Part shown: positions 1 through 64,000 of the stretch, in pieces
Position numbering within the stretch: the stretch's first letter is position 1
How the letters are laid out: the number at the start of each line of letters is the position of its first letter
Assembly: GCA_024639455.1 (NCBI GenBank)
Contig: JAHEIH010000009.1
Location: 1-64,000 of the forward strand
DNA: 64,000 nucleotides
From: Cellvibrionales bacterium
Lineage (GTDB): Bacteria > Pseudomonadota > Gammaproteobacteria > Pseudomonadales > JAHEIH01
Reading direction: 5' to 3'
The notes under the pieces: model-generated
The model's input: the letters and a program-made list of their open reading frames with translations, nothing else
Database searches by the model: none
What the model was told of the DNA's origin: nothing
Position numbers and translations under genes: made by a program

Positions 1-264
1 GGTCTTAATGGCAAGTGGCAGCCGGCGACTGTGCGAGGAGAGCTCAAAGAAATAGGCTGGGGAGCGAATATGGGCTACCCGGGTATCGTGCTTGGTAATC
101 AGCATCCTTGGGTCGATGGACTGGTGCTTTCGACGGATATGCTGGCTGAGTTTTGGCACGAGTTGGATGAGTTTGAAGGCGAGGATTATCAGCGGGTGCT
201 GACTAAGGTCCGCTTGGCGGATGGAGAGTGGCTAACGGCGTATATTTATGAGTTGGTGTTGTGA
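1..264 (+). CDS. gamma-glutamylcyclotransferase-like protein, C-terminal part
   Basis: The reading frame is already open at base 1, so the N-terminus lies outside the window; 87 residues remain. The tail contains VDGLVLSTDMLAEFWHELDEFEG followed by YQR and a YIYEL ending, which is the pattern of the AIG2/GGCT-like fold (glutamyl-amine or gamma-glutamyl cyclotransferases), where an acidic residue in the DEFEG region is catalytic. Family-level call only; the substrate cannot be deduced. It ends 33 bases before a very strong hairpin that can also terminate this gene. No homology search was possible. Confidence 0.6.
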   Translation, partial: GLNGKWQPATVRGELKEIGWGANMGYPGIVLGNQHPWVDGLVLSTDMLAEFWHELDEFEGEDYQRVLTKVRLADGEWLTAYIYELVL

Positions 265-297
265 TTGCGGCAACGCGTAGGCGGTTCTGCGTCATCA

Positions 298-373
298 CCC
301 CTAGCTACCATCTTAAACAAAAAAGCCCCTGACTTTCGTCAGGGGCTTTTTTGTTTAAGATGGTAGCTAGGGG
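298..373. terminator. perfect 36-bp hairpin, probable bidirectional terminator
   Basis: Bases 298-333 are the exact reverse complement of 338-373, with a TTTC loop at 334-337. The inner part (GCCCCTGAC / GTCAGGGGC flanked by A6 and T6) is a normal bidirectional rho-independent terminator, placed to stop both the gene ending at 264 and the leftward tRNA-Met. The unusual part is the outer stem, which includes the last 13 bases of the tRNA gene (CCA, discriminator, acceptor 3' strand and two T-stem bases). Confidence 0.85.
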
Positions 374-437
374 CGGACTTGAACCGCCGACCCCAGCATT
401 ATGAGTGCTGTGCTCTAACCAGCTGAGCTACCTAGCC
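361..437 (-). tRNA. tRNA-Met (CAT), elongator type
   Basis: The 77-nt minus-strand cloverleaf has a CTCATAA anticodon loop (anticodon CAT), D arm AGCTCAGCTGGTTAGAGC, T stem GGCGG/CCGCC and an encoded CCA. It resembles the elongator tRNA-Met of other gammaproteobacteria and lacks the C1-A72 mismatch and the three GC pairs of initiators. The first acceptor pair is G1-U72, a wobble, where G-C is usual. A sigma70-type promoter lies just upstream at 451-479, so it is probably transcribed independently of ychF. Confidence 0.93.
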
Positions 438-450
438 ATCGAGGTCGCGT

Positions 451-479
451 ATTGTGCTAGCAAGACGCGATTGAGTCAA
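451..479 (-). promoter_or_regulatory. promoter of tRNA-Met
   Basis: On the minus strand, TTGACT (474-479) and CACAAT (451-456) are separated by exactly 17 bases. The predicted start, about seven bases downstream, falls just before the tRNA 5' end at 437. The stretch between is GC-rich (ACGCGACC), as in stringently controlled stable-RNA promoters. Confidence 0.65.
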
Positions 480-526
480 CCCCAAAGGGTTGAAAATGGG
501 GCAAAAAAGTCGACTTTTTCGCGCCC

Positions 527-1621
527 TTATACGTTGAAGCGGAAGTGGACGATATCACCATCTTTGACGATATAGTCTTTGCCTTCTAGGCGCCATTTAC
601 CGGCTTCTTTGGCACCTTGTTCACCCTTGTATTGAATGAAGTCGTCGTAGCCAGTCACTTCGGCGCGGATAAAGCCTTTTTCGAAGTCGGTATGGATCAC
701 GCCCGCGGCCTGTGGTGCTGTGGCGCCTTGTTTGACCGTCCAGGCGCGGACTTCTTTAACTCCGGCCGTGAAGTAGGTGTGTAGTCCAAGCAGGGCATAA
801 CCGGCGCGAATGACGCGATCGAGGCCGGGTTCTTCCCAGCCTAGATCGGTGAGAAATTCCATTTTTTCGTCGTCCTCAAGCTCGGCAATTTCAGCTTCCA
901 TTTGGTTGCAGATCACGACCACTTCGGCACCTTCTGCTGCGGCAATAGCTTTGACCTTGTCGAGGTGTGGGTTGTCTTCGAAGCCGTCTTCAGAGACGTT
1001 GGCGATGTAGAGGGTAGGCTTAACGGTAAGTAGGTGCATGTTTTTCACTAGTGTACGCTCTTCGTCCTCAAGTTCGAGAGTGCGTACGGCCAGGCCTTCG
1101 CTCAAGTGGGGAAGCAGTTTGCCTTGGATAAGATTCTTGGTGGCTACGGCGAGCTTGTCGCCGCTTTTGGCGGTGCGCACCACGCGTTGCAGTTGCTTTT
1201 CGACGCTCTCGAGGTCGGCCATGGCCAGTTCAAGGTTGATCACGTCGATATCAGCCTGTGGGTCGATGGCGTTGGCAACGTGGATGATGTTGTCATCTTC
1301 AAAGCAGCGCACCACGTGGGCGATAGCGTCGGTCTCGCGGATATTGGCGAGGAATTGGTTGCCCAGGCCTTCACCTTTAGAGGCGCCAGCAACCAGACCA
1401 GCGATGTCGACGAACTCCATAGTGGTGGCTATAACGCGCTCCGGCTTGACGATTTCGGCAATCGCGTCGAGGCGGCGATCAGGGATCGCGACCACGCCGG
1501 CGTTGGGCTCGATGGTGCAGAAGGGGAAGTTTTCGGCGCCAATGCCAGCTTTGGTGAGTGCATTGAATAGGGTTGATTTACCGACGTTGGGCAGGCCAAC
1601 AATACCGCAGTTAAATCCCAT
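527..1621 (-). CDS. ychF: redox-regulated ATPase YchF (Obg-like)
   Basis: The 364-residue protein is full length for YchF/OLA1. It starts [17 protein letters not shown] with the P-loop at residues 9-16, has a G domain with a coiled-coil insert (about 130-210) and ends in a TGS domain. The family is a ribosome-associated P-loop ATPase linked to oxidative stress and translation. The NQME motif replaces the usual NKxD specificity motif, which fits the ATP preference of the family. It lies 10 bases after pth in the same direction, the usual pth-ychF pair. Confidence 0.95.
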
Positions 1622-1631
1622 GGGGGCTCCT

Positions 1632-2222
1632 TTAAGCCTTCAGCTTACTGTGAAGTTCTTGCATCGCGCCGGCCAGGTCACCTGCCAATAGGGCGGGTAA
1701 TACTTTGATCGATTCGTCGATGCTGTGATCGATACCAATGGCGTCGTCACCACTGGCCTTTTTTAATACGTAACCGCTCACTTGCTTGGCATTACCGGGG
1801 TGGCCGATGCCGATGCGTAAGCGTTGGAAATCTTTGTTGTTACCTAGCGCACTAATAATGTCGCGCAAACCGTTGTGTCCACCGTGTCCGCCGCCCTGTT
1901 TGAGACGCGCCACCCCGGGTGGCAGGTCGAGTTCGTCGTGCACCACTAAAATGGCTTCCGGCTCGATACGGTAAAAGTTGGCGAGTGCAGCGACGGCTTG
2001 ACCGCTGCGATTCATAAAGGTGGTAGGCACCAATAAGCGCACGTCGCGGTTGTCGATAAAAATTCGGCCGCTGTCGCCAAAGAATTTGCTGTCGCTACTC
2101 AGGCTGGAGCTGTGTTGGGCGACGAGGCGTTCCACCAAATCTTGCCCGGCGTTATGGCGGGTATTGGCGTATTGGCTGCCCGGGTTGCCGAGGCCGACGA
2201 TCAGTTTTATTGGTGTGCTCAT
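1632..2222 (-). CDS. pth: peptidyl-tRNA hydrolase
   Basis: This 196-residue Pth releases peptides from peptidyl-tRNAs dropped by stalled ribosomes. It carries GLGNPG at residues 10-15, the catalytic-base histidine in NTRHNAG (His23), HDELDLPPG with the conserved Asp, and [10 protein letters not shown]. Length and motifs are typical. The gene follows rplY but is separated from it by a strong hairpin terminator, so pth-ychF probably depends partly on readthrough or on its own promoter. Confidence 0.96.
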
Positions 2223-2229
2223 AGCTAGT

Positions 2230-2266
2230 CTTAAAACAAAACTGCCGAGCGTGGGCTCGGCAGTTT
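2230..2266 (-). terminator. terminator between rplY and pth
   Basis: A 12-bp perfect stem (2239-2250 with 2255-2266, loop GTGG) is followed in the minus direction by TTTTGTTTT. It sits immediately after rplY and before pth and would end or attenuate the prs-rplY transcript. Confidence 0.8.
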
Positions 2267-2288
2267 ATGCATCGGATGACAGCAGAGA

Positions 2289-2918
2289 TTACTCTTCTGC
2301 TTCGCCTTCTGCTTCGCCGTCTTCGCTAGCGGCACCACCTTTAGGAGGTACAACGCTTGCTACAGGCAGATCGTGGTCTGGGCCGTGAGACAGTGCAACA
2401 CTTTCAACGCCTTTGGGCATTTTGATGTCTGAAATGTGCAGGCTTTGGCCAGACTCTAGGTCTTGCAGATCAACTTCCAAGAACTCAGGCAAATCTTTCG
2501 GCAAGCAGGTAATTTCCAGCTCGGTCATTGCGTGAGAAACACGGCCGCCTTGCATTTTAACGCCGTGGCAGGTTTCTTCGTTGATGAAGTGCAAAGGTAC
2601 GTTCACAGTTAACTTGGTGCCTTTAACAACACGCAGGAAGTCAGCGTGAACAACGCTGTTCTTCGCGGGATGACGTTGCAGGTCTTTGATGATGACGTCT
2701 TGCTTTTTGCCATCGATGTCCAGCTCGATGATGTGAGCGAAGAAAGCTTCGTTCTCGAGAGACTTAACCAGGTCTTTGTGAATCAGGGTGATCATTTGAG
2801 GGGCTTCTTTCTTGCCACCGTAAACAATACCGGGTACCAGGCCAGCGTGACGCAGGCGGCGGCTCGCACCTTTCCCCATGTCTTCGCGGGCATTCGCGTT
2901 CAAAGTGAAATCAGACAT
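2289..2918 (-). CDS. rplY: 50S ribosomal protein L25 (long CTC form)
   Basis: I start the protein at [17 protein letters not shown] (ATG at 2916-2918) because GGAG sits about 8 bases upstream and the family begins here; the frame stays open 15 codons further upstream without a good ribosome binding site. The 209 residues comprise the L25 5S-rRNA-binding domain (about 1-95) and a C-terminal TL5/CTC beta domain, with an acidic tail rich in Glu and Ala. It binds 5S rRNA in the large subunit. Downstream of prs by 87 bases, as in Pseudomonas. Confidence 0.95.
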
Positions 2919-3005
2919 TGTCCGAACTCCTATAGTAACTCTCGGGCTTGCGACCAGCACCAAGAGGGTTGTGCAGGTTACCCTGCGTTTAAAAGTGCCG
3001 CGCTC

Positions 3006-3953
3006 CTAGTAGCGGAACATGGCACTCAGTGATTCTTCATTACTGACGCGGCGAACGGCTTCGGCCAACATAGGCGCGATGTCGAGCACACGTACTTTGC
3101 CACAATCTTTCATGGACTTGCTCAAGGGTATGGTGTTGGTGACGACCAACTCATCCAGTTCAGAGTCATTCAAGTTGTCTAACGCCGAGCCTGACAATAC
3201 AGGGTGAGTACAGTAGGCCACCACTTTAGATGCACCGAACTCTTTCAACGCTTCAGCCGCTTTGCACAAGGTGCCGGCTGTATCGACCATGTCATCAACC
3301 ATGATGCAAGTCTTGTCTTTAACATCACCGATCAGGTGCATTACCTTGGCCACGTTGGCTTTAGGGCGTCGCTTGTCGATGATCGCCAGATCGCAGTCGT
3401 TAAGCTGCTTGGCAATCGCACGGGCGCGAACGACACCGCCGATGTCAGGCGAGACCACGATCGGGTTTTCGTATTCTTGCTTCTCTATATCGTCCAGCAG
3501 TACTGGCGAGCCGAACAGGTTGTCGACGGGTACGTCGAAGAAACCTTGAATTTGTTCTGCATGGAGATCGACGGTCAGCACTCGGTCGATACCAACGACA
3601 GCCATCATGTCAGCCACTACTTTGGCACTGATGGGTACCCGCGCAGAGCGCACTCGGCGATCTTGGCGCGCATAGCCGAAATAAGGCACTACGGCGGTAA
3701 TGCGCGCTGCAGATGAGCGGCGAACGGCGTCGGCCATCACGATCAACTCCATGAGGTTGTCGTTAGTCGGTGCACAGGTGGGCTGAATAATGAAGACGTC
3801 TTTACCGCGAACGTTTTCGTTCAGTTCTACCGAGATTTCGCCGTCGCTAAACTGCGCTACAGTAGCGTCGCCAAGTGGTATGCTAAGCTCTTTAACAACT
3901 GCTCTGGCGAGCTCTAAATTTGCGTTACCCGCAAAGACCATAAGTTTAGACAC
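3006..3953 (-). CDS. prs: ribose-phosphate pyrophosphokinase (PRPP synthase)
   Basis: This 315-residue class I PRPP synthase makes PRPP from ribose 5-phosphate and ATP for nucleotide, histidine, tryptophan and NAD synthesis. Visible motifs include the RQDRR ATP loop, the KRRPK catalytic flexible loop and the PRPP-binding [10 protein letters not shown]. The start is GTG at 3953, preceded by AAAGGT; the family N-terminus (MVFAGN) follows directly. It lies between tRNA-Gln and rplY. Confidence 0.96.
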
Positions 3954-3994
3954 TGTCGGTACCTTTATTAGGTGGCTAAACAGGGCTTTAGCCC

Positions 3995-4030
3995 CATAAA
4001 AATAACCCGGACTGACTGGTCAGCCCGGGT
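3995..4030 (-). terminator. hairpin terminator between tRNA-Gln and prs
   Basis: A 12-bp stem with one A-C mismatch (4005-4016 with 4019-4030) is followed in the minus direction by ATTTTTAT. It lies just past the 3' end of tRNA-Gln and could end the tRNA transcript, leaving prs with partial readthrough or its own promoter. Confidence 0.6.
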
Positions 4031-4036
4031 CTAATA

Positions 4037-4111
4037 TGGCTGGGGCGGCTGGATTCGAACCAACGCATGGCGGGATCAAAACCCGCTGCCTTACCGCTTG
4101 GCGACGCCCCA
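4037..4111 (-). tRNA. tRNA-Gln (TTG)
   Basis: The 75-nt minus-strand cloverleaf starts TGGGGCG, has the anticodon loop TTTTGAT (anticodon TTG), the T loop TTCGAAT and an encoded CCA. It is close to the Escherichia tRNA-Gln(UUG), including the U1-A72 pair typical of tRNA-Gln. Position between ispE and prs is conserved in Pseudomonas relatives. Confidence 0.95.
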
Positions 4112-4123
4112 ATTAGGTCGGCG

Positions 4124-4129
4124 ATTATA
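4124..4129 (-). promoter_or_regulatory. -10 element of tRNA-Gln overlapping the ispE stop
   Basis: A perfect TATAAT on the minus strand contains the ispE TAA stop codon. The predicted start at about 4117 is a few bases before the tRNA 5' end and is followed by GC-rich sequence (CGCCGACC). No convincing -35 hexamer was found at 16-18 bases, so strength is uncertain. Confidence 0.5.
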
Positions 4130-4958
4130 CACATGCCGGTGAGAAATTCACACCTTTTGCAATAAAACCGCGCAAATTTTTTGGTCGTTTAGCAAAAATG
4201 TTTGCTGCTTGCTCGTGGCTATCACAGGGTGCAAATATGCACGCGCCTGTACCAGTGAGCATGGCTCTATTTTCCGTTTCATCGTTTAGCCAAACAAGGG
4301 CTGAATCGATATCGGGATAGAGCCGGCGGACGATGTTTTCACAATCGTTTTGGCCGCCAGACCTCAGAAAGGCCGCTACTTTAATGGCACTTGTGTCACG
4401 TGTCAATTCCCTGTGGCCAAAAATTTTTGCGGTGGAAACTTCCACTTCGGGTTTTAGCACCACAAACCACTTTTCGGGCAGCTCGAGTGGGGTTAGCTGC
4501 TCGCCGACACCCTCGCCCCAGGCGCTGCGACCGCGCACAAATACGGGGACATCGGCGCCTAGTTGCAAGCCCATAGCGGCGAGTTGGTCCTCGCTGCGCT
4601 GGCACTGCCAAAGTGTATTGAGTGCCAGCAAGGTCGTGGCGGCATTTGAACTACCGCCACCAAGGCCGCCGCCCATGGGGAGTACTTTGTCCACGGTAAT
4701 GTCGATGCCGGCAGGCTGTTGGGCAAAAGGAACAAGTAACTGCGCCGCCTTATGGATGATATTACTGTTAACGGGGACGCCAGGAAAGTCACCCTGTAGA
4801 CGAATGCTGCTGTCTTCTCTGCGCTGAAAGCGCATGGTGTCGCCGTGGTCGAGAATCTGAAATACCGTTTGCAGGTTGTGGTAACCATCGGCGCGTTGAC
4901 CAATGATGTGCAGCATCAGGTTGATTTTTGCGGGAGCGAGAAGTGTCAGGGAGTCCAT
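4125..4958 (-). CDS. ispE: 4-diphosphocytidyl-2-C-methyl-D-erythritol kinase
   Basis: A 277-residue GHMP kinase of the non-mevalonate isoprenoid pathway; it phosphorylates CDP-methylerythritol at the 2-hydroxyl. The N-terminus LLAPAKINLMLHIIGQRADGYH is diagnostic, and PMGGGLGGGSSNAA (about residues 90-103) is the ATP-binding glycine loop. The gene overlaps the end of lolB by 13 bases, so translation is probably coupled. Its stop codon is part of the putative tRNA-Gln -10 element. Confidence 0.96.
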   Translation of the reverse strand: MDSLTLLAPAKINLMLHIIGQRADGYHNLQTVFQILDHGDTMRFQRREDSSIRLQGDFPGVPVNSNIIHKAAQLLVPFAQQPAGIDITVDKVLPMGGGLGGGSSNAATTLLALNTLWQCQRSEDQLAAMGLQLGADVPVFVRGRSAWGEGVGEQLTPLELPEKWFVVLKPEVEVSTAKIFGHRELTRDTSAIKVAAFLRSGGQNDCENIVRRLYPDIDSALVWLNDETENRAMLTGTGACIFAPCDSHEQAANIFAKRPKNLRGFIAKGVNFSPACV

Positions 4959-5461
4959 TTGGCAATTAACAATGTCAGTTTATAAGGGGGGCGTTCAATA
5001 ACGATCTTTCGAGGCAGGCCGTCGGGGTTGAATTTACTTTGTAAAACGCGCCAACCGTCTTGCTCAAACTGTCGGTCGGCGAATTTGCTTGAATTATCGT
5101 TGGCACCACTACCGCGAACCCAATCACGTAATTGTTCCACCGGTACCTGCCAGTTCAATTGACGGCTGAGCAGTGCTTCAATGCTGGTGTCACTGGCGCG
5201 CAATTCACCGTCGCGCCAAAGGCTAGCTCCGCGCGCATCGGCTATTAGGCGCACCGCACCTTGGCCAAAGGGGCCGCTGAGTTGCACGTTGTCTCGCCCC
5301 GGCGCGGATTGCCATAGAATATTGGCGCTGTCGCGTTGCTCGGGGTTTTGAAAGACCGCTCGACCCGTTAATTGCCACTGCCAATCCTGCCTGTGATCGC
5401 TAGGCAGCGACGAGCAGGCACTAAGCAACAGTATAATGGTGGCGGCGAAAAGTCTTAGCAT
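4946..5461 (-). CDS. lolB: outer-membrane lipoprotein receptor LolB
   Basis: This 171-residue lipoprotein has a signal peptide ending in the lipobox LSAC (Cys16), then WQLTGRAVF and a beta-rich domain with the LSGPFGQGAVRL segment typical of LolB. LolB accepts lipoproteins from LolA and inserts them in the outer membrane. It is slightly shorter than the Escherichia protein. It sits 3 bases after the TPR lipoprotein gene and overlaps ispE, the standard gammaproteobacterial arrangement. Confidence 0.9.
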   Translation of the reverse strand: MLRLFAATIILLLSACSSLPSDHRQDWQWQLTGRAVFQNPEQRDSANILWQSAPGRDNVQLSGPFGQGAVRLIADARGASLWRDGELRASDTSIEALLSRQLNWQVPVEQLRDWVRGSGANDNSSKFADRQFEQDGWRVLQSKFNPDGLPRKIVIERPPYKLTLLIAKWTP

Positions 5462-5464
5462 GGG

Positions 5465-7207
5465 TTATTCGAAAGAGTGCCGCGGCATGTCAAGGCGTTC
5501 GACAGTGTCGTTTAGTTGCGGGCTTTCTGGAAAGCGCTGCAGCGCATCGCGCATAATGTCACCGGCTTCGATATGTCGATTAAGGTGCCACAACACTTCG
5601 ACCAAGTGGGCGGTAATTTCAGGGTCGGCCAGTAGTTGATGGGCGCGAGCAAGATAGTGTGCTGCCGATTCGTGCTCGCCTTGTTTGAATAGTACCCAGC
5701 CCATGCTGTCGATGATGGCGGCATCATCGGGGCGCAGTTTAATGGCGCGTGCGATGAGTGATTCAGCGCGCTGGAGTTGATTGCCGCGCTCGGCAAGCAA
5801 ATAGCCAAGTGCGTTCAATGAGGCGGCGTGCTCGGGGTGTTCTTTAATGTTGGCTTCAAGGGTGGTTTGTGCGCCATCGAGATCACCGCTCTGCTGCAGA
5901 AGGAGTGCCAGTGTGTAGCGAATTTCTGTGCGTTCTTGAAGTTGTTCTGCCGCGCGCATGAGTAAGTGGCGGGCTTCGCTGTTCATACCTATTTGGCTTA
6001 AACGTTGGGCGGCCAGCAGGGCAATGCGTGGTGAACGATCATCTTCGGGTAGCCAGCGAATTTGCAGTACATCGATGGCGCTGAGTAGCTGTCCGCGTTC
6101 GGCCATAAGTTCTAGGTAAAGCGAAAGCCCCGGCATGAAATAGTTACTTTGGCGACCGATATCAAGGCTAAAACCCTCGGCCAGTTCGGGGGCGCTGTGG
6201 CGATAAATCTGTGCCAAATAATAGTTTGACTCGTCGGTAAATTTTCCTATGTCGAGCAGCGTGTTGAATTGTTCGGTTGCCTCGTCAAACTTGTCAAGTT
6301 CCTTGAGGCTCAATGCTAACGACAGGCGGACATTAGCATCGTGGGGGGACTGATCAACCAAGATGGAAAATTGTTCGCTGGCGGCAGACAGGTCGCGACT
6401 TGTCAGCATACGGGCCAAGTGAAGGCGCATGTTGGTGGCTTCTGGATAGAGATCAAGTGCCGTAAGCAGGGTGTCGATCGCCTCTTGATGGCGCTCCAAA
6501 ATTTGCAAGGCGCGGGCTTTGATGTGCAGCGCGGCATAGTTATCTGGTGCCAGTGTCAGAGCTTGATCGCTGAAGGTGAGGGCCTGTTCTGATTGTCCCG
6601 AGGCGTCTGCAAGTATGGCATCACTCAAGATTAAGTGTACGTTGTCAGGGTGGCTCAGTCGCAGCCGTTTGACACCCTCGCTAAGGTAGGGGCCGTGCTC
6701 CGGGTATTGGCTGACGACCGATACAATGGCGGTAAAATTGGTGTCGGCGTCCATGCTGAGCAGTTGTTCCATTAGGTCGAAGGCCTCTTTGAGGCGACCT
6801 TGACGGGTGTAAGTTACCGCGCGTAAATAAAGTGGTTCGGTGGCGTCTGGGTCGAATTCGCGCCAGATCACGCTGGCGTTGTCGAGCGCGACATCATCCT
6901 TGAAAAAGTGAGCAATACGCGCACTTCGTGCGACTAGGGCTTCGTCAGGTTGGCGTTGCATTGCTGCTTGCATGTGGTGGTTGGCTGTTTCGCCAAGCAT
7001 TCGTCGGGCGGCAATTTCACCGCTGAGAATGTTATACAGGGTGTCTCGCTCAATGCGTGTAGTGTGGTGGACAGCCGCGACGGCCGGCGCTTCGTGGACT
7101 TCAACAACTGCCTCTGTAGCGGCTTGGTTAGGTCGCGGCGCCGTGCTGCTGCAAGCGGCCAAAATACCACAGCATAGGGTTGTGTAGGCGAAGCGTTGAA
7201 CAGGCAT
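5465..7207 (-). CDS. tetratricopeptide-repeat lipoprotein
   Basis: The 580-residue protein begins MPVQRFAYTTLCCGILAAC with a lipobox (LAAC, Cys19), so it is probably an outer-membrane lipoprotein facing the periplasm. The body is built of TPR units; good examples are ALTLAPDNYAALHIKARAL and the C-terminal ALGYLLAERG and AIKLRPDDAAIIDSMGWVL. An in-frame ATG at 7231 is an alternative start; neither has a clear ribosome binding site. Its place before lolB is conserved in Pseudomonas, but the exact partner or function is unknown. Confidence 0.85.
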   Translation of the reverse strand: MPVQRFAYTTLCCGILAACSSTAPRPNQAATEAVVEVHEAPAVAAVHHTTRIERDTLYNILSGEIAARRMLGETANHHMQAAMQRQPDEALVARSARIAHFFKDDVALDNASVIWREFDPDATEPLYLRAVTYTRQGRLKEAFDLMEQLLSMDADTNFTAIVSVVSQYPEHGPYLSEGVKRLRLSHPDNVHLILSDAILADASGQSEQALTFSDQALTLAPDNYAALHIKARALQILERHQEAIDTLLTALDLYPEATNMRLHLARMLTSRDLSAASEQFSILVDQSPHDANVRLSLALSLKELDKFDEATEQFNTLLDIGKFTDESNYYLAQIYRHSAPELAEGFSLDIGRQSNYFMPGLSLYLELMAERGQLLSAIDVLQIRWLPEDDRSPRIALLAAQRLSQIGMNSEARHLLMRAAEQLQERTEIRYTLALLLQQSGDLDGAQTTLEANIKEHPEHAASLNALGYLLAERGNQLQRAESLIARAIKLRPDDAAIIDSMGWVLFKQGEHESAAHYLARAHQLLADPEITAHLVEVLWHLNRHIEAGDIMRDALQRFPESPQLNDTVERLDMPRHSFE

Positions 7208-7315
7208 GTAGATAGGGTGTCGTCGAGTCATGCACAAAGTTTGCCGAAAGGGATGGATTGTCGCAAGTGGCAATCGGGTAATTACCATAAAGAACGTGTC
7301 GGGCGGCAAGTAATT

Positions 7316-7324
7316 TGCTAGAAT
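7316..7324 (+). promoter_or_regulatory. extended -10 promoter of hemA
   Basis: TGC followed by TAGAAT forms an extended -10 element, with no good -35 hexamer 17 bases upstream. A start near 7331 gives a 5' leader of about 23 bases that includes the CGGAGA ribosome binding site. Confidence 0.45.
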
Positions 7325-7353
7325 TTCGACTATTTTTAACAGCGGAGATATAC

Positions 7354-8622
7354 ATGGCCTTAGTAGCCTTGGGGATCAACCACAAGTCTGCTTCCGTCGA
7401 TATCCGGGAAAAGGTTGCCTTTGTCCCAGAGCAGATGGAGGACGCCCTGTTGGACGGCTGCCGTCAGCTAGGTGTCGAGGAGATGGTCATTTTGTCGACT
7501 TGTAATCGCACGGAAGTTTTTTTCGATGCGACGACTGAGCACGCACAGCCGATCCATCAGTGGCTGGCGAATTTTCATGGCGTCGATGAACGGGCCTTGG
7601 TGCAATGTACCTATGTCTACCAGCAAGAGTCCGCTGTTCATCATGTGATGAAAGTGGCCAGTGGGCTCGATTCGATGGTGCTGGGTGAGCCGCAAATTCT
7701 TGGGCAGATGAAATCTGCGGTGGCGGTGGCGCGCGAAGCGGGCACCGTAAAAGGTCAGTTACACCGGTTGTTTGATCACGTGTTTGCCGTGGCTAAGCAG
7801 GTACGTACCGATACCGCGATTGGGGAAAATCCTGTGTCAGTGGCTTACGCCTCGGTGGATTTGTCGAAGCAGATTTTTGCGGATTTAAGTCAGACCTCTG
7901 CGCTGTTGATCGGCGCCGGCGAAACCATTGAGCTGGTGGCGCGCCACCTGCGTGAAAATGGCGTCTCCAATATTGTTATTGCCAACCGCACCTTGGGCCG
8001 TGCCCGAGATTTGGCCGACCGCTTTGGTGCTGAAGCGGTGATGCTGTCAGATATTCCCGAACGCTTGGTCGACGCTGATATCGTGATTTCGTCTACCGCG
8101 AGTCAGTTGCCTATATTGGGCAAGGGGGCGGTAGAGCGTGCGCTGAAACAGCGCCGTCACAGGCCGATCTTTATGGTGGATATCGCTGTGCCACGCGATA
8201 TCGAGCAGGAAGTGGGTGAATTGGATGACGTGTACTTGTACAGCGTTGATGACTTGCGCTCAATTGTCGACAGCAACATTAAGAATCGTCAGCAAGAGGC
8301 TAATAAAGCCGACGATATCATCCACCTTGGGGTGGAAAAATATTTTAGCGCGCTACGTTCGCTCGATGCGGTGGATACTATCCGCGCCTACCGTGAACAG
8401 GCAGACGCGATTCGCAATGCTGAGCTAGATAAGGCCTTGAAGGCCTTGCAAGGCGGCGCTGATGCGGAGCAGATCGTGGTGCAATTGGCTCGTGGCTTGA
8501 CCAATAAGCTGATCCACGCACCAACAAAACAACTTAAGCGCGCCGGGGAATCCGGCCGTTTAGATCTTTTGGCCTTGAGCCGTCAACTGTTTGAATTGGA
8601 TGCCGGGGAAGACTCGGAATAA
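7354..8622 (+). CDS. hemA: glutamyl-tRNA reductase
   Basis: HemA reduces glutamyl-tRNA to glutamate-1-semialdehyde, the first step of C5-pathway tetrapyrrole synthesis. I start at [13 protein letters not shown] (ATG 7354, with CGGAGA upstream), giving 422 residues; upstream in-frame codons lie in the promoter. Cys50 in LSTCNRTE is the catalytic thiol, [15 protein letters not shown] and the NADPH-domain IGAGE and NRTLGRA motifs follow, and the C-terminal dimerisation helix is present. The gene is divergent from the TPR gene and leads hemA-prfA-prmC. Confidence 0.96.
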
Positions 8623-8625
8623 CAC

Positions 8626-9711
8626 ATGAAAGCATCAATATTGAGTAAATTAGAATCACTGAGCGAGCGCTATGAAGAATTGGCGGCGTTGCTAAGCGAT
8701 CCAGACATTATTAGTAACCAAGATAAGTTCCGCGCCTTTTCTAAGGAGTATGCCGAGCTCGAGCCAGTCGCCCAGTGCTTCAATCGCTACATCACTGTGT
8801 TGGGAGATATCGATGAAGCTAGGTTGCTGTGCGAAGAGGATGATCCAGAGATGCGCGCCATGGGACAAGACGAATTGAAGTCGGCCCAAGCGCAAAAAGA
8901 GTCTTTGGAAGACGAGTTGCAGGTGTTGATGTTACCCAAGGATCCCGACGACGATAACAATGCCTTTTTGGAAATTCGCGCCGGTACCGGTGGTGATGAA
9001 GCAGCTATTTTTTCGGGCGATTTGTTTCGTATGTACTCTCGATTTGCCGAGAGTCAGGGCTGGCGTGTAGAGGTTGTCAGCGAGCGCGAGGGGGAGCACG
9101 GCGGCTACAAGGAAATTATTTCGCGTATCATCGGCAGCAATGTGTATGGACGTTTGAAATTTGAGTCTGGCGCGCACCGCGTGCAACGCGTACCAGAAAC
9201 TGAGTCACAGGGCCGTGTGCACACGTCAGCTTGTACCGTGGCCGTCATGCCCGAGCCTGAAGAGGCCGACGAAATCGAGATCAACAAAGCCGACCTTCGG
9301 GTGGATACCTTCCGCGCTTCAGGGGCCGGTGGTCAGCACGTCAACAAGACTGATTCGGCGATACGTCTTACCCACATCCCCACCGGGTTGGTGGTGGAGT
9401 GTCAGGACGAGCGTTCACAGCACAAGAACCGCGCCAAGGCGATGGCGCTGTTGAAGGCCCGTCTCGATCGCGCGGCGCGCGAGAAAATTGCCAGTGAACA
9501 GGCCAGTACCCGCCGTGATTTGGTGGGTAGTGGTGATCGTTCGGATAAGATTCGCACCTACAACTACCCACAGAGTCGCATCACTGATCACCGCATTAAC
9601 CTAACTTTATACAAGTTGAACGAGGTTATGGCAGGCGATTTGGATTCGGTCATTGGTCCCTTGATTCAAGAGCACCAGGCTGATTTATTGTCGGCAATGT
9701 CTGAAGGCTAG
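8626..9711 (+). CDS. prfA: peptide chain release factor 1
   Basis: RF1 (361 residues) terminates translation at UAA and UAG. The codon-reading PxT motif is Pro190-Glu191-Thr192, and GAGGQHVN contains the peptidyl-transferase-centre GGQ (Gln237). The gene starts 3 bases after hemA and overlaps prmC by one base, so the factor and its methylase are co-expressed. Confidence 0.97.
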
Positions 9712-10538
9712 TGGCCAGTATTTCAGACACCATCGCCGCGGCGGCGGCGCGTATTTCTAGTGATAGCGCTCGGCTTGATGCCGAGTTGTTGTTGGCGCGC
9801 GTGCTTGATGTCGAGCGCAGCTATTTCTTCACTTGGCCGGATAGACAGCTCAGTCCAGAACACATTGAAGCCTTTGACACCTTGTTGGCACGCCGAATCA
9901 ACGGTGAGCCTGTGGCACACATTCTCGGGCAGCGCGGTTTTTGGACCCTGCAATTAGCGGTTGATCCCTCCACGTTGATTCCCCGCCCTGATACCGAAAC
10001 TTTGGTGGCTACCGCCCTCGACCGGCTACCGAATGAGCCGCTCGACGTTATCGATGTGGGCACGGGTACGGGGGCGATTGGGCTGGCTCTGAAGAGTGAA
10101 CGCCCCGATTGGCGGGTCTATGTGGCGGATGTCAGTCTTTCGGCCTGTCAATTGGCGCAGCGCAATGCGGCTGATAATCAAATGGATGTCGCTTTGTTCT
10201 GCGGCGATTGGTTAGAGGCCGTGGCCGATGCGAGTATGGACGTGGTGGTGAGTAACCCGCCTTATATCGATGCTGAAGACCCTCATCTGGACGAAGGCGA
10301 TGTTCGCTTTGAACCGCGCTCAGCGCTGGTCGCAAAGGCACGAGGCCAAGCAGATTTGCGCCGTATTGCCGAGCAGTCTAGGCGGGTGTTGCGCAGCGGT
10401 GGTTGGTTGCTGATGGAGCACGGCTATGATCAACATCGCTCGGTACAGTCAATGCTCATTAGGCTAGGCTACCATCGGGTAGAAAGCGTGCGTGACTTAG
10501 GTGGTCATTGGCGAATGACGCTGGGGGCGTGGAGGTAG
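9711..10538 (+). CDS. prmC: release factor glutamine methyltransferase PrmC
   Basis: PrmC (275 residues) N5-methylates the GGQ glutamine of RF1 and RF2 with S-adenosylmethionine. The SAM-binding glycine loop is GTGTGAIG (117-124) and the catalytic NPPY is at 182-185, binding the substrate glutamine amide. The N-terminal helical domain that contacts the release factor is present. The start is GTG at 9711, inside the prfA stop codon. Confidence 0.95.
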   Translation: MASISDTIAAAAARISSDSARLDAELLLARVLDVERSYFFTWPDRQLSPEHIEAFDTLLARRINGEPVAHILGQRGFWTLQLAVDPSTLIPRPDTETLVATALDRLPNEPLDVIDVGTGTGAIGLALKSERPDWRVYVADVSLSACQLAQRNAADNQMDVALFCGDWLEAVADASMDVVVSNPPYIDAEDPHLDEGDVRFEPRSALVAKARGQADLRRIAEQSRRVLRSGGWLLMEHGYDQHRSVQSMLIRLGYHRVESVRDLGGHWRMTLGAWR

Positions 10539-10539
10539 T

Positions 10540-11277
10540 ATGAACGATGATCAATTACTACGTTACTCTCGACAAATCATGTTGCCGGGGGTTGATCTCG
10601 ATGGTCAATTGGCACTGGCTGATGCGCGAGTCACTATTGTCGGTGCCGGCGGTCTTGGGAATCCAGTTGGGCTGTATTTGGCCGCCGCTGGCGTAGGGCA
10701 TCTTACGCTTGTCGATGACGATACTGTTGAGCTCAGCAACATCGCTCGACAGATTGCCTATACCGACCAGGATGTTGGTGCCAGCAAGGCGGTGGTGTTA
10801 GCGCGTGAAATGCGCCGGCGTAACCCCCATGTAACGGTGGCCGTACACTCGCGGCGGTTAACGTCTGAAAATGCGGCTGATGTGCTAGCCGGTAGTCAGG
10901 TGGTAGTGGATTGCAGCGACAATTACGCCGCACGCTTTGCCATAAATGATGCCTGTATAGCGCTGGCTATCCCGTCGGTATTCGCGGCGGCAACCGCCTG
11001 GCAGGGACAGATCTTTGTGGCCAACCCCGCCTCGGCTGAGCACCCGTGCTACGAATGTTTTAACCCCTCGCGCGATGAGCTGGATGCGAGTTGCTCCCGC
11101 AACGGCATTCTTGGTCCGCTCGTGGGCGTGATCGCCAGTCAGCAGGCGGTAGAGGTTCTACGTTTACTATTGGGGTTGCCGACGGCAGCTGTGTTGCAGT
11201 TGTATGATGCCCGCGACAGCCAGTGGCATCGTATTGCTATGGCGCCTCGTGCGGCCTGTCCTTGTCGAGGTAAGTAA
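10540..11277 (+). CDS. moeB: HesA/MoeB/ThiF-family adenylyltransferase
   Basis: The 245-residue protein has the E1-like ATP-binding loop GAGGLGNPVGLYLAAAG (about 36-52), the ERQ-like NIARQ segment, a zinc site made of CYEC and CPC near the C-terminus, and SRNGILGPLVGVIASQQA. Such enzymes adenylate the C-terminal Gly of MoaD- or ThiS-type carriers. It starts one base after prmC. No molybdopterin or thiamine genes are nearby, so MoeB versus ThiF cannot be decided; the symbol follows the usual annotation of the prmC neighbour. Confidence 0.8.
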   Translation: MNDDQLLRYSRQIMLPGVDLDGQLALADARVTIVGAGGLGNPVGLYLAAAGVGHLTLVDDDTVELSNIARQIAYTDQDVGASKAVVLAREMRRRNPHVTVAVHSRRLTSENAADVLAGSQVVVDCSDNYAARFAINDACIALAIPSVFAAATAWQGQIFVANPASAEHPCYECFNPSRDELDASCSRNGILGPLVGVIASQQAVEVLRLLLGLPTAAVLQLYDARDSQWHRIAMAPRAACPCRGK

Positions 11278-11335
11278 TCGCTATCGAGCAGGGATGAGTG
11301 GTGGTAGACTAGCCGCCGACTAAGAGACGGAATAT

Positions 11336-12688
11336 ATGTTAAAGAAATTATTTGGAAAATCATCGGCACCACAAGCCGTCGAGTCAGCCGCCAAACCAGA
11401 GGCTGAGAAATCTACAACCAAACAAGGTGTCGAGAAAAAAGACCCTAAGCCGCGCAAGCCACGCGAAAAAAAGCCCGCCAAGCAAGAGAAGCCATGGTCG
11501 CTGGACGACTACATGGTGGCCCCCCAAGAGGGTAAAACTCGCTTCCACGATTTGAATTTGCCCATGTCTTTAATGCGGGGCATCGCAGAATTGGGTTATG
11601 AATACTGCTCACCCATCCAGGCGCAAACCTTGCCCTATACCCTCGATGGCTACGACGCCATCGGTAAAGCGCAAACCGGTACCGGTAAGACAGCGGCTTT
11701 TTTGATTACTGTTATCACCGACTTGCTTAATAAGCCAATTGATGGCGCTCGTTACATCGGTGAGCCGCGAGCATTGGTGATTGCGCCAACGCGAGAACTG
11801 GTGCAGCAAATCGCGGATGACGCAAAAAACCTTTGTAAGTACACCGGTCTGCATGTGGTGAGCTTGATTGGTGGTGTCGATTACGACCGTCAAATGAAGC
11901 AATTAGAAACCCAAGCAGTGGATATTGTAGTGGCGACCCCGGGGCGTTTGATGGACTTCAAAGAACGCTCGCAAATCTACCTCGATCAAGTGGAGATCAT
12001 GGTGATCGACGAGGCGGATCGCATGTTGGATATGGGTTTTATTCCCCAGGTGAAACGCATCATTAGTCATACGCCGAAGAAGTCACAGCGCCAGACTCTG
12101 TTGTTTAGTGCGACCTTTACTCCAGATATTTTGAATCTGTCGGAGCGTTGGACGCACGAGCCGATTCGTGTGGAGATCGAACCCGAGCGCGTGGCGGCTG
12201 ATACCGTAGAACAGATTGTGTATATCGTCAGCGCCGATGAAAAGTTTGGCTTGCTGAAGAAGTGCCTTAGTGGCGACAAGGTTGAATCGGTGATTATCTT
12301 TGCCAACCGGCGCGACACCACACGCAAGTTGCACGAACGTTTGCAAAAAGCGGGATTCAAAGCGGGTATTCTTTCTGGCGATATTCCACAGAACAAGCGC
12401 AGTCGCACGTTGGAAGATTTTAAGTCAGGGAAGTTGAAGGTATTGGTGGCCACCGACGTCGCCGGTCGCGGTATTCACATCGACGGCATTAGCCACGTGG
12501 TGAACTATACCCTACCCGAGGACCCAGAGGACTACGTACACCGCATAGGACGTACTGGTCGCGCGGGGGCAGAAGGGGTGTCAATAAGCTTTGCCTGTGA
12601 AGACGACGCCTTTATGTTGCCCAGCATTGAAGAGTTGCTGGGTCGTAAACTTAACGCTGTATTACCGCCTGAGGAGATGATGGGCTAA
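11336..12688 (+). CDS. rhlB: DEAD-box ATP-dependent RNA helicase, RhlB-like
   Basis: This 450-residue helicase has a Lys/Pro-rich basic N-terminal extension (residues 1-60), a Q motif before [14 protein letters not shown] (motif I), [18 protein letters not shown] (DEAD box), FSATF (motif III) and the C-terminal [14 protein letters not shown] and [10 protein letters not shown] motifs. The sequence is of the Pseudomonas RhlB type; RhlB unwinds structured RNA for the degradosome. Its last 38 bases overlap convergent cysZ. Confidence 0.87.
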
Positions 12689-13421
12689 CCTCGTCGAGGT
12701 TATTCTCGGACCACATCAGGCTTCCCCCGATCACAGCCGCTGGCATTACCAATAGGTTGGCCAGCGGAATCACGCTAACCGCGGCAACCGTCGCGCCAAA
12801 ACCTAAATACGCCCAGCGATATTTTTTTAGGCCGCGCTTCATCGCCGCGAAGCTTTGCTGGTGATTGTCGGCGCAAAAGTCGCAGTACTGCACCGCCATT
12901 GACCAAGCACCAAAAATGAACCAAAGCGCCGGTGTGACAAGGTTAATCACGGGTATAAAGGTCAGAATCAATAGACCGATGATGATGGGAAGAAAGTACA
13001 TCCATTTCACCACCTCTCGACCCAGTGCACGGGGCACTAGCATGAGCCAATCCACCAAGCGGGTGGGTGAGGGCACCTCTTTGTTGAGTATGACGTTTTC
13101 TGTTTTTTCCGATAACAGGCCATTGAAAGGCGAGGCGATCAGGTTGGCGACGATGGTGAAGGAGTAAGCCATGATCACTAAAAGCATGAGGATAAACATT
13201 GGCCAGAGCAGCCAAGTAACGAAGTCGAGCCAATCGGGTAGGTAGTCGAGCAGCTGCTGGTTCCATTCGTTAAGTTTGCCGTAGGCCCAGACCATGGCGA
13301 CACCGTATATAAGAATATTGATGGCGACCGGGATCATGATAAAGGGGCGGAGGGGCTTCAGACGGAGACCTTGCAGGCCGCGTTTGAAATAGTAGAGGCC
13401 TGTCATTGGCGTGTTTTTCAT
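12651..13421 (-). CDS. cysZ: sulfate transporter CysZ
   Basis: CysZ (256 residues) is an inner-membrane protein that brings sulfate in for cysteine synthesis. The N-terminus [21 protein letters not shown] matches the family, and four to six hydrophobic segments are visible. An in-frame ATG a few codons in (MTGLYYF) is an alternative start. Its 3' end overlaps rhlB by 38 bases in the opposite direction. The assignment rests on sequence character without a search. Confidence 0.88.
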
Positions 13422-13506
13422 GGTGTGACGTGTCCTTGCGCGTGCATCGTTTTAGCGACCCGGGTATCATCGCACTAGCCGCAGGTATTGGCAAACAGGT
13501 AGGAAG

Positions 13507-14139
13507 ATGGCTGACGATTTTGACTTATTTATGAGTGAGATGGGGGGTGTAACCCCGCTTAAACAGGGTGACAAAGCTGATGTTGGTAGGCCTGTCGATA
13601 GCGATGTGGCTGCTGCCGAGCGACGTCGCCTCGCCACCGCTGAAAAACAACAAGATCGCAATTTTCTTAGCGAAGATTACGTTGAAATGCTGGATGCCTT
13701 TTACATTATGGACTTTAAGCGTGATGGTGTGCAAAACGGTGTGTATCGCAAGTTGAAGTTGGGTAAATACCCCGTTGAACAGCGTATTGACTTGCACCGC
13801 ATGACCGTTAAACGCGCCAGACAAGTGGTGTTTGAATTTGTCGAGCAATGCGTAGCTAATGATGTACGTAATATCTTGATCGTTCACGGCAAAGGGCTCA
13901 ACCAGCGCATGCAAGAAGCCGCCGCGCCTTCGGCTGATGACAAGGCGATCTTAAAAAGTTATCTCAACAAATGGCTGCGTGAACTACCTCAAGTGATGGC
14001 ATTCCACAGCGCTCAACAGGCCCACGGCGGTGCCGGTGCTGTGTATGTGTTGCTGCGTAAAAGTGAGCGCAAGAAAGAGGAAAATCGCCGCCGTTTCATC
14101 GCCGGTCGTGACAAATATGGCCCAGACATCAAGCTTTAG
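13507..14139 (+). CDS. smrA: Smr-domain protein, SmrA-like
   Basis: The 210-residue protein has an N-terminal charged region and a C-terminal Smr domain (about residues 90-180) with the hallmark DLHRMTVKRAR and VHGKG motifs. Smr domains are nucleases that act on branched DNA or, in E. coli SmrB, on mRNA at collided ribosomes. Here the small stand-alone form resembles SmrA, often called a DNA endonuclease; the actual substrate is not settled. It is preceded by AGGAAG and overlaps the next gene, convergently, by 11 bases. Confidence 0.85.
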   Translation: MADDFDLFMSEMGGVTPLKQGDKADVGRPVDSDVAAAERRRLATAEKQQDRNFLSEDYVEMLDAFYIMDFKRDGVQNGVYRKLKLGKYPVEQRIDLHRMTVKRARQVVFEFVEQCVANDVRNILIVHGKGLNQRMQEAAAPSADDKAILKSYLNKWLRELPQVMAFHSAQQAHGGAGAVYVLLRKSERKKEENRRRFIAGRDKYGPDIKL

Positions 14140-15352
14140 TATTTTTGCGGTAGTGTTTGGCGCGACGTAATAAAATCAGTTGTTGCAACAAAAATGCCCA
14201 CCACGGTGCTACCGTGGGTCGGCTTTCTAAACCCCGCCCGATACGTCTTAATTGGTATTTCACAATGGCCATATTGGCTAGAGCCGCTAGGGTCTTGTTT
14301 TTCCAATGAACGTCTGGGAATTGTGGGCAGGTGTTGTCCCCTTGTCTCCAGCGCTGTGGTAGGTCTGGGCAAATGGCCATGGCGCTGGCGATACCCGCCA
14401 TAGCAATACCGTGCTGTATTACGCGCTCAGCGACAGCCTTACTGCGAATACCGCCGGTCACCATGAGTGGCATGTTGGCCGTTGTAGCGATGTCCTTGGC
14501 AAAACTCAAAAAATAGGCCTCACGCTCAAGGGTACTTCCATCGCGTGCATCGCCCTGCATTGCGGGAGCTTCGTAGCTGCCGCCGGACAGCTCAACTAGA
14601 TCAACGCGTTCATCATTGAGCATGGCGATTACGTCACTGGCATCGCGTTGGCTAAATCCACCGCGTTGAAAGTCTGCTGAATTAATCTTAACCGCGATAG
14701 CAAAGTGAGGGCTCACAACACCAGCAACGGCTCGGACCACTTCGATGAGCAGGCGCGCGCGATTTTGTAGGCAACCGCCCCACTGATCCTCGCGTTGGTT
14801 GCTGATGGGCGATAGGAATTGACTGATTAAGTAACCGTGGGCAGCGTGGATCTCTACACCGTCAAAACCGGCTTTTTCGGCCAGTGTAGCGGTATTGGCA
14901 AAACGTTGGATAATGTCTTGAATATCCGCGTCACTCATCACTTTGATGGGCGCAAAATTCTTGCTTAGTTTGCCTAGATTGAGCGGTACGTTGGACGGTG
15001 CGAGGGCAACTTGGCCCAGGTTGGCCGGCATCTGGCGACCGGGGTGGTTGATTTGCATCCACACCTTGGCGTCGCCATGTTGGGCTTGCTTGGCCCAGCG
15101 GGTGAACTTGTGGAGCGCTTTGTCGTTTTCTAAGACTACCCCGCCCGGGCTGGTCATGCCGGCGTGATGAATCATCACGTTGCCGGTGATGATGAGGCCG
15201 CTGCCGCCACGCGCCCACGTCCGATAAAGTGTCAATAGTGCCTCTGAGGGCGTGTTATCTGGCGCGGCCATGTTTTCTTCCATGGCCGCTTTTGCGATGC
15301 GGTTTGGTATCACCTGACCGCAGGCGAGGCTAAGGGGCTCGAACAGCGACAT
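14129..15352 (-). CDS. old-yellow-enzyme family NADH:flavin oxidoreductase
   Basis: The 407-residue protein has a TIM-barrel old-yellow-enzyme core: NRIAKAAMEEN near the N-terminus, MQINHPGRQ, GFDGVEIHAAHGYLISQFLSP with the substrate-binding histidine pair, and LMVTGGIRS for FMN phosphate. A basic C-terminal extension of about 60 residues follows. No iron-sulfur cysteine cluster as in 2,4-dienoyl-CoA reductase is seen. It begins 7 bases after gatB, so it is probably co-transcribed with gatCAB, an unexpected pairing. The substrate is unknown. Confidence 0.82.
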   Translation of the reverse strand: MSLFEPLSLACGQVIPNRIAKAAMEENMAAPDNTPSEALLTLYRTWARGGSGLIITGNVMIHHAGMTSPGGVVLENDKALHKFTRWAKQAQHGDAKVWMQINHPGRQMPANLGQVALAPSNVPLNLGKLSKNFAPIKVMSDADIQDIIQRFANTATLAEKAGFDGVEIHAAHGYLISQFLSPISNQREDQWGGCLQNRARLLIEVVRAVAGVVSPHFAIAVKINSADFQRGGFSQRDASDVIAMLNDERVDLVELSGGSYEAPAMQGDARDGSTLEREAYFLSFAKDIATTANMPLMVTGGIRSKAVAERVIQHGIAMAGIASAMAICPDLPQRWRQGDNTCPQFPDVHWKNKTLAALANMAIVKYQLRRIGRGLESRPTVAPWWAFLLQQLILLRRAKHYRKNTKA

Positions 15353-15359
15353 ATTCTCT

Positions 15360-16808
15360 CTATTTAGCGAGCGCGTTGAGTTTTTGCGCCAGAATCTTGT
15401 TCACCATGCCGGGGTTGGCTTGCCCCTTGGTGGCTTGCATAATTGGCCCCATAAAGGCGCCCATCATTTTCTTGCGCTTGCTCTCTTCGGCCGCGAGATA
15501 ATTCGCCACCTCTTGCGGTTTGCTGGCCAGCACTTCGTCGACGATCTGCTCGAGTGCGCCGGTATCCGATACCTGCTTCATGCCGTGTTTTTCGATGATC
15601 TCATCGGCGCTGCCGCCATCGCTCCACATCAGTTCAAACACTTTCTTCGCCTGCTTGTTTGAGATGGTGTCGTCGGCAATGCGCGCTACCAATCCCGCCA
15701 GTTGCTCTGGGGTCACCGGACAGGTGTTAATGCTCATGTCGCTGGTGTTCAAACTGGCCGAGATGTCGCCCATGATCCAGTTGGCGCACAGCTTAGCTTG
15801 GCCGTTGTTGGCAGCGGCTTCAAAGTAGGCTGACAACTGTCGGTCGGCGGCGAGGATGCCGGCGTCGTAGTCGGACAACTGGTAGTCGCTGACAAAGCGC
15901 GCAGCGCGTTGGTCGGGAAGTTCGGGGATGTTTTGGCGTACGCGCTCAACATAACCTTCGTCGAGGATCACGGGTAGGAGATCCGGGCAGGGGAAGTAGC
16001 GGTAGTCGTTAGCTTCTTCCTTGCTTCGCATGGCGCGAGCTTTCTTGGTATCACCGTTGTAGAGACGGGTCTCTTGGTTGATCTTGCCGCCGTCTTCGAG
16101 CACGTCGATCTGGCGTTCCACCTCGAGTTTGATAGCCTCTTCCATAAAGCGGAACGAGTTAAGGTTTTTGGTTTCGGTGCGCGTGCCGAGCGGTTCGCCG
16201 GGGCGGCGCACAGAGATGTTGACGTCAAAACGCATCGAGCCCTGTGCCATTTCGCCGTCGCAAATACCTAGTGAGGTCACGATCGCGTGTAGTTGTTTGG
16301 CAAAGGCGACAGCCTCTTCGGCGTTGCTCATATCGGGTTCAGATACGATTTCGATCAGCGGTGTGCCGGCGCGATTTAGGTCGATACCAGACATGCCGTG
16401 GAAATCTTCGTGCAACGATTTGCCAGCGTCTTCTTCTAGGTGGGCGTGGTGGATGCGCACGCGCTTGGTGCGACCCTCGCTCAGGTTGAGATCGACGTAG
16501 CCCGCACCGACGATGGGTTGCTCAAGTTGGGTGGTTTGATAGCCCTTGGGGAGATCGGGGTAAAAGTAGTTTTTGCGCTCGAAGTGCGAGGTCGTGCCGA
16601 TCTCGGCATTAACCGCTAGGCCAAACATCACGGCGTATTCAAACGCCTTGGCGTTGGGTACGGGCAGTGTGCCAGGTAGGGCTAGATCGACGGCACTGGC
16701 CTGGGTATTGGGCTCGGCACCGAAGGCGGTGCTGCTGCCAGAAAAAATCTTAGATTGGGTGGCCAGCTGAACGTGTACTTCAAGGCCGATGACGGTTTCC
16801 CAGCTCAT
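15360..16808 (-). CDS. gatB: aspartyl/glutamyl-tRNA amidotransferase subunit B
   Basis: GatB (482 residues from [15 protein letters not shown]) is the kinase/tRNA-binding subunit of the GatCAB amidotransferase that converts Glu-tRNA-Gln or Asp-tRNA-Asn. The ATG at 16808 has AAGGAG upstream, so I reject the 28-codon upstream extension. The [16 protein letters not shown] and LIEIVSEPD motifs are visible, and the C-terminal YqeY-like domain ends [13 protein letters not shown]. It starts 10 bases after gatA. Confidence 0.96.
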
Positions 16809-16818
16809 GTGTCGCTCC

Positions 16819-18273
16819 TTATTCCAGGCCCGCAGGGGTGCGGGTGTGCCAGTCGGTGGCCCGTTGGTATTGGTGGGCCAGTTGCAGAACACCGGTTTCG
16901 TCGAAGTGACGTCCGATCAACTGCAAGCCAACGGGCAGTCCGTGGCTAGTGCCGCAGGGAATCGACATCGCTGGTAAGCCAGCGAGGCTAACAGGAATGG
17001 TATAGATGTCTTCCAGATACATGGCGACCGGGTCGCTCGTTTTTTCGCCGAGCTTGAACGCGGGCTGAGGGCAGGTCGGGCCAGCGATGAAGTCGACGTC
17101 GGCGAAGGCTTGCTGGAAGTCTTGGCTGATGAGGCGGCGTACTTGCTGAGCCTTGCGGAAGTATGCGTCGTAGTAACCTGCCGATAGCGCGTACGCGCCT
17201 ACCATGATGCGGCGTTTCACTTCGTCGCCAAACCCCTCTGCGCGGCTGCGCATGTAGAGGTCCATCAGGTCGGTGGGGTTATCGCAGCGGTGGCCGTAGC
17301 GAACGCCGTCAAAGCGTGACAGGTTAGCGGAGGCTTCGGCGGGGGCAATCACGTAATAGGCGGGTACTGCCAACTCGGTGTGTGGCAAGTCGATCTCGAT
17401 AAGTTCAGCCCCCATGGCGCGGTATTGTTCTAGCGCTGCTTGCACGGCGTTGCCGGTTTCTGTGTCGAGGCCAGCGCCGAAATACTGCTTGGGAATACCA
17501 ATGCGTTTGCCTTGCAGTGAATCGTTCAACGTGGCGCCAAAGTCGTCGATGGGTTGGCCGCTATTGGTGGAATCTTTTGCATCGTGGCTGGCCATGTCTT
17601 GCAACATAAGCGCGGCGTCTTCAGCGTTGCGGGCGATCACGCCGCCCTGATCGAGGCTGGAGGCAAAGGCGATCATGCCCCAGCGAGACACTCGGCCGTA
17701 GGTCGGCTTAATACCGCTCAGGCCACAAAGAGAGGCGGGTTGGCGGATTGAGCCGCCCGTGTCGGTGCCGCTGGCAATGGGGGCGAGTTGGGCGGCAACC
17801 GCCGCGGCGCTACCGCCGGACGAGCCACCGGCAACGCGCTCTTGATCCCAGGGGTTGCGAGGGGTGCCATAAAAGCTGGTTTCGTTGGAAGAGCCCATCG
17901 CGAACTCGTCCATATTGGTTTTTCCCAACATGACGGTGCCGGCGCGATCGAGGTTTTCGACCACGGTGGCGTCGTAGGGGGCGATGAAGTTATCCAGCAT
18001 TTTTGAGGCACAGGTGGTTTTCACGCCTTTGGTACAGAAAATATCTTTGTGCGCAATCGGAACGCCGGTGAGTGCGCCTGCATTACCCGCCGCAAGGCGC
18101 GCATCGGCGGCGGCGGCTTGGGCCAGTGCGCGCTCTGGGCAGACAGTGATATAGGCGCGAATGGAGTCGTCTTTCGCGGCGATGCGGTCGAGGTAGTGCT
18201 GGGTAATCTCGACACTTGAAAAGTGCTTCTCGCGCAGACCCTGCGCAATCTGGGCAACTGTCAGCTGATGCAT
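16819..18273 (-). CDS. gatA: aspartyl/glutamyl-tRNA amidotransferase subunit A
   Basis: GatA (484 residues) is the amidase-signature subunit that releases ammonia from glutamine. The catalytic Lys lies in GVPIAHKD, and the Ser-cisSer pair in [13 protein letters not shown] and [15 protein letters not shown]. Length is standard. The middle gene of gatC-gatA-gatB. Confidence 0.97.
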
Positions 18274-18301
18274 GTCAGTGTATCTCCTTTTTGGCTAGGG
18301 G

Positions 18302-18589
18302 TTACTCGATAACTTTGGGCACTAGGTAAAGGCCCTGTTCCGCATTGGGGGCGACAGCTTGAAACGCCTCGCGTTGATTGAGTTCAGTGACTTCGTCGGC
18401 ACGCAAGCGCTGTACGGCGTCGAGGGGGTGTGACATGGGGGCGACACCGGTGGTATCGACTGCCTGTAATTGGTCTACCAAGTCGAGGATGCGAGTAATG
18501 CGGTCGGCGACATCGGCGCTGTCTTCTTCCGACACGGAAAGGCGTGCCAGACGAGACAGTTTGTCAATCTCGTGTTTATCAATGGCCAT
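18302..18589 (-). CDS. gatC: aspartyl/glutamyl-tRNA amidotransferase subunit C
   Basis: GatC (95 residues) is the small linker that holds GatA and GatB together. It begins MAIDKHEIDKLSRLARLSVSEED, with GGAG six bases upstream of the ATG at 18589; the longer frame upstream is not supported. DLVDQLQAVDTTGVAPMSHPLD is the usual wrap-around segment. First gene of the leftward operon; divergent from mreB. Confidence 0.95.
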   Translation of the reverse strand: MAIDKHEIDKLSRLARLSVSEEDSADVADRITRILDLVDQLQAVDTTGVAPMSHPLDAVQRLRADEVTELNQREAFQAVAPNAEQGLYLVPKVIE

Positions 18590-18727
18590 GGGGGCTCCAA
18601 CGCTATTTGGCGGGCGCATGCCGCCACTTAAAAAGCGCAAATTTACCACATATCGCCTGCCCTAAACACAAAACACCAGGTTAACTGCAATTTTCTAGCA
18701 ATTTAATTGTCAAAAAGCACAAATTGC

Positions 18728-18749
18728 CGAACAAAATTTTTTTAGTTCG
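18728..18749. repeat. AT-rich palindrome between gatC and mreB
   Basis: CGAAC (18728-18732) and GTTCG (18745-18749) flank an A4T7A centre and could form a small hairpin or a symmetric protein site. It lies in the 232-base divergent gap, just before a TATAAA (18750-18755) that might be an mreB -10 element. No clear -35 at standard spacing was seen. Confidence 0.35.
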
Positions 18750-18812
18750 TATAAAATCAATCACATTAAAACAATGATTTTGCCTGCAGTGGTGGGCCTT
18801 GTTCAAGTTTAA

Positions 18813-19859
<1,047 letters not shown>

Positions 19860-19880
19860 GCGTTGCGGCGAGGCTAACGG

Positions 19881-20738
19881 ATGAAGCCGCTATTCTTAAA
19901 AGGGCCTTCGCTATTTGCGAGGGCCCTTGTGTTTGGACTGATCGCACTTTTTCTTGTTGTTGCCGACTATCGCATGGGTTGGACAGCACCACTGCGCGCG
20001 GCGATGTCTAGCATCGTGGGGCCATTATATCGCGTAGTCGATGCCCCTGCTGCACTCGGCGATTGGTGGGATCACACGGTTGTGTCACGCGATGAATTGG
20101 TGCGCACCAATGAATCCCTGCGTAACGAAGTGCTAGTGTTGAGGACCATGTCGCAGCGCCTAGCGGTGTTGGAGGCAGAAAATGCCCAGCTGCGCGAATT
20201 GCTTAATTCCTCGGCGCAAGTCAGAGGGCGTTTGCAAGTGGCTGAATTAATCGCTATTTCTCCCGACCCCGATTACCACACGGTGGTGATCAACCGAGGC
20301 AGCGAAGACGGTGTGTATCTCGGTCAGGCGGTGCTAGATGCCAGTGGTTTGATGGGGCAGGTTGTTGAAGTACAGACCAGTTTTAGCCGCGCTATTTTGA
20401 TCTCGGATGCGAGCCACGCGATTCCCGTGGAAGTGAATCGCAATGGGGTGCGCTCCGTACTGCGCGGGCTGGGGCGTCTAGATACCCTCGAATTATTGCA
20501 TGTACCCGCTACCACCGATATTCAGGTTGGGGACATTCTTGTCAGTTCTGGCCTAGGGCAACGCTTTCCTCGTGGCTACCCGGTGGCCACGGTGACATCC
20601 GTTAGTACCGATCCCGGTCGGCCATTCTCTACCATCGCAGCCGCCCCAACGGCTGAACTGAATCGCAGTCGTTATGTCTTGTTGTTGTTTGCCACCCCGT
20701 CGGTGTTGCAATCGGAGGTGGGTAATGGCGACGATTAG
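19881..20738 (+). CDS. mreC: rod shape-determining protein MreC
   Basis: MreC (285 residues) is a bitopic inner-membrane protein that organises the elongasome in the periplasm and activates PBP2. An N-terminal transmembrane segment (about 10-30) is followed by a coiled coil (about 75-110, with ENAQLRELL) and the double beta-barrel domain containing VVINRGSEDGVYLGQAV and GDILVSSGLGQRFPRGYPVA. It overlaps mreD by 14 bases. Confidence 0.96.
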   Translation: MKPLFLKGPSLFARALVFGLIALFLVVADYRMGWTAPLRAAMSSIVGPLYRVVDAPAALGDWWDHTVVSRDELVRTNESLRNEVLVLRTMSQRLAVLEAENAQLRELLNSSAQVRGRLQVAELIAISPDPDYHTVVINRGSEDGVYLGQAVLDASGLMGQVVEVQTSFSRAILISDASHAIPVEVNRNGVRSVLRGLGRLDTLELLHVPATTDIQVGDILVSSGLGQRFPRGYPVATVTSVSTDPGRPFSTIAAAPTAELNRSRYVLLLFATPSVLQSEVGNGDD

Positions 20739-21210
20739 GGGCGAAAATTCGTCGATTTACTTCAGTTTTGTGTTGGCCTTCGCGCTCACACTGGTGCCTT
20801 CAAGTTGGGGTTGGGCCATGTGGATGCCCCAATGGGTGTTCATTACCTCCATGTTTTGGGCGATTTATTTTCCCCACAAGCACGGCGTGGGCTGGGCTTG
20901 GTTTGTCGGACTATGGCTCGATGTTGTGGTGGGCTATCCACTCGGTGTCAACGCATTCGCTATGGCGATTAGTGTGGCCTTGGCCATCTTTATTGGTCCG
21001 CGATTTCGTATCTATAGTGTATGGTTGCAAACTTGGATGGTGTTTGTATTGGCGGCCGTATGCCAGTTGTTGACCTTCTGGGCGAAGAACATTTACTCGC
21101 TGCCTAATAGTGGTTTAGAAAGTTTGTGGGCGGCGCTGACCAGCGCATTGGTATGGCCGTTGATCTACGCCTACTTGCGCGTAGTGGCAAGGATATTTCA
21201 TTTGATATGA
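20725..21210 (+). CDS. mreD: rod shape-determining protein MreD
   Basis: MreD (161 residues) is a small polytopic membrane protein of the elongasome. I choose the ATG at 20725 (MATIRGENSS) because GGAGG precedes it and the upstream codons lie inside mreC. About five hydrophobic helices are visible, with the conserved GLWLDVVVGYPLGVNAF segment. The stop overlaps the maf start as ATGA. Confidence 0.93.
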   Translation: MATIRGENSSIYFSFVLAFALTLVPSSWGWAMWMPQWVFITSMFWAIYFPHKHGVGWAWFVGLWLDVVVGYPLGVNAFAMAISVALAIFIGPRFRIYSVWLQTWMVFVLAAVCQLLTFWAKNIYSLPNSGLESLWAALTSALVWPLIYAYLRVVARIFHLI

Positions 21211-21767
21211 AGGATTTGATTCTCGCCTCTGCGTCGCCTCGACGCGCCGAATTATTGAAGCAGATAGGTGTGCAGTTTGACGTGTGTGCGGCTAATATCG
21301 ATGAGTCGTTGCGTCAGGAAGAATCATCTCGCGACTATGTTTTACGCATGGCCCAAGAAAAAGCGCAGACCATCGCGCCGCGCTTTCCAGGGGCGCTGAT
21401 TCTTGCCTCGGATACTTCGGTGGTGGTCGATGATGAAGTGCTCGGCAAACCCGTGGATGAAGCCGATGCGGCGCAAATGTTGGTGCGCCTGGCGGATCGC
21501 TCGCATGTGGTGATGACATCGGTGTGCGTATTAGGCGAGAAGATGCAATTGACGCTGAATGAAACCGAGGTGTGGTTTCGCGCTATTAGTGCCATCGAGA
21601 TGGCCGCCTATTGGCAAAGTGGTGAGCCCGCAGATAAGGCCGGTGGCTATGCCATCCAAGGTTTAGGCGCTCAGTTTGTGGCGCGCATTGATGGTAGCTA
21701 CAGTGGCGTGATGGGCTTGCCTCTATTTGAGGTGGCGCAAATGCTACGCCAAGCTGGGCTGAGGTGA
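21207..21767 (+). CDS. maf: Maf/YhdE nucleoside triphosphate pyrophosphatase
   Basis: This 186-residue Maf protein hydrolyses dTTP/UTP-type nucleotides to monophosphates. It begins MKDLILASASPRRAELLKQIG; SASPRR is the family phosphate motif, and ASDTSVVVDDEVLGKP and GGYAIQGLGAQFV hold the catalytic acidic residues. The ATG at 21207 overlaps the mreD stop by 4 bases. Confidence 0.94.
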   Translation: MKDLILASASPRRAELLKQIGVQFDVCAANIDESLRQEESSRDYVLRMAQEKAQTIAPRFPGALILASDTSVVVDDEVLGKPVDEADAAQMLVRLADRSHVVMTSVCVLGEKMQLTLNETEVWFRAISAIEMAAYWQSGEPADKAGGYAIQGLGAQFVARIDGSYSGVMGLPLFEVAQMLRQAGLR

Positions 21768-21780
21768 TGGGAGGCGCATT

Positions 21781-23262
21781 GTGAAAGAAGAAATTCTGCT
21801 CAATGTAACGCCCTCTGAGACGCGCGTCGCGGTGGTGGAGAACGGGGTGCTGCAGGAAATGCACGTCGAGCGTAGCTCTAATCGCGGTATTGTCGGGAAC
21901 ATCTATCGGGGTAAAGTGATCCGTGTACTGCCAGGCATGCAGGCGGCCTTTGTCGATATCGGTCTGGAAAAAGCGGCCTTCTTACACGCCCAAGACATCG
22001 TCGACGCCGAGGGGGAATCGCCGCCAGAAGACGTCAATATTCGAAGTTTGGTGCACGACGGGCAGGTGCTGTCGGTACAGGTGCTTAAAGATAGTCTCGG
22101 CACGAAAGGTGCGCGTATTACTACCCAGCTGTCATTGTCTTCGCGCTACATTGTCTTTAGCCCATGTAACGACCACATCGGTGTGTCTTTGCGCATCGAA
22201 GATGACGAGGAGCGAGAGCGCTTGCGGTTGGCAGTGGATGCGGCGCGACAGTCGCTGCGCCAAAACTTACCTTCGGTGCCAAGAAATTTAGGGTTTATCG
22301 TTCGCACCGCCGCGGAGGGTGTTGACGCGGCGATCTTGAAGGCCGATATGGAGTTTACGCTGCGCCTTTGGATGAGTGTTGAGGAAAGCCGTTCGCAGGT
22401 GAGTGTCCCGGGGGTGATGTACAGCGATCTGCCTCTATATATGCGCACGGTGCGCGATCTTTGGCGTCCCAATTTAGAACGAATACGCATCGACTCACGC
22501 GAGACCTTCCAGAAACTTACCGATTTCGTTGAGCGTATCGTGCCACAGATGTTGGACAAGCTGGAATACTATCCCGGTGAGCGACCAATCTTTGAGCTAC
22601 ATAACGTCGAAGAAGAAATCCAACGCGCACTCGATAAACGCGTCGACCTTAAATCTGGCGGTTATTTGATCATCGATCAGACTGAGGCGATGACGACTAT
22701 AGACGTTAATACCGGGGCCTTTGTCGGGCATCGCAACCTGCGCGAAACTATTTTTAAGACCAACCTCGAGGCCGCTACCGCGCTTGCGCGTCAAATTCGG
22801 CTGCGCAATTTGGGTGGCATTATCATTATCGACTTTATTGATATGCGAGATGCTGAGCACCAGCGTCAGGTGCTGCGCACCTTGGAAAAAGCGCTTGAAA
22901 AAGACTTAGCAAAGGTGGTGGTAAGTGGTTTTTCTGAGTTGGGCTTGGTGCAGATGACGCGCAAGCGTACCCGCGAAAGCCTCGAACATACGCTGTGCGA
23001 ACCTTGTCAGGTCTGCCAAGGCAGTGGCAGTGTTAAAACCGCACAGACGGTCTGCTACGAAATATTCCGTGAGATTCTGCGCGAGGAACGCGCCTACGCC
23101 AGTGCCAACTATCTGGTCTTGGCCGCACAGAGTGTGGTCGATCGTTTGTTGGATGAAGAGTCTGCCCACGTAGCCGATTTAGAGGAATTTATCGGCAAGA
23201 CAATCCGTTTCCAAGTTGAACCGCTCTACGGACAAGAGCAGTTCGACGTGGTATTGATGTAG
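21781..23262 (+). CDS. rng: ribonuclease G
   Basis: RNase G (493 residues) matures the 5' end of 16S rRNA and turns over some mRNAs. A GTG start at 21781 gives the family N-terminus MKEEILLNVTP. An S1-like domain (about 35-125), the 5' sensor/RNase H-like domain, IIIIDFIDMRD with catalytic aspartates (about 300-310) and the zinc-link cysteines CEPCQVCQGSG (about 403-413) are present. It lacks the C-terminal scaffold of RNase E. Confidence 0.96.
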   Translation: MKEEILLNVTPSETRVAVVENGVLQEMHVERSSNRGIVGNIYRGKVIRVLPGMQAAFVDIGLEKAAFLHAQDIVDAEGESPPEDVNIRSLVHDGQVLSVQVLKDSLGTKGARITTQLSLSSRYIVFSPCNDHIGVSLRIEDDEERERLRLAVDAARQSLRQNLPSVPRNLGFIVRTAAEGVDAAILKADMEFTLRLWMSVEESRSQVSVPGVMYSDLPLYMRTVRDLWRPNLERIRIDSRETFQKLTDFVERIVPQMLDKLEYYPGERPIFELHNVEEEIQRALDKRVDLKSGGYLIIDQTEAMTTIDVNTGAFVGHRNLRETIFKTNLEAATALARQIRLRNLGGIIIIDFIDMRDAEHQRQVLRTLEKALEKDLAKVVVSGFSELGLVQMTRKRTRESLEHTLCEPCQVCQGSGSVKTAQTVCYEIFREILREERAYASANYLVLAAQSVVDRLLDEESAHVADLEEFIGKTIRFQVEPLYGQEQFDVVLM

Positions 23263-23271
23263 GATCTTAGG

Positions 23272-26200
23272 GTGCTGGTCTGGTCACGCAATATCATTTG
23301 GTATGCCTTTAGTCGTCTCAGTGTCGCGCTGATTCTTCTGATCGCGGTGTACGCGAGCTTGGGTCAGTACTATGCGCCAATGGCCGCCTCTTATAAAACA
23401 CCCATTTTGGAGTTTCTAAACCGCTATAGCCCAATTGAGATAGAAGCAGACAGTCTGACCGTGTCATGGCGCCGCTTGTCGCCCATTTTAGAACTCAACA
23501 AGGTACGCATGCGGCGCGATAACGATACCTTGGATTTTATTGACGTCGATAGCATGGTCGCGAGTGTCAACGTTCTAGCCAGTTTACGCGACCGCGGTGT
23601 GCGGCTCGATCACCTGACCGTGTCGGGAATGCAATTGGACCTAGTGGAGAACCGCCGCAACCTGAAAAGTGAGCAGGGGGATGTGGCGTGGCGTGAATTG
23701 TGGCTGCAGTTTTTGAGTACCCTAGAGTATGCCGACATGATCGCCGTCGAGCGAAGTCACGTGGTGACGGTGTTGGGCGAGTTAGATCTGTTTTTCGAAT
23801 TGGGCCGCAATGAAAACTTTCGCCGTTTGACGGGGCAATTAGTGCTCAACCAAGCCCCAATGCGTTTTGTGGTTGAAACCAGTGGCAGTTTAGTCGATGC
23901 CGAGTCGCTGCGCGGTAAGGCTTATTTTGCCGCCGCTGATGTGAATTTCGACCGTCTGGGGCTAGACAGTGTTTTGGAAAACAACCCCATCCCCGCAGAC
24001 CTTTCGGCGACGACCGAGGTATGGCTCGATTGGCATCCCACTCGAGGGATCAGTGCGCAGGGCTCTTTTTCGGTGCCTCGCTTAGATTTGTCCAAATTAT
24101 TGGCCAACGTCGGCGATGTGAAAAATGCCCAAAGTGATTTTTTGTTTAGCTATCAGTCGCCCCAGCAGTGGGATTTGTCGCTGAGTAATACGGCCTTTGA
24201 GTTTCATCGTCGATTTGAACAGGAAGCGCTAAGGTTGGTGATGGGCCGTGAAAGCGAACAGCCACTGTTGAAGGTGAGCGCGCCAAATATCAATTTGGAT
24301 TTAATCCACAGCGTATTGATGGAAGTGCCGGCGCTGCAAGGAAGTGCTTTTACCGACGTGCTAGATGGCCTTAAGCCAAGTGGAAGCGTGCAGGCCTTGA
24401 ATGTGTCGGTGCCTGTCAATGAGCCGATTAATACGCGTTTCAGCGGACGTTTGCAGCAGGTCAGTGTGGCGTCTTACAAGCAGTTGCCTGCCGGCAAAAA
24501 CATTTCAGGTGTGGTGAGAGGAAGCGCTGCCAACGGGACTCTCAACCTGCGCAGTGATCAGTTTCAGTTGAGTCTACCCAATACCTACGACACCCCGTTG
24601 AACTATCAGCGCCTGGAGGGTGAGTTTAAGTGGCGCAGTGATATTGACGGCTTTAACTTGCGCAGCAACCGCTTTACGGTGTTGGGTGACGACGGTGCCA
24701 TTAGTGGCTTCTTGGGGTTGGATTTCCCCCGTGCTGATCATCCTTACCGCCAGGCGAGCATGGATTTATTGATCGGCTTGAAGGGCGGCAAAGTCACCAG
24801 CGTTGAGCGCTACCTGCCTTATAAAATGAACGATGGTCTGCGCAAGTGGCTGGTGTCGTCGCTGCAGGATGGCCGAGTTGATAGCGCCGCAGTGTTGTAC
24901 CGCGGGTCGATTGCTAAAGGAAGTGATAGTGCGCAACGCACATTGCAAATGAACTACGCAGTGCGTGAGGCAACGCTGCAATACTCACCCGATTGGCCGA
25001 CCATCGAACAAATGTCGGCGGTGGTGAATGTGGATGATGCGTTGGTGGATATTGCGCTGGAAGAGGGCGTATCTAAAGGGTTACGTCTTCACGATGTGAC
25101 GGCCTATGCCCGCCCCGAACACGGATTTAGACGTTGGTTGAGCATTGATGGAGATATTGCCGGCGACAGTAGTAATGTGCTGGCGCTGTTGCTAGATTCG
25201 CCATTGCAAAAGAATTTGGCGCCGGTGTTAGGGGCTTGGCAAGCCAGCGGAGAGACGGTTGGTCGCTTGCAACTAGGGCTGCCGTTGAGTGGCGAAAAAC
25301 CCATGTTAGAGGCCTACCACCTTGATGTAGACATGACACTACAGAACAACCAGTTTAGTCAGCCGTCAGCTCGCCTACAGTTTGACGATATCAACGGTGC
25401 ATTGCGTTATCGCCATGATCAAGGCCTTACCAGTCAGCTTCTACGCGGTCGCTTCCTAGGCAGCACACTGGCAACCACTATTAGTAGCCTGCCAAAAAAT
25501 GGCACTTGGATTCCACAGCTTTCAATCGAGGGTAGTCTGAATATCGGTGCTTTAGCGGCGTGGTTGCGTACTCCCATCTTTGATTTTGTCAGTGGCGATG
25601 CCGATATGCAGGCATCACTATTGAGTGACGGCGACGGCACGCGATTAACATTTACTTCGTCATTGCAGGGAGTGCGTACTGATTTACCTGCGCCGCTTAA
25701 AAAACAGGCCAGTGACGTGTGGCCACTGACAGGTGAGTTGTCGCTTGGTGGTGGTGAGCAAACGCTTAATATCGATATCCCGCAGCGCCTAGATATGAAT
25801 GCTCAAATGCTCGACTACACTATCAGCGGTGTTCAGCTGGGTATTAACGCAAGCGCTGAGATATTACCCGTATTGCCTGGAGTCTATTTGAGCGGGGAGA
25901 TAGAGCATCTCGCCTTGGCAGATTGGCAGCCAGTGATATCGCACTACGCGGCACGTGAGTCTAGTGGCGGCGAGCCATTGCGTGTGGGTATTCGCCAGTT
26001 GCATGTCAATGAGATTGATATCTTCGGCTATCCCCTCAAGGATATCGATGCCTTTGGTGATAGTGTATTGGATTTCTGGCATTTCTTTGTCGACGACGAA
26101 GCTGTGCGAGGCACGGCTGCCATCTACCGTGATGGGCGACCACCACGCATCGCGCTTGAATACCTCGATATGGCGGCTTTCAGCGATGCTGCTGAGGGGT

Positions 26201-27123
26201 TTGAGCGAATAGACGATGAGGCATTTTGGGACGAGCTCGATTTTGACAGTATTCCTTCATTAGACGTGTCCGTGGCTGAATTGCGTCGAGGTGAAACGTT
26301 GTTGGGGAATTGGGCCTTTGATTTACGCAGTAGCTCCAATCAACTGGCGTTGGAGAACGTTCTCGCCGAACATGATGATTTAGTCATTGAGGGAAGCAGC
26401 AATAGCCTTGGCGCCAATTTCTCTTGGCAGCGGGGCGAGACGTCGCTTACTCAGCTGGATGGCGTGTTTCGTTTGGGGAATATGGCCGAGCACATGGGCG
26501 CATTAGGTGTGCCCGCCACGATGACCAGTGAGCGCGCGAGTTTTGATGTACAGGCGCAGTGGCAGGGGCGACCAACCGACTTTGCGGTGCCTGCTTTACA
26601 TGGGAAGGTGTCGCTTGAAATCGATAACGGTATGTTTTTGAATGTACCCGACTCGGCGACCAGTGCGCTTAATATTACCAATCTCTTTAATTTTGGTGCG
26701 TTGGTACAGCGTTTGAAACTAGACTTTTCAGACCTAACCAACGGCGGTGTTCGCTACGATAAAGTGTTGGGTAAAATGAGCTTCGCCGAAGGCAGTATGG
26801 CAATCGTTGACAGTATCGAAATTGAAGGACCTTCGAGTGAGTTTTCTATTAGCGGCGGGGCCAACTTGCTGAACCGTGATGTCGACTTGGCGTTGGTGGC
26901 GGTGCTACCACTGACCGGCAATATCTCTTTGATCACGGCCGCCACAGCAAACCTACCTGCTGCGGTTGGGGTTTACGTGGTCAGTAAGCTATTTAAGAAA
27001 CAGTTCGATAAGCTTTCAAGTGTGGTGTATCACATTGCCGGCCCGTGGGACGAGCCGGTGATTGAATTTAATCGACTGTTCGATGTGGGTGATCTACCCA
27101 GCCAGTCGCCGAACCCGGGTTAA
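23272..27123 (+). CDS. yhdP: YhdP family AsmA-like envelope protein
   Basis: This giant protein (1283 residues) has one N-terminal transmembrane helix and a long periplasmic beta-rich body that ends in an AsmA-like domain, the pattern of YhdP/TamB-class bridge proteins. In E. coli, YhdP supports phospholipid transport to the outer membrane. The start is GTG, 9 bases after rng. The stop shares TTAA with the stop of convergent darP. In E. coli and Pseudomonas, tldD follows nearby; here it does not. Confidence 0.9.
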   Translation: MLVWSRNIIWYAFSRLSVALILLIAVYASLGQYYAPMAASYKTPILEFLNRYSPIEIEADSLTVSWRRLSPILELNKVRMRRDNDTLDFIDVDSMVASVNVLASLRDRGVRLDHLTVSGMQLDLVENRRNLKSEQGDVAWRELWLQFLSTLEYADMIAVERSHVVTVLGELDLFFELGRNENFRRLTGQLVLNQAPMRFVVETSGSLVDAESLRGKAYFAAADVNFDRLGLDSVLENNPIPADLSATTEVWLDWHPTRGISAQGSFSVPRLDLSKLLANVGDVKNAQSDFLFSYQSPQQWDLSLSNTAFEFHRRFEQEALRLVMGRESEQPLLKVSAPNINLDLIHSVLMEVPALQGSAFTDVLDGLKPSGSVQALNVSVPVNEPINTRFSGRLQQVSVASYKQLPAGKNISGVVRGSAANGTLNLRSDQFQLSLPNTYDTPLNYQRLEGEFKWRSDIDGFNLRSNRFTVLGDDGAISGFLGLDFPRADHPYRQASMDLLIGLKGGKVTSVERYLPYKMNDGLRKWLVSSLQDGRVDSAAVLYRGSIAKGSDSAQRTLQMNYAVREATLQYSPDWPTIEQMSAVVNVDDALVDIALEEGVSKGLRLHDVTAYARPEHGFRRWLSIDGDIAGDSSNVLALLLDSPLQKNLAPVLGAWQASGETVGRLQLGLPLSGEKPMLEAYHLDVDMTLQNNQFSQPSARLQFDDINGALRYRHDQGLTSQLLRGRFLGSTLATTISSLPKNGTWIPQLSIEGSLNIGALAAWLRTPIFDFVSGDADMQASLLSDGDGTRLTFTSSLQGVRTDLPAPLKKQASDVWPLTGELSLGGGEQTLNIDIPQRLDMNAQMLDYTISGVQLGINASAEILPVLPGVYLSGEIEHLALADWQPVISHYAARESSGGEPLRVGIRQLHVNEIDIFGYPLKDIDAFGDSVLDFWHFFVDDEAVRGTAAIYRDGRPPRIALEYLDMAAFSDAAEGFERIDDEAFWDELDFDSIPSLDVSVAELRRGETLLGNWAFDLRSSSNQLALENVLAEHDDLVIEGSSNSLGANFSWQRGETSLTQLDGVFRLGNMAEHMGALGVPATMTSERASFDVQAQWQGRPTDFAVPALHGKVSLEIDNGMFLNVPDSATSALNITNLFNFGALVQRLKLDFSDLTNGGVRYDKVLGKMSFAEGSMAIVDSIEIEGPSSEFSISGGANLLNRDVDLALVAVLPLTGNISLITAATANLPAAVGVYVVSKLFKKQFDKLSSVVYHIAGPWDEPVIEFNRLFDVGDLPSQSPNPG

Positions 27124-27629
27124 TCTTCGAGACTGGTCTCGTACACTTCGCGTAAGTATTTGAATAACTTACGCGCGTTGGCGGGCGGCTTGTTTTGGCT
27201 CGATTCTTTCTGTGCATTGCGGATCAATTGGCGCAAGTGTTGTCGATCAACATCGGGGTAGGTGTTGGCAAATTCACCAATGGCATCTTCACCTTCAGTA
27301 ATCATGCGGTCGCGCCAGGTCTCCAGTTGTTGGAAGGCGCGTGCAAGCGCTTTTTGGCCGTCTTCAATTTGTTGAATCACGGCACCGATGGCTTCGCCAT
27401 CTTCGCTGCGCATAAGTTTGCCTATGTACTGCATCTGGCGGCGTTTGCCTTCGTGGTGGTTAATCCGCTTAGCCGTTTCGATGGCTTCTTCTAGCTTTTC
27501 ACTCATCGGCACCAGCGCCAATTGCTTAGGTGACAGGGCGAGTAATTTTTCACCGAGCTTTTGTAGCGCCGTCATTTGGCGTTTGATTTCGGATTTACTG
27601 ATGATCTCGGGTTCGTCGTCGTAGTACAT
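27120..27629 (-). CDS. darP: ribosome-associated protein DarP (YjgA, DUF615)
   Basis: The protein of about 169 residues has the DUF615 hallmark VSKSEIKR-like SKSEIKRQM, then RINHHEGKRRQMQYIGKLMR and QLRQLIRNAQKE near the C-terminus. DarP acts in late 50S assembly. I use the ATG at 27629; a GTG three codons upstream is equally possible. A 9-bp inverted repeat (27149-27157 with 27167-27175) lies inside its 3' coding end. Confidence 0.9.
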   Translation of the reverse strand: MYYDDEPEIISKSEIKRQMTALQKLGEKLLALSPKQLALVPMSEKLEEAIETAKRINHHEGKRRQMQYIGKLMRSEDGEAIGAVIQQIEDGQKALARAFQQLETWRDRMITEGEDAIGEFANTYPDVDRQHLRQLIRNAQKESSQNKPPANARKLFKYLREVYETSLED

Positions 27630-27641
27630 AATGGTCACGTG

Positions 27642-29003
27642 TTAGCGAAGGTAGTAAAGGGTTGCTAGACCTAGGAAGGACAGGAAACCCACGGCATCGG
27701 TCACTGTCGTCAGCGCTACACTACCCGCGAGGGCTGGGTCGATTTTGAGCGACTTGAGCACAATGGGCAGAGTGACACCTGCAAAGGCGGCTGCCAATAG
27801 GTTGATGACGAGTGCGGCAGCAATAATAGCACCAATCCACGGATCATCGAACCATAGCCAGCAAACTGTCGCGGCGATGAGCGACATCAATAGGCCGTTA
27901 ATCAGCGAGAGAATGAGTTCGCGGTTGAGAAGCCAGCCGGTGTTGCTGCGACCAATCTGTCCTAAGGCGATGCCGCGAATCACCACGGTGAGGGTTTGGC
28001 TGCCAGCGACACCGCCCATGGAGGCAACCACCGGCATCAAAACTGCCAGCGCCACGAGGTGTTCCAAGGTGTCGTCGAACAAGTTAATGACGGCGGCGGC
28101 GATAAAGGCAGTGGCAAGGTTGATAGTCAGCCAGATGGCGCGGCGCGGGGAGGCCTTCAGCACCGGAGCGAAGGTGTCTTCTTCTTCATCTAGGCCGGCC
28201 ATACTCATCAGTGAGTGGTCGGAGTCTTCGCGGATAACGTCGATGACATCATCGATGGTGATACGGCCCAATAGGCGGTTGTCGTCGCTTACCACAGGGG
28301 CTGAAATCCAGTCGTTGCGCTCGAATAGCATCGCCACTTCGGTATCCGACATATTGACCGGAATGGGGTTGACGTCGCTGGTCATAATTTCACGCACGGT
28401 CATGTTGGGATCGCTGACCAGCAGTTTGGCCAACGGTAGCAGGCCAAGGTACTTGTCCTGGCGATTGACCACAATCAGGTTGTCGGTCATGTCGGGCAGA
28501 AAATCGTGGCGACGCAGGTAGCGCAAAACAACATCCAGCGTGTGACTGGGGCGCACCGTGATGGTATCGGTATTCATCAGGCCGCCGGCGGTGTCCTCGT
28601 CGTAAGTGAGAACTTGTTCTACGCGCTGGCGATCTTGGATGTCCATCGATTGCAGGACTTCTTGGGTGACGCGATCAGGCAGGTGCTGCAGGATGTCTAC
28701 GATATCATCGGTGTCGAAGCCCTCGGTTAGGGCGACAACTTCTTCCGCGTTCAAGCCGCTGAGCAGTTGCGCTTGTACTTCACTACTCAACCACTGCAGA
28801 ACATCGCCATCGTTATCTTTATCAACCAAGGTCCAAAGAACCTGGCGGGTGCGCGGAGGGGAGGACTCGAGTAGGTGGGCAAGGTCAGCAGAATTGAGCG
28901 ACTTAATCAAGCGGCGAACTTGCAGGAAGGTACCACTCTGTAGCGCGTCGTTCAGGGTGTCTAAATGCTTTTGTGTTTGCAATTGATCGTTACCGTTAGA
29001 CAT
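27642..29003 (-). CDS. mgtE: magnesium transporter MgtE
   Basis: MgtE (453 residues) is a Mg2+-gated Mg2+ channel. The N domain (about 20-135), two CBS domains (about 140-260, with MTSDVNPIPVNMSDTEVA) and five transmembrane helices with the pore-lining PVVASMGGVAGSQTLTV motif are visible. The N and CBS domains sense cytosolic Mg2+. It starts behind a perfect TATAAT and is read towards darP. Confidence 0.95.
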   Translation of the reverse strand: MSNGNDQLQTQKHLDTLNDALQSGTFLQVRRLIKSLNSADLAHLLESSPPRTRQVLWTLVDKDNDGDVLQWLSSEVQAQLLSGLNAEEVVALTEGFDTDDIVDILQHLPDRVTQEVLQSMDIQDRQRVEQVLTYDEDTAGGLMNTDTITVRPSHTLDVVLRYLRRHDFLPDMTDNLIVVNRQDKYLGLLPLAKLLVSDPNMTVREIMTSDVNPIPVNMSDTEVAMLFERNDWISAPVVSDDNRLLGRITIDDVIDVIREDSDHSLMSMAGLDEEEDTFAPVLKASPRRAIWLTINLATAFIAAAVINLFDDTLEHLVALAVLMPVVASMGGVAGSQTLTVVIRGIALGQIGRSNTGWLLNRELILSLINGLLMSLIAATVCWLWFDDPWIGAIIAAALVINLLAAAFAGVTLPIVLKSLKIDPALAGSVALTTVTDAVGFLSFLGLATLYYLR

Positions 29004-29036
29004 ACCTTGCGCTCTTGGTGGGCTTGTACTTAGTGA

Positions 29037-29042
29037 ATTATA
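29037..29042 (-). promoter_or_regulatory. -10 element of mgtE
   Basis: TATAAT occurs on the minus strand 34 bases before the mgtE start, in the 54-base gap after npr. No good -35 hexamer lies at 16-18 bases, so an activator or a weak promoter is likely. Confidence 0.4.
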
Positions 29043-29057
29043 CCTTGTCGGTAAGGA

Positions 29058-29327
29058 TTATTCGCCCTCGTCAAAATAATTATTAATCAACGCGAGCAAC
29101 GCTTCGGCAGCGAGTTCTTCATCGCTTCCATCGAACTCAAGGCGCAACTCTGTGCCTTGGCTGGCTGCGAGCATCATCACTGACATAATGCTTTTGCCGT
29201 CGGCACTGCGTTCGCCTTTGTGCACCTTCACGCTGGCGCTATAGGCCGAGCAGGTCTGGACAAACTTAGACGCCGCGCGTGCATGCAAACCGAGTTTGTT
29301 AATGATGGTGACGTGGTGCTCTATCAT
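29058..29327 (-). CDS. npr: HPr-like phosphocarrier NPr of the nitrogen PTS
   Basis: NPr (89 residues) passes phosphate from PtsP to IIA-Ntr. The phosphorylated His15 sits in NKLGLHARAASKF, and GKSIMSVMMLAASQGTEL is the second HPr motif. It overlaps rapZ by 4 bases, placing it in the rpoN-hpf-ptsN-rapZ-npr operon. The first enzyme, PtsP, is not in this window. Confidence 0.95.
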   Translation of the reverse strand: MIEHHVTIINKLGLHARAASKFVQTCSAYSASVKVHKGERSADGKSIMSVMMLAASQGTELRLEFDGSDEELAAEALLALINNYFDEGE

Positions 29328-30217
29328 TGACGGTAATTTTCCTTGTGTTTCAGACCGTTAAGATTTGACAGCTCCCTGTGCCGAATGAGAATTTTACCAT
29401 CAAACTCGGCAAAGTGTGCGGCCAGTTGCTCGGTGAGGAATACTGAGCGATGCTTGCCACCGGTACAGCCGATCGCGATGGTCATGTAGCTGCGGTTCTC
29501 GGCTTTAAATTTGGGGATCCACTTCTCAAAATAGTGGCAAAGGTCGTCGCGCATAGCAGTGACGTCTTCTTGTTGCGAAAGAAAATCAATAATGGGCTGC
29601 TCGGTGCCATTGAAGCGGCGGATATCCTCCACCCAGTGTGGGTTGGGAAGGCAGCGCACATCGAAAATGAAGTCGGCGTCTATCGGTGGCCCATGCTTAA
29701 AGCCAAAGGATTCAAACAAGATGGAAAATTCTGATTCCTCTTTGAACGACAGGCGCTGGCGCAGCAGTTCACGCAATTCGTGAATGCTTAATAGCGACGT
29801 ATCTATGACTAAGGTGGCGTTAGCGCTAAGCCCCTCTAATAATTGGCTCTCGTACTCGAGTGCTTCTTGCAAAGCCATGTTAGCTGAAGTCAGAGGATGA
29901 CGACGGCGCGTTTCGCTAAAGCGTTTGAGCAGTGTTGGTGTGGCTGCGTCGAAATACAGCGTTTCGCACACCACCTCGGGAGGCAGGTGGCGAAGGATGT
30001 CTTGCACGTCGCGAAGTTGGTTGATGGCGTTACGCGAGTCGATGCACACGGCAATACGATTTTGGTCGTTAACAGGTTCGTCGATGGCCTGTTGCACTAG
30101 CGTTGGCAGTAAGTGAACCGGTAAATTATCAATACAGTAATAGCCGATATCTGCTAACAGATTTAACGCACTACTTTTACCTGATCCGGAGCGGCCACTG
30201 ATGATGTAAAGATGCAT
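29324..30217 (-). CDS. rapZ: RNase adapter protein RapZ
   Basis: RapZ (297 residues) binds nucleotides and small RNAs and, in enterics, delivers GlmZ to RNase E to control glucosamine-6-phosphate synthase. The P-loop GRSGSGKSS (8-16) and the C-terminal IGCTGGKHRSVFLTEQLA phosphate-binding motif are clear. It directly abuts ptsN and overlaps npr. Whether a GlmZ-type target exists in this organism cannot be seen. Confidence 0.95.
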   Translation of the reverse strand: MHLYIISGRSGSGKSSALNLLADIGYYCIDNLPVHLLPTLVQQAIDEPVNDQNRIAVCIDSRNAINQLRDVQDILRHLPPEVVCETLYFDAATPTLLKRFSETRRRHPLTSANMALQEALEYESQLLEGLSANATLVIDTSLLSIHELRELLRQRLSFKEESEFSILFESFGFKHGPPIDADFIFDVRCLPNPHWVEDIRRFNGTEQPIIDFLSQQEDVTAMRDDLCHYFEKWIPKFKAENRSYMTIAIGCTGGKHRSVFLTEQLAAHFAEFDGKILIRHRELSNLNGLKHKENYRQ

Positions 30218-30676
30218 CTAGGCCTCCGCGTAGTTGGCTGCGGCGTTGTAAAGTTGTTCGTCGCTATTGGCCCCGCGCAGGGCGGTACAGAAGGCGTCTT
30301 GGTGAAACAACCCAGCGAGAGTCGCTAAGGTTTCTAGGTGCTCGCTAAAGGATTCTTCCGGTACGAGCAGCACAAAAATGAGGTCGACGGGTTGCTCGTC
30401 GATGGCTTCGAAATCAATCGCTTGATCGAGGCTGACCAGTGCGCCTACTACCTGCGTTAAATTGGGTATGCGGCAGTGGGGAATGGCAATGCCATTCCCG
30501 ATTCCTGTACTACCGAGGCGCTCGCGTTGAATTAAACGCATGAAGACATCCTCTGCTGTCACGCCGTAGGCCTCGTGGGCCACAAAATTGGCGATGGTTT
30601 CTAGGCAGCGTTTTTTGCTGACACCAGGACTGTGGCAGAGTGTGTGGTAGGGTTTCAGGATAGAAGTTAGGCGCAT
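30218..30676 (-). CDS. ptsN: PTS IIA-Ntr regulatory protein
   Basis: IIA-Ntr (152 residues) is the output protein of the nitrogen PTS, regulating potassium transport and stress responses in relatives. The phosphorylated His67 lies in GIAIPHCR. It starts 9 bases after hpf and ends at the rapZ start. Confidence 0.95.
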   Translation of the reverse strand: MRLTSILKPYHTLCHSPGVSKKRCLETIANFVAHEAYGVTAEDVFMRLIQRERLGSTGIGNGIAIPHCRIPNLTQVVGALVSLDQAIDFEAIDEQPVDLIFVLLVPEESFSEHLETLATLAGLFHQDAFCTALRGANSDEQLYNAAANYAEA

Positions 30677-30685
30677 GGCAGTGTT

Positions 30686-30976
30686 TTACTTGTGGCCTTT
30701 CAGTTTTTCTTTGTGTTTGATGATTTGACGGTCGAGCTTATCCGTCATCGAGTCGATCGCCGCATACATATCCTCTGATTCAGCGACAGCGTGAATGTCA
30801 CTGCCGACGACGTGTATGGTGGCTTCAGCGCGTTGAACATTTTTCTCAACAGTCAGTATGACATCGCCGCTAGTGATTTGGTCGGAATGGCGGTCGATTT
30901 TTTCCATTTTATTGGCCACGTAATTTTTTAGTGCATCGGTGACTTCAACATGGTGTCCACTAATGTTCATTTGCAT
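30686..30976 (-). CDS. hpf: ribosome hibernation promoting factor, short form
   Basis: This 96-residue sigma-54 modulation/S30AE protein is the short HPF that dimerises or inactivates 70S ribosomes in stationary phase. The N-terminus MQMNISGHHVEVTDALKNYV is typical. The upstream of two in-frame ATG codons is chosen because AGAGGAAAA lies at good distance. A 6-bp inverted repeat (31000-31015) precedes it. Confidence 0.94.
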   Translation of the reverse strand: MQMNISGHHVEVTDALKNYVANKMEKIDRHSDQITSGDVILTVEKNVQRAEATIHVVGSDIHAVAESEDMYAAIDSMTDKLDRQIIKHKEKLKGHK

Positions 30977-30999
30977 ACGTTTTTCCTCTTTTTAGTAAA

Positions 31000-31015
31000 G
31001 TGACATCACTGTCAC
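31000..31015. repeat. small palindrome between rpoN and hpf
   Basis: GTGACA and TGTCAC flank TCAC in the 53-base gap before hpf. It may be a weak intercistronic hairpin or a protein site. A T-run typical of a terminator is absent. Confidence 0.3.
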
Positions 31016-31029
31016 GGTGTCATGATCGC

Positions 31030-32472
31030 CTACGTTAAGCGTTTGCGTTCATTAGACGGTGGGATATTGAGCGACTCGCGGTATTTGGCGATGGTGCGCC
31101 GCGCTACTTCGATCCCTTGTTCTTGCAGTAGTTGTGTAATTTTACTGTCGCTGAGGGGCTTACGAAGATTTTCAGCGGCAACTAATTTTTTAATAATCGC
31201 CCGGATAGCGGTAGATGAGCACTCGCCACCAGATGTGGTGCCGACGTGGCTGGAGAAGAAATACTTCAGCTCAAATACGCCGCGTGGGGTGTGCATGTAT
31301 TTCTGGGTGGTAACCCGAGAAATCGTTGATTCATGCATGTCGACCGCTTCGGCAATGTCGTTGAGTACCATTGGTTTCATTGCTTCTTCGCCGTATTCGA
31401 AAAAGTCGATTTGGCGTTCGACAATGGCGCTGGCGACTTTCATCAATGTTTCGTTACGGCTCTGCAGGCTCTTCAGGAACCAGCGCGCTTCCTGCAGACT
31501 GTCGCGCAAGAAGTTGTTGTCAGAGCTATTGTCGGCGCGACGCACTAAGTCGGCATAACCATTATTGATACGCAGTTTTGGCGCTACGTCGGGATTCAAT
31601 TCCACCCGCCATTGGCGGCCTACCTTGCTGACGAATACGTCGGGGATGACATATTCCGCTTGGCTGCTGTCGATGCTATCGCCAGGGCGAGGGTTTAGGG
31701 TCTGAATCAAGTCTATGGCGGCCTTGAGTTCGGGCTCTTTCAATTTGGTGCGGCGCAGTAATTGGGCGTAATCGTGGTTGCCGAGCAGGGTGATGAACTT
31801 ATCTACCACCAAGATGGCGTTCTGCAGCGACTCGGTTTCGGGTGGGAGCTGTCGCAATTGAATTAACAGGCACTCACGTAAATCGTGGGCCGCCACACCG
31901 GGTGGGTCGAAATGCTGCAGGCGGTGCAGTACCGCCATAACTTCGTCGTGTTCGATGTCTAGCTCGGGGTCCCCTTGCAAACTATCGTGGATATCCTCTG
32001 CGCTCAGGGTGAGGAAGCCACTGTCGTCAATGGCGTCGATAATTGCGGTGGCGATCAAGCGGTCGACTTCTGACATGGGCGTAAGGTTGAGTTGCCACAA
32101 TAAATGATCTTGCAGGGTTTCAGTCACCGAGTTGAAATTGTCGAAGTCGTAGTCTTCGCTGGACGGCGGTGCAGACATTACGGGGGTTTGATAAATGTCA
32201 TCCCACTGGGTGTCTACGGCCAAGTCGTCGGGGATTTTATCGTCCCAGTTCTCGTTGAGCTCTTTTACCTTGGCTTCGGTGTTGGTTTTAGTGGTCTCGG
32301 ACTCGCCGTCGAAATCCTCTTCTGCCGTCTCCAGCATGGGGTTGGATTCGAGAGCTTCCTGGATCTCCTGCTGCAGATCTAGGGTTGAGAGTTGCAGCAA
32401 GCGAATAGCCTGCTGCAACTGCGGCGTCATGGTAAGTTGTTGGCCAAGCTTTAGCTGAAGCGATTGTTTCAT
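31030..32472 (-). CDS. rpoN: RNA polymerase sigma-54 factor
   Basis: RpoN (480 residues) directs enhancer-dependent transcription (nitrogen, flagella and others). The Gln/Leu-rich region I begins [27 protein letters not shown], an acidic region II follows (45-110), and the C-terminal RpoN box is [10 protein letters not shown]. It has its own promoter at 32526-32554 in the 105-base gap after lptB. Confidence 0.97.
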
Positions 32473-32525
32473 GCGTCGTTGACTTAATATTTGTGCGCGG
32501 TGAATTGCGCGTTGACTGTAGTTCC

Positions 32526-32554
32526 AGTGTAGACAACGAGTACCTTACTGGCAA
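32526..32554 (-). promoter_or_regulatory. promoter of rpoN
   Basis: On the minus strand TTGCCA (32549-32554) and TACACT (32526-32531) are 17 bases apart. The predicted start at about 32519 gives a 47-base leader to the rpoN ATG. This would let the rpoN-hpf-ptsN-rapZ-npr unit be expressed apart from the lpt genes. Confidence 0.6.
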
Positions 32555-32577
32555 CGTTTTTGCTTGTGAAAGATTGG

Positions 32578-33303
32578 CTAAAGTTTAAATTGCAGTCCCA
32601 GATAAACTTCGCGCACCAATCCGTTGTTTAGCACGTCTTCGGGCGTGCCCTCGGCGATAATCGTGCCCGCGTTGACAATATAGGCCGTTTCGCAGATGTC
32701 GAGTGTTTCGCGCACGTTGTGATCGGTAATCAAAACGCCGATATTTTTGTTTTTCAAATGCGTGATGATCGCTTTGATGTCGCCTACGGAGATGGGGTCC
32801 ACCCCAGCAAAGGGTTCGTCTAGTAGGATGAAGGCGGGGTTGGTCGCCAGTGCGCGAGCGATCTCAACGCGGCGCCGCTCGCCGCCAGACAAGGCCATGC
32901 CGAGACTCTGTCGAATATGGGTAATGTGGAATTCTTCAAGCAGAACCTCTAATTCTTGTTGGCGTTGCTTTTTATTGAGGTGTTTGCGGGTCTGTAAAAT
33001 AGCAAGAATGTTATCTTCGACACTTAACTTGCGGAAAATCGATGCCTCTTGGGGGAGGTAGCCAATGCCTTTCTGAGCGCGACCGTGCAGGGGCAGTTTC
33101 GTGATGTCCTGATCGTCGATACTGACCCGACCTTCATCGGCGCTAACGACGCCGGCGATCATATAAAACGAGGTCGTTTTACCGGCACCGTTGGGTCCCA
33201 ATAATCCCACGACTTGTCCACTACTTACAGAGACAGAAACATCTTTGACAACCTTTCGGTCGCTGTAAGTTTTAGCGAGGTTTTTGGCGCAAAGTTGTGC
33301 CAC
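32578..33303 (-). CDS. lptB: LPS export ABC transporter ATPase LptB
   Basis: LptB (241 residues) powers lipopolysaccharide extraction from the inner membrane with LptFG. Walker [10 protein letters not shown] (36-44), signature LSGGERRR and Walker [14 protein letters not shown] are present. It overlaps the lptA stop by one base. Confidence 0.97.
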
Positions 33304-33851
33304 TAGGGATTCTCCTGCTCGTTACTGGCGCTGTCGGGTTGCGCAATCACTTTGGCGGGAATGACCATTTCAACGCGCGAGCCGGTGCCGGCACTTTGGG
33401 CGTTGATGATTTGATCTCGCACATTATAGGTGATTTGTTGGCTGCTAATTTTGGAGCCACCTTGGGTGAGTTGAGCTTCATCTGTTAGCTCTACCGCGGC
33501 GGTTGTCACGTTGTACTCAATCTTCTGCGCCGAGGCGTAGACGCGCTCGCCAGCGAGGTTGAGTTGTTGTGACAGAGTGGCGGGCTCGCCATTGGCAACG
33601 ATGCTATTGAGCTCGGAGTTAAGCTCTAGAATGACGATGCTATCTGCGCTGATCACTAGGCTCCCCTGGCTGATTTTGACGTCGCCACTGTAAATGGTTT
33701 GACCGCGACTTTCATCACGCACGGCACTATCCGCCTCTACGCGCACTGGTTGATTAACGTCGTCGGGCAGGGCGGCGCTACTCAAGCTAATGGTAGACGT
33801 CGCTATTAAAAGAACGAGTGCTTGCAGGTGGCGACGAATATTAACGGGCAT
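33303..33851 (-). CDS. lptA: LPS periplasmic bridge protein LptA
   Basis: LptA (182 residues) has a signal peptide ending at about SSA-ALP (residue 27) and an OstA/LptA beta-jellyroll beginning [23 protein letters not shown]. It bridges LptC and LptD across the periplasm. It overlaps lptC by 11 bases and lptB by one. Confidence 0.94.
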
Positions 33852-34395
33852 AGTGGGCGGTCACTTTGTTCTTTAGTTGGTAGTAGCCATCGGCAAGTTT
33901 AAAGCGCAGGCCATTGGCTGTCATTTTAGCATCGCTCGACTCTACTGTAATGGGGCTGTTGCTGGACGCTACTTGGGTCTTGGTGTTGTAGTTCAGTTCG
34001 TCGGTGAGCACTTGGGTATTGTTGTTGGGGTTTAGCAGCAGCACGTTGTCTTGCAGAGACATGACCGTAGTGTCGGCCGAAATAATAGCGGTATCGGCGC
34101 TGACCTGCCACGCCAGTTGTTGGTCTTTGAAAAGGCTAACTTGAGGTTTGACGATGCGTGTTTGCTTGCTGTCATAGGCCTGTACGGTAGAGGGAGTTTC
34201 GATGATCTGGGTAATATGGCCGTTGTTATCTAGCGACATAATCTGTGTGTCGAAGAGGTAGGTGTCGGCTTGGTCGGGGTTGTCGATCGAGGGTGGGGCG
34301 ACCTTTTGCACGATGTCGTCGACGTAAAAACTACTACCCATGGCGGCGACAATGGCGAGACCGATAAAGATTTGGGTAATGGGTTTGCGCAGCAT
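33841..34395 (-). CDS. lptC: LPS export protein LptC
   Basis: LptC (184 residues) has one N-terminal transmembrane segment (about 8-25) and a periplasmic beta-jellyroll that hands LPS to LptA. It is weakly conserved, but the position just before lptA and the LptC-like DNNGHITQIIETPSTVQAY segment support the call. kdsD is only 22 bases upstream, with no kdsC between them. Confidence 0.9.
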   Translation of the reverse strand: MLRKPITQIFIGLAIVAAMGSSFYVDDIVQKVAPPSIDNPDQADTYLFDTQIMSLDNNGHITQIIETPSTVQAYDSKQTRIVKPQVSLFKDQQLAWQVSADTAIISADTTVMSLQDNVLLLNPNNNTQVLTDELNYNTKTQVASSNSPITVESSDAKMTANGLRFKLADGYYQLKNKVTAHYAR

Positions 34396-34417
34396 AGTAA
34401 AGGTTTTATTCTCAGTG

Positions 34418-35392
34418 TTAAGCGAGGCCGGCTTTTAATAAATCGTGAAGGTGAACGACGCCGACGATGTCGTCACCTTGCTTAGAGACCACAAGCGAGG
34501 TGATAAGTTTCTCTTCCATAATGGCGAGGGCTTCTGCCGCCAGTGAATCCGGGCTGATGGTTTTGCAATTCTGGGTCATGACGGCGGTGACAGGCGTAGT
34601 GCCGAAGTCAATGGCTTGATCTAAGCTGCGCCGCAGGTCGCCGTCGGTATATACCCCGCGCAACGCGCCGGCTTTATTGTGGACGCATGTCATGCCGAGA
34701 CCTTTACTGCTCATCTCTAGCAAGGCATTTTTTAACGTGGTGGTTTCGTCGACCATCGGGATAGCATCGCCGCTGTGCATCACGTCGCTGACGCGCAGCA
34801 GTAACTTTCTGCCCAGTGCTCCTCCGGGGTGGGAAAAGGCAAAATCTTCTGCGGTAAAACCGCGCGCTTCGAGGAGTGCGATGGCGAGTGCGTCCCCCAT
34901 AACGAGGGTCACCGTGGTGCTCGATGTGGGTGCTAAATCCAGTGGGCAGGCTTCTGTTTCTACTCCGACGTTTAAGTGGGCGTTGGACGCTTTCGCCAGG
35001 GTCGAATTTGGGTTGCCGGTCATACTAATGACAGGCACGCGCATACGGGTCAGCAGCGGGATCAGTGTGACGATTTCAGCGGTGGTACCTGAGTTGGACA
35101 GCGCTAGCACTACATCTTTGGGGGTAATCATGCCGAGATCGCCATGGCTCGCTTCGCCGGGGTGGACAAACATGGCGGGCGTGCCTGTACTAGCTAGGGT
35201 GGCGGCGATTTTGTTGCCGATGTGGCCTGACTTGCCCATGCCGGTGACAACGACGCGGCCCTCGCAGGCGAGAATGGTTTGGCAGGCGCGATCAAAATGT
35301 TCGTCTATGCGAGCTTCTAGCGCGGCGACAGCGTCTCGCTCCATGGCGATAGTGCGCTGTGCTGAGGCCGAAAAACTAATGTTGTGAACCAT
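34418..35392 (-). CDS. kdsD: arabinose-5-phosphate isomerase KdsD
   Basis: KdsD (324 residues) converts ribulose 5-phosphate to arabinose 5-phosphate for Kdo synthesis. The SIS domain carries VTGMGKSGHIGNKIAATLASTG and VHPGEASHGDLGM, with LSNSGTTAEI binding the sugar phosphate; two CBS domains follow (about 205-324). It sits 11 bases after the antiporter gene. Confidence 0.95.
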   Translation of the reverse strand: MVHNISFSASAQRTIAMERDAVAALEARIDEHFDRACQTILACEGRVVVTGMGKSGHIGNKIAATLASTGTPAMFVHPGEASHGDLGMITPKDVVLALSNSGTTAEIVTLIPLLTRMRVPVISMTGNPNSTLAKASNAHLNVGVETEACPLDLAPTSSTTVTLVMGDALAIALLEARGFTAEDFAFSHPGGALGRKLLLRVSDVMHSGDAIPMVDETTTLKNALLEMSSKGLGMTCVHNKAGALRGVYTDGDLRRSLDQAIDFGTTPVTAVMTQNCKTISPDSLAAEALAIMEEKLITSLVVSKQGDDIVGVVHLHDLLKAGLA

Positions 35393-35403
35393 GGGACACC
35401 CCG

Positions 35404-36390
35404 TTACATCTGTGCCTTAAACAGTACCACGAAATAGGCAATATAAGGACCGAGCATTAATAGCCCTGCCCAGCGAGGCAGTTTAGCCGCACGCTTTTGG
35501 GTGGCTACAGCGACAATCATCATACCCATCAAAAGTGCTGTCAGCGCGCCCATCGCTAGGTAGTCGCGGCTAAAGGCCGCGCTGTCAACGCGAAGGGTGT
35601 CGAAAAGCCCTGGTACGGCCATAACAGCCAGCAGATTAAACATGTTTGAGCCAAGTACGTTGCCAAGCGCGATATCGTGGTGGCCCTTCAGAGCACTGGC
35701 GACGGAGGCGGCCAGTTCGGGCAGCGAAGTGCCGATGGCAACCACCGTTAGGCCAATAATTAATTCGCTCACACCAAAGCGAGTGGCTGTTTCGGTCGCG
35801 CCCCACACGAGTATGTCGGAGCTTATGATAAGCAGGACTAAACCTACGGCGAAAAGCGACCAGGCTTTTGCCCTGCTGATATGGGTCAGATGTGTGATTT
35901 CTTCGACTTCCTCGGCCTCGGCCATCGCTGGATGTTCGCTGCGCTGGCGAATCAGCAAGAAAATGATGAAACACAGCATGGCAAAGAGGGCGAGGGTTTC
36001 GTACCAGTAGATGTTTAGGTCGTAGAGCACCCAGCCGCCAACGGCGGTTGCCGCGGCGACATAGACAACTTCGCGGGAGAGTAGGCGACGAGAAATGGGC
36101 AAGGGGGCGATAAGGGCGGTAATGCCAAGAACCAACCCGATGTTGGCAAGATTAGAGCCGACAGCATTGCCGATGGCAAGTTCTCCCGCATCGGCGAGAC
36201 CGGCGTTGATGGAAACTAGAATTTCTGGTGCGGAGGTGCCAAACGCCACAATAGTGAGGCCGATCAGTAGGGTCGGCATACCGAACTGGGCGGCCATGGC
36301 GGCGGCACCGTTGACGAAGCGGTCGGCGCTCCAGATAAGCCCAACGAAGCCGACGAAAATAGCAATGTAGGGTGCAAATGTTTCAAACAT
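35404..36390 (-). CDS. yrbG: calcium/sodium antiporter, YrbG family
   Basis: The 328-residue membrane protein is an internally duplicated Ca2+:cation antiporter; the two alpha repeats contain GTSAPEILVS and GTSLPELAAS, each with an ion-binding Glu. About ten transmembrane helices are visible. I start at MFETFAPYIAIF (36390) because this is where the family begins; a 20-codon upstream extension lies in the divergent promoter region. First gene before kdsD, as in E. coli. Confidence 0.92.
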   Translation of the reverse strand: MFETFAPYIAIFVGFVGLIWSADRFVNGAAAMAAQFGMPTLLIGLTIVAFGTSAPEILVSINAGLADAGELAIGNAVGSNLANIGLVLGITALIAPLPISRRLLSREVVYVAAATAVGGWVLYDLNIYWYETLALFAMLCFIIFLLIRQRSEHPAMAEAEEVEEITHLTHISRAKAWSLFAVGLVLLIISSDILVWGATETATRFGVSELIIGLTVVAIGTSLPELAASVASALKGHHDIALGNVLGSNMFNLLAVMAVPGLFDTLRVDSAAFSRDYLAMGALTALLMGMMIVAVATQKRAAKLPRWAGLLMLGPYIAYFVVLFKAQM

Positions 36391-36441
36391 AACCGAGAGC
36401 AAGTAATTAAAAGGCGCTACATTAACCGAGTTACAAGATAT

Positions 36442-36472
36442 TTGCACCAACCCCGCTCGGATTTCGTATAGT
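36442..36472 (+). promoter_or_regulatory. possible promoter of mlaC
   Basis: TTGCAC (36442-36447) and TATAGT (36467-36472) are separated by 19 bases, which is longer than ideal. They lie in the 134-base gap between divergent yrbG and mlaC. Candidate only. Confidence 0.3.
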
Positions 36473-36524
36473 TATGTAGCATAATGACATTATCTAATAC
36501 GCAGTCTTTAGCAAGGAGCCAGGA

Positions 36525-37172
36525 ATGCGCAAAATTTTAATAGGTGCCGTGTTGTATTTCTCTGTGGCACTGCAAGCGATCGCTGCCAACGTCGGTCCTG
36601 ATCAGGTCATTTCATCGGCCACCGATGAAGTGATGGGGGTGATCACTGAAGCCAAAGGCTATTACGAGAAAGAGCCTGAGCGCTATTTCAGCAATATCGC
36701 CGTGGTGCTGGATAAGTTTGTTGATTTTGACGATTTTTCGCGCGCTGTAATGGGCGGTTTTGCGAGCGAAAAACGTCTACAGTCTTTGCCGAGCGATACT
36801 GAACGAGCGCGTGCCGAAGAACAAATTGGTCGTTTTTCGGCGGTGTTTAAGGCCGGCTTGGTGCAAACTTACGGTAAAGGTTTCTTGGCCTTTGGTGGCG
36901 AGAAAGTAGAAATTGCCGATAGTCGTATGAGCCCTGATGGTAATGATGCTCAAGTATTACAGTTGGTATATGGTGTTGCCGAAAAACCTTACGAAATCCG
37001 CTATTCGTTGCGAAAAAATGACGCCGGCGAGTGGAAGCTTCGCAACGTGGTTATCGAGGCGATCAATCTGGGTAAAATCTACCGCAATCAATTTTTAAGT
37101 GCGGCCAAGAAGTATAAGGGAGACGTCGATCAAGTTATCGATAACTGGGTGGTGGATGAAGCCGCTATCTAG
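36525..37172 (+). CDS. mlaC: phospholipid-binding protein MlaC
   Basis: MlaC (215 residues) is a periplasmic phospholipid carrier between the outer membrane MlaA complex and the inner-membrane MlaFEDB transporter. A Sec signal peptide (1-20, AIA before ANV) precedes the Ttg2D/MlaC domain with FVDFDDFSRAVMG and the RNVVIEAINLGKIYRNQF end segment. AAGGAG lies before the ATG. Unusually, mlaF, mlaE and mlaD do not precede it and mlaB does not follow. Confidence 0.92.
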   Translation: MRKILIGAVLYFSVALQAIAANVGPDQVISSATDEVMGVITEAKGYYEKEPERYFSNIAVVLDKFVDFDDFSRAVMGGFASEKRLQSLPSDTERARAEEQIGRFSAVFKAGLVQTYGKGFLAFGGEKVEIADSRMSPDGNDAQVLQLVYGVAEKPYEIRYSLRKNDAGEWKLRNVVIEAINLGKIYRNQFLSAAKKYKGDVDQVIDNWVVDEAAI

Positions 37173-37198
37173 TTCACGCTAACAGTCCCCATCCTGTT

Positions 37199-37223
37199 CA
37201 AATTGCGTTAAAATGACAATTTG
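37199..37223. repeat. short inverted repeat upstream of ibaG
   Basis: CAAATTG (37199-37205) and CAATTTG (37217-37223) surround TAAAAT, which could be a -10 element of the ibaG-murA-his genes. It lies in the 93-base gap after mlaC. No clear -35 was found; it could be an operator. Confidence 0.3.
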
Positions 37224-37265
37224 CGGAAAAACCGCCAATTCACCACCACCCTGTGGGAGACGTAA

Positions 37266-37505
37266 ATGCAAGTTGAACAGGTCGCAGCGCTCTTAGAAGC
37301 TGCACTTCCCGATAGCGACATCGATGTTAAAAATGACGGTAATCACTACTTTGTTACCGCTGTGAGTGCGGCTTTTGATGGTGTATCACGCGTTAAGCGT
37401 CAACAGATGATCTACGCCGTTCTCAACGAGCATGTTCTTAGTGGCACAATCCACGCTTTACATATCAAAACCTTCAGCCCGGCTGAGTGGCAGGCCCAGG
37501 CTTAA
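37266..37505 (+). CDS. ibaG: BolA family protein IbaG
   Basis: This 79-residue BolA-like protein contains the KH-like fold and the conserved NDGNHYFVTAVSAAFDGVSRVKRQQMIYAVL segment (split here into two motifs of the family: HYFV and RVKRQQMIY). IbaG-type BolA proteins work with monothiol glutaredoxins in iron-sulfur handling. It lies 6 bases before murA, a conserved pairing. Confidence 0.92.
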   Translation: MQVEQVAALLEAALPDSDIDVKNDGNHYFVTAVSAAFDGVSRVKRQQMIYAVLNEHVLSGTIHALHIKTFSPAEWQAQA

Positions 37506-37508
37506 TAA

Positions 37509-38771
<1,263 letters not shown>

Positions 38772-38780
38772 GGTAGAGTG

Positions 38781-39419
38781 ATGACCGATATGATTACTAT
38801 TGCGTTGACCAAGGGGCGTATTTTGAAAGAAACTCTGCCCCTGTTTGCTGACGCGGGTATCGAACCGCTGGAGGATATGGAAAAAAGCCGCAAGCTAATT
38901 TTTCCAACCAGTCGCGACGATGTGCGTTTTTTGTTGTTGCGCGGCGTCGATGTGCCTACGTATGTTCGCTACGGTGCAGCTGATATGGGGGTGTCTGGTA
39001 AGGATATGCTGTTGGAAGAGGGTGGTACGGAATTGTACGAGCCTCTTGATCTGCAGATTGCTAAGTGCCGTTTGATGACGGCGGGTATCCCGGATCAGCC
39101 AGTAACGGCGGGTCGCGTCAGGGTAGCGACAAAATTTGTCAACGTGGCGAAAGACTTCTATGCCCGCCAGGGCGTACAAGTGGATGTTATTAAGCTTTAC
39201 GGAGCGATGGAGCTTGCGCCGATCATGGGGCTTTGTGATCGTATCGTCGATATTGTCGATACAGGCAATACGCTGAAGGCCAATGGTTTAGTGCCGATGG
39301 AGCATATCGCCGATGTCAGCTCTCGCCTGGTGGTTAACAAGGCTTCGCTAAAAATGAAACACCAAAAAATCGAGGCCTTGATCAGCAGCTTGGCGGCCGC
39401 GGTCGACGCCCGTAATTAA
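38781..39419 (+). CDS. hisG: ATP phosphoribosyltransferase, short form
   Basis: HisG joins ATP and PRPP in the first step of histidine synthesis. [19 protein letters not shown] and the PRPP loop [15 protein letters not shown] are diagnostic. At 212 residues it is the short form, which in relatives lacks the regulatory domain and needs HisZ; hisZ is not in the window. GTG at 38778 is an alternative start one codon upstream. Confidence 0.95.
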
Positions 39420-39431
39420 CGAGAAGTTGCC

Positions 39432-40739
39432 ATGTCACTGATGCCTATATTGCATTACAACGCCGCTGATTTTACCGAGCGTATGGATCGCTTGTTGGCT
39501 TGGGAGTCGGTATCCGATAGTCGTGTGGCGCAGGCGGTAGACGAGATTATTGCCGCCGTTGTCGCCCGCGGTGACGACGCATTGCTTGAGTTCACGGCGC
39601 GCTTCGACGGCTTGGCCTTGGACGGCGCGGCTGCGTTAGAGATCCCTGCCGCCGAGTTGCACGCGGCGCTGATGTCACTTCCCGAGGATGCAGCAGCGGC
39701 ATTGCATGCAGCGGCCAAGCGCATCGAAGACTACCACCGCCATCAGTTGCAATCCTCTTGGCAGTACACTGAAGCGGATGGTACGGTATTGGGCCAGCAA
39801 ATTACCGCCATGCAGCGCGTGGGCATCTACGTGCCCGGCGGCAAGGCGACCTATCCCTCGTCGGTACTGATGAATGCGGTGCCTGCTCGCGTGGCAGGGG
39901 TAGAAGAAATAATCATGGTAGTTCCGACCCCTCGTGGTGAGGTGAATCCGATGGTGTTGGCGGCGGCCCAGATTGCCGGTGTGACGCGCGTCTTTCGTAT
40001 TGGCGGTGCCCAGGCGGTGGCTGCTCTAGCTTATGGTACAGCCAGCGTACCAAAGGTCGATAAAATCGTGGGCCCCGGCAATATTTATGTGGCCACTGCC
40101 AAGCGCGCGGTGTTTGGCCAAGTGGGGTTGGATATGATCGCCGGCCCTTCGGAAATTCTGATCGTTTGCGATGGTCTGACTGACCCCGATTGGATTGCCA
40201 TGGATCTTTTCTCTCAGGCTGAGCACGACGAAGACGCGCAATCAATTTTGATTACCACGGATGCCGATTTTGCAGCGCGTGTGGTGGCGAGTATTGAGCG
40301 CTTGCTACCGACCATGGAGCGCGCCGATATTATTGAAACATCTTTGCGTAATCGCGGCGCGATTATATTGGTGGATGATATGGCCGAGGCTATTGCGCTG
40401 ACTAACCGCATTGCACCCGAGCACTTGGAGTTGTCGGTGGCCGATGCCGAGCAATACCTGCCGCAGATTCGCCACGCCGGTGCAATCTTTGTAGGGCGTT
40501 ATACCCCCGAGGCATTGGGTGACTACTGCGCAGGTCCTAATCACGTGTTGCCCACCTCTGGCACGGCGCGTTTTTCGTCACCACTTGGTGTGTATGATTT
40601 TCAGAAGCGCTCATCGATTATTCACTGTTCAGCGCAAGGCGCTTCGAGCTTGGCAAAGGTGGCTTCGGTGTTGGCCCGCGGTGAATCGCTCACGGCCCAC
40701 GCGCGCTCAGCGGAAATGCGTATTTTGGAAGAGGAGTAG
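39432..40739 (+). CDS. hisD: histidinol dehydrogenase
   Basis: HisD (435 residues) makes the last two oxidations of histidine synthesis, from histidinol to histidine, with NAD and Zn2+. [26 protein letters not shown] and the zinc/active-site [11 protein letters not shown] are present. It lies between hisG and hisC with 12- and 3-base gaps. Confidence 0.97.
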
Positions 40740-40742
40740 GCC

Positions 40743-41807
40743 GTGTCTAAGTATTGGTCTAAGCAGGTTCACCAGTTGCACCCCTACGTGCCCGGTGAGC
40801 AACCCAAGATAGCAAATTTGGTCAAATTGAATACCAATGAGAGTCCCTACGGGCCCTCGCCAAAGGTGTTGCAGTTGTTGCGCGACGAATTGGTTGAGCG
40901 CGGCGATGATCTGCGCTTATATCCTGATCCTACCTCGCAGTCGCTGGTGCATACCATTGCTCAGTACCACGGTCTGCAAGACAATCAAGTATTTGTGGGT
41001 AATGGATCTGATGAGGTGTTGGCGCACGCCTTTAACGCGTTCTTTATTCAAACCAAGCCGCTGCTGTTTCCCGATATTAGCTACAGTTTTTACCCGGTGT
41101 ATTGCGGTCTGTATGGTATCGATTACCGCGCTGTGCCGCTGGCTGAGGATTTCAGTATAGAGGCGGCGGACTATCGAGAGGCGGGAGGGGTTATTCTACC
41201 TAATCCAAATGCGCCTACCGGTATGCTGTTATCGCTCGCTGAGATTGAAGAGCTGTTGCAGGCCAATCGTCAATGTGTGGTGATTATTGATGAGGCCTAT
41301 GTCAACTTTGGCGGTCAGAGCGCCGCCTCACTGATTGATCGCTACGATAATTTATTGGTGGTGCAAACGCTCTCTAAATCGCGTGCTTTAGCGGGTATGC
41401 GGGTTGGTTTTGCCCTTGGTCACGCCGATCTGATCGATGGTTTGGTGCGGGTAAAAGATAGTTTTAACTCCTACCCTGTTGATCGCTTGGCCCAGTTAGC
41501 TGCCCAGGCATCGTTTGAAGATGAAGCTCACTTCCAGGTCTCTTGTCAGGCGGTAATACGCGATCGTGAGTTATTGGTGGCGGCGCTAGCTGAGCGCGGG
41601 TTTCATGTGTTACCTTCGTCGGCAAATTTTGTGTTTGCAGCGCATGCTTCAAAAGCGGCGGCAGATATTGCTGTGGGGCTGCGTGCCCAGGGCGTTATCG
41701 TGCGTCATTTTAACAAGCCTCGCATAGATAACTTTCTGCGCATTACCATTGGCACGCCCGAGCAAAATACCGCGCTTTTAGCGGCGCTCGACAGATTGGT
41801 CGATTAG
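40743..41807 (+). CDS. hisC: histidinol-phosphate aminotransferase
   Basis: HisC (354 residues) is a fold-type I PLP aminotransferase that makes histidinol phosphate. [11 protein letters not shown] at the N-terminus, NPNAPTG, DEAYVNF and the PLP-lysine motif [14 protein letters not shown] are visible. The GTG start is 3 bases after hisD. The stop shares TTAG with convergent algW. Confidence 0.95.
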
Positions 41808-42889
41808 CCCTCGCTGTTGGGTCTTATGCCTACCACGATTTCTGTATGGTAGGCGCTGCCGCCCCTCATGTATTCCACATCCACCCCTTGTCCAGGGGTC
41901 GACAGCGCAATGCGGTTCATGGCGGCTCGGGCGTCGTTGATCAGTCGGCCGTTGATGTGGGTAATGATGTCTCCTTCTTTTAGTCCCGCCTGCGAGGCTG
42001 GGCCGCCATCACTGAGGCCGGTAATTAATAGGCCTTGATTGAGTCCTAGTGATTTCAAGTCGTTGGGGCGCATTTGCTCCACTTCAACGCCCATCCATCC
42101 GCGTACAACACTGCCGTTCATAATGATTGACTGCATGATTTGGGTGGCAGTGTCTGCTGGAATAGCTAGGCCAATACCATCACTGCCGTCGCTGTTGGGG
42201 TTGAACAGTGCTGAGTTGATGCCAAGTAGGTTGCCGTCGGTGTCGGTGAGGGCGCCACCTGAGTTGCCGCGGTTAATGGTGGCATCGGTCTGGATGTAGT
42301 TTTCGTACTTGGTGAGCTTGAGGTTATAGCGCCCGGTGGCGCTAATAATACCTTGGCTAACACTGTGGCCAAAGCCGTAGGGGTTTCCAATAGCGAGTAC
42401 TACATCGCCAACACGGGCTTGATTCGGATTGCCAAGTGTAATGGGAATCAAGTTATTGAGTTCAATTTTTAAAACCGCGAGGTCGGTATCGGGGTCCACA
42501 CCGATCACCCTTGCCAAGGCTTCGCGGCCATCGTAAAGCATGACTAATATTTGATCGGCGCCATTAATGACGTGATAGTTGGTCAGTATATAGCCTGAGG
42601 TGTCCATGATGATGCCCGAACCAAGGCTCAATTCAGTGCGCTCGCTGGGGCGGCGTTGGGGCAGCTTGTCGCGCACCTTGGTGGCGGTGTAGATATTAAC
42701 AACAGAGGGGGTGGCCTTGCTTACAGCATTGGCAAAAGAAATGTGCTCTGTCCGAAAGTCTTGCACGGTAGAGCCGGGTAGGCCAACCAGGTGAGGGTAT
42801 TGTTGAATCAGTACCACCGATAGCAGTGTTCCGCAGGCTACCGGCCAAAAAAAGCGTTTAATTTGAGACATATTGGCGTGTGACGTCAT
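41804..42889 (-). CDS. algW: periplasmic serine protease AlgW/DegS
   Basis: This 361-residue HtrA-type protease has an N-terminal membrane anchor (about 15-35), a trypsin-like domain with His in NYHVING, Asp in DTDLAVLK and Ser in NRGNSGGAL, and one PDZ domain (about 260-350). Such single-PDZ anchored proteases cleave anti-sigma factors (MucA or RseA) in envelope stress. The alternative ATG is six codons downstream (42871). It follows hisC convergently, as in Pseudomonas. Confidence 0.92.
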
Positions 42890-42947
42890 CTATAAATATT
42901 GTTAGTCTTGGCACTATATCATAGACAAAACCAAGGAATAGCAGCGA

Positions 42948-43697
42948 ATGTCAGTTCTGGTTCGAGATTTAGTGTCCTACTGCGATGAGCAGCTTAACAG
43001 TGCGGCCATTAGTGATTACTGTCCCAATGGCTTGCAGGTTGATGCTAGCGAACATGTCAGCGTCATTGTGAGTGCGGTAACTGCCAGTGAGTTGGCGATT
43101 GATCGAGCCATCGAATTGGGAGCTGATGTGCTATTAGTTCACCATGGCTACTTTTGGAAAGGCGAATCCGCCGCGTTAACCGGGATGAAGGGCCGGCGTG
43201 TCGCCAAGTTGTTTCGGCATAATATAAGTCTACTCGCCTATCATCTACCTTTGGATGTGCATCCGGTGCTGGGTAATAACGCGCAATTAGGGCGCCTACT
43301 AGATTGGGAGGGCTATGCGGCTAGCGATGATGGGTTGATTTGGATGACCCACTTCGATGACCCGCAGCCCGTCTCTGATATTTTGGCGACGTTAAGGCAC
43401 GGCTTGCAGCGCGAACCGTTACACATTCCAGCCGGTAGTGATTGCGTTAGCCGTGTGGCCTGGTGTACTGGGGCCGCACAATCCATGTTGCACAAGGTGG
43501 AGGCCATGGGAGTAGAAATGTTTATCTCGGGGGAGATTTCAGAGCCCACTGTTCACAGTGCGCGGGAGATGGGGTTGCACTACGTGGCTGCGGGGCATCA
43601 TGCCACCGAACGCTATGGGGTGCAGGCGCTTGGCGAGCATTTGGGCGAGCGCTTTGCGCTCCCCCATCACTTTGTCGATATCGACAACCCGGTTTAG
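42948..43697 (+). CDS. Nif3-like dinuclear metal-centre protein (YbgI)
   Basis: The 249-residue protein belongs to the Nif3/YbgI/DUF34 family, whose members form hexameric rings with a two-metal site. Metal ligands are visible in LLVHHGYFW, AYHLPLDVHP and AAGHHATERYG. The biochemical role is still unsettled; GTP cyclohydrolase-like activity has been proposed for some. Its stop shares TTAG with zapG. Confidence 0.9.
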   Translation: MSVLVRDLVSYCDEQLNSAAISDYCPNGLQVDASEHVSVIVSAVTASELAIDRAIELGADVLLVHHGYFWKGESAALTGMKGRRVAKLFRHNISLLAYHLPLDVHPVLGNNAQLGRLLDWEGYAASDDGLIWMTHFDDPQPVSDILATLRHGLQREPLHIPAGSDCVSRVAWCTGAAQSMLHKVEAMGVEMFISGEISEPTVHSAREMGLHYVAAGHHATERYGVQALGEHLGERFALPHHFVDIDNPV

Positions 43698-44194
43698 AAC
43701 TTTGGTGGTGCGACGGGTGGCTCGCCGTATTCATCGAGATCGTCACCTTCGTCCTCGGATTTAACTTTCTCCAGGTCGAAATCTTCTTGCAACATGCCCT
43801 TTTCATTGGGTGATTTTTTGGGCGAGTAGTCGAGAGGTTGCTGAATTTGCGCGAGCTCTTCCTCGGTTAGGTCGTCTTCGCTGCGCCCCCCTATGAGTGA
43901 CAAGTAGGCACTGGGGTTCATCTGGGCGAGTTGGTGTGCGCCTTGTGCAAGGTGTTGGTGAACACCTTTATAGCTTTCGTTGAGTTCGCGTACCAATTCG
44001 GCGGTCTTATGGAAGTGATCATTGACCTGTTTTTGGTAATTGCGCAGTTCCGCTTGGCTTTGCTCTAGATCGCTTTCCAGATCCTTGTTTTTGCGATTGG
44101 CGGCTTGTTTGCTATTGCCAAACACTAAGCCGGCAATGCCGCCAATAATAAAGCAGGTGACAGCTGCTAATATGAGCTCGTTAAGTTCGTACAC
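43694..44194 (-). CDS. zapG: cell-division protein ZapG/YhcB (DUF1043)
   Basis: The 166-residue protein has an N-terminal transmembrane helix (VYELNELILAAVTCFIIGGIAG), then a long coiled coil with EQSQAELRNYQKQVNDHF, and an acidic Pro-rich tail. This is the YhcB/ZapG pattern, linked to division and envelope synthesis. I choose the GTG at 44194 because GGGAG lies 5 bases upstream; the longer frame with an earlier ATG is not supported. It is somewhat longer than the E. coli protein. Confidence 0.87.
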   Translation of the reverse strand: MYELNELILAAVTCFIIGGIAGLVFGNSKQAANRKNKDLESDLEQSQAELRNYQKQVNDHFHKTAELVRELNESYKGVHQHLAQGAHQLAQMNPSAYLSLIGGRSEDDLTEEELAQIQQPLDYSPKKSPNEKGMLQEDFDLEKVKSEDEGDDLDEYGEPPVAPPKF

Positions 44195-44280
44195 GTGGGC
44201 TCCCAATATTCGTTTTGTGTGGTTGTTAGTATAGCGCGATGCGCGTGGTATCACACTATATACTTTTGGCGACAATGCGT

Positions 44281-44309
44281 TTGGTGTGTTTGGTGGTAAC
44301 TGGTAAAAT
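44281..44309 (+). promoter_or_regulatory. promoter of zapE
   Basis: TTGGTG (44281-44286), 17 bases, then TGG plus TAAAAT (44301-44309) form an extended -10 promoter. The predicted start is about 25 bases before the zapE ATG at 44342. Confidence 0.5.
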
Positions 44310-44341
44310 GCCGCCGCATAATTTGTTGGGGAATAGCTTCA

Positions 44342-45445
44342 ATGACGCCTGAGCAGCACTACCGAGCCGACCTTAAAAAGGAAGGCTTTCAATATGACCC
44401 GGCACAAGAGATGGCGGTGTCCCATCTACAGCATTTTTGGGATGAGTTGGAGGCGGCCGAGCAGCGGGGTCAGCAAAAATCATTGCTGCAGCGTATTGGA
44501 TTAGCAAAGCCCAAGATTGAGTGTGTTCGAGGCTTGTATTTCTGGGGCGGTGTGGGTCGCGGTAAGACCTATTTGATGGATGTGTTCTTTGACTCTCTCC
44601 CTTTTGATCGCAAATACCGCACCCACTTCCATCGTTTTATGCAGCGTGTACACAAACGCCTGAAAACACTCGATGGACAAAAGAATCCATTGGATATCAT
44701 TGCGGCGGAATTGGCTGCTGACTATCGAGTTATCTGCTTTGATGAATTCTTTGTATCTGATATTGCTGATGCCATGATCTTGGGCGGTTTGTTTCAGCAG
44801 ATGTTTTCTCGTGGAGTGAGTTTATTGGCAACCTCCAATATCGTCCCAGATGACCTATATAAGGATGGCTTACAGCGTCAGCGCTTTTTGCCAGCCATCG
44901 CTGCGCTAAAAGAACACACCCGGGTGTTGAATGTTGACGGTGGCGTTGACTACCGCCTGCGGGCGTTGCAACAGGCGGAGTTGTTTTATTACCCCTGCGG
45001 TGAAGATACAGACCGCGCGCTGGAGGCTTTTTTACAGACCTTGGCGCCTGATCACGCCGAGCGGCGTTTCGGTGTTTCTTTAGAGGTAGAGGGGAGAGAG
45101 ATTTTTGCCAAGCAAGTGTGTGATGACGTGGTTTGGTTTGACTTTAAGGCGTTGTGCGATGGGCCGCGCAGTCAAAATGATTACATTGAGTTAGGGCGTG
45201 AGTTTCACGCCGTTATTCTGAGCGATGTGCCCCAGATGAGCCGTGAGATAGACGATCAGGCGCGTCGCTTTATCAATTTGGTGGATGAATTCTATGATCG
45301 CAACGTTAAATTGATTATTTCTGCTGCGGTGGGGCTGACGGATCTCTACGCTGGTGGTAAACTAGATTTTGAGTTTCTGCGGACACAGAGCCGTCTGCTA
45401 GAGATGCAGTCGACCGAGTTTTTGGCTCGACCTCATAAGCCGTAA
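44342..45445 (+). CDS. zapE: cell-division protein ZapE (AFG1-like ATPase)
   Basis: ZapE (367 residues) is an AAA-type ATPase that associates with the constricting FtsZ ring. Walker A GGVGRGKTYLMD (about 75-86), Walker B ICFDEFFVSDIADAM and LLATSNIVPDDLY (sensor 1) are present. Size is standard. Confidence 0.94.
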   Translation: MTPEQHYRADLKKEGFQYDPAQEMAVSHLQHFWDELEAAEQRGQQKSLLQRIGLAKPKIECVRGLYFWGGVGRGKTYLMDVFFDSLPFDRKYRTHFHRFMQRVHKRLKTLDGQKNPLDIIAAELAADYRVICFDEFFVSDIADAMILGGLFQQMFSRGVSLLATSNIVPDDLYKDGLQRQRFLPAIAALKEHTRVLNVDGGVDYRLRALQQAELFYYPCGEDTDRALEAFLQTLAPDHAERRFGVSLEVEGREIFAKQVCDDVVWFDFKALCDGPRSQNDYIELGREFHAVILSDVPQMSREIDDQARRFINLVDEFYDRNVKLIISAAVGLTDLYAGGKLDFEFLRTQSRLLEMQSTEFLARPHKP

Positions 45446-45485
45446 GCATCTACGGCAAATTTATAATTTATTAAGTGAAAGAGTG

Positions 45486-45514
45486 TTGATCTATGCGAAA
45501 TCCTCGTGTAGTAT
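45486..45514 (+). promoter_or_regulatory. promoter of rplM-rpsI
   Basis: TTGATC (45486-45491) and TAGTAT (45509-45514) are 17 bases apart. The start at about 45521 gives a short leader of about 35 bases before the rplM ATG, too short for a large autoregulatory structure. Confidence 0.5.
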
Positions 45515-45555
45515 TCGCGCTCTTTTTTACCGCAGTGTCTTTGGGGCGAATTTAA

Positions 45556-45984
45556 ATGAAAACCTATAGTGCGAAAGCTGAGTCCGTTCAACGTGACTGG
45601 TATGTTGTAGACGCCGAGAATAAGACGTTGGGTCGCCTGGCTAGCGAAATTGCGCACAGATTGCGCGGTAAGCACAAGCCTGAGTACACACCACACGTTG
45701 ATACTGGTGACTACATTGTTGTTGTTAATGCCGATAAAATTACCGTTACTGGCAATAAGACGAAAGATAAAATGTATCACTTCTCAACCGGTTACATCGG
45801 CAACCTGAAGTCATTCTCGTTTGATAAATTGTTGGATCGTGCTCCTGAGCGCGTTCTGCAGTTGGCAGTTAAAGGTATGTTGCCACGTAACCCTCTGGGT
45901 CGTGCAATGTTGAAGAAGCTGAAAGTGTATGCCGGTAACGAGCACCCACACGCCGCTCAGCAGCCACAAGATTTGAATATTTAA
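45556..45984 (+). CDS. rplM: 50S ribosomal protein L13
   Basis: L13 (142 residues) is an early-assembly protein of the large subunit. [20 protein letters not shown] and [19 protein letters not shown] are typical. The length is exact for the family. It is 13 bases before rpsI. Confidence 0.98.
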
Positions 45985-45997
45985 CGGAAGTACGAAT

Positions 45998-46390
45998 ATG
46001 TCAGCCACACAATACTATGGCACAGGTCGTCGTAAGACCTCTACTGCTCGCGTATTCCTGAAGTCAGGTTCGGGTGAAATCACTGTAAACCAGCGTTCAT
46101 TGGATCAATACTTTGGTCGCGAAGTTGCACGCATGATTGTTCGTCAGCCTCTTGAGCTGGTCGAACTTACCGACAAATTCGACATCAACGTGACAGTTGC
46201 CGGTGGCGGTAGCTTTGGTCAGGCTGGTGCAATTCGTCACGGTATCACTCGCGCTCTGATGGAGTACGATGAAGGCCTTCGCAGCTCATTGCGCAAAGCT
46301 GGTTTCGTTACTCGCGACGCACGTGAAGTCGAGCGTAAGAAAGTTGGTCTGCGTAAAGCACGTAAGAAGCCACAATTCTCAAAACGTTAA
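45998..46390 (+). CDS. rpsI: 30S ribosomal protein S9
   Basis: S9 (130 residues) has the conserved [16 protein letters not shown] start and the basic C-terminal tail ending KPQFSKR, whose last residues reach the P-site tRNA. It is followed by a strong terminator. Confidence 0.98.
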
Positions 46391-46410
46391 TCCTTTCGAT
46401 TCTCGTTTCA

Positions 46411-46449
46411 AAAAGCGTCTACGGTTGCGTGCCGAGACGCTTTTTTTTT
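46411..46449 (+). terminator. terminator after rpsI
   Basis: AAAAGCGTCT and AGACGC with the following T-run pair as a stem around a 14-base loop, followed by nine T residues. It ends the rplM-rpsI transcript before the pet promoter. Confidence 0.85.
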
Positions 46450-46507
46450 ACGTGCGAAAAATTAATGATTTTAAGCGCAAATTTACCCGCATTTACTGTG
46501 GTTTTCT

Positions 46508-46516
46508 TGTTATAAT
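46508..46516 (+). promoter_or_regulatory. extended -10 promoter of petA-petBC
   Basis: TGT followed by perfect TATAAT is an extended -10 element. No -35 match is obvious. The leader to petA is about 90 bases and ends in an AGGGGGG ribosome binding site. Confidence 0.6.
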
Positions 46517-46614
46517 CGCGCGGTTTTATTACTATGCTGGCCTTTTTTGGGCGTCTGCGTTATATCGGCGCGGCATAAGTTACAGATTGGCATTTCCTTT
46601 AGGGGGGTTCTTCA

Positions 46615-47214
46615 ATGAGCAATGATGGTGTTAACACCACTAGACGCCGTTTCTTGGCAACTGCAACTTCGGTTGTAGGCGCTGGCGGTGTTGTTGGCGT
46701 TGCCGTTCCTTTCGTGGGTTCTTGGAATCCAAGTGCGAAGGCAAAAGCGGCAGGTGCTCCGGTCAAGTTTGACGTGAGTAAATTGGAAGTTGGTCAAATG
46801 GCCGTGGTTGAATGGCGTGGTAAGCCTGTTTACGTGATGCGTCGCTCAGAAAATGACTTGGCGTCATTGGAAGGGCTCGATGGCCACTTGAAGGATCCCG
46901 GATCTAGTACGTCTGATCAACCCGCCTACGTTTCTGGTCGCGAGCGTGCGATTCGTCAAGATATTATGGTCATGGTCGGTCTGTGTACTCACCTGGGCTG
47001 TGCGCCTAAGTTCAAACCCGAAGTTGGTTCGGTGCCTACACCCGACGGCAGTGAGTGGATTGGCGGTTTCTTCTGCCCTTGCCACGGTTCAATGTTTGAC
47101 TTGGCCGGCCGTGTTTACAGGGGTGTGCCCGCTTCAGAAAACCTAGTGGTTCCTCCCTACAAATACGAAACCGATGGTGTCATTATTATCGGTGTAGATC
47201 AGGAGAACGCATAA
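46615..47214 (+). CDS. petA: ubiquinol-cytochrome c reductase Rieske subunit
   Basis: The 199-residue Rieske protein starts with a twin-arginine signal (TTRRRFLATATSVVG) that serves as its membrane anchor. The [2Fe-2S] ligands are in CTHLGCAP and FCPCHGSMFD. It accepts an electron from ubiquinol at the Qo site and passes it to cytochrome c1. Its stop codon overlaps the next ATG by one base. Confidence 0.97.
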   Translation: MSNDGVNTTRRRFLATATSVVGAGGVVGVAVPFVGSWNPSAKAKAAGAPVKFDVSKLEVGQMAVVEWRGKPVYVMRRSENDLASLEGLDGHLKDPGSSTSDQPAYVSGRERAIRQDIMVMVGLCTHLGCAPKFKPEVGSVPTPDGSEWIGGFFCPCHGSMFDLAGRVYRGVPASENLVVPPYKYETDGVIIIGVDQENA

Positions 47215-49250
47215 TGAGCAAGATGTTGATGGGTCTCGTTGATTGGGTCGATGCGCGTTTGCCAATTGTCCGCGCGTGGGATACCCACATGGGTAAGTAC
47301 TATGCACCCAAAAACTTTAACTTCTGGTACTACTTTGGCGTATTATCGCTGTTGGTACTAGTGAACCAGTTGTTGACCGGTATTTGGTTAACGATGAACT
47401 ACACGCCAACGGCTGAAGGTGCTTTCGCGTCTGTCGAGTACATCATGCGCGACGTGGACTACGGCTGGATTCTTCGTTACATGCACTCTACTGGTGCATC
47501 GGCCTTCTTTATCGTTGTGTACTTGCATATGTTCCGCGCCTTGTTGTACGGATCATACCAAAAGCCACGCGAATTGATTTGGCTGTTCGGTATGATGATT
47601 TTCTTGGCGTTGATGGCTGAGGCATTCGTAGGTTACGTACTGCCTTGGGGTCAGATGTCATACTGGGGTGCGCAGGTCATTATTTCTCTGTTCTCGGCGA
47701 TCCCTGTGATTGGTGATCCGTTGGTGGAGTGGATCCGTGGTGACTACTTGATTTCGGGTATTACCCTGAACCGCTTCTTCGCGTTGCACGTTGTTGCCCT
47801 GCCTATCGTTCTGTTGGCGCTGGTTGTACTGCACATCTTGGCGCTGCACGAGGTGGGTTCTAACAACCCCGATGGTGTCGACATTAAGAAGAAAAAAGAC
47901 GAGAACGGTGTGCCACTGGATGGTATTCAGTTCCACCCCTATTACAGTGTGCACGATATCCAAGCGATTGTTGTGTTCCTGTTTGCTTTCTGCGGCATTA
48001 TCTTTTTTGCCCCCGAGATGGGGGGTTACTTCCTAGAGTTCGCAAACTTTGAAGTGGCTGATGGTCTGAAGACGCCTGCGCATATCGCGCCCGTTTGGTA
48101 CTTCACGCCATTCTACTCAGTGTTGCGTGCAGTGCCCGATAAACTGTTGGGCTTCATTGCCTTTGGCGCTTCGGTCGTGATTCTGTTCTTGTTGCCTTGG
48201 TTGGATCGTAGCCCTGTGCGTTCGATTCGCTATAAAGGCACTGCGTCTAAAGTGATGTTGGTTGTGTTTACGGCTGCCTTCATTATCTTGGGTGTGTTGG
48301 GTGTGAAATCACCTACCCCTGCACGTACGCTGTTGGCTCAGATTTGTACTGTTATTTATTTCGGCTTCTTCATTTTGATGCCCATCTGGACCTCGATGGA
48401 GAAAACCAAGCCAGTACCTGAGCGTGTAACGATGGACGGTGGCATGGGCTTCTGGAAATCTGTGGGTGCCTTCTTCTTGATTATGGCCTTGGCCATTATC
48501 CCCTTGAAGGCAGTCGGTGCAGAGTCTGAGTTTGCCTGTGGTACTATCGAGTGCGACGCATTTGAAGCCAATTTGGAAGATAAGGCGTCACTGCAAAGCG
48601 GTTTGAATACCTACATGAACTACTGCATGGGCTGCCACAGTCTACAGTACAGCCGCTACATTCGTGTTGCGGACGACCTAGGCATTCCGCACGACATCAT
48701 GGCAGAGAATGTCATTTATGATGACGCTAACATCGGTGCATTAATGGATAACGCGATGCCCAAGCCGCTGGCAAAGAAGTGGTTTGGTGCGGCACCGCCA
48801 GATTTGACACTGGTTGCGCGTGCGCGTAACCCGGAGTGGCTTTATACCTACCTGCGCACCTTTTACAAGGATGAAACCCGTCCCTACGGTGTGAACAACA
48901 AGGTGTTTCCTGCGGTAGGTATGCCTCACGTATTCTTGGAGCTGCAAGGCATGCAAGAGTGTGCAATGGGCCCTGTTCGAGCCGCCAATGGCGGGATTAA
49001 GCGTGATCCGTTGACTGGTGAAGATATCCTGGAGCAAGAGTGTGGTAGTTTGGTTGTGACTGACGCGGGTAGCCAATCGCCCGAAGAGTTTGACAAAACC
49101 GTCTACGATTTGGTTAATTTCCTGGAGTATGTCGCTGAACCTATGCAGCAAGATCGTAAGCGTATTGGTATTTATGTGTTGTTCTTCTTGGCGATCTTCT
49201 TTGTGTTTGCTTGGTTGTTGAACCGCGAATACTGGAAAGACGTCCACTAA
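47214..49250 (+). CDS. petB: fused cytochrome b / cytochrome c1 polyprotein of complex III
   Basis: One open frame of 678 codons holds both subunits. Residues 1-405 are cytochrome b: heme ligands His91, His105, His192 and His207, and PVWY at 293-296 in place of PEWY. Residues about 414-436 are a hydrophobic segment ending AVGA-ES, like the signal peptide of cytochrome c1. Then follow CMGCH (471-475), the likely heme ligand Met570 in GMPH, and a C-terminal anchor (651-669) ending REYWKDVH. Pseudomonas has two genes here. A fused gene cut after translation is known in Bradyrhizobium (fbcH). No stop or Shine-Dalgarno lies at the junction (ATG 48432). Confidence 0.93.
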   Translation: MSKMLMGLVDWVDARLPIVRAWDTHMGKYYAPKNFNFWYYFGVLSLLVLVNQLLTGIWLTMNYTPTAEGAFASVEYIMRDVDYGWILRYMHSTGASAFFIVVYLHMFRALLYGSYQKPRELIWLFGMMIFLALMAEAFVGYVLPWGQMSYWGAQVIISLFSAIPVIGDPLVEWIRGDYLISGITLNRFFALHVVALPIVLLALVVLHILALHEVGSNNPDGVDIKKKKDENGVPLDGIQFHPYYSVHDIQAIVVFLFAFCGIIFFAPEMGGYFLEFANFEVADGLKTPAHIAPVWYFTPFYSVLRAVPDKLLGFIAFGASVVILFLLPWLDRSPVRSIRYKGTASKVMLVVFTAAFIILGVLGVKSPTPARTLLAQICTVIYFGFFILMPIWTSMEKTKPVPERVTMDGGMGFWKSVGAFFLIMALAIIPLKAVGAESEFACGTIECDAFEANLEDKASLQSGLNTYMNYCMGCHSLQYSRYIRVADDLGIPHDIMAENVIYDDANIGALMDNAMPKPLAKKWFGAAPPDLTLVARARNPEWLYTYLRTFYKDETRPYGVNNKVFPAVGMPHVFLELQGMQECAMGPVRAANGGIKRDPLTGEDILEQECGSLVVTDAGSQSPEEFDKTVYDLVNFLEYVAEPMQQDRKRIGIYVLFFLAIFFVFAWLLNREYWKDVH

Positions 49251-49263
49251 AATTTGCTAGTTG

Positions 49264-49292
49264 CGGCCGTGCTCTAGGGAGCGGCCGTTTTT
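49264..49292 (+). terminator. terminator after petBC
   Basis: CGGCCG (49264-49269) and CTC pair with GAG and CGGCCG (49282-49287), with a two-base bulge, and five T residues follow. It precedes sspA by about 25 bases, so sspA depends on readthrough or another promoter. Confidence 0.75.
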
Positions 49293-49316
49293 GCGTTTCT
49301 AAGGAGTGTATTTCTC

Positions 49317-49964
49317 ATGGGTGTTGTCACTAAACGCTCTTCAATGACCTTTTTCTCTGATAGTGAAAGCCACTATAGCCATCGCGTACGTATTGTGTTA
49401 GCAGAAAAGGGTGTTACCGTAGATATCGTTGAAGTCGATAGCTCGCAGCCTATGCCGGCCGACGTTGTCGATAATAACCCCTACGGCGATCTACCCACGT
49501 TGATCGATCGCGAATTGGTGTTGTATGAATCAAAAGTGATGATGGAATACCTTGACGAGCGCTTCCCTCATCCGCCTTTGTTGCCAGTTTATCCTGTAGC
49601 ACGCGCAGAAAATCGCCTTTACATATTCCGTATTGAACGTGATTGGTGTGTGTTGGTAGATGACATTCTGTCGGGTGGCAACGCTAAGGCAGTAGAGAAG
49701 GCGCGTAAGCAGTTGCGCGACAGTCTTGTGTCTATTGCGCCTATTTTTGCTGAGAAACCTTTCTTCATGAGTGATGAGTTCACCTTGATTGATTGTTGTT
49801 TAGCGCCGATCTTGTGGCGTTTGCCTGTGTTGGGAATTGAGATTCCTAGCACTAAGCAGACCCTGCCGCTGCTGCAGTACATGGCTCGCTTGTTTGAGCG
49901 CGATGCGTTTAAAGAGAGTTTGACTGACCAGGAAAAAGAGATGCGTGACCTGGCAGGTAAATAA
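49317..49964 (+). CDS. sspA: stringent starvation protein A
   Basis: SspA (215 residues) is a glutathione-S-transferase-fold protein that binds RNA polymerase. The N-terminal thioredoxin-like part contains SESHYSHRVRIVLAEKG and NPYGDLPTLIDRELVLYES, and a helical C-terminal domain follows. AAGGAG precedes the ATG. It overlaps sspB by one base. Confidence 0.95.
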   Translation: MGVVTKRSSMTFFSDSESHYSHRVRIVLAEKGVTVDIVEVDSSQPMPADVVDNNPYGDLPTLIDRELVLYESKVMMEYLDERFPHPPLLPVYPVARAENRLYIFRIERDWCVLVDDILSGGNAKAVEKARKQLRDSLVSIAPIFAEKPFFMSDEFTLIDCCLAPILWRLPVLGIEIPSTKQTLPLLQYMARLFERDAFKESLTDQEKEMRDLAGK

Positions 49965-50356
49965 TGCTCCCGAACCGTCCTTACCTGTTAAAGGCGCTGT
50001 ATAGCTGGATTGTTGACAGTGCATGTACCCCTCATCTCTTGGTGAATGCTGAGATGGAGGGTGTGCAGGTGCCAGCCTCGTTTGTGCAGGACGGTCAAAT
50101 TATCCTGAATGTTTCTCCCTCCGCTGTTCAAGGCTTCCACATGGATTCTGATGGCGTGTCGTTTTCTGCGCGCTTTGGGGGGACACCGCACCACATATTT
50201 GCACCTATCGCAGCCATTCTTGGTATCTATGCTCGTGAAAATGGCCAGGGAATGGTGTTTGACGACGATTATGAAGAGGGTGAGCAACCCGAGCCCACGC
50301 CGCCCGAGTCGACCCCGCCGAGTAGTGGTCGCCCGAGCCTGAAAGTGGTTAAGTAG
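49964..50356 (+). CDS. sspB: ClpXP adaptor SspB
   Basis: SspB (130 residues) delivers SsrA-tagged proteins to ClpXP. It starts MLPNRPYLLKALYSWIVD and has FSARFGGTPHHIFAPIAAILGIYA; an acidic/proline linker leads to the C-terminal RPSLKVVK tail that docks on ClpX. Standard length and operon. Confidence 0.95.
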   Translation: MLPNRPYLLKALYSWIVDSACTPHLLVNAEMEGVQVPASFVQDGQIILNVSPSAVQGFHMDSDGVSFSARFGGTPHHIFAPIAAILGIYARENGQGMVFDDDYEEGEQPEPTPPESTPPSSGRPSLKVVK

Positions 50357-50383
50357 TTTTTTTATCGGTCCTTGTGGGGCGAC

Positions 50384-50953
50384 TTACTCAATAATTTCAA
50401 AAATACGGACGACTTTTCTTACCCCGGATGTGTTGCGAGCAATGTCTGAGGCACGTTCAGCTTCTGCATTGGTTAAAAGGCCCATTAAATACGTCACCCC
50501 GTTTTCGGTAATAACTACAACGCGGTCAGATTGTACCGATTCCGCCACTATCAACTTGCTTTTGATCTTGCTGGTGATCCAAGTGTCGTTGGCGGCAGAA
50601 AGGGTAGAAACGGGGCCGGCAATTTCCAATTCGTTGTGGACACGGCGCACCTTTCGGGTTTTCTGCGCTATCTCGCCTGCGCTTGTTTTTAGATCGTCGC
50701 TAGGCACCTGGCCAATCAGCAGCACAACGCCATTGTACGCGTGGACACTGACATTAGCAGTCTCATACGCGTCGTTAGTTTTTACCAGATTGACCTCAAT
50801 TTTTGTTTCTATTAGGTCGTCGTCGACGGCTGTTCCCGGCGTGCGGCGACCGTAGTCCTCGTGCAGCGGGCCGTGGCTGGTGGCGGCGATGAAGTTACTG
50901 CAGCCGCTCAAGAAAAGAAAGGTTGATAGAAGGGTGGCAAGAAGTAGTCGCAT
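50384..50953 (-). CDS. dolP: double BON-domain outer-membrane lipoprotein DolP (YraP)
   Basis: The 189-residue protein has a signal peptide with lipobox LSGC and two BON domains (about 45-110 and 120-185, including NGVVLLIGQV and NGVTYLMGLLT). DolP binds anionic phospholipids and supports outer-membrane integrity. Last gene of lpoA-yraN-diaA-dolP, as in E. coli. Confidence 0.92.
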   Translation of the reverse strand: MRLLLATLLSTFLFLSGCSNFIAATSHGPLHEDYGRRTPGTAVDDDLIETKIEVNLVKTNDAYETANVSVHAYNGVVLLIGQVPSDDLKTSAGEIAQKTRKVRRVHNELEIAGPVSTLSAANDTWITSKIKSKLIVAESVQSDRVVVITENGVTYLMGLLTNAEAERASDIARNTSGVRKVVRIFEIIE

Positions 50954-50962
50954 GGTAATCCC

Positions 50963-51544
50963 TTAGTGGCTAAAAAGTGATTGTTCGATCATGTCGGTCA
51001 GTGCGGTGACCACCAATAGCTCTATTTGTAATAGGACGGCGGGGTTGTCGCACTCAATGCCCACTGATATATCGCCATCGCCAAGCAGCGTGAGAATATT
51101 TTGGCTGCTGTTGGGGTGTATGACAACAACATAAATGTCGCGATCATGGGCGGTTTGAATGGTGGTGTTTAGGTTGGCGTACTGTTGGTCGCTATCGATG
51201 ATTAGTAGGCAGTCGCCGGGAAGACCTAGTGCGCGAAGCTGTCTGGCATAGACTTCGTTGTACTTGTAACGATGGCTGATCGCACTGATGGTGGTGGCAC
51301 TATCGTTAAGGCAAAACGCGGGTAGGGCTGGGCGTTCATTGTTGGTGTGGTTGAGCATTTGCTGACAAAAAGTTTGCGCGATGGTGCCGCCAAAACCATT
51401 GCCACATGCAAAAATTTTGCGATCGTTGAGGATGGTGCTTACCATTAGTTCCAAGGCGGGTGCCATGCTGTCAGGTAGGCTATCCATATTGTTCAGCAGG
51501 GTGTCCAAATGCTGTTGAAACAGGCTCCCCATCGATGAATCCAT
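50963..51544 (-). CDS. diaA: DiaA-like SIS-domain protein
   Basis: This 193-residue SIS-fold protein lies where diaA stands in E. coli, between yraN and dolP. DiaA binds DnaA and stimulates initiation. The core matches (KIFACGNGFGGTIAQ, NERPALPAFCLN, YARQLRALGLPGDCLLII, and a C-terminal LTDMIEQSLF). The serine/threonine loops that bind sugar phosphate are missing: GNGTSA is GNGFGG and the STRGNS-like loop is DSDQQYAN. A regulatory role is therefore more likely than isomerase activity. Confidence 0.82.
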   Translation of the reverse strand: MDSSMGSLFQQHLDTLLNNMDSLPDSMAPALELMVSTILNDRKIFACGNGFGGTIAQTFCQQMLNHTNNERPALPAFCLNDSATTISAISHRYKYNEVYARQLRALGLPGDCLLIIDSDQQYANLNTTIQTAHDRDIYVVVIHPNSSQNILTLLGDGDISVGIECDNPAVLLQIELLVVTALTDMIEQSLFSH

Positions 51545-51553
51545 AATTATCCC

Positions 51554-51913
51554 TTAATATGCCTCAAATGCGGCCTCGATTATATCGATGTACATGTTAT
51601 CGCCGCGAAGTGAGACGCAAGCGACATCAAAACGAATAGGCACAGTATGCCAAACCGGATGGCGATTGAGAAAGTGTTTCAAACAACGAATGATTTTTTG
51701 TTGTTTTTTAGGTGTGACAAATTCGGCGGGTGTGCCGAATCTGTTGTCGCTACGCGCTTTAACTTCAGTGACCACCAGTGTGCCATGGTGTTCGCTCAGA
51801 ATGTCGATTTCACCAAAGCGGCTGTGAACATTGGTCTCAATTATACGATGCCCCGCATGGCTCAAATGTTCAGATACTGCTTGTTCTGCCTGTGAACCGC
51901 GCTGTTTGCTCAT
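51554..51913 (-). CDS. yraN: YraN family (UPF0102) nuclease-like protein
   Basis: The 119-residue protein starts MSKQRGSQAEQAVSEHL and has the endonuclease-like core NVHSRFGEIDILSEHHGTLVVTEVKAR; the family's GEIDLI/VEVK residues match a PD-(D/E)XK nuclease fold. No function is proven in most bacteria. A 23-codon upstream frame overlapping lpoA is rejected because the family starts at the chosen Met. Confidence 0.88.
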   Translation of the reverse strand: MSKQRGSQAEQAVSEHLSHAGHRIIETNVHSRFGEIDILSEHHGTLVVTEVKARSDNRFGTPAEFVTPKKQQKIIRCLKHFLNRHPVWHTVPIRFDVACVSLRGDNMYIDIIEAAFEAY

Positions 51914-51914
51914 G

Positions 51915-53720
51915 CTATTGTATGGCTGGGAGCGGTTCGGCTGTGCCGTTATTGAAAATGGCCCAGTCGAGTTGTCGCACAACTTTTCGCTGATCGTCGA
52001 GTTTTAGGGTGCCGGTCGCGCCTTGTAATTGCATGCCAACGCTGGGGTCGAGTAGGGCGAAGCGCTGGTGCAGGCGATAGGCGTCGATGCCCATAGCAAA
52101 CAAGCGTTTGAAGCGGACACCCAGTACTTCTTGTTGAGAGCTGGCGCTATCAAAGAGCCAGGGAATATCGTTAAAGCGCACGCCCTCTAGATCCCGGTCG
52201 GCGGTGGCGTCGGGCTCGCCGGTGTAGGCCATTGAGCTACTGTAGAGCGGTATGTCTTGTGAATAGTGGAAGGCAAACAGCGGGCTGATCGAGCGCGCTT
52301 CCTGTGGTTTGCCAAACACCGCGGCCATGTCGATATCCTGGCGTCGACGCGGTTCGAACTGCATAGATAGGCCTGTATTTAAAGCTAATCGGCGCTTGCG
52401 CATTTCGCTCTTATCGATATTAAGGGCTGTTTTAATGGTATTGGAAATGTCTTTGCCGTCTTCGTATCTTCCGTTTTGGCTAATGGTGCCGCCCAATGTT
52501 AACCAGCGATCTATAAAGGCCTGTTGCAGGCGATCGCCTAAGCTGTTGTTGGGAGTGATGACGAGCGCGCGCATGCCTGTTTCAACAATGGCGCGGTCGG
52601 CGATTTGTGCGGCTTCATCCTCGGGATTCAAACCAAAGCTAATTAGGTTGTCGGCGAGACTTCCGTCATTCAGTACATTGAGCAATAGAGTGTTGGGGAT
52701 TTCTTTGGCGCGGGTCGCCACTGCCACTACTTTATCTTTGTTGAAGGGGCCGATAACGACGTCGGCATCACTTTGTAGGATGTGTTCTACGATAGCATCG
52801 CTGTCGAGCGGTTGACTGTCGATGAAGCTTATTTTGGGGGTGGGTAGTCCTGCGTCACGTTGTTTCCAATAGGCGTAAAGGATGCCGTCGCGAATGGTTT
52901 GGCCAACTACGGCGAGCGGGCCGCTAGTGGGTAGGGCGACCAATACATTGCCGGGCAGGTTATTGGCCGCTTGCTGTAGTTTTTGTAATCCGCCGGGAAG
53001 GTTGGCGTTGGCTTCGTGTTTTGGCCAACGCTGCTGCCAGTTGCTCAGGGTGTTGGCTTGCAAGGTGACATCGGCATTTCCATCCCGGTAAAGGCTGGCG
53101 AGTTCTAGCCAGCCACGTAACTGCTGGTTAGGGGTGTTGTTCGATAGCGAGTCCAGCTCGGCTTTGTCCAAAAGGAGTAGGAAGCGCCAAATTTGTTGTT
53201 GGTTGGCTTCGCGCTCGGAGGGGGAGATTAATTGGCCTCTTGCGAGAAGGTTGTTGATGGCCGACGGGATCAGGCCCAATTTGGCTTGCAGGGCTGCCTG
53301 TTGCCAAAGGTATTGGCTGGTCAGTTGTGGTGATACGCGTAAGCTGGCTTGATTGACGCGGCTGTCGCTCAGTGTGGCAAGCGCCGCGCTGTTGTCATTG
53401 TCATGTTGTTGCAGTGCGCTGCGCACAAGTGCGCGCCTAACGTCACCGGCCGTATCCAGTATGGCATTGTCCAATTGATTGATGAGTGCGCGCAGAAGTG
53501 GCCACTTTTGTTCTGTAAGCGCCATTTCGGCGGCGTCTAGTTGTAATTGGCTGGCTTTTGCGCCGCTGGTGTTTTCGACACGGCGCAGTGTGGCGGCAAG
53601 TTTATCCTGGGGTTGGCTGGACGTTGCGGTGACGCGATCCGGCTTGTTCGGTGTTCCGCCACAGGATGCCAATAGCAGGGCTAAACAAGCTGTACTGATT
53701 AAATGAGGCGCGCGTTTCAT
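51915..53720 (-). CDS. lpoA: penicillin-binding protein activator LpoA
   Basis: LpoA (601 residues) is an outer-membrane lipoprotein that activates PBP1a. The signal peptide ends in LASC. A helical TPR-like N-terminal domain (about 40-260) precedes a periplasmic-binding-protein-like C-domain (about 265-590, with VALPTSGPLAVVGQTIRDGI). It leads the leftward operon and is divergent from rsmI. Confidence 0.92.
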   Translation of the reverse strand: MKRAPHLISTACLALLLASCGGTPNKPDRVTATSSQPQDKLAATLRRVENTSGAKASQLQLDAAEMALTEQKWPLLRALINQLDNAILDTAGDVRRALVRSALQQHDNDNSAALATLSDSRVNQASLRVSPQLTSQYLWQQAALQAKLGLIPSAINNLLARGQLISPSEREANQQQIWRFLLLLDKAELDSLSNNTPNQQLRGWLELASLYRDGNADVTLQANTLSNWQQRWPKHEANANLPGGLQKLQQAANNLPGNVLVALPTSGPLAVVGQTIRDGILYAYWKQRDAGLPTPKISFIDSQPLDSDAIVEHILQSDADVVIGPFNKDKVVAVATRAKEIPNTLLLNVLNDGSLADNLISFGLNPEDEAAQIADRAIVETGMRALVITPNNSLGDRLQQAFIDRWLTLGGTISQNGRYEDGKDISNTIKTALNIDKSEMRKRRLALNTGLSMQFEPRRRQDIDMAAVFGKPQEARSISPLFAFHYSQDIPLYSSSMAYTGEPDATADRDLEGVRFNDIPWLFDSASSQQEVLGVRFKRLFAMGIDAYRLHQRFALLDPSVGMQLQGATGTLKLDDQRKVVRQLDWAIFNNGTAEPLPAIQ

Positions 53721-53781
53721 GCTACAGTGTCCCGATTAAAAAACAATGTCCCTATGATAGTGGATTTAATGGAAAACAACT

Positions 53782-54627
53782 ATGGACCAAAGTACGGCAA
53801 CCCTCTACGTTGTGGCAACACCTATCGGCAACTTGCAAGATATGCAGCCAAGAGCGGTCGAAATCTTGCGCACGGTGTCGTTAATTGCGGCAGAGGATTC
53901 GCGTCACAGCGCGCCTTTATTGCGTCATTTTGATATAGCGGTCCCGGTTTGGGCCTACCATGATCACTCTGATCAGCACCGAACAGCGGCTATTATCGAG
54001 CGTCTGCAGGGTGGTGAAGATGTTGCGCTTATTTCAGATGCGGGCACGCCGTTGATTTCTGATCCAGGTTATCGTCTTGTGGATGCCGCGCATCAGAACG
54101 GTATTCGCGTATGCCCCATTCCGGGGGCCTGCGCTATGGTGGCGGCACTCAGCGCCTCTGGTTTGCCCACTGACCGTTTTCGTTTCGCCGGGTTTTTGCC
54201 TGCTAAGTCACAAGCGCGGATCAATGTGCTTTCGGGGTTCGAGAAGGTCTCGGATACATTGGTGTTTTATGAGGCGCCGCATCGTCTATTGGATACGTTG
54301 CGCGATATGCAGGTCGTCTATGGTGATGAGCGTGTAGTGGTGTTGGCGCGTGAGTTGACCAAGATGTTTGAGACCGTTCGGCGCCTGCCTTTGGCTGAGA
54401 TGGTGCAATGGGTGGCTTCGGACAGCAATCAGCAGCGGGGTGAGTGCGTGCTGTTGTTGAAAGGGGTTGTTGAGGAGGTGTCGTCGCTAACCCCTGAGGC
54501 GGAAAAGACCATGCGGGTTTTGGCGGAGGAGCTGCCATTGAAGCAGGCGGCAGCACTGGCGGCAAAAATTACCGGGCTAAAAAAGAATGCTCTTTACCAG
54601 TGGGCATTAGACACGTTGAAAACATAG
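53782..54627 (+). CDS. rsmI: 16S rRNA 2'-O-ribose C1402 methyltransferase
   Basis: RsmI (281 residues) methylates C1402 of 16S rRNA together with RsmH, whose gene is 1.1 kb downstream. LYVVATPIGNLQDMQPRAVE and DVALISDAGTPLISDPG are tetrapyrrole-methylase-fold SAM motifs. The ATG at 53782 is chosen by family alignment. Confidence 0.95.
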   Translation: MDQSTATLYVVATPIGNLQDMQPRAVEILRTVSLIAAEDSRHSAPLLRHFDIAVPVWAYHDHSDQHRTAAIIERLQGGEDVALISDAGTPLISDPGYRLVDAAHQNGIRVCPIPGACAMVAALSASGLPTDRFRFAGFLPAKSQARINVLSGFEKVSDTLVFYEAPHRLLDTLRDMQVVYGDERVVVLARELTKMFETVRRLPLAEMVQWVASDSNQQRGECVLLLKGVVEEVSSLTPEAEKTMRVLAEELPLKQAAALAAKITGLKKNALYQWALDTLKT

Positions 54628-54630
54628 TGC

Positions 54631-54659
54631 TTGCATTCATGGTGAGCACTAATTAGACT
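54631..54659 (+). promoter_or_regulatory. promoter of rnpB
   Basis: TTGCAT (54631-54636), 17 bases and TAGACT (54654-54659) precede the predicted RNA start (about 54665) by the right distance. The -35 overlaps the region just after the rsmI stop. Confidence 0.65.
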
Positions 54660-54664
54660 GCTTT

Positions 54665-55010
<346 letters not shown>

Positions 55011-55035
55011 TTCTTTTCCTGTTATTTAATCCTTT

Positions 55036-55060
55036 GAACTTAAAGTATCACTTTAAGTTC
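55036..55060. repeat. perfect 11-bp palindrome between rnpB and mraZ
   Basis: GAACTTAAAGT (55036-55046) and its exact complement (55050-55060) flank ATC. It lies 26 bases past rnpB and 118 bases before the mraZ -35. It could be a second rnpB terminator (weak T-run follows) or an operator. The rest of the 265-base gap holds the mraZ promoter and repeat array and no gene. Confidence 0.6.
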
Positions 55061-55177
55061 GTTTCTTATGCCTCTGAAATCCTTCTGTTTTTATTTTTTG
55101 TCCTGGTGATTTTTTGGACGTTCGTCGCCAATCCCCTCTCGATCGTGCATTTTGGCCACCATTTCCCGTTTTGAATC

Positions 55178-55206
55178 TTGACTTTTTGACTTTGGGGTCG
55201 CATAGT
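55178..55206 (+). promoter_or_regulatory. promoter of mraZ and the dcw cluster
   Basis: TTGACT (55178-55183), 17 bases and CATAGT (55201-55206) form the best sigma70 match; a second TTGACT at 55186-55191 is nearby. The -10 is inside the repeat array that probably binds MraZ. Confidence 0.5.
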
Positions 55207-55270
55207 GTCGCGAAGTGGGAGATTGTGGCATAAAGTGTCGTTTCTCAAAATTTTGGGTCGAAAAGTGGGG
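55195..55270 (+). promoter_or_regulatory. MraZ operator: 10-bp phased repeat array
   Basis: Hexamers of the form GKGKSG or close to it start at 55195, 55205, 55215, 55225, 55235, 55255 and 55265 (GGGTCG, GTGTCG, GTGGGA, GTGGCA, GTGTCG, GGGTCG, GTGGGG); only the 55245 slot is empty. E. coli MraZ is known to bind TGGGN direct repeats spaced by 5 bases before its own gene. Here the last unit overlaps the mraZ ribosome binding site (GGGGAAG, 55267-55273). Confidence 0.7.
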
Positions 55271-55275
55271 AAGAC

Positions 55276-55734
55276 GTGTTTAGAGGCGTATCACACATCA
55301 ATTTGGATGCGAAGGGGCGGATGGCTATGCCAGCGAAATACCGCGATCGCGTTGCGTCTGAATTTGGTGGGCAGATGGTGATGACCATCGATACCCAAAC
55401 GCGCTGCCTTTTGTTGTACCCGCTTTCAACCTGGGAGGTGCTGGAGAAACAGATCCAGGAACTGCCCTCGTTTGATCCATCGGTTAAACGCTTTCAGCGT
55501 CTAACTATCGGTTATGCGAGTGATCTTGAGTTGGATGGTAGTGGTCGCGTGCTGTTGCCGCAGACCCTACGCGACTATGCCTCGCTCGACAAGAAAATCG
55601 TCTTGGTGGGTCAGGGTAAAAAATTCGAGCTATGGAGCGAAGAGGCTTGGATGGAGAGTCGTGAGGCGTGGTTGGCTGAAGAGGCGGAAGGCGATTTGCT
55701 GGCTTCGGATGCACTGAAGAATTTGGCGATGTAA
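55276..55734 (+). CDS. mraZ: transcriptional regulator MraZ
   Basis: MraZ (152 residues) is an AbrB-like DNA-binding ring protein that represses the dcw cluster. Both DXXXR motifs are present: [15 protein letters not shown] near the N-terminus and [15 protein letters not shown] in the second half. The GTG start at 55276 lies after GGGGAAG. Its stop overlaps the rsmH start (TAATG). Confidence 0.95.
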
Positions 55735-56654
55735 TGGCTGAGCATGTCACGGTTCTGTTGCACGAAGCGGTCAGCGCACTGGATATTAAGTCTGATGGTT
55801 GTTATGTCGATGGAACGTTTGGGCGAGGTGGTCATAGCCGCCTGATACTGCAATCGCTGGGGTCGACTGGGCGTTTGGTGGGTGTCGATAAAGACCCGCT
55901 GGCCATTGCTGCCGGCAAGGCCCTTGCGGCAGAGGATGGGCGTTTCGATATTGCCCATGGCTCGTTTGCCGATTTGCCACGTGTGCTCGCTGAACGTGGT
56001 ATCGAAGGTGTTGATGGTGTGTTGCTGGACCTGGGGGTCTCTTCGCCGCAGTTGGATGATGCGGCGCGAGGCTTTAGCTTTCAAAAAGATGGCCCGCTAG
56101 ATATGCGCATGGATACCTCCTCGGGTGAGAGTGCGGCGCAATGGGTTAATCGAGAGAAAGAAGCTGAGTTGGTAAGGGTCTTTAAGACCTTCGGTGAAGA
56201 GCGGTTTAGTAAGCGAATCGCAGCGGCGATTGTGAAAGAGCGAGCGGTAAGGCCGTTTGAAACAACACTGCATTTGGCGAAAGTGGTGGCGGAAGCTCAC
56301 CCCGCTTGGGAAAAGCATAAGCACCCAGCGACAAGGGTTTTTCAAGCGATTCGCATTTACGTCAACAACGAGCTAGGTGATTTAGAGCATGTTTTGCAGC
56401 AAGCCTGTGATGTGCTCGTGCCAGGTGGTCGATTGGTGGTGATTAGTTTTCACTCCCTTGAAGATCGCATGGTTAAGCAGTTTATGCGGCGCCAGCAAAA
56501 AGGGGACGAGTTGCCCCCAGGGGTGCCGGTTCGCGAAGAAGCGTTGAATAAAAAGATGCGCCTGATCGGAAAAGCCGTAATGGCCAGTGACGAGGAAGTC
56601 GCTGTCAACGTTCGTTCGCGCAGCGCAGTGATGCGCGCAGCGGAAAAGCTATAA
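55734..56654 (+). CDS. rsmH: 16S rRNA N4-methyltransferase RsmH (MraW)
   Basis: RsmH (306 residues) N4-methylates C1402 of 16S r[15 protein letters not shown] at the start, [16 protein letters not shown] (SAM site), [20 protein letters not shown] and [15 protein letters not shown] are diagnostic. It completes the C1402 modification with RsmI. Confidence 0.97.
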
Positions 56655-56694
56655 GAAGTTCGCCGTACCCATCAGCGGGGCGGTAGGGGTAAAA

Positions 56695-56958
56695 GTGAAA
56701 TATCGAGTGCAGTGGTTGCTACTAGTGCTGGTGGTGATGTCGGCGGTGGGTGTCGAGTATATGGCCCATCAAAGCCGTGCCATGTTTGGTGATCTACAGC
56801 GATTATTGCGTGAAGAAGAAGATCTGCGTGCTGATTGGGGCCGTTTGCATTTAGAGATGAGCACCTGGGGTGCTCATGCTCGGATTGAAAAATTAGCTCG
56901 GGACCGTCTGGTAATGGATGTACCAGGCATGGAAAATATTGAGGTTATCTCACAGTGA
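56695..56958 (+). CDS. ftsL: cell-division protein FtsL
   Basis: FtsL (87 residues) is a bitopic division protein with a short N-terminus, one transmembrane helix (about 6-24) and a periplasmic coiled coil (27-60) ending RDRLVMDVPGMENIEVI. It forms FtsQLB and activates FtsWI. A GTG start at 56695 follows GGTAGGGG. The stop overlaps ftsI as GTGA. Confidence 0.9.
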   Translation: MKYRVQWLLLVLVVMSAVGVEYMAHQSRAMFGDLQRLLREEEDLRADWGRLHLEMSTWGAHARIEKLARDRLVMDVPGMENIEVISQ

Positions 56959-58679
56959 CGACTACCGCCGCAAAAGCCTATGCTTGGCGCTACTACACAC
57001 TAGCCGCAGCGCTAGTTGTATTGTGCGCGCTGCTGGTTGGTCGCGCCGCCCTTCTACAGGTGATCGATACCGAGCGCGGTCACGCCTTCCTGCAACGCCA
57101 AGGTGATATGCGCGCCGTGCGCAACATAAGCGTTCCCGCCACCCGTGGTGTGATCACCGACCGTAACGGTGATGTTTTGGCTATGTCTACCCCTGTTGAA
57201 TCAATTTGGCTAAATCCCCGCCATTTTGAAACGACCGACAAGGCCGTCAGTGTGCTGGCTGAATTGGCTGGTGAAAGTGAGCGCGACTTCCGTCGTCGTG
57301 TGCAGCGCAACTCGCAGCAAAGTTTTATGTATGTAGCGCGTCAAATTAACCCAGAGCGCGCGCAGCGTGTTATCGCCCATCGTTTTCAGGGTGTTCATTC
57401 GGAAACCGAATACAAGCGTTTTTATCCTGCTGCTGACGTGGTCTCGCAGGTGATTGGCTTTACCGATATTAATGATAGCGGGCAGGAAGCTATTGAGCTT
57501 GCGTATGACTCGGTGCTGGCTGGATCAGCTGGTAAGAAGCAAGTGATCAAGGATTTGAACGGCAACGTGATCCGCGAAATCGCTGAAATTGAAGCGCCTA
57601 AGCAAGGCTCCGATGTGCAGTTGGCACTAGATTTGCGCCTGCAGTATGTGGCGCAGCGCGAATTAGCGGCCGCAGTTGCAAAGTTCGGCGCCAAAGCGGG
57701 TAGTGTGGTGTTGATCGATGTGAATACAGGTGAGTTGTTGGCGATGGCCAACCAGCCTTCGTTCAACCCAAATAACCGCAGCAAAATGAAAATCGACTAT
57801 GTGCGCAACCGCGCTTTGACCGATATGTTTGAGCCCGGTTCTACGATTAAGCCACTGTCTATGGTGGCTGCGCTGCGCAGCGGAAAGTACACGCCAAAAA
57901 CGGTGGTTGATACTCACCCCGGTTACCTGCGTGTTGAGCGTAAAGTGTTTCCAGACCCCGTCAACTATGGCGTGTTGAATGTGACTAAGATCTTGGCTAA
58001 GTCTAGCCAAGTGGGTATGTCTAAGGTTGCGTTGGATATCGGCAACGAGCCAATCCGGCGCGTGCTGTTGGACTTAGGTTTTGGCCAGTCCACCTACTCA
58101 GGTTTCCCAGGGGAAAGTTCGGGCAGTTTTCCAATATATGATCGTGAGCCAACGGGTATTGAAACCGCCACTATGTCGTTTGGGTATGGATTTGCGGTCA
58201 CCCCGGTGCAGCTGGCTTCGGCCTACGCCACCTTGGCAAGTGGCGGCATCAAACGCCCAGTATCACTGCTTAAAGTCGATGCCGATATCGTTGAAGGCGA
58301 GCGGGTAATCGAAGAGCAGGTGGCCAAGCAAGTGGTCAATATGCTGCGTGAAGTTATTAAGCAAGGGGGGACGGGGACCAAAGCCGCCACAGAACTCTAC
58401 GGCGTGGCCGGCAAAACCGGCACGGCGCACAAAGTGGGGCCGGGAGGATACGCCGATAGCCGGTATATGGCCTTGTTTGCCGGATTGGCGCCAGTCGACA
58501 ACCCTAGGATAGCCGCCGTGGTTGTTATCGATGAGCCTGGCGGTGATAACTACCATGGTGGACAGGTCGCAGCCCCCGTTTTCTCGAGAGTCGTTAACGA
58601 CTCTCTTCGCATTTTAAATGTACGCCCAAGTAACCTATTGGCGGAAAATGCAGTCGGGGGGCTGGCTTATGCACACTAG
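56955..58679 (+). CDS. ftsI: peptidoglycan D,D-transpeptidase FtsI (PBP3)
   Basis: FtsI (574 residues) makes septal cross-links. A transmembrane helix (about 15-35), the pedestal domain with RNISVPATRGVITDRNG, and a transpeptidase domain follow. The active-site serine is Ser296 in PGSTIK, the KTGT triad is at 487-490, but the SXN motif is Ser350-Ser351-Gln352 in place of SSN. GTG start inside the ftsL stop; the end overlaps murE by 11 bases. Confidence 0.95.
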   Translation: MTTTAAKAYAWRYYTLAAALVVLCALLVGRAALLQVIDTERGHAFLQRQGDMRAVRNISVPATRGVITDRNGDVLAMSTPVESIWLNPRHFETTDKAVSVLAELAGESERDFRRRVQRNSQQSFMYVARQINPERAQRVIAHRFQGVHSETEYKRFYPAADVVSQVIGFTDINDSGQEAIELAYDSVLAGSAGKKQVIKDLNGNVIREIAEIEAPKQGSDVQLALDLRLQYVAQRELAAAVAKFGAKAGSVVLIDVNTGELLAMANQPSFNPNNRSKMKIDYVRNRALTDMFEPGSTIKPLSMVAALRSGKYTPKTVVDTHPGYLRVERKVFPDPVNYGVLNVTKILAKSSQVGMSKVALDIGNEPIRRVLLDLGFGQSTYSGFPGESSGSFPIYDREPTGIETATMSFGYGFAVTPVQLASAYATLASGGIKRPVSLLKVDADIVEGERVIEEQVAKQVVNMLREVIKQGGTGTKAATELYGVAGKTGTAHKVGPGGYADSRYMALFAGLAPVDNPRIAAVVVIDEPGGDNYHGGQVAAPVFSRVVNDSLRILNVRPSNLLAENAVGGLAYAH

Positions 58680-60129
58680 CCTGTCGCAATTTGTTCCCGC
58701 GGCGTATATGCCTGGATTTAACGTGCCCGACGTGAGCGACTTGTTTGTGGATAGCCGTCACGTGACGGAAGGCTCGGGTTTTGTGGCATTGCGAGGTGCT
58801 AGTTGCGATGGACGAAGCTTCATTGGTGCTGCCTTTACAAATGGTGCTGTCGTGGCATTTGCCGATACTGAGGGTTTTGATCTGCCCTACGAGTGGCGTG
58901 AAAAAGTCATTCATATTCCGGGGTTAGAGTCCCGTATTGCAGCTATGGCGGCTGATTTTTACGGCCACCCTTCGGCCGCTATGATGACTGTGGCGGTGAC
59001 TGGCACCAATGGCAAAACCAGCGTTTGTCGCTTTGTCGCCGACGCAATGAATGCCTTGCATGGTCCTTGTGGCTATATCGGGACACTGGGTTGGGGTTTG
59101 GATCAGTACCAAGCATTGATCAATACCTCGCCTGACGTGGTGTCGTTGCACCGCATCTTGGCTGCCTTGAAAGAGGGTGGCGCCAGAGCTGTGGCTTTGG
59201 AGGCATCTTCGATTGGTCTACACCAGGGGCGAATTGACGATGCAGTGGTGGATGTCGCGGTGTTTACTAATTTAAGCCGCGATCACCTGGATTATCATGG
59301 GGATTTCGAAAGTTACGCGGAGGTGAAGCGCCAGCTTTTCCATCGCGCTGAATTGCAGGCGGCGGTGATCAATGTGGATGACCCTTTGGGGGCGAGCTGG
59401 ATTGATGATATCCGCCGTGATTGTCATGTGCTCACTTACAGCGCGCAAAGCTCGGCCGATGTGCATTTGTTAGGCGTTGACTATCGTCTCAATGGCACCA
59501 CTCTGACGATGGCGACACCTCATGGCGAAGTAACAATCGATGTGCCGGTAGTGGGTGCTTACAATGCGGCAAATTTGCTAGCAACGTGTGCTGTTCTTTG
59601 TCACTACAGCGATGATGTGCAGCAGATTGCCGCGGCATTGAATTGCGCCCGCGGTGTGCCTGGTCGTATGGAGTTGGTGGGTAACGGTGCGCCCGCTGTA
59701 TTGGTGGATTATGCACACACCCCAGATGGTCTGGATAACGCTCTACACGCGCTTCGACCACACTGTCGTGGTCGCCTTGTTGTAGTATTTGGTTGCGGCG
59801 GTGATCGCGACGTAGGTAAGCGCCCACTCATGGCTAAGGCTGCTGAAAATATGGCAGATGTGCTGATTGTGACGAGCGATAATCCGCGCAGCGAAGATCC
59901 ACAGTTGATCATTGATGATGTCATGCAGGGACTCGATAGGCCGGCGCAGGCGAAAGTTTTTGTTGATCGACGAGAAGCTATTCGTGCGGCGATCACTATG
60001 GCTAATACCGATGACTGTGTATTAATCGCTGGTAAAGGGCACGAAGACTACCAGCTTATTGGTGATCAGAAACTACCCTTTGATGACTGCCGCGTGGCGG
60101 CCGAAATCTTGGCGGAGGTTGCAGCATGA
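58669..60129 (+). CDS. murE: UDP-MurNAc-Ala-Glu:diaminopimelate ligase
   Basis: MurE (486 residues) adds the third peptide residue. VTGTNGKTS is the ATP loop, HTPDGLDNAL a family motif, and SDNPRSEDP (DNPR) marks meso-diaminopimelate specificity. I choose the ATG at 58669 behind GGGGGG; upstream codons lie within ftsI. It overlaps murF by 4 bases. Confidence 0.96.
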   Translation: MHTSLSQFVPAAYMPGFNVPDVSDLFVDSRHVTEGSGFVALRGASCDGRSFIGAAFTNGAVVAFADTEGFDLPYEWREKVIHIPGLESRIAAMAADFYGHPSAAMMTVAVTGTNGKTSVCRFVADAMNALHGPCGYIGTLGWGLDQYQALINTSPDVVSLHRILAALKEGGARAVALEASSIGLHQGRIDDAVVDVAVFTNLSRDHLDYHGDFESYAEVKRQLFHRAELQAAVINVDDPLGASWIDDIRRDCHVLTYSAQSSADVHLLGVDYRLNGTTLTMATPHGEVTIDVPVVGAYNAANLLATCAVLCHYSDDVQQIAAALNCARGVPGRMELVGNGAPAVLVDYAHTPDGLDNALHALRPHCRGRLVVVFGCGGDRDVGKRPLMAKAAENMADVLIVTSDNPRSEDPQLIIDDVMQGLDRPAQAKVFVDRREAIRAAITMANTDDCVLIAGKGHEDYQLIGDQKLPFDDCRVAAEILAEVAA

Positions 60130-61496
60130 AACTCACCATGAATTGTGCTGCCATCGCCACCCTATTGCAGGGTAACTTGCACGGTTCGGATGGCCACGTA
60201 GCGGGTAACCTCAGTACTGACTCTCGCAGTGTCATGGCTGGGGATATTTTTGTCGCGCTGGTGGGGGAGCGTTTTGATGGCCATGCCTATCTGCCTCAAG
60301 TCGCCGAGCGCGGTGCAGCATTGGCGATTGTTTCTAAGCACCAGGTAAATGTTGCCATCCCCCAGTTGGTTGTGGCCGATACGTTGCTGGCATACGGCCA
60401 GTTGGCCGGCTACCTTCGAGATCAATTTAAGGGGGTGGTGTTTGGTATTACCGGAAGCAGCGGTAAAACATCCTGCAAAGAGATGCTCGTGGCCATTCTT
60501 TCAGAAGCAGGTAGTGTGCACGCAACGGCGGCAAACTTTAATAACGAAGTGGGTGTGCCGTTGACCTTGTCGCAAATTGAGCCTGAGCACGATTTTGCGG
60601 TAGTTGAAATGGGTGCCGGAAAACCTGATGACATCGCTTATTTGGTTGATTTTGCGAAACCAAACGTGGCCTTAGTTACCAATGTTGGCGAAGCACACCT
60701 CGAGCTGTTTGGCTCGGTAGAAAATATCGGCGCCACTAAGAAGCAAATCTATAACGCCACCGAGCAATTGCGCGCCGCGGTTGTACACGGTGATGACGCC
60801 CTGACAGGGGCGTGGGCAGAAGAGCTTCGTGCCCTTGGTTTGGCGGTGCTGAGCTTCGGGCTTGAAGATCACAACGACGTTTGCTCGCTGGATTTACAAC
60901 TCAATATTGACGGTTCGCGTTTTACGCTGCGTACACCTCAAGGCGAGGTAGGCGTGTCATTAGCCGTTCCGGGGTATCACATGGTGAAAAACGCCTGTGC
61001 TACTGCCGCTATGGCCTTGCATGCGGGCGTATCGCTGGATGATATCGCGCGAGGATTGGCCAATTACCACAGCGTTAATGGCCGGTTGGCGATCCGCAAG
61101 ATGGGCGATATCTCTTTAATTGATGATACCTATAATGCCAATCCACGCTCAATGCGAGCAGCGATAGATACGCTGTCCTTATCGCAGGCGCGGCGCGTGC
61201 TGATAGTGGGTGATATGGCGGAACTTGGCTCCGATGCCGAACAACTTCATCGCGCCATAGGTGAATACGCGCGAGGCAAGATAGAGGCGTGGTTCAGCGC
61301 GGGGACATTAATGGCTAGCGCTGCTCAGGGGTATGGTGAGGGTGCGGTGCACTGCAGCGATGTTGAGACGCTCAATCGACTGCTGCCAGCACAAATTAAA
61401 GCAGGCGATACCTTGCTCGTAAAAGGTTCGCGTAGTTCGCGCATGGAGCGCGTTATTACCGCAATAGAAGAATATATCAAAGAGGGGGCTGCCTAA
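60126..61496 (+). CDS. murF: UDP-MurNAc-tripeptide:D-Ala-D-Ala ligase
   Basis: MurF (456 residues) adds D-Ala-D-Ala to finish the soluble precursor. [13 protein letters not shown] (P-loop), [24 protein letters not shown] and [14 protein letters not shown] are diagnostic. The start overlaps the murE stop (ATGA), and the stop overlaps mraY by one base. Confidence 0.96.
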
Positions 61497-62578
61497 TGTT
61501 GTTATGGCTGTCTGATTTGCTTGCCAATTACATCGGCGGTTTCGGTGTTTTCCAATATCTGACCGTGCGCGGCATCATGGGGACGATTACCGCGCTAGCG
61601 ATCGCCCTATTATTGGGCCCCACCATGATTCGCCAATTGAACTACCGCCAAATAGGACAAGCTATTCGCGATGACGGTCCCCAGAGTCACCTCGCCAAGT
61701 CTGGAACCCCGACCATGGGTGGCGCGTTAATCTTGGTATCGATCATGCTGAGTACGCTGCTGTGGTCGGACCTGAGCAATCGTTATGTGTGGGTTGTGAT
61801 GGTGGTAACCGGCATTTTTGGAGCCGTGGGCTGGGTAGATGACTACCGCAAGGTGATCGAGAAAAATCCTCGTGGTTTACCCGCACGCTGGAAGTATTTT
61901 TGGCAGTCGGTGGCTGGTCTGGGTGTGGCCATATACCTATACAGTACCGCGGAAAGCCCAGTGACTACAGGCCTGTACTTGCCCTTTATCAATGGCATGG
62001 TGGTCGATATGGGTATCTTCTTCGTGGTGTTCACTTACTTTGTTGTGGTCGGTAGTAGCAATGCAGTGAACCTGACCGACGGCCTCGATGGTTTGGCCAT
62101 TCTTCCCACGGTGTTGGTAGGCGGCGCACTGGGCTTAATCGCTTATTTGGTGGGTAACGTTAAATTTGCTGAATACCTGATGATCCCCTATGTCGCGGGT
62201 AGCGGCGAATTGATTGTATTTTGTGCATCCTTGGTGGGTGCCGGTCTTGGTTTCCTTTGGTTTAACACCTATCCCGCGCAAGTATTTATGGGAGATGTAG
62301 GGGCGCTAGCACTGGGCGCTGCACTAGGGACATTGGCTGTGATTGTGCGCCATGAAGTTGTGCTGTTCATTATGGGCGGGATCTTCGTGTTGGAAACCGT
62401 CTCCGTCATTCTGCAGGTAGCATCGTTCAAATTAACGGGTAAGCGGATATTCCGTATGGCGCCCATCCACCACCATTTTGAGTTAAAGGGTTGGCCTGAG
62501 CCGCGTGTGATTGTCCGTTTCTGGATCATTACCGTGATCTTGGTATTGATTGGCTTGGCGACGTTGAAAATTCGATAG
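61496..62578 (+). CDS. mraY: phospho-MurNAc-pentapeptide transferase MraY
   Basis: MraY (360 residues) transfers phospho-MurNAc-pentapeptide to undecaprenyl phosphate, making lipid I. About ten transmembrane helices, GWVDDYRK (the DD catalytic motif), [16 protein letters not shown] and the C-terminal [15 protein letters not shown] are present. The length is exact. Confidence 0.97.
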
Positions 62579-62587
62579 GAGAACCAT

Positions 62588-63964
62588 TTGAGCCTTATTA
62601 GTAGCGACAAATTTATCGGCGTTATCGGTTTGGGTAGAACCGGGATGGCGACTGCGCGCTATTTACAGGCTTATGGCCGTCGTTTCTTCGCGGTGGAGGA
62701 AAGCATTGAATCTGAATCAGTACCAGCTTTCCGTGAAGCCTTCCCTGATGTGCCACTTCTAGTCGGTGAAATGGTTGAGGAAGAGATCCTTCGCGCGACA
62801 GAATTGTTAGTGAGCCCTGGCGTTCCGCTCGATAAACCTGCGCTAGTAGCGGCCCGTAATGCCGGTATCGACATTGGCTGTGATGTCGACCTGTTTGCAG
62901 AAGCTGCAAGCGCCCCTATTGTGGCGATTACTGGCTCAAACGCCAAAAGCACAGTGACCAGTTTGGTGGGTGAAATGGCTCAAAACGCCGGTATCAACGT
63001 TGGTGTGGGTGGAAATATAGGGACGCCTGCGTTGGAGCTATTGTTGCAAGCTAACGCGACCAGTTACGAATTGTTTGTACTTGAGTTATCTAGCTTTCAA
63101 TTGGAGCGAATGAAGCCGCTGAAGGCGGAAGTCGCCTGTGTGCTTAACATCAGTCCTGATCACATGGATCGTTACGAGGGTTTGTCGCAGTACCACGCCG
63201 CTAAGCACCGTGTTTACTTTGGATGCAAGAACGCCGTGTTTAATCGTGGTGACGCCTTGACCTCACCGCTGCTTCCTGGGAATACCAAGACGTGGAGTTT
63301 TGGTCTTGATCGTCCTGACTTTAATGCCTTTGGCATCATTGAGCACGACGGCGAGCAATTACTGACCTTCCAGTTTGAAGAGTTAATGCCACGCAGCGAA
63401 GTGCGCCTGCTAGGTAATCACAACACAGAAAACGTGTTGGCTGCGCTGGCGATAGGTAAGGCAGCGGGTATTCCAATGGCGGCGATGTTAAAGACGCTAC
63501 ATACCTTTGGCGGTCTGCCGCATCGTTGCGAACGGGTTGCTGACGTTGATGGCGTGGTGTACATCAACGATTCAAAAGGTACCAATATTGGTGCCACGCT
63601 GGCCGCAATTAAAGGATTTGCCAGCCCTGTGCGAGATAATATCGTGTTGATCGCCGGCGGGGTAGGTAAGGGTGCGGATTTTGAATCGCTGGCGAACGGC
63701 GTCGTGTCAACTAAAGCGGCCATTACTATTGGTGAAGATGGCCCTGCTATTGCCACTGAGTTACTGAAGGTGGGTGTTGCTACCCGGTCCGCGCTGACGA
63801 TGGAAGATGCTGTTCGCCAAGCCAGACAGTTGGCCACGGCGGGTGATGTGGTGTTGTTCTCACCGGCTTGTGCCAGTTTTGATATGTTCAAAAACTACGC
63901 CCATCGCGGTGATTGTTTCGCTGAGGCGGCGCGCCAGTTAGGGATGGGAGAGACGCATGATTGA
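62588..63964 (+). CDS. murD: UDP-MurNAc-alanine:D-glutamate ligase
   Basis: MurD (458 residues) adds D-glutamate. ITGSNAKSTVTSLVGEMA is the ATP loop in the Pseudomonas form, with NISPDHMDRY and YINDSKGTNIGAT following. A TTG start at 62588 is supported by AGGAG 5 bases upstream and the family N-terminus. It overlaps the next ATG by 8 bases. Confidence 0.95.
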   Translation: MSLISSDKFIGVIGLGRTGMATARYLQAYGRRFFAVEESIESESVPAFREAFPDVPLLVGEMVEEEILRATELLVSPGVPLDKPALVAARNAGIDIGCDVDLFAEAASAPIVAITGSNAKSTVTSLVGEMAQNAGINVGVGGNIGTPALELLLQANATSYELFVLELSSFQLERMKPLKAEVACVLNISPDHMDRYEGLSQYHAAKHRVYFGCKNAVFNRGDALTSPLLPGNTKTWSFGLDRPDFNAFGIIEHDGEQLLTFQFEELMPRSEVRLLGNHNTENVLAALAIGKAAGIPMAAMLKTLHTFGGLPHRCERVADVDGVVYINDSKGTNIGATLAAIKGFASPVRDNIVLIAGGVGKGADFESLANGVVSTKAAITIGEDGPAIATELLKVGVATRSALTMEDAVRQARQLATAGDVVLFSPACASFDMFKNYAHRGDCFAEAARQLGMGETHD

Positions 63965-64000
63965 CGTTGTCGCGCCCAAACCTAGCTTAGAGAGCGTGCC
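63957..64000 (+). CDS. ftsW: start of probable ftsW (cut by window end)
   Basis: The ATG at 63957, behind GGGAGAG and overlapping the murD stop, opens a frame of 14 codons (MIDVVAPKPSLESV) that runs off the window. In the dcw cluster murD is followed by ftsW, the lipid II polymerase/SEDS protein. The call rests on position; the visible residues only look like a cytoplasmic N-terminal tail. Confidence 0.55.
   Translation, partial: MIDVVAPKPSLESV

Follow-up and report, generated by a model that had tools for sequence, protein, structure and literature searches.

A predicted MraZ operator with four adjoining boxes and a phased detached box in front of mraZ of a Cellvibrionales bacterium

MraZ heads the division and cell-wall (dcw) cluster in many bacteria, and the way in which the MraZ oligomer reads an array of repeats is only now being solved. 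In the Cellvibrionales bacterium of assembly GCA_024639455.1 (contig JAHEIH010000009.1, positions 1 to 64,000; this whole 64-kb stretch is referred to as the window) mraZ is preceded by G-rich repeats in 10-bp phase. A sequence-only reading had taken them for an unusually long MraZ operator, which raises the question how many of the repeats are MraZ boxes, how they are placed and what they would do. We consider it very probable (about 0.93) that the array is the MraZ autorepression operator heading the dcw cluster, the core boxes and a probable helper role of a single detached box included. The parts are listed in Table 1.

Table 1. Predicted parts of the mraZ promoter and operator in the window. 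Bits refer to the box profile described in the text.
Feature	Position	Strand	Remarks
-35 hexamer TTGACT of predicted mraZ promoter	55178..55183	+	sole promoter-like site in 54980-55350
-10 hexamer CATAGT	55201..55206	+	17-bp spacing from -35; overlapped by box 1
MraZ box 1 CATAGTGTCG	55201..55210	+	7.4 bits; slot filled in 93% of 121 relatives
MraZ box 2 CGAAGTGGGA	55211..55220	+	8.8 bits; slot filled in 100% of 121 relatives
MraZ box 3 GATTGTGGCA	55221..55230	+	6.5 bits; slot filled in 98% of 121 relatives
MraZ box 4 TAAAGTGTCG	55231..55240	+	9.5 bits; slot filled in 74% of 121 relatives
Detached MraZ box AAAAGTGGGG	55261..55270	+	13.5 bits; 60 bp after box 1; overlaps GGGG ribosome binding site
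mraZ, 152 aa, GTG start	55276..55734	+	PF02381 twice

Judged by domain match, motif and predicted fold, the encoded protein is a member of the MraZ family. PF02381 has two domain matches over the cut-off (E 8.4e-15 and 4.2e-14), DAKGR and DGSGR are present as motifs of the D-x(3)-R type, and the model resembles the solved MraZ of M. pneumoniae and M. genitalium (TM 0.7-0.8, AbrB-like fold). The gene is followed by ORFs resembling the dcw genes rsmH, ftsL, ftsI and murE, and upstream lie an rsmI-like ORF (53782-54627) and the gene of the RNase P RNA (54666-55007, 337 bits); all these ORF names were given by inspection. A near-perfect hairpin, TGAACTTAAAGTATCACTTTAAGTTCG at 55035-55061 with T-rich sequence after it, is situated between rnpB and the mraZ promoter and probably represents the rnpB terminator. 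Within the order, 33 out of 293 genomes give no MraZ match (e.g. G036, G042, G052, G071). Among those listed most belong to the family codes f35, f36 and f42, a clustering pointing to lineage-wise loss of mraZ.

The 10-bp-phased GTG array before mraZ is real and far beyond chance. Read from 55195, the loose pattern G[GT]G[GT] fills seven of eight 10-bp slots in the mraZ upstream region. Apart from shifted readings of this array, no site in the 64-kb window has at least five of eight loose slots filled, and 20 dinucleotide shuffles of the window yielded zero sites with five or more. The 2.88-Mb genome as a whole has a single instance of four GTGs spaced by 10 bp, namely the mraZ array, and a genome search with a stricter three-box pattern likewise returned the mraZ array only.

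The extent of the array was judged by comparison. About 200 sequences around mraZ were gathered, mostly from the same order, of which 157 non-redundant upstream regions were kept; a 10-column box profile was built from 155 of these, leaving out the window and its nearest relative. The box consensus in the relatives is [A/T]A[A/T]AGTGG with a period of 10 and a near-invariant GTG. Scored in this manner, the core boxes starting at 55201, 55211, 55221 and 55231 reach 6.5-9.5 bits and the slot at 55241 is empty. The slots at 55191 and 55251, holding GGGT at 55195 and 55255, score -3.5 and -1.8 bits; both are devoid of the near-invariant T of GTG and their positions are not conserved. The profile was seeded with GTG triplets and favours GTG over looser forms, hence slot contents were also counted directly. 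With box 1 as anchor (slot 1), the loose pattern appears among 120 relatives in 5% at slot 0, in 10% at slot 6 and in 44-98% at slots 1-5, whereby TTGG, CTGG and ATGG occur at slots 4 and 5. By profile, boxes are found in 1% of the relatives at slot 0, 51% at slot 5 and 7% at slot 6, and slot 7 is filled more commonly than slot 6. The earlier count of seven filled slots out of eight holds for the loose pattern, but the profile accepts five. Seven boxes fitting the family consensus were not found, as two of the seven score below zero at positions that are not conserved. According to the profile, the MraZ boxes of the operator number five instead of seven, with a contiguous stretch of four (55201-55240) and a detached one (55261-55270).

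This bears on the proposal that seven sites wrap DNA once around the MraZ ring. The seven loosely filled slots would suit such an arrangement, as would the report that MraZ acts as an octameric toroid (PMC7761207), but the weak occupancy of slots 0 and 6 argues against it, the more so as the GGGT of slot 6 is lost even within the same genus. An arrangement of five sites interrupted by two slots gives no support to a full turn, and we consider a seven-site operator of this kind very improbable.

With regard to place, the array lies in the mraZ promoter and leader ahead of the dcw genes, starting on the -10 at 75 bp before mraZ. The predicted sigma-70-type promoter TTGACT-17-CATAGT spans 55178-55206, and TTGACTTTT at the -35 is kept in the closest relative. 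That the array overlaps the -10 (CATAGT, 55201-55206) was borne out. Among the relatives, box 1 overlaps an ATAGT -10 in 111 of 137 upstream regions with runs of at least three boxes.

In length the array is typical of its relatives and not, as claimed before, unusual. Contiguous runs of three, four and five boxes are present in 40, 66 and 31 of the 157 Pseudomonadales upstream regions, respectively; runs of four or five boxes thus account for 97 of them, and the window shows four plus the detached one. Class-wide, runs of three to five boxes were detected in 24 out of 31 regions. The array does reach the GGGG ribosome binding site, but this is common and also seen in E. coli K-12, where the mraZ upstream sequence carries four boxes by profile extending to the ribosome binding site. 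As to the outer repeats, the picture is mixed: slots 1-3 are near-universal in the order and the last box recurs in phase, slots 4 and 5 are partly conserved, and conservation is lacking at slots 0 and 6. In the nearest genome, which has the same genus code (Pseudomonadales bacterium isolate QJ.27, 84% MraZ identity), slots 0-4 are conserved and the slot-6 GGGT is lost; the detached AAGTGGG has kept its distance of 15 nt to the start codon but lies 2 bp further from box 1 (62 bp, against 60 bp in the window).

The interpretation as an MraZ operator is well supported, since the gene is mraZ and box, period and place agree with published operators. The mollicute MraZ site is (AAAGTGKN3)3, three boxes with a 10-bp period (PMC5282649; also PMC8475190), and the cryo-EM entries 9r4j and 9sz7 present M. 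genitalium MraZ in complex with its promoter and with one of four boxes. Box core and period are shared with the window, but the texts found on the mollicute site mention no phased detached box. In Burkholderia cenocepacia the repeats bound by MraZ number four, each of 7 nt and separated by 3-nt spacers, and lie downstream of the -10 (PMC7761207). Like this operator, the window has four 10-bp-spaced repeats before mraZ, located at the -10 or downstream of it, and it adds a detached box at the ribosome binding site. For E. coli, repression of the dcw cluster by MraZ is cited in PMC7761207. The K-12 operator, attributed to Eraso et al. 2014 in citing papers, shows GTGG boxes at 10-bp spacing before mraZ, reaching the ribosome binding site as in the window; there the boxes run without interruption from 48 bp before the start codon, whereas the array in the window begins at 75 bp and is broken by a two-slot gap. 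Set against a series of at least three AAAGTG[G/T] boxes at 10-bp spacing, the window holds four contiguous boxes and one detached. It is one ordinary example of the known MraZ operators.

G-rich repeats might also act without MraZ. A G-rich stretch downstream of the S. aureus mraZ promoter was reported to form a G-quadruplex (PMC11796246). In the window, however, runs of at least three G are few and mostly at least 10 bases apart, beyond usual G-quadruplex loop lengths, and the strict 10-bp phasing of GTG would be left unexplained. We attach next to no weight to this reading.

The detached box at 55261-55270 is the best-scoring 10-mer of the window, with no equal elsewhere in it. In the relatives, detached boxes fall 50-53, 60-62, 70-71 or 79-81 bp after box 1; between these distances none was seen at 54-58 and 74-78 bp and one at 64-68 bp. 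Of the 50 detached boxes above 5 bits, 46 (92%) lie in phase 0-2 of ten compared to 30% expected, and this share remains at 89-100% across cut-offs from 4 to 8 bits. The mean resultant is 0.76 versus 0.14 after shuffling the distances between sequences, a value as high being reached in 0 of 3000 shuffles, and the phasing persists when each of the 27 clusters formed at 75% identity is represented by a single sequence. A strict 10.5-bp phasing fits no better than 10.0-10.25.

The position of this box 15 nt before the start, its GGGG and the fact that many relatives have such units at their ribosome binding site would be in line with a mere Shine-Dalgarno sequence that resembles a box by chance. 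The detached box does resemble a Shine-Dalgarno sequence, and its conservation is therefore in part due to translation. Yet a Shine-Dalgarno sequence has no need of the GTG part, and the position is in phase with the core while the distance to the start codon spans the whole searched range of 10-25 nt. Moreover, detached boxes separated from the start codon by over 25 nt (31-86 nt) show the phasing too, which is therefore not solely a Shine-Dalgarno matter. Chance likeness as the full explanation appears unlikely.

The detached box could also be a relic: in an older array, longer and uninterrupted, the middle boxes would have decayed, leaving this one with an inherited phase and no present role. 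Tandem units can expand by slippage. The drop in occupancy at slot 5 and further at slot 6 resembles a decaying array. Against this stand the top score of the detached box, the higher frequency of slot 7 over slot 6 and the turnover in the family. Of the 101 relatives with enough space, 32 have a box at 59-63 bp after box 1, and at least 23 changes of the detached-box state are counted on a FastTree tree of MraZ, a rough number given that 28 of its 116 inner branches are well supported. The 59-63 bp box is thus not one inherited feature. A relic is a minor possibility, comparable to that of a chance Shine-Dalgarno likeness.

The phased detached box rather suggests an operator in two parts, read from one helical face. 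In such an autorepression operator each MraZ subunit would read one GTG box, and the four adjoining boxes at 10-bp spacing would be contacted on one DNA face from the -10 into the 5' leader. Bound in this way, MraZ would block RNA polymerase at the mraZ promoter and lower transcription of mraZ and the downstream dcw genes. Six turns past box 1 and facing the same side, the detached fifth box would probably provide an extra contact of the same or a second oligomer and strengthen repression. Its sequence would also serve translation start because it overlaps the ribosome binding site. The analysis itself shows the boxes, their phase, the overlap with the promoter, the uniqueness of the array in the genome and its conservation; that MraZ binds and represses here, and what the detached box does, we infer.

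Extended to the family, gammaproteobacterial mraZ operators may often be bipartite: an uninterrupted core that begins at the -10 and counts three to five boxes, combined with a detached box on the same face, removed from box 1 by five, six, seven or eight turns and in many cases part of the ribosome binding site. A single MraZ oligomer, or a pair of neighbours, would reach across core and detached box, steepening autorepression. We regard the odds of this generalisation as about even. A family-wide rule for the place of the detached box would be a concrete constraint on how the MraZ oligomer lies along DNA. The recurrence in relatives of a detached copy near the ribosome binding site on the same helix face appears mildly new; no mention of it was found in the small part of the MraZ literature covered, and the novelty is uncertain.

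Two further arrangements were observed among the relatives. In L004, L059, L151, L196 and L197 four-box arrays end within ~10 nt of the mraZ start codon, and the last box seems to stand in for the ribosome binding site. The arrays of L213, L229, L054 and L090 are split: a weak or empty slot separates a first group of two or three boxes from a second of two or three, which is in phase or one base off; in L054 and L090 a second ATAGTG is present.
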